A program made the translations under genes and the position numbers. From a virus, in the IMG/VR virus record IMGVR_UViG_3300035701_000093, positions 1-40,898 of that record: a DNA stretch of 40,898 bases; one strand, given 5' to 3'. This document shows positions 1 through 40,898 of the stretch, piece after piece. Position 1 is the stretch's first letter; each line of letters begins with the position of its first letter. The notes beneath the pieces were generated by a model, which was not told where the DNA came from, made no database searches, and saw only the letters and a list, made by a program, of their open reading frames with translations.

Positions 1-127
1 GGCTTTGGATATTCCGGGAAATACTTGCGCACAATCTTCGCTTCCCTGAGTAGCACTGAAGCACCGGCAGCACCGGCAGCAGCATAGGCAGCACCGGCAG
101 CATTACAGGCAGCATTACAGGCAGCAT
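1..127. repeat. Terminal direct repeat, left copy
   Basis: These 127 bases are identical to 40772-40898. The copy holds 60 bases of non-repetitive sequence followed by part of the alanine-codon repeat. A 127-base end overlap equals a common largest k-mer of short-read assemblers, so it most simply marks a circular assembly and not a biological terminal repeat. One frame reads straight through the join, which supports circularity. Confidence 0.95.
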
Positions 128-611
128 CGGCAGCATCGGCAGCACCGGCAGCACCGGCAGCATTACAGGCAGCATTACCGGCAGCATCGGCAGCATCGGC
201 AGCACCGGCAGCACCGGCAGCAGCATAGGCAGCACCGGCAGCATTACAGGCAGCATTACAGGCAGCATAGGCAGCACCGGCAGCATTACAGGCAGCAGCA
301 TAGGCAGCACCGGCAGCGGTTTTTACTTCTTTCATACTTGCCCGACCTTTTGCCCATCTTTCTGTGGTTTCTATTGCTTGCAGCGGACGTTCCTCACCTT
401 TCGGCACATATCTCAGTGCCAATCGCGCACACTGGCAGGCTGCGAGAATCAGTTTTTTGCGGGCTGCATTATACTTGCCGAGCAACCACAACATCCAATC
501 GCCACGCTCGCAAGCATCCCACGCTTGTTGCGGAGATTCCTGTGCTCGCGCCCATACGACAGCCTTTCCGCAGGCATCTTTGGGCAGTCCGTCACTCCAG
601 TGCTTACTCAT
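1..611 (-). CDS. Alanine-rich repeat protein, N-terminal part (crosses the circle join)
   Basis: Starts at ATG 609-611 behind AAAGGAGAAGAA. About 92 ordinary residues (MSKHWSDGLPKDACGKAVVW onward, rich in Trp, Ala and Arg) precede a long tract of Ala-Ala units separated by Gly, Tyr, Asp or Cys-Asn (positions 61-320). A short charged tail follows (VRKYFPEYPKPRE). Reading past base 1 into 40771 stays in frame and stops at 40738, giving 214 aa in all. The overall plan (Trp/Ala-rich N-terminus, then AAxAA repeats) resembles alanine-repeat proteins often seen in phages and sometimes labelled putative immunity proteins; that link is from memory and the function is unknown. Copy number in the repeat may be an assembly compromise. 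Confidence 0.8.
   Translation of the reverse strand, partial: MSKHWSDGLPKDACGKAVVWARAQESPQQAWDACERGDWMLWLLGKYNAARKKLILAACQCARLALRYVPKGEERPLQAIETTERWAKGRASMKEVKTAAGAAYAAACNAAGAAYAACNAACNAAGAAYAAAGAAGAADAADAAGNAACNAAGAAGAADAADAACNAACNAAGAAYAAAGAAGASVLLREAKIVRKYFPEYPK
61..320. repeat. GCAGCA-type codon repeat with higher-order period
   Basis: Short units (GCAGCACCG, GCAGCATTACAG, GCAGCATAG, GCAGCATCG) alternate in one frame. Forty bases at 121-160 recur exactly at 181-220, and about 67 bases from near 60 recur from near 201. Every unit is a multiple of three, so the array encodes the Ala-rich tract of the gene spanning the join without breaking its frame. Confidence 0.9.
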
Positions 612-650
612 TTCTTCTCCTTTCTCTTTAGCGCCTGCCCGTTTGCCTTA

Positions 651-836
651 TTATTGAACGAACCCCTCTATTTGCTCTTCGCAGGCTATCTCAAATTCCT
701 TTATAAGTTTTATTGCCTCCCAGACTTTTTTCGCATCTTCGGGATTTGCGCAGATTTCTTCTGGCTTTATATAGCCCTCATTGAGGTCATACCAAAAATC
801 CATTGTTGAAACTGTCAATCTCTCTTTCAATTTCAT
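651..836 (-). CDS. Hypothetical 61-aa acidic protein
   Basis: ATG at 834-836 follows GGAGGCATAAAAG, a good ribosome site overlapping the end of the gene at 840-1115. The product is small and charged with no cysteines or membrane segment; the sequence suggests an alpha-helical protein (EDAKKVWEAIKLIKEF). I do not recognise a family. Its place between a zinc-ribbon protein and the Ala-repeat gene puts it in the accessory early block. Confidence 0.75.
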   Translation of the reverse strand: MKLKERLTVSTMDFWYDLNEGYIKPEEICANPEDAKKVWEAIKLIKEFEIACEEQIEGFVQ

Positions 837-839
837 CTT

Positions 840-1115
840 TTATGCCTCCTTTCTCTTCGCCTCCCAGTTAGCAATATCTATCTCAAGTGTGCAATAAGCA
901 TCGTTTCCCATCCCTTCTTTGATGGCGTTCAATAAGTCTTTTGCATCTTCTGCGATTTTCAGCAGAGCCGCATACTCTTCTTTCAGAGCCATGGAAATGC
1001 TGGTATGTGTTTCTTCGCACCATATATGAAAACATTCCTGGCATTCATAAAGTTTATCTCCTGCCCTTATACAAGAGACAAAACAGGGCACGTGACAAAT
1101 TGGGCATTCAGGCAT
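840..1115 (-). CDS. Small zinc-ribbon protein (91 aa)
   Basis: The N-terminus carries two closely spaced Cys pairs (CPICHVPC near residue 4 and CQECFHIWC near residue 25), a probable zinc ribbon, followed by a helical region (EYAALLKIAEDAKDLLNAI). ATG follows AAGGAGAAACGCG. It is one of about a dozen small Cys-rich proteins in this phage. The zinc site suggests a nucleic-acid or protein-binding role, but no specific function can be named. Confidence 0.8.
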   Translation of the reverse strand: MPECPICHVPCFVSCIRAGDKLYECQECFHIWCEETHTSISMALKEEYAALLKIAEDAKDLLNAIKEGMGNDAYCTLEIDIANWEAKRKEA

Positions 1116-1295
1116 CGCGTTTCTCCTTCACATTCACAGCAATCTCCTTTCAAAGAAGGGCGCAACAGCGCTGTCTGGTGCAGGAATATTACGCGGGAGA
1201 TGATTCGTAAGGCGGACAGACGCCCGAATCTTGTCTCGTCTCCGCAACCCGTCTTGAGATTTACCATCACTGCGCGCCCTTCAAGTTCAAGTAAT

Positions 1296-1389
1296 GGGCG
1301 AGGCGGGTATTACTCCTGGGTTGGCATCCCAGGTCTAACCCGCAACCTTTGCCAAGGGTTACTTATACCCCGTGGGGGGCTGCTCGCCC
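1296..1389 (-). ncRNA. Candidate structured RNA downstream of the helicase gene
   Basis: A 7-bp outer stem (GGGCGAG 1296-1302 with CTCGCCC 1383-1389) encloses a nested hairpin: GCGGGT/ACCCGC at 1303-1308 and 1338-1343 outside, CCTGGG/CCCAGG at 1315-1320 and 1328-1333 inside. It also encloses a hairpin at 1344-1360 and a CCCC/GGGG hairpin near 1368-1378. The first helices abut with no linker, as in a multiway junction. It begins 4 bases past the stop of the helicase gene. The minus strand is chosen from gene direction, although a G-U pair in the 1344-1360 stem fits the plus strand slightly better. The rest of 1116-1392 shows no convincing gene. Confidence 0.5.
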
Positions 1390-1392
1390 CTT

Positions 1393-2919
1393 TCAAAACG
1401 GAAGTTCCTCATCTTTCAACTTCACCTTTTCCTCTAATCGCTGGACTGCGCGTTCACCTTCAGCAAGCATCGCCGCTGTGTCATCTGCGAACTCTGACAG
1501 CAGAGGATTTTCTAAAGAGTCCCCCTGCTCATTACTGAGTGCCTGACTGTGTCCAGAAATTTCTTCCCTGCCAGAAGACGGACTCTGTGAAAATCGCAGG
1601 TCTGCAAATCGAAGGCAATCGCGTAGAAATGCGGTTCGTATTTCGCCCGTTGCGCCGTGTCGCTGTTTCGCTATTCGCAATCTGACTTCGTTTCCCGCGT
1701 CTTCCGTTTTCCTCTCTACACGGTAAATGAAGATAACTACATCGGCATCCTGCTCTATCGCGCCTGATTCACGCAGGTCTGAAAGCACAGGTACAGGACT
1801 TTTTCTAAATTCGCCCGCCCGGCTCAACTGCGAAACCGCGATAATCGGGATGTTCAATTCCTTTGCCAGCGCTTTGATACCGTGCGAGATGCTTGTTACT
1901 TCCTGCTGGCGAGATTCTATTTTACCCTCAATGTGAAGGAGTTGAAGATAATCAACTACTACAAGGTCAAGACCGTGCCGTCTGTATTGCCGTCGTGTTA
2001 TGCTCTGTAATTCCACAAGAGAGCGGGGAAGAGCATTCCGCAAATAGATTTCACGATTGCCGAGAGTGCCCGCGGCAAGCGCTATCTTTACCTTCTCCTC
2101 TCGGCTCGGATAACCGCTGCGTAATTTTGATGGGCTGGTCTGCGTATAAATACACAGCAAGTCCATAGCGGTTTGCAATTCGGTGGATTCCAGCATAAAC
2201 AAGAGAATCCGCTTGCCTTCAAGCGCGGCTTTCAGGGCTATATTGAGGGATAACGAAGTCTTTCCTTCACCCGGTCTGCCGGCAACTATCGTCATCTCGC
2301 TCGGATAAAGTCCACCTATGTATTTGTCAAGCGAGGGCAAGCCTGTGGCAAGCCCCATAATGAGCGGTTTAGCGTGTTCACTTTCCTGTATCGCTTGATT
2401 CGCCTGTGCAACTGGCAGCATAGAAGGCATTTCTGCGGTAGTATCCTGATTCAAGAGCGCCTGTATCTTTTCTTGCGCTTCTTGAAGTCTCTGTGTTGAT
2501 TCGGGCGATTCCGACATCATAGCCATCTGCAAGTCGTTTCCTATGTCACCTGCACGGCGGCGGAGTGCGTTAGCTCGTATGATTTTCGCATAATGCTCCG
2601 CGTGGCTCGCATCCGGCACGGTTTCGGCTAATTTGAAAATCAGGTCAACTCCTTCTTCTTGACTGCCAATAATCCCCTTTTCTTTTATCGCCTCGTATAG
2701 CGTAACTGCATCAACTGTTTTTCGCGCTTCCCACATTTCCCATATCACTTGCGCAATAGCACGATAGGGCTGAAAATAGAAATCTTCCGCCGATATAAGG
2801 TCTCTGACTGCAAGGCAGGCATCCGCATCCAGCAGGACAGAGCCTATTAGAGATACTTCGGCTGGTTCAGATGCCGGGAATGGATGCGCCAAACCTTGTT
2901 GTTCGTTTTGTTTCTTCAT
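1393..2919 (-). CDS. DnaB-like replicative helicase
   Basis: 508 aa, close to the usual DnaB length. An N-terminal DnaB domain (about residues 18-120, SEPAEVSLIGSVLLDADACL onward) precedes a RecA-type ATPase: Walker A GRPGEGKTS (about 214-222), Walker B VVVDYLQLL (about 325), and the SQLSR and DLRESGAIEQDAD signatures near the C-terminus. It would be the ring helicase that unwinds phage DNA ahead of the host polymerase. The ATG overlaps the stop of the initiator gene (GTATGA), which supplies the GAGGAG ribosome site, so the two are translationally coupled. No phage primase was seen. Confidence 0.95.
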   Translation of the reverse strand: MKKQNEQQGLAHPFPASEPAEVSLIGSVLLDADACLAVRDLISAEDFYFQPYRAIAQVIWEMWEARKTVDAVTLYEAIKEKGIIGSQEEGVDLIFKLAETVPDASHAEHYAKIIRANALRRRAGDIGNDLQMAMMSESPESTQRLQEAQEKIQALLNQDTTAEMPSMLPVAQANQAIQESEHAKPLIMGLATGLPSLDKYIGGLYPSEMTIVAGRPGEGKTSLSLNIALKAALEGKRILLFMLESTELQTAMDLLCIYTQTSPSKLRSGYPSREEKVKIALAAGTLGNREIYLRNALPRSLVELQSITRRQYRRHGLDLVVVDYLQLLHIEGKIESRQQEVTSISHGIKALAKELNIPIIAVSQLSRAGEFRKSPVPVLSDLRESGAIEQDADVVIFIYRVERKTEDAGNEVRLRIAKQRHGATGEIRTAFLRDCLRFADLRFSQSPSSGREEISGHSQALSNEQGDSLENPLLSEFADDTAAMLAEGERAVQRLEEKVKLKDEELPF

Positions 2920-3734
2920 ACCATCTCCTCTAATCTTTGTTCGGTCTTTTTCAGAAGAGCATCAGGGTCTTCTTCTGGTCTTGCCTTCTCGCGTTCAAGC
3001 CACTTTTCTACACGCTTATCGCTGCTCACAATAAGTTCAAATCCCTGTTGAGCGTTTTCCTTATGCCATACCGATGTTGCCATCTTATCTACGCATTCTT
3101 TCAGCAGGGCAAGGTCGTATTTCTTCAATCGCGCCTCTATGTTGGGTAGCCATACCTCAAAATTCAGATGCCTCTGGAATTTCTGGCAGTAATATTCAAA
3201 GAGAGAAAGCGCGTCAGCGCGTATCTTTGCTTTAGTTTCTTCTTTTTTCTTAGATGCTTCATCTTCTTTAGCAGAAGCAGAAGCAGAAGCAGAAGCAGAA
3301 GCAGAAGAAGCAGTTATTTTTGTTATCGGTTTGTTATTACCCTCTGTTATGGGTCTGTTATGCCATCTTGCTGCCATTCCTGTTTTTCCTGCCTCGCTTC
3401 TTACTTTGCTTATTTGCTGTTCTTCTTGGCTCTGTCTATACATACGACGACAATAGATACTTCCATCTTCGTGGCGCGAGAACACTTTGTGGACTTCTAA
3501 TTCTGTTATGAGTTTGTTATATTTTTTTATGCGTATTCCAAAGAGGTGTGTTATGCCTTTGTTATCGGTTGTTATAAAATTACCTCTTGGGCTATTGAGC
3601 CACATCATACAGACCATTCTCATCCAAAGCCCCTGCGCTTCTAACCCACAACTTGCCAGTTCAGGGCAGGCGAGCCAGTCCTTTACATAAAATTGCATAG
3701 AAGGACGCTCATCCTCTTTATTACTATGATTCAC
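2916..3734 (-). CDS. Phage replication initiator / helicase loader-like protein
   Basis: The N-terminal 90 residues (MQFYVKDWLACPELASCGLE onward) resemble the winged-helix N-terminal domain of phage replisome-organiser proteins. A Ser-Ala linker near residues 140-155 is encoded by a GAAGCA microsatellite, and a helical C-terminal domain (about 165-272) may contact the helicase. The start is a GTG behind AGAAGGA; ATG at 3696-3698 (MQFYVKD) is an alternative. It sits directly upstream of and overlaps the helicase gene and has its own promoter at 3862-3889. The family call rests on sequence style and context. Confidence 0.75.
   Translation of the reverse strand: MNHSNKEDERPSMQFYVKDWLACPELASCGLEAQGLWMRMVCMMWLNSPRGNFITTDNKGITHLFGIRIKKYNKLITELEVHKVFSRHEDGSIYCRRMYRQSQEEQQISKVRSEAGKTGMAARWHNRPITEGNNKPITKITASSASASASASASAKEDEASKKKEETKAKIRADALSLFEYYCQKFQRHLNFEVWLPNIEARLKKYDLALLKECVDKMATSVWHKENAQQGFELIVSSDKRVEKWLEREKARPEEDPDALLKKTEQRLEEMV
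3264..3308. repeat. AGAAGC hexanucleotide microsatellite
   Basis: About five tandem AGAAGC units. On the coding minus strand they specify the alternating Ser-Ala linker of the replication initiator. Units are six bases, so copy-number change alters linker length without shifting frame. Confidence 0.85.
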
Positions 3735-3746
3735 ATCGGATTCCTT

Positions 3747-3830
3747 CTAACACACAGGGACACCGACAACAAACATACGCGAGGGCATAGGAGTGAAGTC
3801 GGCGCCCCGTGTGTTTTTCAATTTACGCAT
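3747..3830 (-). CDS. Possible 27-aa leader peptide
   Basis: ATG 3828-3830 follows GAGGGAATCCAA. The frame reads MRKLKNTRGADFTPMPSRMF and seven more residues, then TAG just before the ribosome site of the initiator gene. It lies wholly inside the structured leader between promoter and initiator, so it could be a leader peptide whose translation opens or closes the inverted repeats. It is short and overlaps the repeat arms, so a chance frame is possible. Confidence 0.4.
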   Translation of the reverse strand: MRKLKNTRGADFTPMPSRMFVVGVPVC

Positions 3831-3850
3831 TTGGATTCCCTCGCTATGTT
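3750..3850 (-). promoter_or_regulatory. Crossing inverted repeats in the replication leader
   Basis: Four arms occur in the order A-B-A'-B' on the transcript. A is 3838-3850 and pairs with 3772-3785 (AACATAGCGAGGG against CCCTCGCGTATGTT, one bulge). B is 3798-3814 and pairs imperfectly with 3750-3767 (ACACACGGGGC against the GTGTGT side). The pairings cross, giving either a pseudoknot or two alternative folds. Position just after the promoter suggests an attenuator, an autoregulatory site for the initiator, or part of the replication origin. Confidence 0.5.
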
Positions 3851-3861
3851 CGTTGAGGGCA

Positions 3862-3889
3862 ATTTTACCATTATCCTTACCCTTGTCAA
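3862..3889 (-). promoter_or_regulatory. Sigma70-type promoter for the replication genes
   Basis: On the minus strand TTGACA (3884-3889), a 16-bp spacer, then TAAAAT (3862-3867) preceded by TGG, an extended -10. The predicted start is near 3855, before the structured leader and the initiator gene. It lies in the gap 3735-3927, which otherwise holds only the leader structure and the possible leader peptide. Confidence 0.75.
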
Positions 3890-3927
3890 GATGAATCTCG
3901 CGGAAATCTGCGTATTCTCGGAAATAA

Positions 3928-4134
3928 TCATCTTTTATCTTTTTTTCTATTTTCTACGCAGACAATCTGAAAGTTATTCGCATCTACTCTGCTCCAACGT
4001 GGCGGATGCTTCTTCGGAAAGTCCAGAACGATGTCAAACTTGCCATCATCGCGGACTTTTTCAATCCTGCCTGTCAATCCCTCTTTGAGGAAACTCTCTT
4101 TTCGGATAATAATTTTATCGCCGATTTTTATCAT
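3928..4134 (-). CDS. Small SH3/KOW-like basic protein (68 aa)
   Basis: The start ATG 4132-4134 overlaps the stop of the resolvase gene. The sequence opens MIKIGDKIIIRKESFLKEGL and continues TGRIEKVRDDGKFDIVLDF, a pattern of short beta strands with Gly-Asp turns typical of small SH3-like or KOW barrels, and ends in a basic tail (ENRKKDKR). Such domains bind nucleic acid or proteins. Tight coupling to the resolvase suggests an accessory role in recombination, but this is inference. Confidence 0.7.
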   Translation of the reverse strand: MIKIGDKIIIRKESFLKEGLTGRIEKVRDDGKFDIVLDFPKKHPPRWSRVDANNFQIVCVENRKKDKR

Positions 4135-4658
4135 ATTGTCCCCTGTGGAATAACTACCGTTTCGATATTGAAGTAAATGCGCCTCGCATATTCCGCCAGT
4201 AGTAAAGAATCCGCAATGCCATCGTGGGGCTTTCTGCATTTCTCTGTTGCGCGCAGATTGACCTTTGGAAATAACCGTCCTGCCGCGAGAATCGCCCGTT
4301 GTTTTCCCGTGCCTCCAATATCCCGCAAGATTACCTTCTGCCAAGTCCACGGATGCACAATTTGATAAGGAATACAAAGAGCGGCAAGAATCCCTTTCCA
4401 AAGCCCGAATCCCTCCCCGATTGAGAACATCGATGTCACACCTTGCCCGGGCATCGGTTGCGCTTGTTCAAGAACGCAGAAGGCGTCTGGAGTAAACCCT
4501 TTTCTAATGGTAATAATTTCTACCATCCTTGCGACATCATAGAGCCGCTTGGACTTCTTTCCTGCAAGAGTTGGACAGAGATGCGTTTCAACAATACCAT
4601 CGGTATAGAGGAATGCGAGGGCGCCGGATTTCCCGGGGTCGATACCTATAAACATCAT
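4131..4658 (-). CDS. RuvC-like Holliday junction resolvase
   Basis: 175 aa, the usual length for RuvC/RNase H-fold resolvases. Acidic catalytic residues are visible: Asp7 in GIDPGKSGA, Glu64 in VLEQAQ, and Asp146 and Asp150 in HDGIADSLLLAEYARR. It should cleave branched DNA formed during recombination and packaging of replicated phage DNA. ATG at 4656-4658 follows AAAGGAGCGGCG. It lies between the zinc-ribbon protein upstream and the initiator and helicase downstream, a standard replication-recombination block. Confidence 0.9.
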   Translation of the reverse strand: MMFIGIDPGKSGALAFLYTDGIVETHLCPTLAGKKSKRLYDVARMVEIITIRKGFTPDAFCVLEQAQPMPGQGVTSMFSIGEGFGLWKGILAALCIPYQIVHPWTWQKVILRDIGGTGKQRAILAAGRLFPKVNLRATEKCRKPHDGIADSLLLAEYARRIYFNIETVVIPQGTI

Positions 4659-4668
4659 CGCCGCTCCT

Positions 4669-5847
4669 TTACTTTTCTGATTCTTGCAGGTCGTTATTTA
4701 TGAGCGAACCCGTTCCTGCGACTTTGCGTTTGTGTGAGGTTTTCTTCTCGGTGATATAGTTCTGCAAACGCGTAATGCATTCATCCGCGTCTATCGTTGA
4801 CAGGTCTGCTGTAGAGGACGCCTTGAATTCCTCGATAAGTGCTGTTGCGAACTGTTGCTCAAACTTCTTTTCGGTATCCAGTTTGACGGCTTCTGGATAC
4901 AAATTGGCGATTGCCTGGAGTTGGACTTGTGTCGCTTTTTCGTCTTCTGTTGATTCGTCTTTTACTTTTGCATTCGCATTCTTGGCGTTTTCAGGCGCGC
5001 CGCCGACCAAGTCCTCGTCTTGTGTGAATCTGTCAGATGTCGCTGTTACGGTGCGAATCGCTTTTCCGTATGCCCGCTTCTCACACATCATAAGAACCGT
5101 ATGATAAACGTCGGCAAGGTCAGTATTTTCAATCCGCCCTGTCTGTTGCCCGATAATCACGGGGTCATCTTCCTGATACTTTGCACCACAACCGTCACTT
5201 TTCCCGCTTTTCCTCCAGCATATCCATCCGCCGCCGTATTCCTTCTTGCCCTTGATTATCGTTTCCTTGCCGCATTCAGGGCACTTCCGATTCGCCTGAC
5301 GATAGCGATATTTGCCTTCAAGAGTCGTGCATATCGCCAATCCCTCGCCCCAAAGTTGTCCTGTAATAAGGGAATACAGACAGCATTTGAGACGCACTTC
5401 ACGATGCCCCGGAAATTCGGGAAAGAGTATGATTTCGGAAGAATACTCGGGTCGCAGACGGAGGCGGCGTCCGAGTTTCTCCGCGCCCGGTTGTGCCAAA
5501 AACGGTTTCGGGACACCAGGCACTTCCACATAATCCACGCCCTTGACAAAATGAGATACCTCGTCCTCTACCGCATCCTTGAACTGTTTGAGGATTTCAA
5601 GAGTCATCGGTAGATGTTCTGCCAAGACCAAAGCGGTCTCCTGTTTCACTAATGCCTTCTCCATTTTCTTATCCCCCTTTCTTTCTAATCTCTTGTAGTA
5701 TCTCTTCCACCACTGGTCGCATCGTTTGCCTTTTCTAAAACCGCAACTTTCTATCAAAGGACACGGCGTCGGCGGCTGTAACCTGCCTTCCGACTGGTCG
5801 TTACATTCATTTGTCAGTTGCTCAATTATCTCTGCGTCCCACATCAT
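4669..5847 (-). CDS. Conserved zinc-ribbon phage protein, probably in recombination
   Basis: 392 aa from ATG 5845-5847, which follows GGAAGGAGTCAG and overlaps the previous gene; ATG 5662-5664 (MEKALVKQ, 331 aa) is a second plausible start behind AAGGGGG. The first part has Cys motifs (CPLIESCGFRKGKRCDQWW). The body reads VPGVPKPFLAQPGAEKL, then a zinc ribbon (CPECGKETIIKG, about 30 residues, GCGAKY), then NTDLADVYHTVLMMCEKRAY. This layout recurs in phage proteins next to RuvC and helicase genes that I know only as hypothetical. Strand annealing or recombination mediation is inferred from position. The C-terminus is acidic and variable. Confidence 0.75.
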   Translation of the reverse strand: MMWDAEIIEQLTNECNDQSEGRLQPPTPCPLIESCGFRKGKRCDQWWKRYYKRLERKGDKKMEKALVKQETALVLAEHLPMTLEILKQFKDAVEDEVSHFVKGVDYVEVPGVPKPFLAQPGAEKLGRRLRLRPEYSSEIILFPEFPGHREVRLKCCLYSLITGQLWGEGLAICTTLEGKYRYRQANRKCPECGKETIIKGKKEYGGGWICWRKSGKSDGCGAKYQEDDPVIIGQQTGRIENTDLADVYHTVLMMCEKRAYGKAIRTVTATSDRFTQDEDLVGGAPENAKNANAKVKDESTEDEKATQVQLQAIANLYPEAVKLDTEKKFEQQFATALIEEFKASSTADLSTIDADECITRLQNYITEKKTSHKRKVAGTGSLINNDLQESEK

Positions 5848-6232
5848 CTGACTCCTTCCCCGCATCCGTCTCTCCGTTTTCGCACACATCACGAGCAGTC
5901 GTAGCCCTGTGAAATTGCGAGGCACTTTTAGAGGTAGTCTTGCGAGCCGTGAGAACACCAAAAGAAGGATGTTGCCGAATCTTGCCACCTTGTATTATTC
6001 TGATTCGCATCTGCCCCCTTGGAATCTCAAAGGTCTTGCAAGCAATCTTCTCATTTTCGTATCCCACTTCTACCGCTCGATAACCCGCCTTTTCCAGTAT
6101 CTTCCATTCCTGCGGGTAACAAGTGCAAATCGTTACAGGTTCGGCTGTTCTATCCCACCTTATGAGCGTTTCCTGCTCCATACGGCGCTCGGATAGTAAT
6201 TCCTTTTCGTCAACTGCCGATTCGTCTGGCAT
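5822..6232 (-). CDS. Hypothetical protein (136 aa)
   Basis: Its ATG overlaps the stop of the gene upstream. The middle (VTICTCYPQEWKILEKAGYR and AVEVGYENEKIACKTFEIP) alternates strands and helices; the C-terminus is polar and Ser/Thr/Arg-rich. No catalytic motif is visible. It overlaps the next gene by 26 bases, so it belongs to the same translational chain. Function unknown. Confidence 0.7.
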   Translation of the reverse strand: MPDESAVDEKELLSERRMEQETLIRWDRTAEPVTICTCYPQEWKILEKAGYRAVEVGYENEKIACKTFEIPRGQMRIRIIQGGKIRQHPSFGVLTARKTTSKSASQFHRATTARDVCENGETDAGKESDDVGRRDN

Positions 6233-6474
6233 TATTTCGTCACCTCATCTTTCATCCTAACGCACCGTGCCTTATCTTCGCCCATATAATAGGGTTTGCA
6301 ATTCAGAAAATTGCGTATGTGGGATTTTAGAGTTGTAGCCTTTTGCGCCTTTTTTCTTCGGCAGTATCGCACCTTTTCACATTCTTTGCGTTCCCTATCT
6401 GAGCAAACCCTAAATTCTTTCCAGTTCGTCAATTCGCAAAGTTTCACATTCGTTGCCGTCCAAATCTTCAACAT
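6232..6474 (-). CDS. Cys-rich protein, paralogue of its neighbour (80 aa)
   Basis: ATG follows AAAGGAGGCGCAAG. Cysteines are spread through the chain (CELTNW, VCSDRERKECEKVRYC, NCKPYY), and the C-terminus GEDKARCVRMKDE closely matches DDKARCVRMKEKK in the next gene upstream, indicating a tandem duplication. The five or six cysteines suggest metal binding. Its start overlaps the previous gene by about 65 bases in another frame, unusually long for this genome. Function unknown. Confidence 0.7.
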   Translation of the reverse strand: MLKIWTATNVKLCELTNWKEFRVCSDRERKECEKVRYCRRKKAQKATTLKSHIRNFLNCKPYYMGEDKARCVRMKDEVTK

Positions 6475-6634
6475 CTTGCGCCTCCTTTTTTTCTTTCATT
6501 CTCACGCACCGCGCCTTATCATCAACCGGACATTCAAGGTCACAAAAATCCGGGTTGTATCCGTGCTTTTCTCCGTGCGGACACTTGCCGCAAATTTTCC
6601 GCCAGTTATTGCACTTCACTTGCGGTTTGGTCAT
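6410..6634 (-). CDS. Cys-rich protein with DKARCVRMK motif (74 aa)
   Basis: The start ATG 6632-6634 follows GGGAGAGAGGGCGAG; upstream in-frame Met codons have no ribosome site and lie in the ligase gene. Cysteines occur as CNNWRKICGKC and CDLEC, consistent with a small zinc fold, followed by DDKARCVRMKEKK, shared with the downstream paralogue. The last 20 residues are acidic and overlap the paralogue's start. Function unknown. Confidence 0.7.
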   Translation of the reverse strand: MTKPQVKCNNWRKICGKCPHGEKHGYNPDFCDLECPVDDKARCVRMKEKKEAQDVEDLDGNECETLRIDELERI

Positions 6635-6650
6635 CTCGCCCTCTCTCCCT

Positions 6651-7316
6651 TTATTGTCCAAAATCGTGTCGTTGCCCCTTGAACCACAAAAACATATCCC
6701 GCCGTAATTTACACATTTCACCGAGCGGATTATGAAAAACCATACCTTCAGCCGCGCATCCCTTGAACTTCATATTCTCCGTTACTTCAGTTTTTGGAAT
6801 GCCAATATGCAGTTTATAGATGCTCCAAAGTCCTTTGAAAAGTTCACTGGTCGCCGTGAAAATTTCCTCATCTGATTTGCCTTCAAGTTCCTTCACAAAA
6901 CCCGCCCAAAACTTGTAATAGAATTTTGTCTTGAGATATTGTAAGGGCATCCAGAGATGTCCTTTTATCTGATAGGGATTGCCCTGTATCTTCTCGCCTA
7001 TGAGTTCTCCAAAGAATTGCCCATCCTCAACTGGCAAGAAATATCCACGCTCAACTGCGTTACAGATACCTTCATAGAAATGCTTTGAACCCTTTGTGAA
7101 CAAGAATACTTGTGAGGTTCTATTGAATATCGCTTTGATGTGCCCATCACTAACGGCGATTGAGACATTTGTTCCGTCCAGTTTATCGGTTGCGATAGCA
7201 TTTGCGGAAAAGACCCAGCGATACTCCTCGCGGATTTTAGGAATGCAAATATAACTTCCGTTTGGCTGCTTTTCGCGCTCAAAGGGTGATTCAAGTTTAG
7301 GCATATCAATAATCAT
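6651..7316 (-). CDS. RNA ligase-like nucleotidyltransferase
   Basis: 221 aa with the ordered motifs of covalent nucleotidyltransferases: motif I KLDGTN (Lys45, the predicted AMP-accepting residue), motif III-like FFGELIG (about 105), motif IV EGMVFH (about 190) and motif V CKLRRD (about 203). KxDGTN is the form common in RNA ligases. It should seal RNA (less likely DNA) ends using ATP, for example repairing tRNAs cut by host defence nucleases. It lacks a C-terminal OB domain and no kinase/phosphatase partner was found. ATG follows GGAGGGCGAA. Confidence 0.85.
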   Translation of the reverse strand: MIIDMPKLESPFEREKQPNGSYICIPKIREEYRWVFSANAIATDKLDGTNVSIAVSDGHIKAIFNRTSQVFLFTKGSKHFYEGICNAVERGYFLPVEDGQFFGELIGEKIQGNPYQIKGHLWMPLQYLKTKFYYKFWAGFVKELEGKSDEEIFTATSELFKGLWSIYKLHIGIPKTEVTENMKFKGCAAEGMVFHNPLGEMCKLRRDMFLWFKGQRHDFGQ

Positions 7317-7325
7317 TTCGCCCTC

Positions 7326-7577
7326 CTATCCCCTCGTAAACCAACCAGAGTCAATTCTGAATATTGATGTGCCCGCCGGTCTCCCACAAGAAGGACACTT
7401 TTCCCCACCATTAGCATCAACACTCCAGCCGGATGCACACCGTTCACTCTTTTCTACATTGAGGACAGTGCGAATAACTGCGGATTCAGCAGAATGAAAA
7501 GTAGTCCTGACTTTCTCTCCGACCTTGAACGGTGGTTCGTTTTGAATCTTCGCACCTTCATTTGTCACAGATAGCAT
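7326..7577 (-). CDS. Hypothetical protein with one CxxC knuckle (83 aa)
   Basis: The start ATG 7575-7577 (MLSVTNEGAK) follows GGAGGACGAAATA and overlaps the stop of the 35-aa gene upstream. The first half (FKVGEKVRTTFHSAESAVIR) looks like a small beta barrel; the second half has CPSCGRP and one further Cys, a partial zinc knuckle. Function unknown. Confidence 0.7.
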   Translation of the reverse strand: MLSVTNEGAKIQNEPPFKVGEKVRTTFHSAESAVIRTVLNVEKSERCASGWSVDANGGEKCPSCGRPAGTSIFRIDSGWFTRG

Positions 7578-7684
7578 TATTTCGTCCTCCAAAATAAGAC
7601 CCTCATTATCATCTCCCAAATCGTTATTAAATCTGCACCGCGCGGCTCACCATTAGAAAGTTCGCAGAACTGGAGAAGTGTCAC
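7577..7684 (-). CDS. Tiny 35-aa ORF
   Basis: GTG at 7682-7684 lies 5 bases after GGAAGGAG, inside the stop of the preceding gene (AAGTGA). The frame reads VTLLQFCELSNGEPRGADLI and continues to TAA, which overlaps the next ATG (TAATG). Both ends show the coupling typical of real genes here. It fills what would otherwise be a 103-base gap. No function recognised. Confidence 0.55.
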   Translation of the reverse strand: MTLLQFCELSNGEPRGADLITIWEMIMRVLFWRTK

Positions 7685-7890
7685 TTTGTCTCCTTCCCCA
7701 CCAGATATTTGAGGAACTCAATATCTGCGGCTTGCGGCTTATCCGCCACGATAGTCGAATCATTGAAATGAATGACGACCCAATCTGCGTAAAGTTCGCA
7801 TTCCATTAGAAGCATCTTGATGGGAATGTGATATATACTCTCCGCCTTGCAGACCACTACATCGCCTTTTCGTGCCTCCAATTTCCACAT
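7681..7890 (-). CDS. Hypothetical protein (69 aa)
   Basis: ATG 7888-7890 (MWKLEARKGDVVVCKAESIY) follows AAAGGAGGTTTCT, one of the best ribosome sites in the block; longer in-frame starts lie inside the upstream gene. The sequence predicts a compact beta-rich fold ending in a helix (DIEFLKYLVGKETK). No motif recognised. Confidence 0.75.
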   Translation of the reverse strand: MWKLEARKGDVVVCKAESIYHIPIKMLLMECELYADWVVIHFNDSTIVADKPQAADIEFLKYLVGKETK

Positions 7891-7901
7891 AGAAACCTCC
7901 T

Positions 7902-8135
7902 TTATGCCTGAATCCCCTCGTTTTTCTCTATGGGAATCGTTAGAAATTTCTCCAGCCACTTCTTGAAGCATTCGGGGGAACACCAATACCCCCGTTCTTG
8001 CACTCTGACGGTATCTTTTTCAATCTGAAAATTGAGCACATTTGCGCCTATGCTACCTTGTGCGGCGTTGAAGAAGTATTTATCTATCAAAATTGGTTTT
8101 CCACACTCAACACATAACACTTCTAACATCATCAT
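7902..8135 (-). CDS. Small zinc-binding protein (77 aa)
   Basis: Begins with three consecutive ATG codons behind AAAGGGAGGTAAAAG; the first (8133-8135) has the best spacing. Cys pairs VECGK near residue 9 and WCSPEC near residue 52 suggest one zinc site, with hydrophobic strands between. It is preceded by the GC hairpin at 8151-8163. Function unknown. Confidence 0.75.
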   Translation of the reverse strand: MMMLEVLCVECGKPILIDKYFFNAAQGSIGANVLNFQIEKDTVRVQERGYWCSPECFKKWLEKFLTIPIEKNEGIQA

Positions 8136-8150
8136 CTTTTACCTCCCTTT

Positions 8151-8163
8151 GCGGCTCAGCCGC
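8151..8163 (-). repeat. GC hairpin/ribosome-site cassette 1
   Basis: GCGGC-TGA-GCCGC hairpin directly after the previous stop (TAACC) and directly before AAAGGGAGG of the next gene. Confidence 0.75.
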
Positions 8164-8165
8164 GG

Positions 8166-8333
8166 TTACTTTATTTGCGGAATTGCTACTCCCGCTCCTT
8201 TCTTGCAAACTGAGCACCCCCATTCTTGCCGCTGTTCGTTGCAAGTGTATTTCATTTCCTTTTTGCAAATAGGACAGAACCGTTTTTTACCTATTTGCGC
8301 CATTATCTTCTTGAAGTAATCGGACATTGCCAT
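8166..8333 (-). CDS. Zinc-ribbon protein (55 aa)
   Basis: ATG 8331-8333 (MAMSDYFKKIMAQIGKKRF) follows AAAGGGGATATGTG. CPICKKEMKYTC and GCSVCKKG form a classic four-cysteine zinc ribbon over about 25 residues. It is short enough to be a single ribbon, probably binding nucleic acid or a host protein. The cassette hairpin at 8349-8359 precedes it. Confidence 0.75.
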   Translation of the reverse strand: MAMSDYFKKIMAQIGKKRFCPICKKEMKYTCNEQRQEWGCSVCKKGAGVAIPQIK

Positions 8334-8348
8334 CACATATCCCCTTTG

Positions 8349-8359
8349 CGGCTTCGCCG
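8349..8359 (-). repeat. GC hairpin/ribosome-site cassette 2
   Basis: CGGC-GAA-GCCG hairpin between TAACCA (stop of the upstream gene) and AAAGGGG of the next. The loop differs from the other copies but the layout is the same. Confidence 0.7.
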
Positions 8360-8362
8360 TGG

Positions 8363-8566
8363 TTAGACAATTCCCATCTTTCGCAAGTGACAATTTACCG
8401 CTTCTCTTTTCTGCAAGATTGAAGCGTTTCGCGCTTCTCTTTTATCCTTGCGGGAACAGTCGCAATGTTTGACGCAACTTTCACAAATGCGGCAAACTTG
8501 ACTTCCTGTATAATGCTTGCCGTCCACACACCAGTTCCAATTACGCTCTGCCTGCATAACATTCAT
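8363..8566 (-). CDS. Cys-rich basic protein (67 aa)
   Basis: ATG at 8564-8566 follows a doubled purine-rich site (AAGGGAGGAAGGGAGG). Cysteines fall as WCVDGK, CRICESCVKHCDC and NCHLRK, a dense metal-binding pattern, with a basic stretch (SRKDKREARNASILQKREA) that could bind nucleic acid. Function unknown. Confidence 0.75.
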   Translation of the reverse strand: MNVMQAERNWNWCVDGKHYTGSQVCRICESCVKHCDCSRKDKREARNASILQKREAVNCHLRKMGIV

Positions 8567-8567
8567 C

Positions 8568-8789
8568 TCACGCCTCCCTTCCTCCCTTGCCTCGCGGCGC
8601 TATTTCGCCAATGCCATATTGCCAACACCAGCAAGTTACTGAGCGCTTATGCTGGTTTAGCATTTCGCGTTTAGCGACCGCCCAGATTACTTCATCCGGC
8701 CAGTCTTTCTTGACACAATACGGTGTCAGTTCTACGCGGTATTCTCTATCCGCTTCTACACAATATGCTATACAAACTGCCTTCGCCAT
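8568..8789 (-). CDS. Hypothetical protein (73 aa)
   Basis: ATG follows AAAGGAGAGCGAG just after the hairpin at 8807-8819. The chain begins MAKAVCIAYCVEADREYRVE and includes WCWQYG. Its last codons (PRGKGGREA) double as the ribosome site of the next gene and cover a weaker copy of the GC hairpin. No family recognised. Confidence 0.7.
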   Translation of the reverse strand: MAKAVCIAYCVEADREYRVELTPYCVKKDWPDEVIWAVAKREMLNQHKRSVTCWCWQYGIGEIAPRGKGGREA

Positions 8790-8806
8790 CTCGCTCTCCT
8801 TTCGCT

Positions 8807-8819
8807 GCGCCTATGGCGC
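8807..8819 (-). repeat. GC hairpin/ribosome-site cassette 3
   Basis: GCGCC-ATA-GGCGC hairpin after TAACC and before GCGAAAGGAGAGCGAGATG. Base changes on both arms keep the pairing, a sign the structure matters. Confidence 0.7.
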
Positions 8820-8824
8820 GGTTA

Positions 8825-8886
8825 GAAAAAGAAGAACCGCCTTGCTATACCTGAGCGGCTGTCCCAGCAAGGACAACAGGCGGCTC
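8825..8886 (-). terminator. Wide-loop terminator candidate
   Basis: Arms 8878-8886 and 8834-8842 pair over 9 bp (GAGCCGCCT with AGGCGGTTC, one G-U) and enclose 35 bases with a small GTCC/GGAC hairpin; TTCTTTTTC follows. It overlaps the 3' end of the gene at 8845-9429. It may be a leaky terminator, since the operon continues. Confidence 0.55.
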
Positions 8887-9429
8887 CTCTATTGAAAATC
8901 CTCTCCCATCAATCTTTTTGCGAAGGTCTTTGCCCGCGAGTCCGCAGCCGTGCAGAACTGCGAACTGCCCCTTGATAGTTATCTGTATATTCTCGCGCGT
9001 TTCCTCGGTTGCGTGCGGATGTGCGCGCGAGCCTGACCACTCAAGCCACTTGACGCGTCGCGCGATGAAGGTGCGCGCTTCATTTACTGAATGGAATGCG
9101 CGCAAACGCGCAAGCATTTCTTGCGCTTGATGCATTACTTGCTCGCAATCTTCACAATTTTCTTTCTCGCAATCTTCTTTTTCGCAATCATTCTCGTATT
9201 GGTCTGCGTCAACAATATCTGTGGCTGCCAGCAAAAGGTCTGATTCGTCATAATAGTTTGTGCAATTGAACCTACAGGATGTGTGATGCCACTCGCAAGG
9301 CTTCAAAAGCGCCTTGATGGCAGATGTGGAACATCTCAATTGTTTCGCTAACTTGCTCGCCGTCATCTTGCCATCGCGCTCCGCAGCGACCGCGTTATTG
9401 CTCTTTGAAAAATCGTCATAGCCTGCCAT
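8845..9429 (-). CDS. Hypothetical HTH-containing protein (194 aa)
   Basis: ATG 9427-9429 (MAGYDDFSKS) is chosen because it follows the hairpin cassette; GTGAGGC upstream is a modest ribosome site. Residues about 22-45 (TASKLAKQLRCSTSAIKALL) resemble a helix-turn-helix. A Cys/Glu repeat lies near 90-105 (CEKEDCEKENCEDCE). The C-terminal half (about 110-194) contains ARTFIARRVKWLEW and TIKGQFAVLHGCGLAGKDL. It could be a regulator acting early, but no family is recognised. Confidence 0.7.
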   Translation of the reverse strand: MAGYDDFSKSNNAVAAERDGKMTASKLAKQLRCSTSAIKALLKPCEWHHTSCRFNCTNYYDESDLLLAATDIVDADQYENDCEKEDCEKENCEDCEQVMHQAQEMLARLRAFHSVNEARTFIARRVKWLEWSGSRAHPHATEETRENIQITIKGQFAVLHGCGLAGKDLRKKIDGRGFSIEEPPVVLAGTAAQV

Positions 9430-9454
9430 TATACGCCTCACTTTCAAAGCCTTT

Positions 9455-9467
9455 GCGGCTCTGCCGC
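9455..9467 (-). repeat. GC hairpin/ribosome-site cassette 4
   Basis: GCGGC-AGA-GCCGC immediately after the stop (TAACC) of the gene at 9470-9775 and before AAAGGC. The downstream ribosome site is displaced compared with the other copies. Confidence 0.7.
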
Positions 9468-9469
9468 GG

Positions 9470-9775
9470 TTAGACCTCCACCCCACACTCTATGTGTCTG
9501 CCTTCGCGCGCATCATCGCCCTCGCATATTTCTCCGCAGATAGCGCAGATGCGCGGCTGCGGCTCCGTCGTGCGCGGCTCGGCGTAACCCTTGCCGTTCC
9601 AGTTACCGAGTCCATCGGACTCGGCGTAAAAGATGTCCGTGGCTTTGCGGTCGGCTATTTCCTGCGCTTCTTTCCGCGCCTCCTCGTGCGCGCCATTATT
9701 GGGCAGCATTATCGTGTGCACCGTCCGCTCGCGGTCATCATCATCAAATCGCGTGAATCTGTAGGTCGTCATCAT
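9470..9775 (-). CDS. First early gene: zinc-knuckle protein (101 aa)
   Basis: ATG 9773-9775 (MMTTYRFTRFDDDDRERTVH) follows AAAGGGAGGTGTGAG. The C-terminus holds ICAICGEIC and HIEC, a zinc knuckle; the middle is acidic with EARKEAQEIADRKA. The same frame stays open upstream to ATG 9893-9895, which has its own AAAGGA site 24 nt after the predicted transcript start, so a 141-aa form is possible. I prefer the short form because the extra 40 codons coincide with a three-helix RNA structure and the inner ribosome site is stronger. Confidence 0.7.
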   Translation of the reverse strand: MMTTYRFTRFDDDDRERTVHTIMLPNNGAHEEARKEAQEIADRKATDIFYAESDGLGNWNGKGYAEPRTTEPQPRICAICGEICEGDDAREGRHIECGVEV

Positions 9776-9790
9776 CTCACACCTCCCTTT

Positions 9791-9803
9791 GCGGCTCAGC
9801 CGC
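9791..9803 (-). repeat. GC hairpin/ribosome-site cassette 5
   Basis: GCGGC-TGA-GCCGC followed at once by AAAGGGAGGTGTGAGATG; identical to cassette 1. Confidence 0.75.
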
Positions 9804-9812
9804 GATAATAAG

Positions 9813-9873
9813 AATCCTGCGCCCTGGACGAGAATCAGGGACACAGCGTGAGCCGTGTTCTTTTCGCAGGATT
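9813..9873 (-). promoter_or_regulatory. Three-way-junction leader structure
   Basis: On the minus strand a 9-bp outer stem (AATCCTGCG 9865-9873 with CGCAGGATT 9813-9821) encloses ACACGGC-TCAC-GCTGTGT (9841-9858) and CCCTG/CAGGG (9822-9840). The helices abut without linkers except AAAAGA after the first strand. It sits between the early promoter and the first strong ribosome site, so it may act as a leader switch or attenuator. It can also be read as codons of an N-terminal extension. Confidence 0.5.
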
Positions 9874-9925
9874 TATTGTTTTCTGTTCTCGTCATTTCTC
9901 GTCCTTTCTCGCCTCAATTGCAAGA

Positions 9926-9954
9926 AGTATAATCTATTCGTCGAAACTTGTCAA
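9926..9954 (-). promoter_or_regulatory. Main early promoter
   Basis: Minus strand TTGACA (9949-9954), 17-bp spacer, TATACT (9926-9931): close to the sigma70 consensus. Start predicted near 9919. It drives the early block leftward and is divergent from the two plus-strand promoters at 10074 and 10231. Confidence 0.85.
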
Positions 9955-10073
9955 CGACAAAATCATTTTATTTTGCCTGCCGCTGAATCGCCGCAAGCCT
10001 TATATTTGCTGCGTTTGCGGGTTTTGGGCAAAACTATTTTTTCTGACGACGAATGCGCGGCGTAAAAAAAGCC

Positions 10074-10101
10074 TTGACAACTACTTTGGGCGAGTTATAG
10101 T
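10074..10101 (+). promoter_or_regulatory. Plus-strand promoter 1
   Basis: TTGACA (10074-10079), 16-bp spacer, TATAGT (10096-10101). It lies in a region with no convincing protein gene and points away from the early operon, towards the small RNA unit ending at 10197. Confidence 0.75.
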
Positions 10102-10103
10102 TC

Positions 10104-10197
10104 AGGCAATCCGTTATTGCCCTGTCTGCCAACGGAGTTTGGATGCGCGGTGGGGTGCATCGGAGAGAGCGCAACTCGCAAGCGCTCTCTTTTATTT
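10104..10197 (+). ncRNA. Small RNA candidate, about 90 nt
   Basis: Starts just after promoter 1 and ends in a strong intrinsic terminator. It has three hairpins: GGCAAT-CCGTT-ATTGCC (10105-10121), GATGC/GCATC (near 10142-10161) and the terminator stem (10164-10190). No reading frame with a ribosome site is present. It may be a regulatory or antisense RNA, a decoy, or a host-targeting RNA. The minus strand here lies beyond the late operon end and appears non-coding. Confidence 0.65.
10164..10197 (+). terminator. Intrinsic terminator of the small RNA
   Basis: Perfect 9-bp stem AGAGAGCGC / GCGCTCTCT with a 9-base loop, followed by TTTATTT. No T-tract on the opposite strand, so it works for plus-strand transcripts only. 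Confidence 0.85.
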
Positions 10198-10230
10198 CAG
10201 GCAGGCGTGAAAATAATTTTGGTTTTCCCC

Positions 10231-10259
10231 TTGACAAATCCTTTGCGTCATCATATAAA
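10231..10259 (+). promoter_or_regulatory. Plus-strand promoter 2
   Basis: TTGACA (10231-10236), 17-bp spacer, TATAAA (10254-10259). Start near 10266, leading into the unit with the 40-codon frame and the terminator at 10341-10370. Confidence 0.8.
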
Positions 10260-10291
10260 GATAACAACAATCGTAGAAGGAGTAGTAGAAA

Positions 10292-10414
10292 ATGAAAGTC
10301 TTACAAAAAGCCGTTTGGGGTTCAGAAGGCAAATACTCCGAGCCGCGATTGTTACCCACGCGGCTTTTTGTATGCCTATCGGCTCCGCCGAGGCGTATCG
10401 TAGGCGCAAAGTAA
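10292..10414 (+). CDS. Short ORF interrupted by its own terminator
   Basis: ATG 10292-10294 lies 9 bases after AGAAGGAG, itself just after promoter 2. The 40-codon frame begins MKVLQKAVWGSEGKYSEP, but a strong intrinsic terminator (10341-10370) falls inside it, so most transcripts would end near codon 26 without a stop codon. It may be a leader peptide of an attenuator, a nonstop message, or a coincidental frame in a second small RNA. No plus-strand gene lies downstream that attenuation could control. Confidence 0.4.
   Translation: MKVLQKAVWGSEGKYSEPRLLPTRLFVCLSAPPRRIVGAK
10341..10370 (+). terminator. Intrinsic terminator of plus-strand unit 2
   Basis: Perfect 7-bp stem AGCCGCG / CGCGGCT with an 11-base loop, followed by TTTT (the last arm base extends the T run to five). 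Effective only on the plus strand. Bases 10371-10603 beyond it hold no gene I can support, only short hairpins and a GCGAAAATTTCGC palindrome at 10501-10513. Confidence 0.85.
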
Positions 10415-10603
10415 GCGTGCCGAATAGCAGCCAGTCCACGACAGACTGACGCTCGCTGTGAAGTAAAGGCGAGAAAACAAAAATGCGCAGTTGTCAGTTC
10501 GCGAAAATTTCGCAAATCTTTTTCCTTCTAAACTCTTCCTTTTTTCAGGGTTTTTTAGCATTGGAATTTGTGCGAACAACATAATTTGCCAATTACGGCG
10601 AAT

Positions 10604-10666
10604 AAAAAAGAGCAGGTATGTATGTTTTGGACATCGGAGATACGCCCTGCCCTATCGGTAACCTGC
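10604..10666 (-). terminator. Late-operon terminator with wide loop
   Basis: On the minus strand GCAGGT (10661-10666) pairs with ACCTGC (10612-10617) across 43 bases and is followed by TCTTTTTTATT. It lies 9 bases past the last late gene. The T-tract is strong but the closing stem is short, so confidence is moderate. Confidence 0.55.
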
Positions 10667-10674
10667 AATATCTT

Positions 10675-11328
10675 CTATATGCTGCCTCCTTTCACAATTT
10701 GCCGTTTTGCGATGATTCGCCGTGCCATCTTTGGCTTCACACGAGTAAGAATGCCATCTATGCCAGCGGGATTCGCGGCTACCGCATCTTCCAGTTCCTT
10801 GCGTTTGGAACGCTGCGAAAGCCATTGCTGTGCGAGCGCGAGAAAGATAGTCAGCGCCGAACCGCCGCCGAGAAGTGTTGTGAGAAGCGAACTGCTTATA
10901 AAAGGAAGAATCCAGTCAGACGCTATATGTGAGATAGTGCGATTTACCGTTTGCGGCGTTATCAGTAAGCGTGGAGCGCCATATTTCTCCAATGCGGTCT
11001 TTGCTATCAGTTGTGCACTCTGCGTGTCACCTGCGGTCAGGCAGGCGGCAATCTGGGCATAGCCTTCCCGCATAGGCTCGCTAACGCAGCCTGTGAGTAG
11101 AATCAGAATTATTACTGCTAATCCGAGTATCACGAACCACAGAAAAGTTCTGTCGCGTTTCACCTTTTTTAGTCTTTCAAGTGTATTTGCCAGTTGGTAA
11201 CAAGCAATAGTAGAGGCAGGTGGAACATAAGGTCTATTACCTGAACAATCGTTTTCCACGAGGTCAAGCGCCTCGCTGGAGAGTTCTTCCCAAGCCCGCA
11301 ATTCAGTCCAGAGTTCCTGCTCGCTCAT
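10675..11328 (-). CDS. Membrane protein, last late gene (217 aa)
   Basis: ATG follows GGGAGGGCGAA. The polar N-terminus (about 1-58) precedes a strong hydrophobic segment (FLWFVILGLAVIILILLTGC, about 62-81), then a region of about 55 residues, a second hydrophobic stretch (LLTTLLGGGSALTIFLAL, about 145-162) and a basic tail. LLTGC looks like a lipobox, but the hydrophobic segment is internal, so a transmembrane reading is preferred. Position at the end of the late operon beside another membrane protein suggests lysis or envelope function. No lytic-enzyme motif is seen. Confidence 0.65.
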   Translation of the reverse strand: MSEQELWTELRAWEELSSEALDLVENDCSGNRPYVPPASTIACYQLANTLERLKKVKRDRTFLWFVILGLAVIILILLTGCVSEPMREGYAQIAACLTAGDTQSAQLIAKTALEKYGAPRLLITPQTVNRTISHIASDWILPFISSSLLTTLLGGGSALTIFLALAQQWLSQRSKRKELEDAVAANPAGIDGILTRVKPKMARRIIAKRQIVKGGSI

Positions 11329-11340
11329 TTCGCCCTCCCG

Positions 11341-11622
11341 TTATCTGAATACCAAAGCCGCAATACCCGTGACCGCGCCGATAACTGCTATGAGAATCCA
11401 AATCAATTTTCCCGCGCCGATGCCTTCCGAATGCGAACCTTCAAGCGAAGTAACCCGCTCTTCTATCTTCTCTATCTTCACGCCATCTAAACCTGCAAGA
11501 ACTTCCTTGAGGTCACCTATACTGCCGAAAATCTGCTGATGCTCCTGCCGATTCTCTGTGCGATTCACTTCTGCTGTCTTTTTGATTTCCTGCAATGCCG
11601 CGCCTATTTCTTCAGAAGTCAT
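11341..11622 (-). CDS. Coiled-coil protein with C-terminal membrane anchor (93 aa)
   Basis: ATG 11620-11622 (MTSEEIGAALQEIKKTAEVN) follows GGGAGGAAAA and overlaps the upstream gene by 11 bases. Residues 1-65 are helical and charged, and GKLIWILIAVIGAVTGIAAL near the C-terminus is one transmembrane helix. Small proteins of this shape near phage tail ends are often called haemolysin XhlA-like or holin accessory proteins; that is the most likely role here but is inferred. Confidence 0.65.
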   Translation of the reverse strand: MTSEEIGAALQEIKKTAEVNRTENRQEHQQIFGSIGDLKEVLAGLDGVKIEKIEERVTSLEGSHSEGIGAGKLIWILIAVIGAVTGIAALVFR

Positions 11623-11854
11623 TTTTCCTCCCGCAAACTTTGCAATTTCCCAAAACCGTGTGAAGTGTGGTCGCGTAGCAATCATAACAATACTTGTCAA
11701 CTTCACCCTCATTCTTGAAGGGTTGCCCTACTGCTGTTTCGCACGAAGGGCAATACCAGTAATCCAAACCTGTGCAATTCTGCCGCCGTTCTAACTTCAC
11801 GTTTTTGTGCTCTGTGAGGCTACAAAAAGGGCAGAATATATCTTGCTCACTCAT
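11612..11854 (-). CDS. Double zinc-ribbon protein (80 aa)
   Basis: Four Cys pairs in order: CPFC (res 8), CPSC (about 35), CYDC (about 55) and CKVC (about 71), enough for two zinc sites. ATG follows GAGGATGCGAA, directly after the T-tract of the terminator at 11866-11949, so it must be expressed by read-through or from that site. Function unknown; its presence among lysis-type genes is odd. Confidence 0.75.
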   Translation of the reverse strand: MSEQDIFCPFCSLTEHKNVKLERRQNCTGLDYWYCPSCETAVGQPFKNEGEVDKYCYDCYATTLHTVLGNCKVCGRKNDF

Positions 11855-11865
11855 TTCGCATCCTC

Positions 11866-11949
11866 AAAAAAAGAGTCCGCCTTTGTGCAGAAGTGAGACC
11901 TTCCCACTTCCGGGAGTTCAGATAACATTGGAGTTTCACAGGCGGACTC
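11866..11949 (-). terminator. Wide-loop intrinsic terminator after the tail genes
   Basis: A 10-bp perfect stem (GAGTCCGCCT 11940-11949 with AGGCGGACTC 11873-11882) encloses about 57 bases including a GAAGTG/CACTTC hairpin, and is followed by seven T. It separates the tail genes from the last three genes. The outer arms resemble those of the element at 8834-8886. Confidence 0.75.
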
Positions 11950-11958
11950 CATTGAAAG

Positions 11959-12333
11959 TTATCTCTTCAATCGCATAATACTTACAACTGCATACCACCA
12001 TATTGTCTGTCCTGTTTTACCTGTTACGCGCACCTCTATTGATTGAGTAGTCGTGTTGATTCCAAGCGTTGCAGTCCAACTCGCATCGCTTCTGATGGGT
12101 GTATCAGAAATTACGCCTATCACTTCTATATTTGCACCGGGGCGGCGGCGGCATTGACCACGCATTCTGAAGTAAGCGCCATTTACCGCATTCGCTTGTA
12201 TTGCATCTATCTCCACTGTGCCGCGCACAGCCTCGTTTTCAGCAACTGGAATTGAGGCTAAAACAGTCACGGCGGCATTAGTTGTCTTTGTCATATACCC
12301 CTTGGCACGATATGGAACTGGCATTTCTGTCAT
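11959..12333 (-). CDS. Hypothetical small tail-associated protein (124 aa)
   Basis: A beta-rich sequence (TTNAAVTVLASIPVAENEAV, IEVRVTGKTGQTIWWYAVVS) without membrane segments. It follows the large Kelch-like tail protein at once and precedes the terminator, so it is probably an accessory virion or fibre-tip protein. The ribosome site is weak, suggesting coupling to the upstream gene. No family recognised. Confidence 0.65.
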   Translation of the reverse strand: MTEMPVPYRAKGYMTKTTNAAVTVLASIPVAENEAVRGTVEIDAIQANAVNGAYFRMRGQCRRRPGANIEVIGVISDTPIRSDASWTATLGINTTTQSIEVRVTGKTGQTIWWYAVVSIMRLKR

Positions 12334-12338
12334 ACTTT

Positions 12339-15110
12339 TTAGTCCTTCTTGAAAATCACTTCGAGGTTCTCTTTCAGCACAAGATTGAATCTGCTACCTT
12401 CTGCAAAATTATCACCGCAGAAAAAGAAAGATTCGGTCTTTTGGATAACCCCCGTTGCATCATACATATTTGCCGATACTCCACAAGAATTACTTATTCC
12501 AATGGTCGTGGGCGGTGCCATAGATTCCCAGTAATCACCGTCGGGATGATACTTGTAGCAGTCTGCAAGTGCGAAGTCCAAACCATCACTATAGCCCATC
12601 CCTACTACACCGTAACTGTCAGTTTCATTTCCGTAGCCTGCTGCATAACTTCGTCCCATTCCTATGAAATCCGCCATCTGAACCCACTCAAAAGCAGTCT
12701 TTATAACACTCCACGCACAGCGCCAGGTTTCTTGAGAATCTGAACCTGTCACTACATACCAAGAACCATCTATAGTGAAATGAGCAGGGAATGCTTTTGA
12801 AGGAGCGTCAGAAATACTTACCCAAGAAGAGCCACTCCAATAGTAACAATAACCAACGCCCAGTATTGGCCCGCTCAATACCACAAAGTATTCAACGCCA
12901 TTACCATCTGCGATTACTCCGCCAACACAAGGACCCGAGAATGGCAAAGGGGAAATGTTATAATCCCACGATAAAACTCCCAAAGGACTCATCGTGCATT
13001 TGAACGCGCTTGCCATTGCCGTATAATCCTCATCAAGTCCACCTGCATAATAGCCTGTGAAAATCCATAGTCCTGATTCTCCTAATTCAGGATGCCATTC
13101 CTTTGTAGAAGCATAAGCAAATGCAAAGCGTCCGGGAAGTTCACCTTCTTTATACGGCATAGGCGTCTTTTTTGCCCAAGTGCAACCTGTAACACTATTA
13201 GTGTCGGGTATTCCATACCACACATCAGCAGGACAGGAAAGAGTAGGAAACCATCCCCCGCCCCCACCGAATAGCAATATGCCACCTTGCTCATCCGGGT
13301 CTGCCCTCATTTGGAATGCTGCGACGGATGATCGAATACTCAGAGATTCAGTATGAGTTGCAGGCGTTTGGCAAAAAGTGTATTGAACGAAATTTGTTTT
13401 GAAAGAATATCCTGTTTTCGGACTTCTATCCTGCGCCAAAATTCCCATACCTGAAGGAATGCCGTCTGCAACGGCTATTTTCTGGTAAGTATGCGGCGAG
13501 CCAGTATCAACAAGAAAAGTCTCGCCTGTATCACTCGTAGAGACAAGAGTTCCAACTTGCAGAGTATCAGGGTCTGGACGCCCTGCATAAGTTGTTTTGA
13601 GATGCAGTTGAGAAGGCGGTATTACTATATTCAACGCATCGGGAGTTTCGGGCGCATAAGTATCATTCCAAGTAGGATGCCAACCCCAAATCAAAACATC
13701 ATAATCCCAAGTATCCGCAGCCGCATCGCCATCGCGATAGAATTCGTCTATCACTAACAAATTCTTATCCGCGAGCAACGAAGCCGTGAACCCCCAACCT
13801 GTCCATAAATATCTGCAAGCCTCGGTATCAGTAACCAAAGGATTTACGGTGCAATCCCACGCGCCACCATATTGTGGAGAACTCGTAAGGTCGCCTGTGT
13901 TTATCACACGCCATTTTATGACAAATCGGACAGTTTTTGCACCGCCTGCGTGGTATGGAACGGAATAATATATGTTGAGATTCATCGGAGTTGTCGGAGT
14001 CGGTTGCTTATACGGTATTTCACCACGCAGTCCAGTATGAACCCCTGTTGGAAAAACGGCGGTCATTTTGTTTGTTCCTGAAGCCGCGCGGATTGTGGGA
14101 AAGTTGTAAAGCGGCTGCTCAAACCAGAGAATCTTGCCGATGTCTGAAGTGTAAGTGCCGCTGCCGCCTTCTTTCTCAAAAATCTTCTGCCACTCGTCTG
14201 CCACACCATCTGAGGGCACACTTGTATCTGTCGCGTGATAACCGTAAAAAGGCGCATCGCTGTCTATTCGGATTGAGCCGACAGGAAAATCGGCAGAATC
14301 GAGTTGAGTTGCGGAAGGCACTTTGATGACGAATATCGGAATCGGCACACAGGGTCGCCAGTTGATTTCTTCGTGGTCGATGGCACTATCAGTATTCGCC
14401 TTTGATGCATCGCCGCGCAAATCACCCGGCACCCACACGAATGGCGGAATCACACCATAATATGGCGCTAAAGTCGGGTCGAGTGGCAATTCGTCATCGA
14501 CAAAAAAGAGTCTACCGTCCAGAAACGCGCCTGCTTCACCTTGTTGATTCCGTCCCATATAGAAGTGCGCATCGTGCCAAATATTGAGTAGTACAACTTT
14601 GTCACCATCTTCAGTCGAAGCGATACTATCACCTGCATCAAGCAGGAATACATCGCCCCACTGTCCTACTCGCGCTATGCGGCTCGCGACCAATGGCGTC
14701 GCATCGTGTGCGCGAAGTTGAAGCCCGGGCACGCCGGCGTCAGTTAGCCAGCCAACATAGAATTCGCCCCTAATATTCAGCGTTTGCATCACTTTATGAA
14801 ACGGGTCTGTCTTATCCCCTAAAGCCACGTGCGTCGCGCGCACGCGCCAGATATCGTCCAGTTCGCCTTCTTTGCGGTCGCAGAGCCGAGCCACGCGTGT
14901 CGAGGAGTTGAACAGCATATCGAGGATATACTTGTCATCTACAATAAGTGAAAGAGGCTGCCATCCTATCGTGATGCCGCTTGAAGTTTGCGAAACTTGA
15001 ATATTCCTGCCGCCGCGAATATTCTGCATACTCTTGACAGCGCGGATTATCTCGTTGACCTTTTCAGGCTTGACGAATCCCGATGCTGCCAAGAAATCAA
15101 GAAAACGCAT
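12339..15110 (-). CDS. Large tail protein with Kelch-like C-terminal region (923 aa)
   Basis: The N-terminus (FLDFLAASGFVKPEKVNEII, IRGGRNIQVSQTSSGITIGW) has the look of a baseplate attachment segment. The middle is beta-rich, and from about residue 640 recurring Gly/Trp/Tyr-rich stretches (ESGLWIFTGYYAGG, GSSWVSISDAPSKAFPAHF, DSYGVVGMGYSDG) resemble Kelch blades of a beta-propeller. It is the largest gene and the last big tail gene, so a receptor-binding or host-recognition role is likely. Start ATG abuts the upstream stop (TAGATG) without a clear ribosome site, implying coupling. Confidence 0.75.
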   Translation of the reverse strand: MRFLDFLAASGFVKPEKVNEIIRAVKSMQNIRGGRNIQVSQTSSGITIGWQPLSLIVDDKYILDMLFNSSTRVARLCDRKEGELDDIWRVRATHVALGDKTDPFHKVMQTLNIRGEFYVGWLTDAGVPGLQLRAHDATPLVASRIARVGQWGDVFLLDAGDSIASTEDGDKVVLLNIWHDAHFYMGRNQQGEAGAFLDGRLFFVDDELPLDPTLAPYYGVIPPFVWVPGDLRGDASKANTDSAIDHEEINWRPCVPIPIFVIKVPSATQLDSADFPVGSIRIDSDAPFYGYHATDTSVPSDGVADEWQKIFEKEGGSGTYTSDIGKILWFEQPLYNFPTIRAASGTNKMTAVFPTGVHTGLRGEIPYKQPTPTTPMNLNIYYSVPYHAGGAKTVRFVIKWRVINTGDLTSSPQYGGAWDCTVNPLVTDTEACRYLWTGWGFTASLLADKNLLVIDEFYRDGDAAADTWDYDVLIWGWHPTWNDTYAPETPDALNIVIPPSQLHLKTTYAGRPDPDTLQVGTLVSTSDTGETFLVDTGSPHTYQKIAVADGIPSGMGILAQDRSPKTGYSFKTNFVQYTFCQTPATHTESLSIRSSVAAFQMRADPDEQGGILLFGGGGGWFPTLSCPADVWYGIPDTNSVTGCTWAKKTPMPYKEGELPGRFAFAYASTKEWHPELGESGLWIFTGYYAGGLDEDYTAMASAFKCTMSPLGVLSWDYNISPLPFSGPCVGGVIADGNGVEYFVVLSGPILGVGYCYYWSGSSWVSISDAPSKAFPAHFTIDGSWYVVTGSDSQETWRCAWSVIKTAFEWVQMADFIGMGRSYAAGYGNETDSYGVVGMGYSDGLDFALADCYKYHPDGDYWESMAPPTTIGISNSCGVSANMYDATGVIQKTESFFFCGDNFAEGSRFNLVLKENLEVIFKKD

Positions 15111-15899
15111 CTATTTTGCCCAATCTTCGTCAATCGTTTCGCTTGGAGTGCTATCGCTCGGAAGGGCTCTGTGTAATTCGTTCACGAAAAAGTATTGAAA
15201 CTTGCCCGGGGCATCAATCGAAGTCGAGAAGTAAATCTTATCGCCAACCGCCCACGCAGGCAAACCCACACCGACCGTAAAACTGAAGCCCCAATCTATC
15301 GGTATCGAGCCTGCCGCGTATAAATCCGCCGTATCAAACTCCACCGCTGTTGTCGCAATGCCAAGATATATTGAAGTGCCACTGCGAAATGATAGTCGCA
15401 CATACCACTTTTCAGAACCCGTGGTAGTGATGTCGTAACATTCCAATTCCACATTTACATCATCGTGTGCCTGTTGCGTCAAAGCAGGCGCGGATAGTGT
15501 TCCGTCGCCGTCGTTATCGTTATCATAAGTCACTACTACCGCGTCAAAAGTATCTTCCAAAACCGTATCAGTGGCGTCTTGCATCGCATCCACAAGTCCG
15601 TCAATCACTTTATTGAGAGTCCCTTGAACTACAGAAAGGTCAAGCCGGATTTCGTCTTTCATAAAATCCTCAAGTGCCGCCTTGACCGTATCTTGCATCC
15701 CATCAAGTTGCGATTGGTCGGAGGCATTCAGGGCAGCCACCACATTCAACAGCCGGCGTTCGCCATTTGTGTTATTTAATAGAGGTATCCATTCCGTTTG
15801 CACCGTTTCAAGATAGGGTTTGAGTGTGCTGCGAATCATATTGAATTTCTTGATGCCCTTACCAAGTGCGGCAAAAATCTTTTCTGCATTATATGCCAC
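15111..15899 (-). CDS. Tail/baseplate protein (262 aa)
   Basis: The first 110 residues are helical (AEKIFAALGKGIKKFNMIRS, ALEDFMKDEIRLDLSVVQGT); the remainder is beta-rich with an acidic Asp/Asn turn (YDNDNDGDGTLS) that could bind calcium. It sits between the presumed distal tail protein and the Kelch-like protein, typical of a baseplate hub or fibre adaptor. ATG follows AAAAGGAGAACAAAGTGGC. The specific role is inferred from position. Confidence 0.65.
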   Translation of the reverse strand: MAYNAEKIFAALGKGIKKFNMIRSTLKPYLETVQTEWIPLLNNTNGERRLLNVVAALNASDQSQLDGMQDTVKAALEDFMKDEIRLDLSVVQGTLNKVIDGLVDAMQDATDTVLEDTFDAVVVTYDNDNDGDGTLSAPALTQQAHDDVNVELECYDITTTGSEKWYVRLSFRSGTSIYLGIATTAVEFDTADLYAAGSIPIDWGFSFTVGVGLPAWAVGDKIYFSTSIDAPGKFQYFFVNELHRALPSDSTPSETIDEDWAK

Positions 15900-15911
15900 T
15901 TTGTTCTCCTT

Positions 15912-16697
15912 TTACGGTTTTAGTAACGGAGCGAATGGGACCTTCTCATAAAGCGTTTTAGGGTTGGCATCATATTCGGGCTTTCGCCATTTACCCCTCA
16001 AGAACCGCTCGTTCCAAGTGTGCTCCTCGCCAGAATAGGAAACCCGTATTGTCATCTTCCAGAGTTCATTCCCCTGCGCATCCCAGAACTTTTCAGAACT
16101 CGGCGCTTGACAGAGCAGACTTTCTGGTCGCGCCTTTCTATGTTTATCACTATTGACCCGCCCAACTATATTGGTCAATTTCTGGTCATATGCGTAATAA
16201 TCTGCGGTTACAATTCGCATACCGTAGGTCTTGATGGGACAGAGTATCATCGGCGCCTCGTCCTCGCGCAAAACGACCTTTGAAAGTTCCTGACCAAGTT
16301 GACCGGAAACTTCCTGTCCCATTGCCGTAGTTGCCGCCTCAATTTCTTCGTCTGTCAATTTGATGTTCCCGCCCGGGCGCACAAGTTCCTGGACATCATA
16401 CTCTACCCATTCCTCTATGTGTCCGACCTCTTGCCGCTGCGGTGCCTCACCTGTAGAGTAATCGGCGGTCACCTTATAGAACTCATAGCCTGTTGCGGTA
16501 TTTTTGCCGAAACTTTCACATTGGATATTGCGACAGCGCACCGCTGATAATCCGGGAAAGGATGCGCCAATGACAATTCTTTCCGCCGTCAAGTCTGCTT
16601 CGATAGTATCATAATCTACGAGTAGAATCTGCTGTCCTGTTATTCCGTCCGCGCGAATCGTGAAAGTGCGCTTTTTGATTGCGCCATGAATTGCCAT
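15912..16697 (-). CDS. Probable distal tail/baseplate protein (261 aa)
   Basis: It directly follows the tape-measure gene (the stop and start are adjacent), where distal tail proteins usually lie. It is beta-rich at both ends with a helical insert (LTDEEIEAATTAMGQEVSGQ). ATG follows GGGGGAGAATAG. The assignment is positional; I saw no signature motif. Confidence 0.6.
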   Translation of the reverse strand: MAIHGAIKKRTFTIRADGITGQQILLVDYDTIEADLTAERIVIGASFPGLSAVRCRNIQCESFGKNTATGYEFYKVTADYSTGEAPQRQEVGHIEEWVEYDVQELVRPGGNIKLTDEEIEAATTAMGQEVSGQLGQELSKVVLREDEAPMILCPIKTYGMRIVTADYYAYDQKLTNIVGRVNSDKHRKARPESLLCQAPSSEKFWDAQGNELWKMTIRVSYSGEEHTWNERFLRGKWRKPEYDANPKTLYEKVPFAPLLKP

Positions 16698-18185
16698 CTA
16701 TTCTCCCCCGCCTTGGTTCATTTCTCTTATCTGGTCTCTCAAATCCTCAATAGCCGCCGTAAGTTCCTTTTCTATACGATTTCCTTCTTTTCGCAGTTCC
16801 CGTTCCTCTCGCTGCAATTCCTTCTCCGCAAACTTTATCTCAAATTCGCCTGTCATAGTCCTCTTCCAGACATCCTGCGGCGCCATCCATTCGCCTTGTT
16901 CCGCGCGCATTCTGTCGAGGTTCTCGCGCCGCTTGGAAAGCATTTCGTCAAGGACAGCGCCGTGTGCCTTTTTCTCATCTTCCAATCCGTCTATACGAGC
17001 GCGCAATTTATCCTCTTCACCCCTTATCACTGCCCGCAGTTCATCATCTTGTCCCTTATGCCTTCTTTCCAAACGCAAATCATAAAGTTTAGCCGCCTCA
17101 TCATCGGCTTCGCGGGCGGCTGTCTCTTCAGTTTTTTGCGCCTTCTCCACGTATTCCTTATGTATATCGGCTCTCTTGGAATCATAGTATTTGCGAATCT
17201 CTAATTCCGCTTCTCCAATCGCTCCCATCTCTTTTACTCTTTTGTCTTCTTCAACATCGGCCGCGTATATGGCGGCTGCCTCTTCGCCTCTTGTTCTTTT
17301 TATAAAATCTGCCGTTATATCCAATCCCAGTTTGTTTCGTGTTTGCGCAATCTCTACGAGTTCCTCTTCTAATTTCTTTTGTTTATTCAATTCTGCCGTT
17401 TCTGCTTTCGTGATTTTTGCAATGGCTTCTCTTCTCTTGTCTTGTTCGGTTAGCCAATAAGGCAGTTGTTCTTCTATTGCAAGAATCTCACCTTCAATAT
17501 TCTTCACATTTTCCAATGTGCTCACATCTGCTTCACGTATCTTTGCTATCTCATATGCAGCCATCCGTAGTTGCATATAATTATCAAGTTGTTTTTGCGC
17601 GAGGTCATTGGCTGTTTTCGCTGCTTCTAATTGTCTGTCAAAATGCTTTTGAATTCCACTGAGGATTGCTTGTTCAGCCATAGCGGCAACTCCTGCCACC
17701 ATCAACGCGCTTCCGATTTTTCCGATTGCCGCCGATGCTGCGGGACTATGTGCCTGTATCAACATAAACATTCTTTGAGCCGCGACTCCTGTTGTGCCGA
17801 ACTGGGAAGATAGCATTATCAACTCGCGCCTGCCGACATATCCCATCTCCGTCATAGAACCTGCTGTTTTTGTCTGTTCATCTCGTAATAATCTTATTCC
17901 ACCGATAGAGGAGCGAATAGGGTCTTCCAAATTGATGGCAGATTTCGCCTCCAATACTGCGGCAGATTTCGCCTCCAATGCCGCCGCCTTTGTCATTGCC
18001 ACTGCTTCTTCTAAATCCGCCTGTAGTTTCTCATTTCGCGCGGAGAGTGTTATAAATGCATTTGCTTCTGTTTTCGTCAACTCTGCTTTTACGATTTCTT
18101 TACTTTCCGCAAGGCTCGCTTTGAGCGATTCGTTCCGTGCGGAGATTTCTACAAACGCCGCGCCTATCGCTTCGCCTTCAGGCAT
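16698..18185 (-). CDS. Tape measure protein (495 aa)
   Basis: Long alpha-helical and coiled-coil protein with many Glu/Lys/Ala heptads and one hydrophobic stretch (SAAIGKIGSALMVAGVAAMA, about 150-170), as in tape-measure proteins that set tail length. It is preceded by the two-frame tail chaperone and followed by baseplate genes, the canonical order. At about 1.5 angstrom per residue it predicts a tail of roughly 70-75 nm, short for a siphovirus. ATG overlaps the end of the chaperone extension by 8 bases. Confidence 0.85.
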   Translation of the reverse strand: MPEGEAIGAAFVEISARNESLKASLAESKEIVKAELTKTEANAFITLSARNEKLQADLEEAVAMTKAAALEAKSAAVLEAKSAINLEDPIRSSIGGIRLLRDEQTKTAGSMTEMGYVGRRELIMLSSQFGTTGVAAQRMFMLIQAHSPAASAAIGKIGSALMVAGVAAMAEQAILSGIQKHFDRQLEAAKTANDLAQKQLDNYMQLRMAAYEIAKIREADVSTLENVKNIEGEILAIEEQLPYWLTEQDKRREAIAKITKAETAELNKQKKLEEELVEIAQTRNKLGLDITADFIKRTRGEEAAAIYAADVEEDKRVKEMGAIGEAELEIRKYYDSKRADIHKEYVEKAQKTEETAAREADDEAAKLYDLRLERRHKGQDDELRAVIRGEEDKLRARIDGLEDEKKAHGAVLDEMLSKRRENLDRMRAEQGEWMAPQDVWKRTMTGEFEIKFAEKELQREERELRKEGNRIEKELTAAIEDLRDQIREMNQGGGE

Positions 18186-18425
18186 CTCTACCTCTTAGAA
18201 GTCCCAATCCTAATTTCGCCGCTTGCGCCTCTATTTGCGCGGGCGTTTCTTCCGCATCGTATTCCAGCGCAAAGTCATCTTTTTCTACTCGCACTGCTCG
18301 CAAATACATATTCACCTGCTCCCTCGTCAGTTCTGAAATCTGCGCCGGCGTCCAGCCATAAGTCCGCGAAAGCAGAAGAAATTTCGATTTCCAAGTTAGC
18401 CGCTTTCCGTAGGGCGCGCTTTCCC
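18178..18425 (-). CDS. Tail chaperone C-terminal extension, -1 frame
   Basis: An open frame with no start of its own overlaps the end of the chaperone gene in the -1 phase and encodes about 76 residues (GWTPAQISELTREQVNMYL and a helical Ala/Glu end), similar to the T part of lambda-type G-T fusions. It must join the upstream frame between the -1 stop near 18433 and the 0-frame stop at 18396. GGGAAAG (18419-18425), the lambda slippery heptamer, lies in that window but not in the usual codon phase. Confidence 0.65.
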
Positions 18426-18866
18426 TTGCACCTCATTCGCGGCGCGGGCGATTATTGCTTCCAATTTTGCTCTCGCTTCGTTTTCACCCTGTCCTTTCGC
18501 CTTCGCATCGGCGACCGCCTTTGCAGCATTCAAAAGTTCGACATCTGTATTGACGAATACGCCTGAAAAGTGCTCTTCTATCAGACGATAACTTGGTAGA
18601 CTGAGCAATGTTTCCGCTTCAGCGAGAGTGAATTCAGGATGATTGCGTCGTAGCATCAAAAATATCTTCTGCGGAATAGCCGCGAAAGAAAAGCAATGCC
18701 GCGCAACATCATCGGCTGAACAGGATTTACCCTTTGCCTTCAAATCGCCTTCTGACCAGTTCTCAAGATAGCCCCAGTCGCCGATGACAAGGTTCAGGAA
18801 CTTGAAAGCCTTGCCATCAATAGAAACCTCAAACGGCTGCGCAGTCATAATACTCAACTCGCTCAT
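18396..18866 (-). CDS. Tail assembly chaperone (156 aa)
   Basis: ATG 18864-18866 (MSELSIMTAQPFEVSIDGKA) follows AGGGGGGCAA. It has a small beta domain, then helices (TLAEAETLLSLPSYRLIEEH) and an Ala/Lys-rich C-terminus. Location between tail tube and tape measure and an overlapping -1 frame identify it as the short chaperone of a G/GT pair that binds the tape measure during tail assembly. Confidence 0.8.
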   Translation of the reverse strand: MSELSIMTAQPFEVSIDGKAFKFLNLVIGDWGYLENWSEGDLKAKGKSCSADDVARHCFSFAAIPQKIFLMLRRNHPEFTLAEAETLLSLPSYRLIEEHFSGVFVNTDVELLNAAKAVADAKAKGQGENEARAKLEAIIARAANEVQGKARPTESG

Positions 18867-18874
18867 TTGCCCCC

Positions 18875-19936
18875 CTATATTGAAGCATCTTCCACTTCGA
18901 ACCATTCACCTTGAACTTTCATATCGAGACTCTCGTTGACGATTTTGTCTTGCGGCACTACGAGGCTCCTGCGCGAGAGAATAACTTTGGCTTCGGCAAA
19001 TACAGGTTCGTCAACATTCAGCACCTCGTAAAATCTGCCGAAATAGATAACGCCGGGCGTGAACGGATTGGCATCAGGCAAAACTTTATGCGCCTCAGTT
19101 TTGATGGTGCAGGTCTTGTTGCAGACTATGTCCTCTTCCCACGCGCCTGTTGCGAACTCGGTTACATCGTCCAGTTTTGCCGACCCTTCCATAGACCAGT
19201 TGTATGCGTGTGCGACTTCCGTGATTATCGCATAATAATTATAATTGGCGGTTATGTCGTGTCCGTTTGTCGGCGCAGTAACAAAGGTAATCACGCCCGA
19301 TGGCGAAGCAGAATAATCCGTCTTCGCAACCAGAGCCGCATTGTCGTAGACCGCCGTGACCTCGCATAACTGCGGATTATAGGAAACCCAGTCAAGATGC
19401 AGAATATATCCCGCTCCCGTATTATCATTTACTACCATTCCAATCGCATCTATCTTTGACAAATCTGGAAGTATAGGAGTTGAAGAGTTAGGGTCGCGAA
19501 CATTCGCATTTATTCGATACCAGGTATTAGCCTGAAAAGCAGGCATATAAGTTGAATAAGTGCTGTAATTGGCACCTTCATATAAACGTATTGTCACATA
19601 AGCGAAAGTAGTGTAAATCTTGTTGCACTTGAACCAGATGCTGGCGTATCTGCGATGGGTGAAATCCAGCGCGACGGCAGGCGTATATTTCGTCTCGTAT
19701 ATTCCGATTACCGCAGGAATCGTATCGGTGAGCGATTTCGCACCTTCCTTGTAATCCCCTGCATCATTATCGAGAACCGTTCCCGTCCACAAGTTCGTAT
19801 TCTCGCAGGCGGAAATCGTTTCGCCCACTTTGAAACTTTTATTTGCGCCATCACCCGTCCCAATCGACATCGCCGTCTTGGACGTAGTTGCACCTGTGCC
19901 GCGAAAAACCGCTGCATATACTCCAGTCGGATGCAT
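18875..19936 (-). CDS. Tail tube paralogue with inserted domain (353 aa)
   Basis: The C-terminal 120 residues (AYNWSMEGSAKLDDVTEFAT, GAWEEDIVCN, VVPQDKIV) align clearly with the upstream gene at 19954-20364 (AHNWSDDDSVKLDDATDYAT, GAWEEDVTCN, AVPQGAKI), so the two are duplicates. Between the first 15 residues and the shared part lies an insert of about 210 residues that looks like a beta-sandwich (FTHRRYASIWFKCNKIYTTF, QANTWYRINANVRD), possibly carbohydrate-binding. It may be a surface-decorated tube subunit. Confidence 0.75.
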   Translation of the reverse strand: MHPTGVYAAVFRGTGATTSKTAMSIGTGDGANKSFKVGETISACENTNLWTGTVLDNDAGDYKEGAKSLTDTIPAVIGIYETKYTPAVALDFTHRRYASIWFKCNKIYTTFAYVTIRLYEGANYSTYSTYMPAFQANTWYRINANVRDPNSSTPILPDLSKIDAIGMVVNDNTGAGYILHLDWVSYNPQLCEVTAVYDNAALVAKTDYSASPSGVITFVTAPTNGHDITANYNYYAIITEVAHAYNWSMEGSAKLDDVTEFATGAWEEDIVCNKTCTIKTEAHKVLPDANPFTPGVIYFGRFYEVLNVDEPVFAEAKVILSRRSLVVPQDKIVNESLDMKVQGEWFEVEDASI

Positions 19937-19953
19937 ATCAATCTCCTTCTATT

Positions 19954-20364
19954 TTATACGAGGTGACTTTCGTCAAGAACTCCCTGTAACTTGGCTTTCA
20001 CCGTTTGTGTTATTTTCGCGCCTTGCGGAACGGCAATACTCAAACTCTGAATGTGGAAAGTGCCAGTCACATAATGCGTCCCGTCAACATAGAGTCCGAG
20101 AATATTGGTCGCGCCGGGAACGAGATTCGCGCCCGTTTCAGGCGTTGTGTCCCTGATGTTCTGCGTGTCATCATAATACAGTTCTATTGTGACCGTCACG
20201 CTCCGATTGCAGGTAACATCCTCCTCCCACGCGCCGGTCGCATAATCGGTCGCATCGTCCAGTTTCACGCTGTCATCATCAGACCAGTTGTGCGCGCCAG
20301 AAATCTGCACTGCACCTGTTGTGCCCGAAAATACCTTCGCATTCACGCCTGATAACTTCGCCAT
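19954..20364 (-). CDS. Tail tube protein (136 aa)
   Basis: A compact beta-rich protein of typical minor/major tail-tube length (MAKLSGVNAKVFSGTTGAVQ, WSDDDSVKLDD). It follows the tail terminator-like gene and precedes its longer paralogue and the chaperone. ATG follows AAAGGAGGATTGCG. The family call rests on length, fold style and order. Confidence 0.75.
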   Translation of the reverse strand: MAKLSGVNAKVFSGTTGAVQISGAHNWSDDDSVKLDDATDYATGAWEEDVTCNRSVTVTIELYYDDTQNIRDTTPETGANLVPGATNILGLYVDGTHYVTGTFHIQSLSIAVPQGAKITQTVKAKLQGVLDESHLV

Positions 20365-20376
20365 CGCAATCCTCCT

Positions 20377-20763
20377 TTATGTTTTCTCCAAGAGAATTTT
20401 GTATTCCACCACATACTGCCAAGGATTCCCCTCTTCCTTCGGCATTAGGTTTGAGTTTGTCTGCCGCATTTCGATAAAGTCGTAGCCGTCAACCACGAGT
20501 ATGCAGTAATCAAAACAAGCGGCAAGCAAGTCGAAAATATCACAGACCTCCTCTTTGGAAGGGCTATCTGAAAAGATAGAGAACTGGAATCGTATTTCCT
20601 TGCCGCGCGTATTGAATGTGTCATCGGGTGGCGCGGTGATTATCTGAAAGTTCACAAAGGGATAATCGGTATCTTCGGGCGCAACATCCCACAATCCGTT
20701 CACCGCCGCAGCGACCGCATCACCGTCAAATTTCGTCTTGATGCTCTCAAAAAGTGTCTTCAC
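20377..20763 (-). CDS. Tail terminator/completion-like protein (128 aa)
   Basis: GTG start (MKTLFESIKTKF) overlaps the stop of the lipoprotein gene, with GGAG 5 bases upstream. The pattern of an N-terminal helix followed by YPFVNFQIITAPPDDTFNTR and a helix (VCDIFDLLAACFDY) matches small tail-completion proteins that cap the tube. Order relative to the HK97 gp10-like and tube genes supports this. Confidence 0.7.
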   Translation of the reverse strand: MKTLFESIKTKFDGDAVAAAVNGLWDVAPEDTDYPFVNFQIITAPPDDTFNTRGKEIRFQFSIFSDSPSKEEVCDIFDLLAACFDYCILVVDGYDFIEMRQTNSNLMPKEEGNPWQYVVEYKILLEKT

Positions 20764-21203
20764 TTATACTCCGAATATTTTATCCACCACTTGAATTCGC
20801 CCGCCCTGATTTGCTTCTTCACCTCTTCTGCGCGCCATTCTCTCTGCCAAACTACATAGTAACGTGGAAAGATAACAGTTCCACCCACAGGATAGTGGTC
20901 AATTCTGGAACCGCCAAAGACTGGATAACTCTCACCATCTGCCACAAGGTCACAGTGCCAATTGGGATTGAATTGGTCAACAGTTCTATATCCCGGCATC
21001 TGCCCGATACGCAGAACGATATGATTGAAACTTCGCCATCCTTGCGGATTCTTTTCCGTTTCAGTCATCGCAGACCATTCCTCTGCAATGGCGCAGGCTT
21101 TATCGAGACATACGTCTTCACGCGGCAGATAGTAAATCTTCTCCCAGCACTCCATAGCACAACCTGCCAAAAGCAGAATACCAAACAAAAACAATTTCCT
21201 CAT
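20760..21203 (-). CDS. Predicted lipoprotein within the tail block (147 aa)
   Basis: Lys/Arg-containing N-terminus, hydrophobic core and lipobox (MRKLFLFGILLLAGC, Cys15) are a clear lipoprotein signal. The mature part is Trp/Tyr-rich with several Cys (CWEKIYYLPREDVC, CAIAEEW), suggesting disulfides outside the cytoplasm. Start and stop overlap both neighbours, so it is fully integrated in the operon. An exported lipoprotein here could block superinfection or take part in lysis; it is not a normal tail component. Confidence 0.75.
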   Translation of the reverse strand: MRKLFLFGILLLAGCAMECWEKIYYLPREDVCLDKACAIAEEWSAMTETEKNPQGWRSFNHIVLRIGQMPGYRTVDQFNPNWHCDLVADGESYPVFGGSRIDHYPVGGTVIFPRYYVVWQREWRAEEVKKQIRAGEFKWWIKYSEYK

Positions 21204-21646
21204 AATCGCACCCCCAGAAACTCGCGCACCTTATCCAGACAGGTATAGAGCGATATACGCAGATATGGACGCGCCGCCATTCGGGAAGTCCCTAATTCCA
21301 GCGCCCTCGCATAAGGAACATCGCGCATTACTCCGATTCGTCTGACCATTGCGCGCGGAATATCCCAAGTTATGCGTTTGACCAACCAACCTTTTTGAAT
21401 GGCAGGCGGCTCCCCCTGCGCGCTTCGTTGCCGCAGCCAGCCCTTGTATTTCCCGCCGCGAACACCTTTCGCTCTCACTATCTTGCCCGCCTTTGTCGTT
21501 CTCATAGGTGGCATCTTGCCCGACTTCGGCCATCGCATAGAGTGCTTCGCGTAATCCGCGATAAACTGTGCAGACCTATCAAGCGCGCGGTTCGTCTGCG
21601 CTTCTACTTTCGCCATAAGTTTTGAATCGTCCCAATGGAGCTCCAT
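21200..21646 (-). CDS. HK97 gp10-like tail-head connector protein (148 aa)
   Basis: An N-terminal helix (KLMAKVEAQTNRALDRSAQF), a basic Gly-rich middle and the closing pattern YARALELGTSRMAARPYLRI are characteristic of the HK97 gp10/tail-completion family. It overlaps both neighbours by 1-4 bases. It would join the tail to the head neck. Confidence 0.8.
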   Translation of the reverse strand: MELHWDDSKLMAKVEAQTNRALDRSAQFIADYAKHSMRWPKSGKMPPMRTTKAGKIVRAKGVRGGKYKGWLRQRSAQGEPPAIQKGWLVKRITWDIPRAMVRRIGVMRDVPYARALELGTSRMAARPYLRISLYTCLDKVREFLGVRL

Positions 21647-21972
21647 TACTTTCGCTCTCGCAAAAACAGCCGCAGATACCTGCCTTCCAGATTCCAGTCA
21701 TCAACAAAAAGCACATCGAACTTTCGCGTTCCGTAATAAATCACATCCGCCTCTCTTATCTCCTCGGTTTGTGGCAGGCAGAATCCTTTGTAGTTCGCCT
21801 CCACTTGCAACTTACCGTAGAGTTGCCGTTCGCTTCCACTCAATGCCTGCAAACGGAACGGAAGGTCAACTATCAGGTCATCTTCTGATTCCGTCCACGA
21901 ACCGAAATCGTCAGGCGTTTTCGTAACACGCGCGACTGTAACAGCCGAATTCAGCATAGAGGCGATACTCAT
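21646..21972 (-). CDS. Head closure / head-tail joining protein (108 aa)
   Basis: MSIASMLNSAVTVARVTKTP, then a beta-rich body ending VIYYGTRKFDVLFVDDWNLE and GRYLRLFLRERK, is the usual layout of SPP1 gp16-like head-closure proteins. Position between connector and gp10-like genes agrees, although a methyltransferase gene now separates it from the connector. Confidence 0.75.
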   Translation of the reverse strand: MSIASMLNSAVTVARVTKTPDDFGSWTESEDDLIVDLPFRLQALSGSERQLYGKLQVEANYKGFCLPQTEEIREADVIYYGTRKFDVLFVDDWNLEGRYLRLFLRERK

Positions 21973-23132
21973 TTCGCCAACTCCGCCTTATGTCCTGTGA
22001 AGTTCTCCCATCGCTTGACCGCAACATCGCAATAGTGAGGGTCAATTTCCATTGCGTAGCAAATGCGGTTGAGTTGCTCGCAAGCGATGATGGTCGTGCC
22101 AGAACCGAGATAAGGGTCAATAATCAAATCCGCTGGAGAAGAAAAGTCCAAAAGAATTGCCCTGCATAATCCTACTGGCTTTTGTGTTGGATGAACCCGT
22201 TTTATGAGTTCTTCTTTGCGACTACCTTCGCGTCTCAATCCTGCCCAAAGATAGCGATATAATTTTGCTGGACGGTCAAATGATGTCCACAATAATTCAA
22301 CATCGGCAAAGTTATTCGTTCCTGTTTCCTTATCCCAGACAATCCAACAAGATGAAATAGGCAGTTTGTCCGCAAAATAGTTTGCTCCAAAGATAATTTG
22401 TCTATTGGCAAGATTCAAAAGGTAGCGCGGGTCAAAGGGTTTATCATCGCCCTGAATTGGGCGATAATAATTTGCAGAAACCCATTTACCGCCACCAACT
22501 TTACCGAAATGAGTCATTCCGCCACCGCCCACTTTTCCCATTTTCACAATGCTAATACCATAAGGCGGGTCTGTGAACACCATATCCGCCTTCTTCCCCG
22601 CCATCAACTTTTGCACGTCCGCCTCGCAAGTGCTATCGCCACATAGCAGGCGATGCTCACCGAGAAGCCACAAGTCGCCGCGCTTCGTTATCGGCTCTGG
22701 CACTTCGGGGATTTCGTCAGGGTCAGTCAAACCTTCTTTCACAGGCAAAAGCATCTCAACTTCCTTATCGCCGAAGCCACATAAACCGAGGTCAAAATTC
22801 AGGTCTTTCAATTCGCCGAGTTCAAGCGGCAATAACTCCAAATCCCAATCGCTCAATTCGTGTGTCTTGTTATCAGCGAGTCGTAGCGCCTTTACTTGTA
22901 TCGCAGTCAAATCCGCCGCTACGTGAACAGGCACTTCAGTCAGTCCGAGTTCTTGCGCCGCCTTCCAGCGTGTATGACCTGCAATAATCACGCCTTCGGA
23001 ATCCACCACTATCGGCTGACGGAATCCGAATTGCTCAATACTGTGAGCCACCGCTTTGACCGCGCCGTTATTCTTTCGTGGATTTCGCGCATACGGTTTG
23101 ATGTCCTCAATTTTACGCATCTCTACTTTCAC
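21969..23132 (-). CDS. ParB-domain DNA methyltransferase (387 aa)
   Basis: Residues about 1-100 form a ParB/Srx-like domain (IKPYARNPRKN, VIIAGHTRWKAAQELG), followed by an N4/N6 amino-methyltransferase: catalytic DPPY (about 185) and the SAM-binding motif DPYLGSGTT near the C-terminus, so motif IV precedes motif I (beta-class order). It should methylate adenine or cytosine amino groups in DNA, probably against host restriction. It sits inside the head-tail connector genes with 4-base overlaps, an unusual late location. It is not similar in layout to the methyltransferase at 36.5-37.8 kb. Confidence 0.9.
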   Translation of the reverse strand: MKVEMRKIEDIKPYARNPRKNNGAVKAVAHSIEQFGFRQPIVVDSEGVIIAGHTRWKAAQELGLTEVPVHVAADLTAIQVKALRLADNKTHELSDWDLELLPLELGELKDLNFDLGLCGFGDKEVEMLLPVKEGLTDPDEIPEVPEPITKRGDLWLLGEHRLLCGDSTCEADVQKLMAGKKADMVFTDPPYGISIVKMGKVGGGGMTHFGKVGGGKWVSANYYRPIQGDDKPFDPRYLLNLANRQIIFGANYFADKLPISSCWIVWDKETGTNNFADVELLWTSFDRPAKLYRYLWAGLRREGSRKEELIKRVHPTQKPVGLCRAILLDFSSPADLIIDPYLGSGTTIIACEQLNRICYAMEIDPHYCDVAVKRWENFTGHKAELAK

Positions 23133-23908
23133 ACAATCACCATTCGCTTGAAGGGTTGAAGTTCGCTTTTATATCGCTCTAAACAGTTTTGCACTTCAGT
23201 TCTCGTAAAACTGTAATCGCCGAGGCTCTCACTGCGTAATCCGCCATCTCTTGTCCCTTCTGCCACAAGGTCAGCCACCATTCGAGTCGCTATCAGAACC
23301 AAATCTGCCGGCATATCTTCATCCGCATAGCCCGCTGAATACTCAATCCAGACAAACTTGTTATGCGGCAAATGACCTTCTTTGCATTCTACGCGCCCGC
23401 TTTTAGCCTCTATCGAGAAGCCGCTCATAGGCTCGCCCGTCACTTCGCATTCGGCGTAAGAAGGCGTCAAGGCAGGCTTGCCTGCACACGGCATCAACTC
23501 CGCCGCCGGATAATCTTCATAGCCGCCCTCAATCGTCACCGTCCAGTCAGTGCCAAGCGCCTCAATATCGGTCTTGACATCAGTCAGAGTATCGCCTGCC
23601 GATGGCGTGACTATTTCGTTACCCGCATTCGCGCCACCATAGATATTCAGGTAAATTGCGCCGCTTTCTGTTATCTGCACAGTCGCGCCCATCGCATCCG
23701 CAGAGATATTCTGAATCTTTGCCGCAGATTTTACTTCCCTCACAATCCGCCGCAGTTCCACAATCGGATAATTCGGTAGATAGAGAATGCGCCCGCCCTT
23801 TGACCAGACCCAGCCCTTATAGGTCGTCAGTTCAAAAGTCCGGTCGCAATAATGCGCTATCGCTGCATCAACTGCGGGAATTATCAGGTCGAGTATTTCA
23901 TCCGCCAT
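23129..23908 (-). CDS. Head-tail connector (adaptor) protein (259 aa)
   Basis: Start ATG 23906-23908 (MADEILDLIIPAVDAAIAHY) follows TAGGAGAAATTG. N-terminal helices with CDRTFELTTYKGWVW, YLPNYPIVELRRI and FVWIEYSAGYADEDMPADLV, then C-terminal helices, match gp6/gp15-type head-tail connectors. It is longer than most because of a beta-rich insert (about 90-165). It docks onto the portal. Confidence 0.75.
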   Translation of the reverse strand: MADEILDLIIPAVDAAIAHYCDRTFELTTYKGWVWSKGGRILYLPNYPIVELRRIVREVKSAAKIQNISADAMGATVQITESGAIYLNIYGGANAGNEIVTPSAGDTLTDVKTDIEALGTDWTVTIEGGYEDYPAAELMPCAGKPALTPSYAECEVTGEPMSGFSIEAKSGRVECKEGHLPHNKFVWIEYSAGYADEDMPADLVLIATRMVADLVAEGTRDGGLRSESLGDYSFTRTEVQNCLERYKSELQPFKRMVIV

Positions 23909-23917
23909 CAATTTCTC

Positions 23918-24343
23918 CTATGCAGAGGGCGCGGTGATTTGCGCATAATAACTCACTATCTTCATCTTCATTGCGCTTATGGTCACATCCGCGTCGGTTT
24001 TGAGTGTAAATGTTGCTGCCGAAGTTGTCGTATAACCTCCGAATGGAAATGCGCCTGTGACGCCAGCAATAACAAACCCGGTTATCAGGTCATCCGATAA
24101 TGGCGTCTTGCCAATTTCAAGTGTCGTTGCGCCGCCGCCCGGCGCTTGCGTTATCCTGAGTCCGATACCGACCAAAAGCGAATTCGCAGGAGCGAGATTT
24201 TTTGTGCTAACAACAGTCGGGGTATTGCCCGACCCTACAGGTATTATTACTTCTTCCATTATAAACTTGATGGCACATACAGGTATTGCGGCAAGCGAGG
24301 CTTCCATAAGCGTCTTCACTTTTGTCACATCCGTCAACGCCAT
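23918..24343 (-). CDS. Virion decoration-like protein, paralogue of the 31.1-kb gene (141 aa)
   Basis: A beta-rich sequence containing RITQAPGGGATTLEIGKT and a C-terminal TLKTDADVTISAMKMKIVSY. The first motif matches VTQAPGGGAVTLSVGRT in the gene at 31131-31583 and the ends align too (TAPSA, TAPTS), so these are paralogues placed 7 kb apart. They may be head decoration or fibre proteins. The function is inferred from location and beta content. Confidence 0.65.
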   Translation of the reverse strand: MALTDVTKVKTLMEASLAAIPVCAIKFIMEEVIIPVGSGNTPTVVSTKNLAPANSLLVGIGLRITQAPGGGATTLEIGKTPLSDDLITGFVIAGVTGAFPFGGYTTTSAATFTLKTDADVTISAMKMKIVSYYAQITAPSA

Positions 24344-24525
24344 TACTTTTTCCTCTCTGGCGCGCCCACCATCTTATTCGCAGGCGGCGCGTCAAGTGCT
24401 TTCACATAAGTTGCCAATCCGTGTCCGACGAGTTTTTCCGCATACCACTTCTCGACCTTCCAGACTTCGCCTGTTTCCGTTAGGCGGATTTCAATCTCCT
24501 CCACTGGGTCACTTCCACAAGACAT
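24343..24525 (-). CDS. Hypothetical small head-region protein (60 aa)
   Basis: Both ends overlap neighbours by one base. The sequence (VEEIEIRLTETGEVWKVEKW, YAEKLVGHGLATYV) resembles short HeH/LEM-like modules often found beside capsid genes, but this is weak. Possibly a small capsid-associated factor. Confidence 0.6.
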   Translation of the reverse strand: MSCGSDPVEEIEIRLTETGEVWKVEKWYAEKLVGHGLATYVKALDAPPANKMVGAPERKK

Positions 24526-24716
24526 TAGGTTGGCTCTCCCTCATCGCTGTCAGGCAAAATCTCCAAAGGTTCGGCAGGCATTTTCACTTTCTTGAGGTCA
24601 AAATCCCAGTCCTCCATTTTGACCGCCTGCTTTGTCAGTATCGCCTCCAATGCGTCCGTCTCCGACATCGCCTGAATGCCGCCATCTTTCAGCCATACCA
24701 CGTTCACAGTTCTCAT
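24525..24716 (-). CDS. Hypothetical acidic protein (63 aa)
   Basis: ATG 24714-24716 (MRTVNVVWLKDGGIQAMSET) follows GGGAGGACGATT; the longer in-frame start would cover a GGGGTG/CACCCC hairpin in the 62-base spacer. The C-terminus is acidic (ILPDSDEGEPT). It lies between capsid-region genes. Function unknown. Confidence 0.65.
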   Translation of the reverse strand: MRTVNVVWLKDGGIQAMSETDALEAILTKQAVKMEDWDFDLKKVKMPAEPLEILPDSDEGEPT

Positions 24717-24778
24717 AATCGTCCTCCCGACAAATTGACCGAAGGGGTGAGTGGTGTCACCCACCCCATTTTTCACCA

Positions 24779-25225
24779 TTACGACCTGACTGCTTTCAAA
24801 GTCAGTCCACCTACATTATCGTAGTGCTTGCGCAGATTGTATTTGATGGAGACAATCGTCATTGTGTCAGTGCCAGCATTTTGTGCTTCAGCGCAATAGC
24901 ACTTGCAGTAGGTCTGTATTCCGGCATTCGCCTGATTGTATTTGACCAAATCACTGGAATTGCATTCCAGCAAATAGGTCGCATCAGTGTTACCCGTAAT
25001 CAGGTCAGCCGCGCTTACTGCTATGCTGAGGTCGTGCCCGTTCGCACCATTGGAGTCGCATATCTGCAACTTGCAGGTGTCAAGCACGTCAACACCATAC
25101 CAGCGCACAACAAAAGTAACGCTGTCGCCATCAGCCAAACTAACGGCTGCGCTTGACCCATTTGTGCCTCCAATGTCAACGGGAGTAAGAACCACAATTA
25201 CTGCATTGTCACTTAGTAAATTCAC
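24779..25225 (-). CDS. Hypothetical virion protein (148 aa)
   Basis: Beta-rich throughout (NAVIVVLTPVDIGGTNGSSA, SVTFVVRWYGVDVL, MTIVSIKYNLRKHYDNVGGL) with no helix-rich segment. It lies directly downstream of the major capsid gene after a hairpin, where decoration or cement proteins are usual. ATG follows a GGAGGGATTAGAAAGTG-type site. Assignment by position. Confidence 0.65.
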   Translation of the reverse strand: MNLLSDNAVIVVLTPVDIGGTNGSSAAVSLADGDSVTFVVRWYGVDVLDTCKLQICDSNGANGHDLSIAVSAADLITGNTDATYLLECNSSDLVKYNQANAGIQTYCKCYCAEAQNAGTDTMTIVSIKYNLRKHYDNVGGLTLKAVRS

Positions 25226-25248
25226 TTTCTAATCCCTCCAAAAGAGTT

Positions 25249-25277
25249 TCCAAAGGGCGCCCTTTTCAGAGCGCCCT
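25249..25277 (-). terminator. Hairpin terminator after the major capsid gene
   Basis: Minus strand AGGGCGC (25271-25277) pairs with GCGCCCT (25254-25260), 10-base loop, followed by TTGG rather than a full T-tract. It may be a partial terminator or an mRNA-stabilising 3' hairpin for the capsid message. Confidence 0.5.
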
Positions 25278-25291
25278 CAAACGAGTCAATC

Positions 25292-26707
25292 TTAGTGCCT
25301 CTGCGCTATCCCTATGAATGGCGAACGATGCGCATTATCCGCACCAATCAGATAGGTCTTCCACCAGCAGACGCCGTCGTAACGCAGCGTGAACCTGTAT
25401 GCCATCTCATCGTAATCGAAGTAGAGATGCATACTGGAGGCCGTCTGAATGCTCAGCCCGTTCTTCCCGCCGAGTAGATACTGGGTCGGGTCGATGAAGA
25501 GCAGGTCGCCCGGCTCGCCTACGACCGGCAACTTCTCGGTGAAGAAAATCGGTCTGCCTAACAGCATAGCAGGTGCAGTTCCTGTCGCTCCGCCCGGCGC
25601 GATGAATGCCGAGACAGCCGTTCCGACTGTCAGGTTCATCAACTGCCCGAATGCGGCGTCGTTGCCAACCCAGATGGCGTTTCCGCGCAACTGGCTCGGC
25701 ATCGCAGCCCACATATCGGTGATGTTCTGCAAATTGATGGTGTAGCCCGTTTGACCGTTGACTTTTGCCACATCAATGTGCGCCGTGCAGTTCATTATCC
25801 CCATCGGCTTGCCAACGCCATCGCCGTTCAGGATGTCGTTGTCGAGCACCCAGGAAATCGCCTGCCCAAACGAAGTGCCAAGAAGCGCCTCTATCGAAAT
25901 AGGCGAATCCTCAATTAGGGAATTCGTCACGCGCGCGAGTCCTGCGACTTCGTGCAAGTTCAACTGAACCGTTCCGCCCTTGACATCGGAAGCCGTCTTT
26001 GCCGCTTCTTCGCCGACACGGTAAATCTTTACTGCGCCGAAGAAGGTTTTTGGCTCTGCGCCGTAATGCGTCAGGTCGAACACAGCGGGAATCTCGATGC
26101 GGTTCGTCTGCATCGGAATAAACCGCACACGACTGGCGAGAAACGCGGTCTCAAGCGCAGTCTGGAGCCAGTCAGTGCTGAATTGCGTCGGAACGAAAAA
26201 GCCGAGTTGCGCATCGGTCAGTTCGCTCATCACTTTCAGCCCCATCTTGCGGGATTGTGCATCCCAACGTGCGAGTCGCGGAGCCACCTCATTCAGCGGT
26301 CTGCCTGTTTGTTTTGCCAGTCCGGCGTGCAGCACGTCAATCATAAACTCTCCGCGTGCTTTCGCGTTTGCGCTCGCATCTTTCTGGTCAAACGTGTTGT
26401 ATCCGCCTGTCGGGTCGGCATCGGGCTTGACAGCGGTGATACTGGGACGGGTCTTCTTTTCCTTTTCTGTTAGAGCCGTCATCCCTTCCGTGACCGCCTT
26501 GCGAATCATCTCGTTTTCCGCAGCAATGCGCGCCTCCTGCACGTCTTTCGCAGCCTTGTCCGCCTCTTCGTCATAGAGATAACCGATTTTGGATGCAATC
26601 AACTCCTCTGCCTTCCATTTACTTATGAGTAACGCCGCATCCTTCTCATAAGTCGCGCCCTCAAACTCCCAGGGCACATTCAACTTTATCAAAATTCTCT
26701 CTTCCAT
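25292..26707 (-). CDS. HK97-like major capsid protein (471 aa)
   Basis: The N-terminal region (about 1-130) is charged and helical, like a scaffolding delta domain removed by the protease. The body shows family landmarks: LGFFVPTQFSTDWLQTALET, NSLIEDSPISIEALLGTSFG, WVLDNDILNGDGVGKPMGIM and WVGNDAAFGQLMNL. It directly follows the prohead protease. ATG is behind AAAGGGAGATTTTGAA. This is the shell-forming protein and should be among the most expressed. Confidence 0.9.
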   Translation of the reverse strand: MEERILIKLNVPWEFEGATYEKDAALLISKWKAEELIASKIGYLYDEEADKAAKDVQEARIAAENEMIRKAVTEGMTALTEKEKKTRPSITAVKPDADPTGGYNTFDQKDASANAKARGEFMIDVLHAGLAKQTGRPLNEVAPRLARWDAQSRKMGLKVMSELTDAQLGFFVPTQFSTDWLQTALETAFLASRVRFIPMQTNRIEIPAVFDLTHYGAEPKTFFGAVKIYRVGEEAAKTASDVKGGTVQLNLHEVAGLARVTNSLIEDSPISIEALLGTSFGQAISWVLDNDILNGDGVGKPMGIMNCTAHIDVAKVNGQTGYTINLQNITDMWAAMPSQLRGNAIWVGNDAAFGQLMNLTVGTAVSAFIAPGGATGTAPAMLLGRPIFFTEKLPVVGEPGDLLFIDPTQYLLGGKNGLSIQTASSMHLYFDYDEMAYRFTLRYDGVCWWKTYLIGADNAHRSPFIGIAQRH

Positions 26708-26759
26708 TTCAAAATCTCCCTTTCAGTAACCGTTTGAAAAAACACAAACACACAAGCGT

Positions 26760-26849
26760 TGGAATCTCCAGCCGCTGCCCGACCTGATACCTCCGCGCGG
26801 AATCCCGCACTGGAATCTCCAGCCAGACTACGACCTGATGCCTCTGCGC
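26760..26849 (-). repeat. Two 39-base imperfect repeats between protease and capsid genes
   Basis: TGGAATCTCCAGCC and CGACCTGATRCCTCYGCGC recur at 26760-26798 and 26811-26849, offset 51 bases. Each copy gives CTGGA-GAT-TCCA on the transcript. The stretch fills the 150-base gap upstream of the capsid gene and has no supported gene; it may be an mRNA leader element or duplicated remnant. Confidence 0.6.
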
Positions 26850-26857
26850 CTTTATTT

Positions 26858-27979
26858 TCATACTTTGCCTCTTCGTCTATTTATTTCAGCCTCTACTAAT
26901 TCCACAATTGCCGGCGGTTTTGGCTGAGGGATTAGTTCGATAATTGGCTTTCTAATTTCCTGAATTTCTACCTTTTTGGGAATCTCAATCTTTACCGGCT
27001 GGCTAATTATTTCCGCCTCGACTTTGCCTCTAATAACTTCTATCGAACAGAGTGAGGCTTCTTCACCTGTCGCCGCTTCAAACGGTTTGCATTTGTGGTC
27101 GTGGTCGGCGCACCATTTCCGCGCCTCTGCGGTGGTGAATTTGCTCTTGTCAAAACGGATTGCCTGAAGTTCTACCGTCTCGTCTGAAGTGATGCCGAAT
27201 ATAGCGTGGATGCCTTCGCCGAATTTATCATTTTGCCGTCTGAAGCGAATGTATTTGTCGGGAGCCGACACACGACAAGAGTGCTCATTCGGATATGGCT
27301 TTAGGCTGTAATCCCACGGCTCGCCTATCTGTTCAACTCCGAGTTCCTTCTGCAATTCCGCTCCAACTTTTAGACCTTTTGCTATTGCCTCTTGAAGCGC
27401 GTGCGGATTCGCCGCAACACCGACATCGGAATGTTCAAGTAGCAGCCACTTCGAGATTATCGCTTTGACTTCCTTGCCGCGAAAATCATAACCGCCTTCT
27501 TTCAGTTCATCATAAGCCTTTTGATATTCAGCCTCGCCCGGCATAAGCCGTCTGAGCGGAACAAAACCCACCGAATTTGTTTTGAGATGTCCCTCCGTTT
27601 TGACTGTAAAAACATCATTTGCAAATGGAGTGGTAGCGTAGATAGTTTTGGCGAGAATCCCTTTATGGTCTGCCTTTATCCAACCTGGAGGATTGTCACT
27701 TCCAATCGGAAGTTGCGTGTAATCGTGTCCCCAGAATACTTGTGGTGCAAGCCTGAATTCAGATAGGTCGCAACCCTTCGGTAGTAATATCTCGCCATCG
27801 CGGTCGACATCCATCGTGGATACATATTGAATCGCCGCGCGTTCGCCCGGACGCAGGTCGGTCACATCGTGCGCGTGCGTCTTGCGGATGAATTCAGTTG
27901 CGCCGAACCGTTCCGCTATCTTGCGCGTCCGCTCAGGCAAATCCTTGAGTTCAATTCGTTCCGTCATAAAGTCAGCCAT
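26858..27979 (-). CDS. Prohead protease, HK97/S78-like (373 aa)
   Basis: Signature segments: DVDRDGEILLPKGCDLSEF, VFWGHDYTQLPIG (candidate catalytic His) and HLKTNSVGFVPL (candidate catalytic Ser), then WLLLEHSDVGVAANPHAL. Residues about 210-310 form an extra domain (CRVSAPDKYIRFRRQNDKFG, TAEARKWCADHDHKCKPFE) seen in some phage protease genes. A Pro-rich C-terminus follows. It matures the capsid by cutting the delta domain. ATG follows AAGAGGAGAAACG. Confidence 0.85.
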   Translation of the reverse strand: MADFMTERIELKDLPERTRKIAERFGATEFIRKTHAHDVTDLRPGERAAIQYVSTMDVDRDGEILLPKGCDLSEFRLAPQVFWGHDYTQLPIGSDNPPGWIKADHKGILAKTIYATTPFANDVFTVKTEGHLKTNSVGFVPLRRLMPGEAEYQKAYDELKEGGYDFRGKEVKAIISKWLLLEHSDVGVAANPHALQEAIAKGLKVGAELQKELGVEQIGEPWDYSLKPYPNEHSCRVSAPDKYIRFRRQNDKFGEGIHAIFGITSDETVELQAIRFDKSKFTTAEARKWCADHDHKCKPFEAATGEEASLCSIEVIRGKVEAEIISQPVKIEIPKKVEIQEIRKPIIELIPQPKPPAIVELVEAEINRRRGKV

Positions 27980-27999
27980 CGTTTCTCCTCTTCTTTGCC

Positions 28000-28038
28000 A
28001 AAAGAAAAGGGCTCAGTCAGTCACGCGTGACTAAGCCC
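28000..28038 (-). terminator. Intrinsic terminator before the protease gene
   Basis: Minus strand GGGCTTAGTCA (28028-28038) pairs with TGACTGAGCCC (28009-28019), 11 bp with one G-U and an 8-base loop, followed by TTTTCTTTT. It splits portal-region genes from the protease-capsid pair, so the late message must be read through here or reinitiated. Confidence 0.7.
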
Positions 28039-28057
28039 TTATACTTTCGGCTCTACA

Positions 28058-28076
28058 TTCGGGGAGCGACCCCGAA
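28058..28076 (-). other. Second hairpin upstream of the protease terminator
   Basis: Perfect 7-bp stem TTCGGGG / CCCCGAA with a 5-base loop, 20 bases before the terminator stem. It may be a 3'-end stabiliser or part of a tandem terminator. It lacks its own T-tract. Confidence 0.5.
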
Positions 28077-28090
28077 GGGTTATTCAGTTG

Positions 28091-28372
28091 TCAGAATTTT
28101 TTTTTATGAGATTTCTTTGCACCCTTCTCAAATTCAACATAAGAAGGTTCACCTTCTACTGATAACTGCTCGTTTACTTTCTCTCGCCAATCTGGCTCAA
28201 ATTCAATATCGGCGTTTTTGGCGAATATCCCTATGGTTACTTTGGCTATGTGCAAGGCAGGGGTTTTGGTCTCAACCATATAAACGCCCTCAATCGGCTC
28301 CTCTGTGCCATCAGGCAAAATCACATAAACATTATGATGTATTCCCGCGCCGATTCGTATCTTCAGCCGCAT
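28091..28372 (-). CDS. Hypothetical protein (93 aa)
   Basis: ATG directly follows the previous stop (TAGATG) with AGAAGG 5 bases upstream. The sequence (RLKIRIGAGIHHNVYVILPD, VYMVETKTPALHIAKVTIG) predicts a small beta protein with a basic Lys-rich tail (GAKKSHKKKF). Located between portal and protease genes. Function unknown. Confidence 0.65.
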   Translation of the reverse strand: MRLKIRIGAGIHHNVYVILPDGTEEPIEGVYMVETKTPALHIAKVTIGIFAKNADIEFEPDWREKVNEQLSVEGEPSYVEFEKGAKKSHKKKF

Positions 28373-28600
28373 CTAATCCTTCTTTGAAAGAATATTTTCT
28401 CTTTTCACCAAATAGTCATTTTCTCCCAGCGGGCAACCCTCAGGAAATCCAAACTCATCCAACTTCGTTGTTGAGTATTTGGGATCACCCGTGTAGCAAG
28501 CACATTCCATCTCTGATATACTACACGTTCCTTCTCCAGTATTGAATGGACAATGTTCTCTATTTTTATCTACGACAATAATTTTCTGCAATCTAATCAA
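28373..28600 (-). CDS. Cys-rich protein with TTG start (75 aa)
   Basis: The best ribosome site (GAGGAGGATTAGA) places the start at TTG 28598-28600. Cysteines fall as HCPFNTGEGTC, MECACY and GCPL, a possible metal or disulfide fold. It shares its start arrangement with the next gene upstream, apparently through a duplicated gene boundary. Function unknown. Confidence 0.6.
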   Translation of the reverse strand: MIRLQKIIVVDKNREHCPFNTGEGTCSISEMECACYTGDPKYSTTKLDEFGFPEGCPLGENDYLVKRENILSKKD

Positions 28601-28601
28601 T

Positions 28602-28832
28602 CTAATCCTCCTCTTTCAACTGTATTTCCCATTCTCTGATTTTCTCTGTATCCTTATTATCTCGCAATTCTTCCACTCGCCGCATATCATTATTGTATGC
28701 CTTCACCGATTTGGTCGGAATGTAAAAATGGTCAATAATCCCCTGCCGTTTGATTTTGTAGTATTTTTCATAAATCAAAAAATCTATAACTTGCTCTTGA
28801 GGAATCGCAAATCCGCCCGTAGAATCAGACAA
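28602..28832 (-). CDS. Hypothetical protein with TTG start (76 aa)
   Basis: TTG 28830-28832 follows GAGGAGGATTAGTA, which contains the portal stop; the longer frame upstream overlaps the portal gene and lacks a ribosome site. The protein is charged and helical (TKSVKAYNNDMRRVEELRDN) and ends LKEED, exactly as the portal protein does. Function unknown. Confidence 0.6.
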   Translation of the reverse strand: MSDSTGGFAIPQEQVIDFLIYEKYYKIKRQGIIDHFYIPTKSVKAYNNDMRRVEELRDNKDTEKIREWEIQLKEED

Positions 28833-28834
28833 TA

Positions 28835-30904
28835 CTAATCCTCCTCTTTCAGCACAGCCAAAATCGTGCAAATACATGCGGGATGCAAATCTCCACCCAT
28901 CACCGGCTCGTAATTCGCAGTCAGGACTTTCCCATCCGCCACGATTGATTCGCCGAGATTCAGAAACGGCGTGTCAAGCGGAACGACTTTACCATCCATC
29001 ATCTGACAGAATGGGCAAGCCAAATCGTGCGCTTCCCATTGGACGCCTGATACCACATCGCTTTGCCGCCAGCCTTCGCGTAAGCCGTGATGTATTGCGC
29101 GGCTCGTTTCAGAACGCGCTATCGTTTCCGCCTTGCTTTCCTTCATATCGCCGAAGAACGCCTGAATGCGTCCTGTAAGTTCGCGTAATCCCTCGCCTTC
29201 GCGTGTTGCCTGCTCAAACTCTGCTTTCAAATCATCCGCGAGAGTTTGCGTAGTTATCGAGGAAAAGTGATACACATAATCTTTGAGCCAGTCCTGCACT
29301 TGCGGATTCATAACATCAAAAGCAATCTGCGCGTCCACGCGGTCAAGTCCCGCCTGCCCGCCGCGCACCAGTTGCCGCTTCAGAGGCAAACTTATGCGTT
29401 CGCTTACCTGTCCAATCCAGTATCCCAAGTCAAGCGTGAAATCATAATCTTTCAACTGCTTTACTTTGCGCAAACTACCCATCACTTGCGTCTGCATTTC
29501 GCCATAGACGCGCCGCATAACAGCCGCAATCTGCGAAGTGTCAAGGCGTGTGCCATCAGGAAGCGCCGCCTTTGTCGCTGTGTGGGTCGCACAAGAATGC
29601 GAACGCTCCACAGGCGCGATTATCCCGCCTATCGCACTCGGCTGATAAGGTTCGTTCCCCCAATCTACATCTTCCCAACCTTCTTGTTGTCTTACCTGAT
29701 TCGGAAACATTACACCGGCTGCCAAATACACTTTGGTCTTTTCAAGTTGGAATTTTTCATCTTCGGGCACAGGATTGTCGAATGCCACAAATAGGCGCTC
29801 GTCATAAAGCGGTATCAACCGCTCGTTCAACTTGTCCTGCATACGGCGGCAACGCGGGAGAATCGCATCCTGCCGATATTGCCGCTCGCCTATTTCTGCA
29901 TTAGAGTATTTCGCGTCTGGCACAAGTTTAGAGATGGGCACGCAGAACGCGCCCGCTATCTCCTCCATCGTGAATTTGTGCCCGCCGAGAAAAGACATCT
30001 CTTTGGGCGGGAAGCCTATCTGGTCAATTTTCAATTCACCGCTCATTAGTGCCGGCTTGCCGCGTTCGCCTTGCCGTCCATAAGTTGCCGTCCACTCCTC
30101 GCGCAACGCCCGCGCTTGGTCTTCCGTCATCTGTCCGCTCAAAATGAAGTCAGGACGCGCATTGTTCTTTAGCAAATCGCCCTCATAGGCGTCCATAGCC
30201 TCTTTGCGTTCTACCGCAGACAAGCAAGCCTGCAAAGGCGAGAAGCCGTTTATTGGGTCGTGCGGGTTCGGAAATTTGAAATGTATCACTTCATCTTCTG
30301 CAAGCGCGACCTGATTCGCCGCCGATGTCCCATAGAGATAGCCTTTGATAAATTTGTCTTTGTCAGGCACTATGCGAACCCATTGGCTCGGCAGAATCCA
30401 CAACTCTTCAGGCACTCCGAGCGCATTTTTCACCACATAGAGAAACGAGTTCGGTGTCAGTTCCTGATAGAGTTGCAATAGTTCCAGCATTTCGTAGCCG
30501 TTCATAAATGAATTCACATTTTTCCAGAGGTCAAGGAAGGGATGTTCTGTGACTTCTTCAATCTCATCCGCCTTTGCGAGTTTCTGCGCAAGCGCGGGAT
30601 TGCGATACAAATAGGCAAGTGTCTTTTTATCAACCCGTTTTGTATCTATTCCTTTGCGCAGATATGCATATTGCCGTTGCCCGCGCGAAGTGGTCACATA
30701 GAGTTTCAGCGGAACGCTCGCAAGTGCAGAGGCATTAGTTGACGCACACCGATAAACCCAGTGTGCGAAGTGCTGCAACAGGTCTGATGCCTTCGCATCC
30801 TCTCCGAATATCTGCCACTGCGTCCTGTTCAACATCGGCAGCATAACAGTCTGAATCGCGCTCTGCTTTTGCTTGCGTCCGAAGATGCGAGAAAAGATAC
30901 TCAT
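28835..30904 (-). CDS. Portal protein fused to a MuF-like domain (689 aa)
   Basis: Residues about 1-430 carry HK97-type portal features (ASALASVPLKLYVTTSRGQR, PFLDLWKNVNSFMNGYEMLE, VIHFKFPNPHDPINGFSPLQ, CVPISKLV, QYRQDAILPRC). The rest is a Mu gpF-like head-morphogenesis domain with IARSETSRAIHHGLREGW, HDLACPFCQMMDGKVVPLD and a closing LHPACICTIL. In most phages these are separate genes; fusion is known in some groups. The portal ring is the DNA gateway and tail dock. Confidence 0.9.
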   Translation of the reverse strand: MSIFSRIFGRKQKQSAIQTVMLPMLNRTQWQIFGEDAKASDLLQHFAHWVYRCASTNASALASVPLKLYVTTSRGQRQYAYLRKGIDTKRVDKKTLAYLYRNPALAQKLAKADEIEEVTEHPFLDLWKNVNSFMNGYEMLELLQLYQELTPNSFLYVVKNALGVPEELWILPSQWVRIVPDKDKFIKGYLYGTSAANQVALAEDEVIHFKFPNPHDPINGFSPLQACLSAVERKEAMDAYEGDLLKNNARPDFILSGQMTEDQARALREEWTATYGRQGERGKPALMSGELKIDQIGFPPKEMSFLGGHKFTMEEIAGAFCVPISKLVPDAKYSNAEIGERQYRQDAILPRCRRMQDKLNERLIPLYDERLFVAFDNPVPEDEKFQLEKTKVYLAAGVMFPNQVRQQEGWEDVDWGNEPYQPSAIGGIIAPVERSHSCATHTATKAALPDGTRLDTSQIAAVMRRVYGEMQTQVMGSLRKVKQLKDYDFTLDLGYWIGQVSERISLPLKRQLVRGGQAGLDRVDAQIAFDVMNPQVQDWLKDYVYHFSSITTQTLADDLKAEFEQATREGEGLRELTGRIQAFFGDMKESKAETIARSETSRAIHHGLREGWRQSDVVSGVQWEAHDLACPFCQMMDGKVVPLDTPFLNLGESIVADGKVLTANYEPVMGGDLHPACICTILAVLKEED

Positions 30905-31122
30905 TCTTTCGCCTTTATTGTAGTGCGAATCATACTGACCGTGCCTGATTCAGTCTTTACGAATGGGTCGCGTTCAACCGTTATTATCAAAGGCAAGTCT
31001 AATTCGCCGCCTTCCAGAACCTGCCTAATAGATTCTGCGATGCATTTCGCAACGATTGCTGGAATTCCGCTCATAGACACATCCGAAAGTTCCGCGACTG
31101 AAATAAATTCCTTCACAACCAT
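30901..31122 (-). CDS. Hypothetical small protein (73 aa)
   Basis: ATG 31120-31122 (MVVKEFISVAELSDVSMSGI) follows GTAGGAGGAGAA; stop overlaps the portal start. Predicted mixed alpha/beta (IVAKCIAESIRQVLEGGEL, LIITVERDPFVK). Lies between the decoration-like gene and portal. Function unknown. Confidence 0.65.
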   Translation of the reverse strand: MVVKEFISVAELSDVSMSGIPAIVAKCIAESIRQVLEGGELDLPLIITVERDPFVKTESGTVSMIRTTIKAKE

Positions 31123-31130
31123 TTCTCCTC

Positions 31131-31583
31131 CTACGATGTCGGCGCCGTGCACTCCCAATACCAGACCACCACACGCAGAATCAGGCTCGCACCTGACACA
31201 TCGGCATTGGTGGTAAAGGTCAGCGTATCCGCAGCGGCGTTGATTATCGGCGCAAGGGCAACACCATCACCATTCAGAAACCAAGTTGCAGTCTCACCCA
31301 GCACATCACAGGACGCGGCGTTTTCAAACTCATTCAAATTGCCGCCATTGGTGCGCCCTACGCTCAATGTGACTGCGCCGCCACCCGGCGCCTGTGTGAC
31401 TCTACGGGAATAACCCGCAATCATACTGCCCGCCGGCGCGAGATTAGTTGAACTCGCTATCGGCGGGGTCAGTCCGTTGCCCGCGCTGATGGTTATCGTC
31501 TCCGCGATATACTTCAGTTTCAGCGCGCTGCCGTTTGGACCGAAACATTCAAGATATTCCGCCGTCAAGTCAAGACTGCCCAT
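31131..31583 (-). CDS. Virion decoration-like protein, paralogue of the 23.9-kb gene (150 aa)
   Basis: ATG 31581-31583 (MGSLDLTAEYLECFGPNGSA) has better spacing to AAAGGAG than the ATG just before it. It contains NLAPAGSMIAGYSRRVTQAP and TFTTNADVSGASLILRVVVW, alignable with the gene at 23918-24343 (NLAPANSLLVGIGLRITQAP). Probably a beta-rich virion surface protein. Placement before the portal is unusual for a decoration protein. Confidence 0.65.
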   Translation of the reverse strand: MGSLDLTAEYLECFGPNGSALKLKYIAETITISAGNGLTPPIASSTNLAPAGSMIAGYSRRVTQAPGGGAVTLSVGRTNGGNLNEFENAASCDVLGETATWFLNGDGVALAPIINAAADTLTFTTNADVSGASLILRVVVWYWECTAPTS

Positions 31584-31594
31584 CATTTTCTCCT

Positions 31595-31963
31595 TTACTG
31601 TTGCCCTGAATCGTGCATTACGGGCATAGCCACCATATTGATAAACCCTGTTGTCGGCGCGACTCCGCATTGCGCTGATACCTGTATTGCCGCGAAGAAG
31701 TCAGTCAAGGTCATATATCTCGTCAAACCCGCCGGCACCACTATCGGGTCTTTCAGTTGATGTTCTGGCGCCATACCAAGGTCGCGCGCGCCATAGAAGG
31801 TCAGCGTTACATCGGCGTCCAAATTATTCTCTACGCTGAATGTGATTTTCTCATACCATAACCGGGAATCGAAAATCATAATGTTGCTCAGGTGAAGGTC
31901 GGTATCAACGATTGTGCTATTCGCCGCGTTGAATAAAACCCACTGCTTCTCGGCAAAACTCAT
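31595..31963 (-). CDS. Hypothetical virion protein (122 aa)
   Basis: ATG follows GAGGTGACAA. Beta-rich (MIFDSRLWYEKITFSVENNL, DADVTLTFYGARDLG, VVPAGLTRYMTLTDFFAAIQ). It resembles its downstream neighbour in general style, but I see no clear alignment. Possibly a head accessory protein. Confidence 0.6.
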   Translation of the reverse strand: MSFAEKQWVLFNAANSTIVDTDLHLSNIMIFDSRLWYEKITFSVENNLDADVTLTFYGARDLGMAPEHQLKDPIVVPAGLTRYMTLTDFFAAIQVSAQCGVAPTTGFINMVAMPVMHDSGQQ

Positions 31964-32162
31964 TTGTCACCTCACTTGTTTTGGGAATTGTTATAAATTT
32001 TGAAATCAATCCTCGTTTGTCACATTCCTGAAGAAAATTACACCATTTCTGGTAATTTACAAACGCTTTACGAACCGTGTCGGTAGTAAGAGATATTCCG
32101 CGAGGCGGAGGTGGCGAAGCGGTAGGCATAGCAGGAAGTTTTGGTCTATTCCCTTTTATCAT
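31917..32162 (-). CDS. Hypothetical protein (81 aa)
   Basis: ATG follows GGAGGTGATAA and lies 3 bases after the terminase stop. The Pro-rich N-terminus (RPKLPAMPTASPPPPRGISL) precedes a helical region (VRKAFVNYQKWCNFLQECDK). It overlaps the next gene by 47 bases in another frame, longer than usual here, so its exact end or the next start may be off. Function unknown. Confidence 0.6.
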   Translation of the reverse strand: MIKGNRPKLPAMPTASPPPPRGISLTTDTVRKAFVNYQKWCNFLQECDKRGLISKFITIPKTSEVTNEFCREAVGFIQRGE

Positions 32163-32165
32163 TTA

Positions 32166-33476
32166 TCACCTCCACGCGCCCTCGCGGGCAAATATCTTTG
32201 AACGGTCAACTTCAACAATTCCAATCTTACTCAGCGGAAATTCCGCGTATTGCTCTTTTGGCTTCTCCTCGCGCTTTATTTCAAGCGGATAGATATGCGG
32301 CGCGGCGAGATTAGGGAAGAGGCAAGTTACGAGATAGCGGCAGGCGTCAAGACTATGGTCAAACTCTTTCTTTGGCTCGTCTTTGCCCGGCTTCCAAGCA
32401 TAGGATTCAAACTCGCGTATCGTATTCTCACAGCCTGGGTCTACAGTCAATTGCCCGCTCGAGACAAGCGACTGGACTTGTTTGATGCCATCAAAGACCG
32501 TGATGCCGCCTTCAGAAGCAGTGACATCTAATCCTTCCGCGCCGAGACTCGCTATCAATCCTGCTGCGGATTTGTCGACTATCACGCGCCGCGTTCCGTA
32601 TTCAGCACTCATTTCCTTCACAGTTGCCACTACCGTTTCGGGCAGCATATTACGGCGATATATCTCTCTCATACAATGCAGGCGCTTCTCATAGACGCCC
32701 CAGACGCCTATCGCACAAGGGTTCTCATAGCCTTCGTCAAGTGCAATATAAGTAGTGAGCCATTTGACATCCTTCATTTCGCGCATATTCCGCGCTCGCT
32801 GGAAGTCATAGACGAGTCCCTCAAACTGAACCCACCTGCCAAGCACATAGCGTTCGCGATTCTGTCCGCTGAATCCGCCGAGCATCGCGAGATAATCTGG
32901 GGGCAAGAAGAAATTGTCATCGCTCTGTGTGTGAATCACAATACGGTCAGGTGAGAGTTCCTCAAAGAATCGCCTGTGCAGAAAGTGCGAAGGCGCGGAT
33001 GGGTTGCAGGCAGCAAGGAACTGCCTATTGGCATCGGCGCTATTCCGCAAGCGACCGAGCATCATAATATACTCTTCCTCGCTCAATTCCGTAGCCTCGT
33101 CACAAACTACGCAGCCGAGATTCAGCGAGCGAATGCGGTCGGAATTCTCAAAGCCAGTGTAGTATATTTCGCCGCCGCCGTTCAGTTTTATTGTGCAGTC
33201 CGCTTTATTGTGAGTATAAGAGCCTTCCGGCAGCACGGGCGGTAAATTACCATCAGGCTGTAAGAGAGTCCGAAGTGTTGTCTGTTTGAGTGTGGTGAGT
33301 GTCTTACGAGTCAACAGACACAGATTGCCGTGAAGCGCGGCGTGCTGAATGAGTGCGTAACAGAGCGCCCGGCTCTTGCCCGAACCAAATGCACCTGCGT
33401 AAAGAATTTCTCGCGCGCGAGCATTCAGGAATTCTTCCTGTTTAGGTAGTAGTTTGATTCGCAGTTCCGCTGTCAT
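32166..33476 (-). CDS. terL: Terminase large subunit
   Basis: 436 aa from ATG 33474-33476 (MTAELRIKLLPKQEEFLNAR). ATPase domain: Walker A AGAFGSGKS (about 27-35) and Walker B CVVCDEATEL (about 122-131). Nuclease domain: acidic residues in YIALDEGYENPCAIGVWG, VIVDKSAAGLI and FDHSLDACRYLV. It packages DNA into the prohead and cuts it. It overlaps the small subunit by 35 bases. This gene is a good marker for placing the phage among relatives. Confidence 0.95.
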   Translation of the reverse strand: MTAELRIKLLPKQEEFLNARAREILYAGAFGSGKSRALCYALIQHAALHGNLCLLTRKTLTTLKQTTLRTLLQPDGNLPPVLPEGSYTHNKADCTIKLNGGGEIYYTGFENSDRIRSLNLGCVVCDEATELSEEEYIMMLGRLRNSADANRQFLAACNPSAPSHFLHRRFFEELSPDRIVIHTQSDDNFFLPPDYLAMLGGFSGQNRERYVLGRWVQFEGLVYDFQRARNMREMKDVKWLTTYIALDEGYENPCAIGVWGVYEKRLHCMREIYRRNMLPETVVATVKEMSAEYGTRRVIVDKSAAGLIASLGAEGLDVTASEGGITVFDGIKQVQSLVSSGQLTVDPGCENTIREFESYAWKPGKDEPKKEFDHSLDACRYLVTCLFPNLAAPHIYPLEIKREEKPKEQYAEFPLSKIGIVEVDRSKIFAREGAWR

Positions 33477-33804
33477 TTGCCTTCTCAAATACAATTCTTA
33501 TCGGCTGCGCATCTTCCGCGCCTGCCAACAGCTGGATTGGCTTGCCATAGGCATACTCTAAGAGTATCTTCAGCGCCCGCGTATCCTGCTTCGCCATAAA
33601 TTGCTCCCAACATCGCATCAACGCCGCCTGAAGCCGCGTCTTGCCTACGTATTGCTCTATCTCACAGGGCGCAGCGAGAATATCCTTTGTCGCCTGCCGT
33701 ATCTCTGCGTTCAGTTTTTCTATCAGCGGCGGCTTGCCTGCTGGATTCCCAGACTGTCCGGGTTTCCACTGATACGGTATGAGGTTCTCTATTTCACCAG
33801 GCAT
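33442..33804 (-). CDS. Small terminase subunit-like protein (120 aa)
   Basis: Contains the WKPGQSGNPAGKPP motif typical of DUF5681-type proteins that precede large terminase genes, then helices (EIRQATKDILAAPCEIEQYV, ALKILLEYAYGKPIQ). It would recognise phage DNA for packaging. It lacks an obvious separate HTH, as usual for this family. Confidence 0.8.
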   Translation of the reverse strand: MPGEIENLIPYQWKPGQSGNPAGKPPLIEKLNAEIRQATKDILAAPCEIEQYVGKTRLQAALMRCWEQFMAKQDTRALKILLEYAYGKPIQLLAGAEDAQPIRIVFEKANDSGTANQTTT

Positions 33805-33837
33805 AACGATTCCATTACAATGCCGCTGTATTGCAGG

Positions 33838-33936
33838 CTATTTCTTCTGTCTGCTCGCAACTATATAGCCGCCGATAAAACCCACAAGAATACCGATAAC
33901 AAAACCTACTCCGAGATGCCATATTCCCGTAAGCAT
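33838..33936 (-). CDS. 32-aa single-pass membrane peptide
   Basis: ATG 33934-33936 lies after GGGGGAAAGAACA. The product (MLTGIWHLGVGFVIGILVGF, then GGYIVASRQKK) is one Gly-rich transmembrane helix with a basic end. It lies in the gap before the terminase genes, soon after a possible late promoter. It may be a small holin-like or membrane-targeting peptide. Confidence 0.6.
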   Translation of the reverse strand: MLTGIWHLGVGFVIGILVGFIGGYIVASRQKK

Positions 33937-33944
33937 TGTTCTTT

Positions 33945-34035
33945 CCCCCAAGATATAATATATATATCTTACTCTTACACTGTCTTCTTATACTCTGAGA
34001 GAAGAGAAGACAAGAAGATTCAAGAGGGCATTATA
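33945..34035 (-). promoter_or_regulatory. Possible late promoter and leader
   Basis: On the minus strand TGTATAAT gives a perfect -10 (TATAAT 34030-34035) but no good -35, as expected for an activated promoter. Downstream come TGTCTTCT/AGAAGACA arms and an AT-rich AAGATATA/TATATCTT hairpin before the membrane peptide gene. Bases 33937-34070 hold nothing else. Confidence 0.35.
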
Positions 34036-34070
34036 CAAAAAGGGTAAGATTGTTATTGAATCTGTAACAT

Positions 34071-34403
34071 TTATGCTTTTTGGCGTTTCAGTTGTTGTTC
34101 AAAATTTGTCATTCGTCTATAGCAACCGTCTTTTTTGATTAGACATCCTATACAGGTTCTTTCCACCTCTTTTTTTACCAATTCTGCAATTTGTCCATTT
34201 ATAAGCAATTTCAATTTATCTATTACATTCGTTCTTTGTTTCTCATCATTCTTTGATTTTTCCAATTTTCTGAAGTATTCTTTCAAGGATGCCACAAGAG
34301 TATCTGTTTTCGTAAATTGGTGGCTTATACTTTTTTCCAGTGTCTCAAATCGCTTCTCAAAATCCTGCAATTTTGCCTTTCCAAACAAGTCTGGAAATTT
34401 CAT
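34071..34403 (-). CDS. Coiled-coil protein with CxxC (110 aa)
   Basis: ATG follows GAAAGGAGAAAGCG. Long helical coiled coil (LQDFEKRFETLEKSISHQFT, LKEYFRKLEKSKNDEKQRTN) followed by a Cys cluster (RTCIGCLIKKDGC), which could bind metal or form disulfides. Last gene before the possible late promoter. Function unknown. Confidence 0.7.
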   Translation of the reverse strand: MKFPDLFGKAKLQDFEKRFETLEKSISHQFTKTDTLVASLKEYFRKLEKSKNDEKQRTNVIDKLKLLINGQIAELVKKEVERTCIGCLIKKDGCYRRMTNFEQQLKRQKA

Positions 34404-34421
34404 CGCTTTCTCCTTTCAACT

Positions 34422-34586
34422 TTATGTTTTTTCACGGTTCACTGAAAAGTGATAACCACATTTTCGGCATTTACGGTATTGTCGTTCGCGCTGGGTAGAT
34501 GTTGCGAAGGTATTGGGAGAATCGCATTTGGGGCAGCGCACGGCGGGAGAACGCGCGAATCGCGGCGAGATGCATTCGATAGGCAT
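34422..34586 (-). CDS. 54-aa zinc-ribbon protein
   Basis: ATG 34584-34586 follows GAAAGGAGCCAA; stop TAA 34422-34424 is just before the next ribosome site. CPKCDSPN and CRKCGYHF form a clean four-Cys zinc ribbon of the kind found in small transcription-factor-like proteins. Too short for many gene finders. Confidence 0.75.
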   Translation of the reverse strand: MPIECISPRFARSPAVRCPKCDSPNTFATSTQRERQYRKCRKCGYHFSVNREKT

Positions 34587-34600
34587 TTGGCTCCTTTCAT

Positions 34601-34837
34601 TTATCTTTTACTTCGACTCGGTATCTCACCTTCTTTTATCATTCGTGGAGGCGGAAAATTAGGCACAGGAAAAATCGGCGGCAAAGAACCATCTACGGGA
34701 TGTATTTCCTCGAACCACATTATCGCCGCTTTATACCAGTCTTCGGCATTTTTCTGCCACGTCAACAGTGCGTTATGCCAGTCCAAAGATTTCTGATACC
34801 ACGCGCTTGCTTCAACAGCCCACTCTTCGTTCGTCAT
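34601..34837 (-). CDS. Hypothetical Trp-rich protein (78 aa)
   Basis: ATG 34835-34837 (MTNEEWAVEASAWYQKSLDW) follows AGAAAGAAGAACT; a TTG at 34916-34918 is an alternative start for a 105-aa form. Regularly spaced Trp/Tyr (WYQKSLDWHN, WQKNAEDWYKAA) suggest an amphipathic helical repeat; the C-terminus is Pro-rich. Function unknown. Confidence 0.6.
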   Translation of the reverse strand: MTNEEWAVEASAWYQKSLDWHNALLTWQKNAEDWYKAAIMWFEEIHPVDGSLPPIFPVPNFPPPRMIKEGEIPSRSKR

Positions 34838-34904
34838 AGTTCTTCTTTCTGCGCCGGCGCCCGTGAACTCGCCTATCACAGACCGCGCCTTGCCGAATAT
34901 GCCG

Positions 34905-35093
34905 TTAGAAATCTTCAAGAGTATTCTCGTTCTTTTTTTTCTTCATCGCATACAAAACTGTTATCAAGGTATCCAGATGGTCGATTACCTTCTGTAGATT
35001 CTTGTTTATTCTGTCAATTCCCAGCAGAAGTATGCCCCAGAGAACTAAACCGAAAATCCAAATTATTACTGAAATTATTATTGATTCGCCCAT
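34905..35093 (-). CDS. Small membrane protein (62 aa)
   Basis: ATG follows AAAAGGAGAAAGAGA. One hydrophobic segment (IIISVIIWIFGLVLWGILLL, about 5-24) precedes a helical, Lys-rich cytoplasmic-type tail (KVIDHLDTLITVLYAMKKKK). It follows the 23-aa membrane peptide gene; the two may act together at the membrane. Confidence 0.7.
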   Translation of the reverse strand: MGESIIISVIIWIFGLVLWGILLLGIDRINKNLQKVIDHLDTLITVLYAMKKKKNENTLEDF

Positions 35094-35119
35094 TCTCTTT
35101 CTCCTTTTGCCTGTTTTGT

Positions 35120-35191
35120 CTATTGTAAAATAATCAACACTATGAATACTACGAACGCTACCAATCCTATCAATCCTATGAGTATAGGCAT
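35120..35191 (-). CDS. 23-aa hydrophobic peptide
   Basis: ATG 35189-35191 follows GAAAGGAGCGGCTGA, right after pentanucleotide array 1. The whole product (MPILIGLIGLVAFVVFIVLI and ILQ) is one transmembrane helix. Good ribosome site and spacing support translation; size resembles small membrane toxins or holin-like peptides. Confidence 0.6.
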   Translation of the reverse strand: MPILIGLIGLVAFVVFIVLIILQ

Positions 35192-35209
35192 TCAGCCGCT
35201 CCTTTCAAA

Positions 35210-35324
35210 AAACCTTACCGCACCTCACCTTACCAAACCCTACCTCACCCCACCTTACCCAACCATACCCTACCCAACCCCACCTGACCTGACCTAACCT
35301 TACCTCACCCAACCTTACCTAACC
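35210..35324. repeat. Pentanucleotide array 1, NNACC x 23
   Basis: Twenty-three consecutive 5-base units all end in ACC with two variable leading bases (for example TTACC, GCACC, TCACC, AAACC). The array begins after TTTCAAAAA and ends at 35324, touching the stop codon of the gene at 35325. On the transcribed strand it reads GGTNN, so GG occurs every 5 bases. Confidence 0.95.
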
Positions 35325-35888
35325 TCATTTTTCTTTCTTGAATTCCGTCACGATAAACCTACCAAACGAACCGCCTTTTGTGGGTCTGAAATCGCCGATG
35401 CCTATTTTCTTACCTGCGGTTGCGAGAATATCGCTGACCAGTTCCTGTTTGAGAATCGTTTCGTCAACTTCCAAATGGAAAGATAAATTCCACTGGTCAA
35501 GGCGCGGTCTGTGACGCACCACACGCCCCTTTGTTGCAGGAATAACAACCGAACGAGAATCCACGATGTAATCCGTCCTGTGATGCGAAATCGCGCGCTC
35601 CTGAACAAAGATGCTTGCGGGAACTATGCCCGCCGCGCTCTTCTTGCCTATCTTGAAATACTTTGCCGCGTGAAACATCGCCCGCTCTATATGTTCAGCG
35701 GGCGTGTAAAGTTCACCCTTGCCATCCTTATCAGGCAAACGATATGCCGCCTCTTCGGCATCCTTTTCTCTATCGCCCATCGGAATACTTGCACTCGTCC
35801 CACCTTCAACTTCGCCCTGCTTTTTATCGCTGAATCTATGCATAAGCAGCGGCGAAATTCCCTCAATCTTCACCCTGTATATCAACAT
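35325..35888 (-). CDS. Protein of unknown function between the two arrays (187 aa)
   Basis: ATG 35886-35888 (MLIYRVKIEGISPLLMHRFS) follows AAAGGAGACTGTG. A beta-strand pattern at the start and a Gly-rich segment near the C-terminus (KIGIGDFRPTKGGSFGRFIV) recall the RAMP/Cas7 style of RNA-binding proteins; similar phage proteins are, as far as I recall, labelled hypothetical. The middle has ELYTPAEHIERAMFHAAKYF and a basic RRHRPRLDQWN-like stretch. The arrays abut it on both sides, which suggests it may bind the repeat, but that is inference. Confidence 0.75.
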   Translation of the reverse strand: MLIYRVKIEGISPLLMHRFSDKKQGEVEGGTSASIPMGDREKDAEEAAYRLPDKDGKGELYTPAEHIERAMFHAAKYFKIGKKSAAGIVPASIFVQERAISHHRTDYIVDSRSVVIPATKGRVVRHRPRLDQWNLSFHLEVDETILKQELVSDILATAGKKIGIGDFRPTKGGSFGRFIVTEFKKEK

Positions 35889-35906
35889 CACAGTCTCCTT
35901 TCAAAA

Positions 35907-36046
35907 AAACCTCACCTTACCAAACCCTACCCAACCAAACCAAACCGCACCAAACCTCACCTTACCCCACCAGACCTGACCTAACCTTACCTCACCCCAC
36001 CTGACCATACCCTACCACACCAGACCATACCTAACCTTACCTCACC
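35907..36046. repeat. Pentanucleotide array 2, NNACC x 28
   Basis: Twenty-eight units in perfect 5-base phase, all ending ACC. It shares two blocks with array 1 (CACCTTACCAAACCCTACC, and a stretch GACCTGACCTAACC onward) and the same AAGGAG-TTTTTT junction on its promoter-distal side. It forms the leader of the gene at 35325-35888. Confidence 0.95.
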
Positions 36047-36090
36047 CTATGTCATTGCATCGTAGCGCGATAGAAATGAGAGATTGCGCG

Positions 36091-36369
36091 TCACCCGCGT
36101 GATTCTGAGTCCATTTCACTTGTCTGCGAATCGCAACTCTGCGTCTGCGAGTCAGAACTTCCGGTCTCAGTGCCGATTGACTTCGGCTTGTTTGCCTTCA
36201 GTATTTTCTCCCATTGCGCCTGCAAGGCTTCGCGCTCCGCCTTCAATTCCGCGCAATTTTGAGGTGGATGCCGCTTTCTGCGTAATAGTTTCTCAATCAC
36301 ATCTACGCGGTCTGCTATCTTTTGTGCTTCTGATTTTGGCCAATTTTTCCAACTTATTTGCTGAGGCAT
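36091..36369 (-). CDS. Hypothetical protein (92 aa)
   Basis: ATG overlaps the previous stop (TAATG) and follows AAAGGAGAAAAAG. Helical and basic first half (WPKSEAQKIADRVDVIEKLL, RRKRHPPQNCAELKAEREAL), then a polar Ser/Thr/Gln/Asp-rich tail that may be disordered. Last gene before array 2. Function unknown. Confidence 0.65.
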   Translation of the reverse strand: MPQQISWKNWPKSEAQKIADRVDVIEKLLRRKRHPPQNCAELKAEREALQAQWEKILKANKPKSIGTETGSSDSQTQSCDSQTSEMDSESRG

Positions 36370-36527
36370 TACTTTTTCTCCTTTCGCTTTTTTTGAAAGC
36401 GTATTCTGAAGTGATTGAATTTCCCCCGGTTGTCATAAAACACTGCAACATCTAAGTTATTCTCATAACAAAAGTCGCCAATTTCCTGTATTATGCGCTT
36501 GAACCGCTTTTTTTGTTCTTTTTTCAT
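36369..36527 (-). CDS. 52-aa basic protein
   Basis: ATG 36525-36527 overlaps the stop of the methyltransferase gene (AAATGA) with AGGAG upstream; its TAA overlaps the next ATG. The product is very basic (MKKEQKKRFKRIIQEIGDFC at the start, KKRKEKK at the end) with a small central beta segment (NLDVAVFYDNRGKF). Overlap at both ends supports it. Possible nucleic-acid binding. Confidence 0.65.
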   Translation of the reverse strand: MKKEQKKRFKRIIQEIGDFCYENNLDVAVFYDNRGKFNHFRIRFQKKRKEKK

Positions 36528-37799
36528 TTCAGCAAACTCCTCTGCCCCGCGCCCACATCACGCGCCGTTAGCCCCTGTAATGGCTTTGCGAGGCGCTTGT
36601 TTATCATCGCCTCGTATTCGCGCGCGATTTCTATGCCGCAATAATCGCGTCCGAGTTGCGCGGCTACAGCGAGCGTAGTTCCGCTACCAGCGAAGGGGTC
36701 AAGCACAAGGCACTTGCCACTTCCGTCATTCCCTTCGCATTTGCAGGTCGGCTCCCAGCCGAGAGTCCTCAGTCGTGGTGCATTCCTATAATAATCCGCC
36801 TTATCTCCCTTGTTGAGGCGCGAACCTTCGCCTTGCGTGCATTTTTTTGTCTTACCTGTAAATTGACACCAACTCAAATCTTCGCCTATTTCAGTTTTTG
36901 TAATTCTTTTCCATGGCGCGGCGCATTTCGGGCAAGCCTTGTGGGATGAGCCTGCCAGTATGCAGCGGCGCGGTAGTTCAGGCGGGAAGGTGGCAAAGTG
37001 TGCCTCTTTGTAGCCGCGAGTTGTCATTTCCCAAATATCAGGTATCCACCAGACATCGCGGCGATTTTTACCCGATTCTTGAGGGCGGACAGGACGCCCT
37101 TCTCTATACATAGAAGTTGCGCCGTAGTGTTGCTGCCCATCGTGTCCACCCATTTCAATATACTTATGGCTTGATTTTCTGATTTCGGGACCACCCCAGC
37201 GATTGAGCGGCGCCATATATTTCTCCTTGATGGCTTCAGAATCAAAATAATAGTGAGCCTTCTTCGTCAGCAAAAAGATATGGTCGTAACTCTTGGTGCA
37301 TCTGTCAGTGCAACTCTCTGGCATATAATTCTTTTTCGCCCAGATGATGTCGGAGCGCAGCCACCACCCATCGGCTTGAAGCGCAAGCGCAACCCGGGCG
37401 GGCATCATACAGAGGTCTTTCGGTTTCAGGTCTCCATAGCCAACTTTAGGAAGTCCTTTCCAGTAGTTGTGCCTACTTGGGTCACATCCTTGATAGCGCT
37501 CGCCGTGTCCAGAAGCGTAAGAGTCTCCCATATTGAGAAAAAGCACACCGTCGCGGCGTAACACTCTCTTGACCTCCCTGAAGATTTCTACGATATGCGC
37601 TACATAAGCCTCTATGGTCGGCTCAAGCCCTAATGCGCAATGCGAACCGTCAGACCAATCAACATCCTGCTCGCCTGCGTATTTGCGCAAGCCCCAGTCA
37701 ATACGGCGGCGATGTGATGACGCATTGAACACATTCATCTGGCATCGCCGCCAAGCCCTCCAATACGTGGCAATAGAGAACACTATTTCGCCAGGTCAT
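36524..37799 (-). CDS. DNA methyltransferase with frame break in the catalytic motif
   Basis: The gene starts at ATG 37797-37799 behind AAAGGTGGCGAA and reads MTWRNSVLYCHVLEGLAAMP onward to VITSPPY, then meets TGA at 37698-37700. One base later the frame continues DWGLRKYAGEQDVDWSDG through the usual phage N4/N6-methyltransferase body: LNMGDSYASGHG, LKPKDLCMMPARVALALQAD, PESCTDRCTKSYDHIFLLTK, RDVWWIP, and SAM motif LDPFAGSGTT. SPPY is catalytic motif IV, so intact protein needs a +1 shift at TAT TGA C. It is either a programmed frameshift, a pseudogene or a single-base assembly error. Confidence 0.8.
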
Positions 37800-37981
37800 T
37801 TCGCCACCTTTCGCTTCTTGAACTTCACGTGTATCTCAATGCGGGAACAGGTTACAGGCGAGCAATCGTATGTTATCCACTCTCCCCATTTGCATTTCGG
37901 AGAGTATCCTCTCTTTGTCACACAGAACGGGCAGTTATAAGGCTTCTCCGGGTCAACACGGATAATTCTTGGGCGAGTCAC
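37796..37981 (-). CDS. Small Cys-containing protein (61 aa)
   Basis: GTG start inside the upstream stop (GAGTGA) with AAAGGAG 8 bases before. YNCPFCVTKRGYSPKC and DCSPVTCS suggest a zinc ribbon; the C-terminus is basic (KFKKRKVAK). Stop overlaps the methyltransferase start. Function unknown. Confidence 0.7.
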   Translation of the reverse strand: MTRPRIIRVDPEKPYNCPFCVTKRGYSPKCKWGEWITYDCSPVTCSRIEIHVKFKKRKVAK

Positions 37982-38259
37982 TCGAGTCTCTCCTTTTCTG
38001 CCATTCCATTATAGAGAACCGTTCCCCACGGAATCCCGAATTGTTCAGAAGCGCTGACGTTATATTCAGGGTCGTATTTGGCAATAACTTTGCCCTCGTA
38101 AGTCAGAAGCAAAACTTGTTGTTGGTCGTAGTGCTTGCAACTGGTTTCTATATGCAGACGTGGAATAATGTATTCCTCATATCTCAGGCGCATCGCTTCT
38201 TCTAAATCTTTCTGCGAAATCTGTATTGTGATTCCGCGTTTGGATTGAATCACTTTCAT
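37978..38259 (-). CDS. Hypothetical protein (93 aa)
   Basis: ATG 38257-38259 (MKVIQSKRGITIQISQKDLE) follows AAAGGAGACTTG. Alpha/beta with LLLTYEGKVIAKYDPEYNVS and SEQFGIPWGTVLYNG. No known motif. Sits between the large Cys-rich protein and the small Cys protein. Confidence 0.65.
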   Translation of the reverse strand: MKVIQSKRGITIQISQKDLEEAMRLRYEEYIIPRLHIETSCKHYDQQQVLLLTYEGKVIAKYDPEYNVSASEQFGIPWGTVLYNGMAEKERLE

Positions 38260-38271
38260 CAAGTCTCCTTT

Positions 38272-39384
38272 CTATAAACCGTCATCTTCTTTTATCGGCA
38301 AGTCAGGCTCACTTTTTGGGAAACTCTTTGTCAAGCGTTCTTCTATGTTGTCTGGGTGCCGCAGGTTTTCTTCAAGCAGTTTTTCGGCGGTTTCTAACGC
38401 CTTTGCCATTCGCGCAGTGCGAATATATTTGTGTTCGCACTTTGTCGCCTCAATCAATTCTCGTAACACCGCGTCCTCATCCGGCGCAGGCTTCTCGCCT
38501 TCGTTCACAGGCTCGCAAATCCCGCCCTCAGAACAATGGTTACGGCAGGCAGGGCAATAAAAATGAGGTATTCTACGGTCACAAATAAATTGGTCTGGAC
38601 ACTCTTTCGCCTTCCTGCAAATCCACAGGGTAGATGGCGTGAATTCCTCACAGTGTTCCCTAACCATTTTGTCAACTTCAGCCTCATAAGATTGCTGTTT
38701 GCGTTCTTCCGCCAGTTTGATTATCGCGTTCGCAAGCGCGGCAAGGAGAGGTTGCTTGTCGTAAGGCGGATTGACGGCTTCATCCCATCCGCTGCATCCG
38801 TGCAATCCGCGCAATATGCAATATCTGCAAGGAAAGAGAGTATTTCCTGTTGAATGAAAAATTACACATAAGGGACAAGTGCGCGAGAATTTTCCAAGCG
38901 TCCATCTGTCGCATTCCCATTTATTTTTCCACCATTTATACCAACTGCCCATCGCGGCGACAAGCGACGTAAGAAGAGACTTCCAAGCAGGCGTTGTCAG
39001 AAAATCCGCCAGCCCTTGCCCAAGACTACAACGGGTCTCCCACTCTTCTAACCATTGCAATTCCTCTGCCGTTAGAAGGTTCTTCGCCTTCTGGTAGAAT
39101 TCGGGCAGAACATCAATCTTTGGCACAGGGATAATTGTATACATCGGCACAAATTGCCAACCATTGTCAGCCTTCTGCGCCGGCAGAAGCGGCTCAAGCG
39201 GCTTTCCTTCCAGCAGTTTCTCTATCGCAAGTTCGCTATCGTGAGCGCGCCGAATCAGTATTTTTACCTGCGCCTCAACTTCCTCAAGCCGCTCACTCAA
39301 TTTAGTCAATTCTCGCCACCAATTCGGCGCATTTGCATTTCGCAAAAACATTTTCGCATCATCCTCAGCGAGGATCGTAGTCAT
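38272..39384 (-). CDS. Large Cys-rich protein of unknown function (370 aa)
   Basis: ATG 39382-39384 (MTTILAEDDAKMFLRNANAP) follows GGAAGGGAGAAGAA; an upstream Met overlaps the previous gene and has no ribosome site. The first 60 residues are coiled-coil; two Cys clusters follow (TCPLCVIFHSTGNTLFPCRY with C further on, and CRKAKECPDQFICDRR leading to FYCPACRNHCSEGGIC). The C-terminal third is helical. Multiple metal sites are likely. I recognise no family; it could be several zinc ribbons joined together. Confidence 0.65.
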   Translation of the reverse strand: MTTILAEDDAKMFLRNANAPNWWRELTKLSERLEEVEAQVKILIRRAHDSELAIEKLLEGKPLEPLLPAQKADNGWQFVPMYTIIPVPKIDVLPEFYQKAKNLLTAEELQWLEEWETRCSLGQGLADFLTTPAWKSLLTSLVAAMGSWYKWWKNKWECDRWTLGKFSRTCPLCVIFHSTGNTLFPCRYCILRGLHGCSGWDEAVNPPYDKQPLLAALANAIIKLAEERKQQSYEAEVDKMVREHCEEFTPSTLWICRKAKECPDQFICDRRIPHFYCPACRNHCSEGGICEPVNEGEKPAPDEDAVLRELIEATKCEHKYIRTARMAKALETAEKLLEENLRHPDNIEERLTKSFPKSEPDLPIKEDDGL

Positions 39385-39400
39385 TTCTTCTCCCTTCCAG

Positions 39401-39757
39401 TTAGTGAATTTCCACATCAATTTCTTGCTCTTTTAGTTTCGCCCCAACTATCTGCCGATGGCAGAACTCGCCCTCGCATTCCCAACACAAAAGTGTGATT
39501 TCGGGAACGCGGTAGAGAGCCTTTATCGCCGCGGCAATTTCTCCCCACTTATCGCCTATCTCACAGAGATACAATCGCGTATATTCTGTTTCTGATTCCA
39601 CATCGCCGCGCTTCCAAATACCAAGAAGTTTCGCGGAAGGCATTAGAACGGGTATGTCAGAGAGTTCCCGAAATGCAGGCGGCTTTGAGCGTGCAATAGA
39701 AAGTAGTAACCCGTGATGATTCTGAGGAGCAAAGAACGATGCTAAAAATACTTTCAC
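39401..39757 (-). CDS. DUF488-like protein (118 aa)
   Basis: GTG 39755-39757 (VKVFLASFFAPQNHHGLLLS) follows AAAGGAGAAATC. The C-terminal ITLLCWECEGEFCHRQIVGA matches the LLCxE...CHR signature of DUF488 proteins, whose function is poorly known. The N-terminal half fits the family's alpha/beta fold. Confidence 0.75.
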   Translation of the reverse strand: MKVFLASFFAPQNHHGLLLSIARSKPPAFRELSDIPVLMPSAKLLGIWKRGDVESETEYTRLYLCEIGDKWGEIAAAIKALYRVPEITLLCWECEGEFCHRQIVGAKLKEQEIDVEIH

Positions 39758-40059
39758 GATTTCTCCTTTCCCTTCTGCGCCTCGCGCGGACATTTTGCCA
39801 TAATACATCCTTGCGCATCGTATATGCACCAAAACTCCTTGCCATTCCCGCGCAGGTTATCGCATTGCCAACCAATGCCCGAATGTGAAGGACGCTGTCT
39901 ATCCGATTCCAAACAACTGCACATACCGTAGGATGCGCATTCCGCGCTTTTGCGTAGACACATCGGGTCGGTAAAGAAACCACCTTTCCCATTCCCAAAA
40001 AAAGTCCATACTGGTTTAAACTTCCGTGCGCCTTCACCATAAGTTATTCCAGACATCAT
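39754..40059 (-). CDS. Cys-rich protein (101 aa)
   Basis: ATG overlaps the upstream stop (GAATGATG) after GGAAGGGAAAG. Cysteines: MCLRKSAECASYGMCSC, WQCDN, WCIYDAQGCIMAKC. The spacing suggests several metal or disulfide sites. The Lys/Glu-rich end (EAQKGKEKS) doubles as the next ribosome site. Function unknown. Confidence 0.7.
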   Translation of the reverse strand: MMSGITYGEGARKFKPVWTFFGNGKGGFFTDPMCLRKSAECASYGMCSCLESDRQRPSHSGIGWQCDNLRGNGKEFWCIYDAQGCIMAKCPREAQKGKEKS

Positions 40060-40241
40060 TCTTTCCCTTCCTCTAATTTTTCTATCTCCTGTTCTATCTG
40101 CCTTTCAATTCGCTTCAGTTCTTCAAAGTCGGGCTTGTAATCGCATTTCGGATTTGGACAAGGCGGTTTATTTGTCAATTGCCCCACCCACGAAATTCGC
40201 GTCCCACATTTGGGACAAGTCGCATCATTTAGAGCAGGCAT
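40056..40241 (-). CDS. Zinc-ribbon plus helix protein (61 aa)
   Basis: ATG 40239-40241 (MPALNDATCPKCGTRISWVG) follows AAAGGAGAAATGAG. CPKC and CPNPKC form a zinc ribbon, then an acidic helix (FEELKRIERQIEQEIEKLEE) probably mediates dimerisation. Overlaps its upstream neighbour by 13 bases. Function unknown. Confidence 0.75.
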   Translation of the reverse strand: MPALNDATCPKCGTRISWVGQLTNKPPCPNPKCDYKPDFEELKRIERQIEQEIEKLEEGKE

Positions 40242-40741
40242 CTCATTTCTCCTTTCCCTTCTGTGCCTCTGCAACCATTATCTCCAAAATCATCCCCGAT
40301 TTTGCGAATCACCGGGCAACATTCACTCATTCTTTTCTCCTTCACTCTTTCTGTGAGTTCCTTACGCACGTGCCAAGCGCCGTCGCGCTTCTCGCAGACT
40401 GCAAGCACCTGCGCCTCAAGTTCTGATTCGGCTACAACACTACTAACAACTTCACCTCTATATCGCAGAGTAAATCTGTAAACGAATTCAGCACCTATTC
40501 CATAATCGGCGAGCCAGACAAATCCCAATTCTGTGAGTCTCTGCCGCACTTCCATCGCGGCTTTGGCGTCTTGTGTAGGCTGAAAAGGATATGCCGCACT
40601 ATATGCTGTTATGCCTCTGTCCTTATACCAAAACCAAACTTCTGGTTCGTCACTATCGGGACTATGCTTATGCCAATCCATCAACTCGACCGCAATCACA
40701 TTGTCAATCGCGGTCATATCTTCCTGTGTCAGTTCATTCAT
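40229..40741 (-). CDS. Phage ABA-sandwich-domain protein (170 aa)
   Basis: The pattern IDNVIAVELMDWHK, then AKAAMEVRQRLTELGFVWLA and VAESELEAQVLAVCEKRDGA matches the small ABA-sandwich domain widespread in phages, function unknown. An in-frame ATG at about residue 138 (MSECCPVIRKIGDDF) has an excellent GAAGGAGAAAAGA site and may yield a separate 33-aa product. ATG overlaps the Ala-repeat gene's stop (ATGA). Confidence 0.75.
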   Translation of the reverse strand: MNELTQEDMTAIDNVIAVELMDWHKHSPDSDEPEVWFWYKDRGITAYSAAYPFQPTQDAKAAMEVRQRLTELGFVWLADYGIGAEFVYRFTLRYRGEVVSSVVAESELEAQVLAVCEKRDGAWHVRKELTERVKEKRMSECCPVIRKIGDDFGDNGCRGTEGKGEMRCLL

Positions 40742-40898
40742 TCCTTCTCCTTTCCCTTCAGCGCCTCGCGCGGCTTTGGATATTCCGGGAAATACTTGCG
40801 CACAATCTTCGCTTCCCTGAGTAGCACTGAAGCACCGGCAGCACCGGCAGCAGCATAGGCAGCACCGGCAGCATTACAGGCAGCATTACAGGCAGCAT
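40738..40898 (-). CDS. Alanine-rich repeat protein, C-terminal part (right edge)
   Basis: This is the same gene as the one at 1-611: bases 40772-40898 duplicate 1-127, and 40738-40771 supply the true C-terminus (KPREALKGKEKE, stop TGA 40738-40740). In the circle the full gene is 40738-40771 plus 1-611. The stop overlaps the ATG of the ABA-sandwich gene, so translation is coupled. Confidence 0.8.
   Translation of the reverse strand, partial: AACNAACNAAGAAYAAAGAAGASVLLREAKIVRKYFPEYPKPREALKGKEKE
40772..40898. repeat. Terminal direct repeat, right copy
   Basis: Exact copy of 1-127. See the left copy. It should be removed once when the sequence is circularised. Confidence 0.95.

Follow-up and report, generated by a model that had tools for sequence, protein, structure and literature searches.

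A probable VIPR locus with two long GGT/NN arrays around a RAMP protein gene in an uncultivated tailed phage

The gene at positions 35325-35888 of the DNA studied here very probably encodes Vipr, and the GGT/NN arrays on its two sides would be the source of guide RNAs against rival DNA; we put the probability that this is a VIPR locus at about 0.93. The locus belongs to a kind that has already been published, and the length of its arrays is what distinguishes it. The DNA (the window, 40,898 nucleotides, IMG/VR record IMGVR_UViG_3300035701_000093) comes from an uncultivated tailed phage with portal, capsid, terminase and DnaB helicase genes. A GGCAGCA-type repeat is found at both ends of the contig (positions 60-317 and 40831-40898), so the sequence may derive from a circular genome, or from a circularly permuted one, with the break falling inside this repeat.

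VIPR, for Viral Interference Programmable Repeat, was introduced in a bioRxiv preprint of April 2026 (PMC13142463). According to that text, the system combines a phage RAMP protein of about 20 kD, Vipr, with vrRNAs in which GGY alternates with a hypervariable dinucleotide NN, and the NN pairs specify a target DNA read as NNxNNx, with a 1-nt skip. In two cases, phage SUSP1 and a prophage of Pseudomonas fulva, the VIPR complex acts as a DNA-binding repressor of transcription that keeps phages in check (PMC13142463). The preprint distinguishes seven types. It gives the vrRNAs 9-16 repeats, a reported range and not a definition, and an invariable folded 3' tail; it mentions staggered, overlapping vrRNAs, and it presents an accessory vap gene beside vipr as typical, not universal. 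The corresponding features of the window, in the order in which they are read on the minus strand, are as follows.

35909-36046, minus strand: array 2, a predicted vrRNA of 28 unbroken GGT/NN units upstream of vipr (exact run by script; lies on the vipr strand; PMC13142463 gives GGY/NN as the mark of vrRNAs)
35892-35908, minus strand: 3' end of array 2, a T-run and the GAAAGGAG Shine-Dalgarno site of vipr (from the sequence)
35325-35888, minus strand: putative vipr, 187 aa, a RAMP protein (Csm3/Cas7-like) with the C-terminal Gly-rich loop GIGDFRPTKGGSFGRF (phmmer, PHROG, AF2, Foldseek)
35212-35324, minus strand: array 1, a predicted vrRNA of 23 unbroken GGT/NN units adjoining the vipr stop codon (exact run by script)
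35192-35211, minus strand: 3' end of array 1, a T-run and the GAAAGGAG Shine-Dalgarno site of the next small ORF (from the sequence; same motif as after array 2)
35120-35191, minus strand: 23-aa hydrophobic ORF MPILIGLIGLVAFVVFIVLIILQ after array 1 (from the sequence)

The protein is a homologue of Vipr and has the RAMP fold. A phmmer search aligned its residues 111-181 with PDB entry 36pp, the "SUSP1 Vipr protein" (4.4e-6); it also matches phrog_4652 (2.6e-20), and a tblastn alignment to AVU07_agp039, the gene of phiSUSP1, spans 96% of the protein at 26.6% identity (1e-4). An AF2 model built from 36 homologues reached a pLDDT of 92.1 and a pTM of 0.87. When this model was compared with solved structures by Foldseek, all 50 of the 50 matches listed came from CRISPR complexes of type III or type VII, Csm complexes for the most part, and the best were RAMP chains of the Csm3/Cas7 type; since the TM-scores are moderate (about 0.4-0.6) and the identities only 8-18%, the comparison demonstrates the fold, not close kinship. 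The G-rich loop typical of RAMPs is present as well, and G159, G163, R168 and G176 are invariant in the 36 homologues. The preliminary description of this DNA, which had been reminded of RAMP proteins by the Gly-rich end, was thus borne out by homology and by the predicted fold. Pfam holds no model that matches the protein and PADLOC reported none; a first single-protein search of viral contigs gave no close relative, and two alignments (A1 and A2) proved too diverse for a pattern search.

The arrays are exact. On the plus strand ACC recurs every 5 bases through 23 units in one array and 28 in the other with no slip, as a script confirmed for what had been described earlier; ACC is intact in 51/51 units, so that the gene strand reads GGT/NN with GGT in every unit. 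The NN positions use 10 and 12 of the 16 possible dinucleotides in the two arrays. No comparable run was found for other trinucleotides at periods 4 to 12 across the whole window, where the only other runs of at least 6 units come from a simple (AGCAGA)n tract and from the GCA repeat around position 100-300. The minus strand reads in order: array 2, T7, GAAAGGAG, vipr, a stop codon joined to array 1, T6, GAAAGGAG and the 23-aa ORF. The TGA at 35325-35327 abuts array 1, and 20 bases separate the end of array 2 from the ATG at 35888, which is likelier to be the vipr start than the in-frame GTG at 35891. The placement of array 1 at the gene's stop and of array 2 in its leader, already pointed out in the preliminary description, therefore stands, as does the common T-run and AAAGGAG. 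The same description took this common end as a sign that array and leader had been duplicated together. Support for this is only partial: two runs of 4 NN units, GA AA TA CA and, near the 3' ends, AG TT AA GA, are common to both arrays, and two such runs arise in 0.1% of shuffles, but most NN letters differ.

Both arrays sit between a stop codon or upstream coding sequence and a Shine-Dalgarno site, and this position invites the reading that they are two-layer G-quadruplexes or translation-control elements in the leaders of vipr and of the next ORF, with Vipr perhaps regulating itself through its own leader. In its favour, the end of array 2 (GGUGAGGUUUUUUUGA) and the first vipr codons (UUGAGGGAAUUUCGCC) could form a 16-bp helix within 35850-35930 on the minus strand (z = -3.1, RNA fold of a single sequence), in which the Shine-Dalgarno site and the start codon are predicted to lie in the loop. 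For array 1 and its tail, however, the predicted folding does not exceed that of shuffled sequences. T6-7 GAAAGGAG follows both arrays; only array 2 folds above chance, and then with coding sequence. Nor does such an element need, or explain, diverse and replaceable NN letters, and many related loci carry several sub-arrays, parted by separators, outside leaders. We consider this reading very unlikely. Its quadruplex form, proposed in the preliminary description, is rejected: nothing was found in its favour, and it leaves both the NN diversity and the link to Vipr unexplained. A scan of the window and of eight Vipr loci against Rfam gave no ribozyme and no other family. Within the VIPR reading, the predicted helix could couple the levels of guide and Vipr.

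How the locus would work we infer from the SUSP1 and P. fulva systems. Both arrays would be transcribed together with vipr on the minus strand and so supply the guide RNAs. Vipr subunits would then coat the RNA, each gripping one GGU and displaying the next two bases, and the ordered NN pairs, with one base skipped between them (NNxNNx), would pair with double-stranded DNA of a rival, be it a phage, a satellite or a prophage, and keep it from being transcribed. On this model the arrays are best read as a lattice for a binding protein, one of the possibilities raised at the outset, and of the two causes considered earlier for the constancy of ACC and its spacing, selection or a copying mechanism, it is selection that holds them. 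What the preliminary description missed is that the variable NN letters are the key feature, because in the VIPR systems described so far these letters form the guide (PMC13142463).

We searched for targets at several levels. Five exact 8-unit seeds from both arrays, in the form with the 1-nt skip, matched 12, 42, 35, 21 and 20 stretches in 2.9 million viral contigs; when extended over the full arrays, these matches reached at most 12/28 or 11/23 units, with no run longer than 9, which is the chance level, and gave no target. For the one seed tested against the phage itself no self target was found, and the arrays showed no clear excess over reversed arrays in the fetched loci (2.4 Mb, skips of 0-3, seed matches included). 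Similarly, a 10-unit stretch from the array of a Desulfovibrio relative (L187) had no match with up to 2 mismatches in 288 genomes of the family. The 1-nt skip at the window locus is accordingly taken from PMC13142463, since no target was found. The composition of the NN letters fits codon positions 1-2 weakly: in a codon-phase test AT/TA was not clearly above background, and GC/CG stood at 1.49 against 1.06. One may then ask if the locus is a relic, with vipr and arrays intact in sequence and their use lost, as the want of a target in viral contigs and of a recognised accessory gene or tail would allow. We find this very improbable: decaying arrays should fall out of phase, whereas here 51/51 units are perfect, and the reading frame is intact and retains the columns conserved in Vipr.

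Other viruses supply further evidence for a VIPR locus. Runs of eight ACCNN units were sought in the 2.9 million viral contigs; at least 120 stretches resulted and were split by NN diversity, and all ORFs of the fetched loci were searched with an iterated Vipr profile. Among the matches listed, a Vipr homologue was found at 43/55 NN-diverse loci and at 5/65 low-diversity, microsatellite-like ones (Fisher p = 4.5e-16, a nominal value because some loci are related); some of the NN-diverse loci with no Vipr match are short or end near the array. Array and vipr lay on the same (GGY) strand in 97/98 comparisons among the matches listed. The co-occurrence check suggested in the preliminary description thus came out strongly positive. 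These counts also rule out, in effect, that the arrays of the window are ordinary microsatellites with a pentanucleotide unit that grew by slippage and later decayed in part: such repeats do occur in viral contigs, where many matches to the ACCNN pattern have only one to three NN types, but a perfect ACC beside 10-12 NN types, together with the preference of Vipr for diverse arrays, is not what they would leave.

Longer arrays follow the same pattern. A scan for at least 20 units in the same 2.9 million contigs returned nine stretches, four of them NN-diverse and five of low diversity; the four contigs with NN-diverse long arrays besides the window (L083, L092, L103 and L271) have Vipr adjoining in 4/4 cases, and none was found at the five low-diversity stretches. 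L083, a viral contig of 111.9 kb, has at least 18 long GGT/NN runs within 14.6 kb, one with 47 unbroken units, and carries by far the largest guide set seen.

It is useful to set the window beside its relatives. The SUSP1 system (Escherichia phage, NC_028808, PDB 36pp) agrees with the window in the family and size of its RAMP protein and in having GGY/NN arrays on the vipr strand, and its record has an 11-unit GGYNN array just upstream of vipr, where the window also has one. The differences are in the arrays and their ends: SUSP1 has shorter arrays (11 units upstream), a conserved folded vrRNA tail and vap1 in the operon, whereas the window has all-GGT arrays of 23 and 28 units followed by a T-run and a Shine-Dalgarno site, with no recognised tail or vap, and the proteins are 27% identical. 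The closest full Vipr relative found in viral contigs, with 43% identity, is that of L092 (IMGVR_UViG_3300036760_000785). Its arrays have 16, 23 and 20 units, and like those of the window two of these lie in leaders, where the array ends in GGTTTTT and A-rich sequence and AAAGGAG come next; it differs in that an ORF like a DUF559 endonuclease adjoins an array, none being recognised in the window. This ORF (L092:3813-4067; Pfam 4.2e-9) lies between two arrays beside vipr and is a candidate accessory nuclease. Relatives in the same Vipr subclade were also found in metagenome-assembled genomes of Desulfovibrio (L187, with a 27-unit array), Mailhella (L186), Opitutaceae, Phycisphaerae and Hyphomicrobium, at 37-43% identity for the main matches. 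The relatives in bacterial genomes use GGC where the window uses GGT, and several have separators between shorter sub-arrays; the viral loci, having been picked by a GGT pattern, give no measure of how common GGT is relative to GGC.

More distantly, VIPR resembles the Class 1 CRISPR-Cas systems (type III Csm3/Cas7) in its RAMP fold, in the row of subunits along a guide RNA and in pairing that is regularly interrupted. It differs in having a single RAMP and neither a cas operon nor CRISPR repeats, and in having guide letters at two of every five positions in place of a continuous spacer. A Class 1 CRISPR-Cas locus was rejected for the window, with no cas family among the scanned ORFs and no repeat-spacer array in the TRF output.

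One related pair of phages shows how the NN letters change. L010 and L082 are 91% and 96% identical in the two 1-kb flanks of the array region. The separator CATTAGCCT and the ACC scaffold are preserved in both, yet their sub-arrays have no match beyond 3 units and no guide in common. Within L010 (4602-5050), seven sub-arrays split by CATTAGCCT resemble mosaics of each other, and AT CT AG AA TA opens two of them. The mosaics suggest that recombination, acting on the GGT scaffold, reshuffles the guides, and new guides may arise when arrays recombine with one another.

The window arrays exceed the reported 9-16 repeats, as do those of other Vipr loci, and each may be a single long guide or the source of several. 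No DNA-binding, nuclease or helicase family, and hence no vap, was recognised among the small ORFs neighbouring vipr; an N6/N4 methyltransferase lies one ORF upstream of it. This gene (36524-37783) is one of two for N6/N4 DNA methyltransferases on the minus strand, the other being at 21969-23132; one of the two has a ParB-like N-terminal domain, and the copy at 36524-37783 is 69% identical over 176 bases to Methanoculleus virus DNA. A tentative proposal, which we think somewhat likelier to be wrong than right, is that the window represents a long-guide branch of VIPR, marked by unbroken arrays of 20-30 GGT/NN units in leaders with no folded tail. Each array would give either one guide with about 50 specified bases, which a long filament of Vipr would read in a single piece, or a set of staggered guides, and translation of vipr would be coupled to the guide.

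For VIPR at large, raw sequence and a large set of loci give independent support to a GGY/NN code that is tied to Vipr in many phages. The L010/L082 pair offers a natural view of guide turnover, with entire guide sets replaced between flanks that are more than 90% identical. The window phage has some of the longest unbroken arrays found, and the question it poses is whether each array makes one long guide or several.
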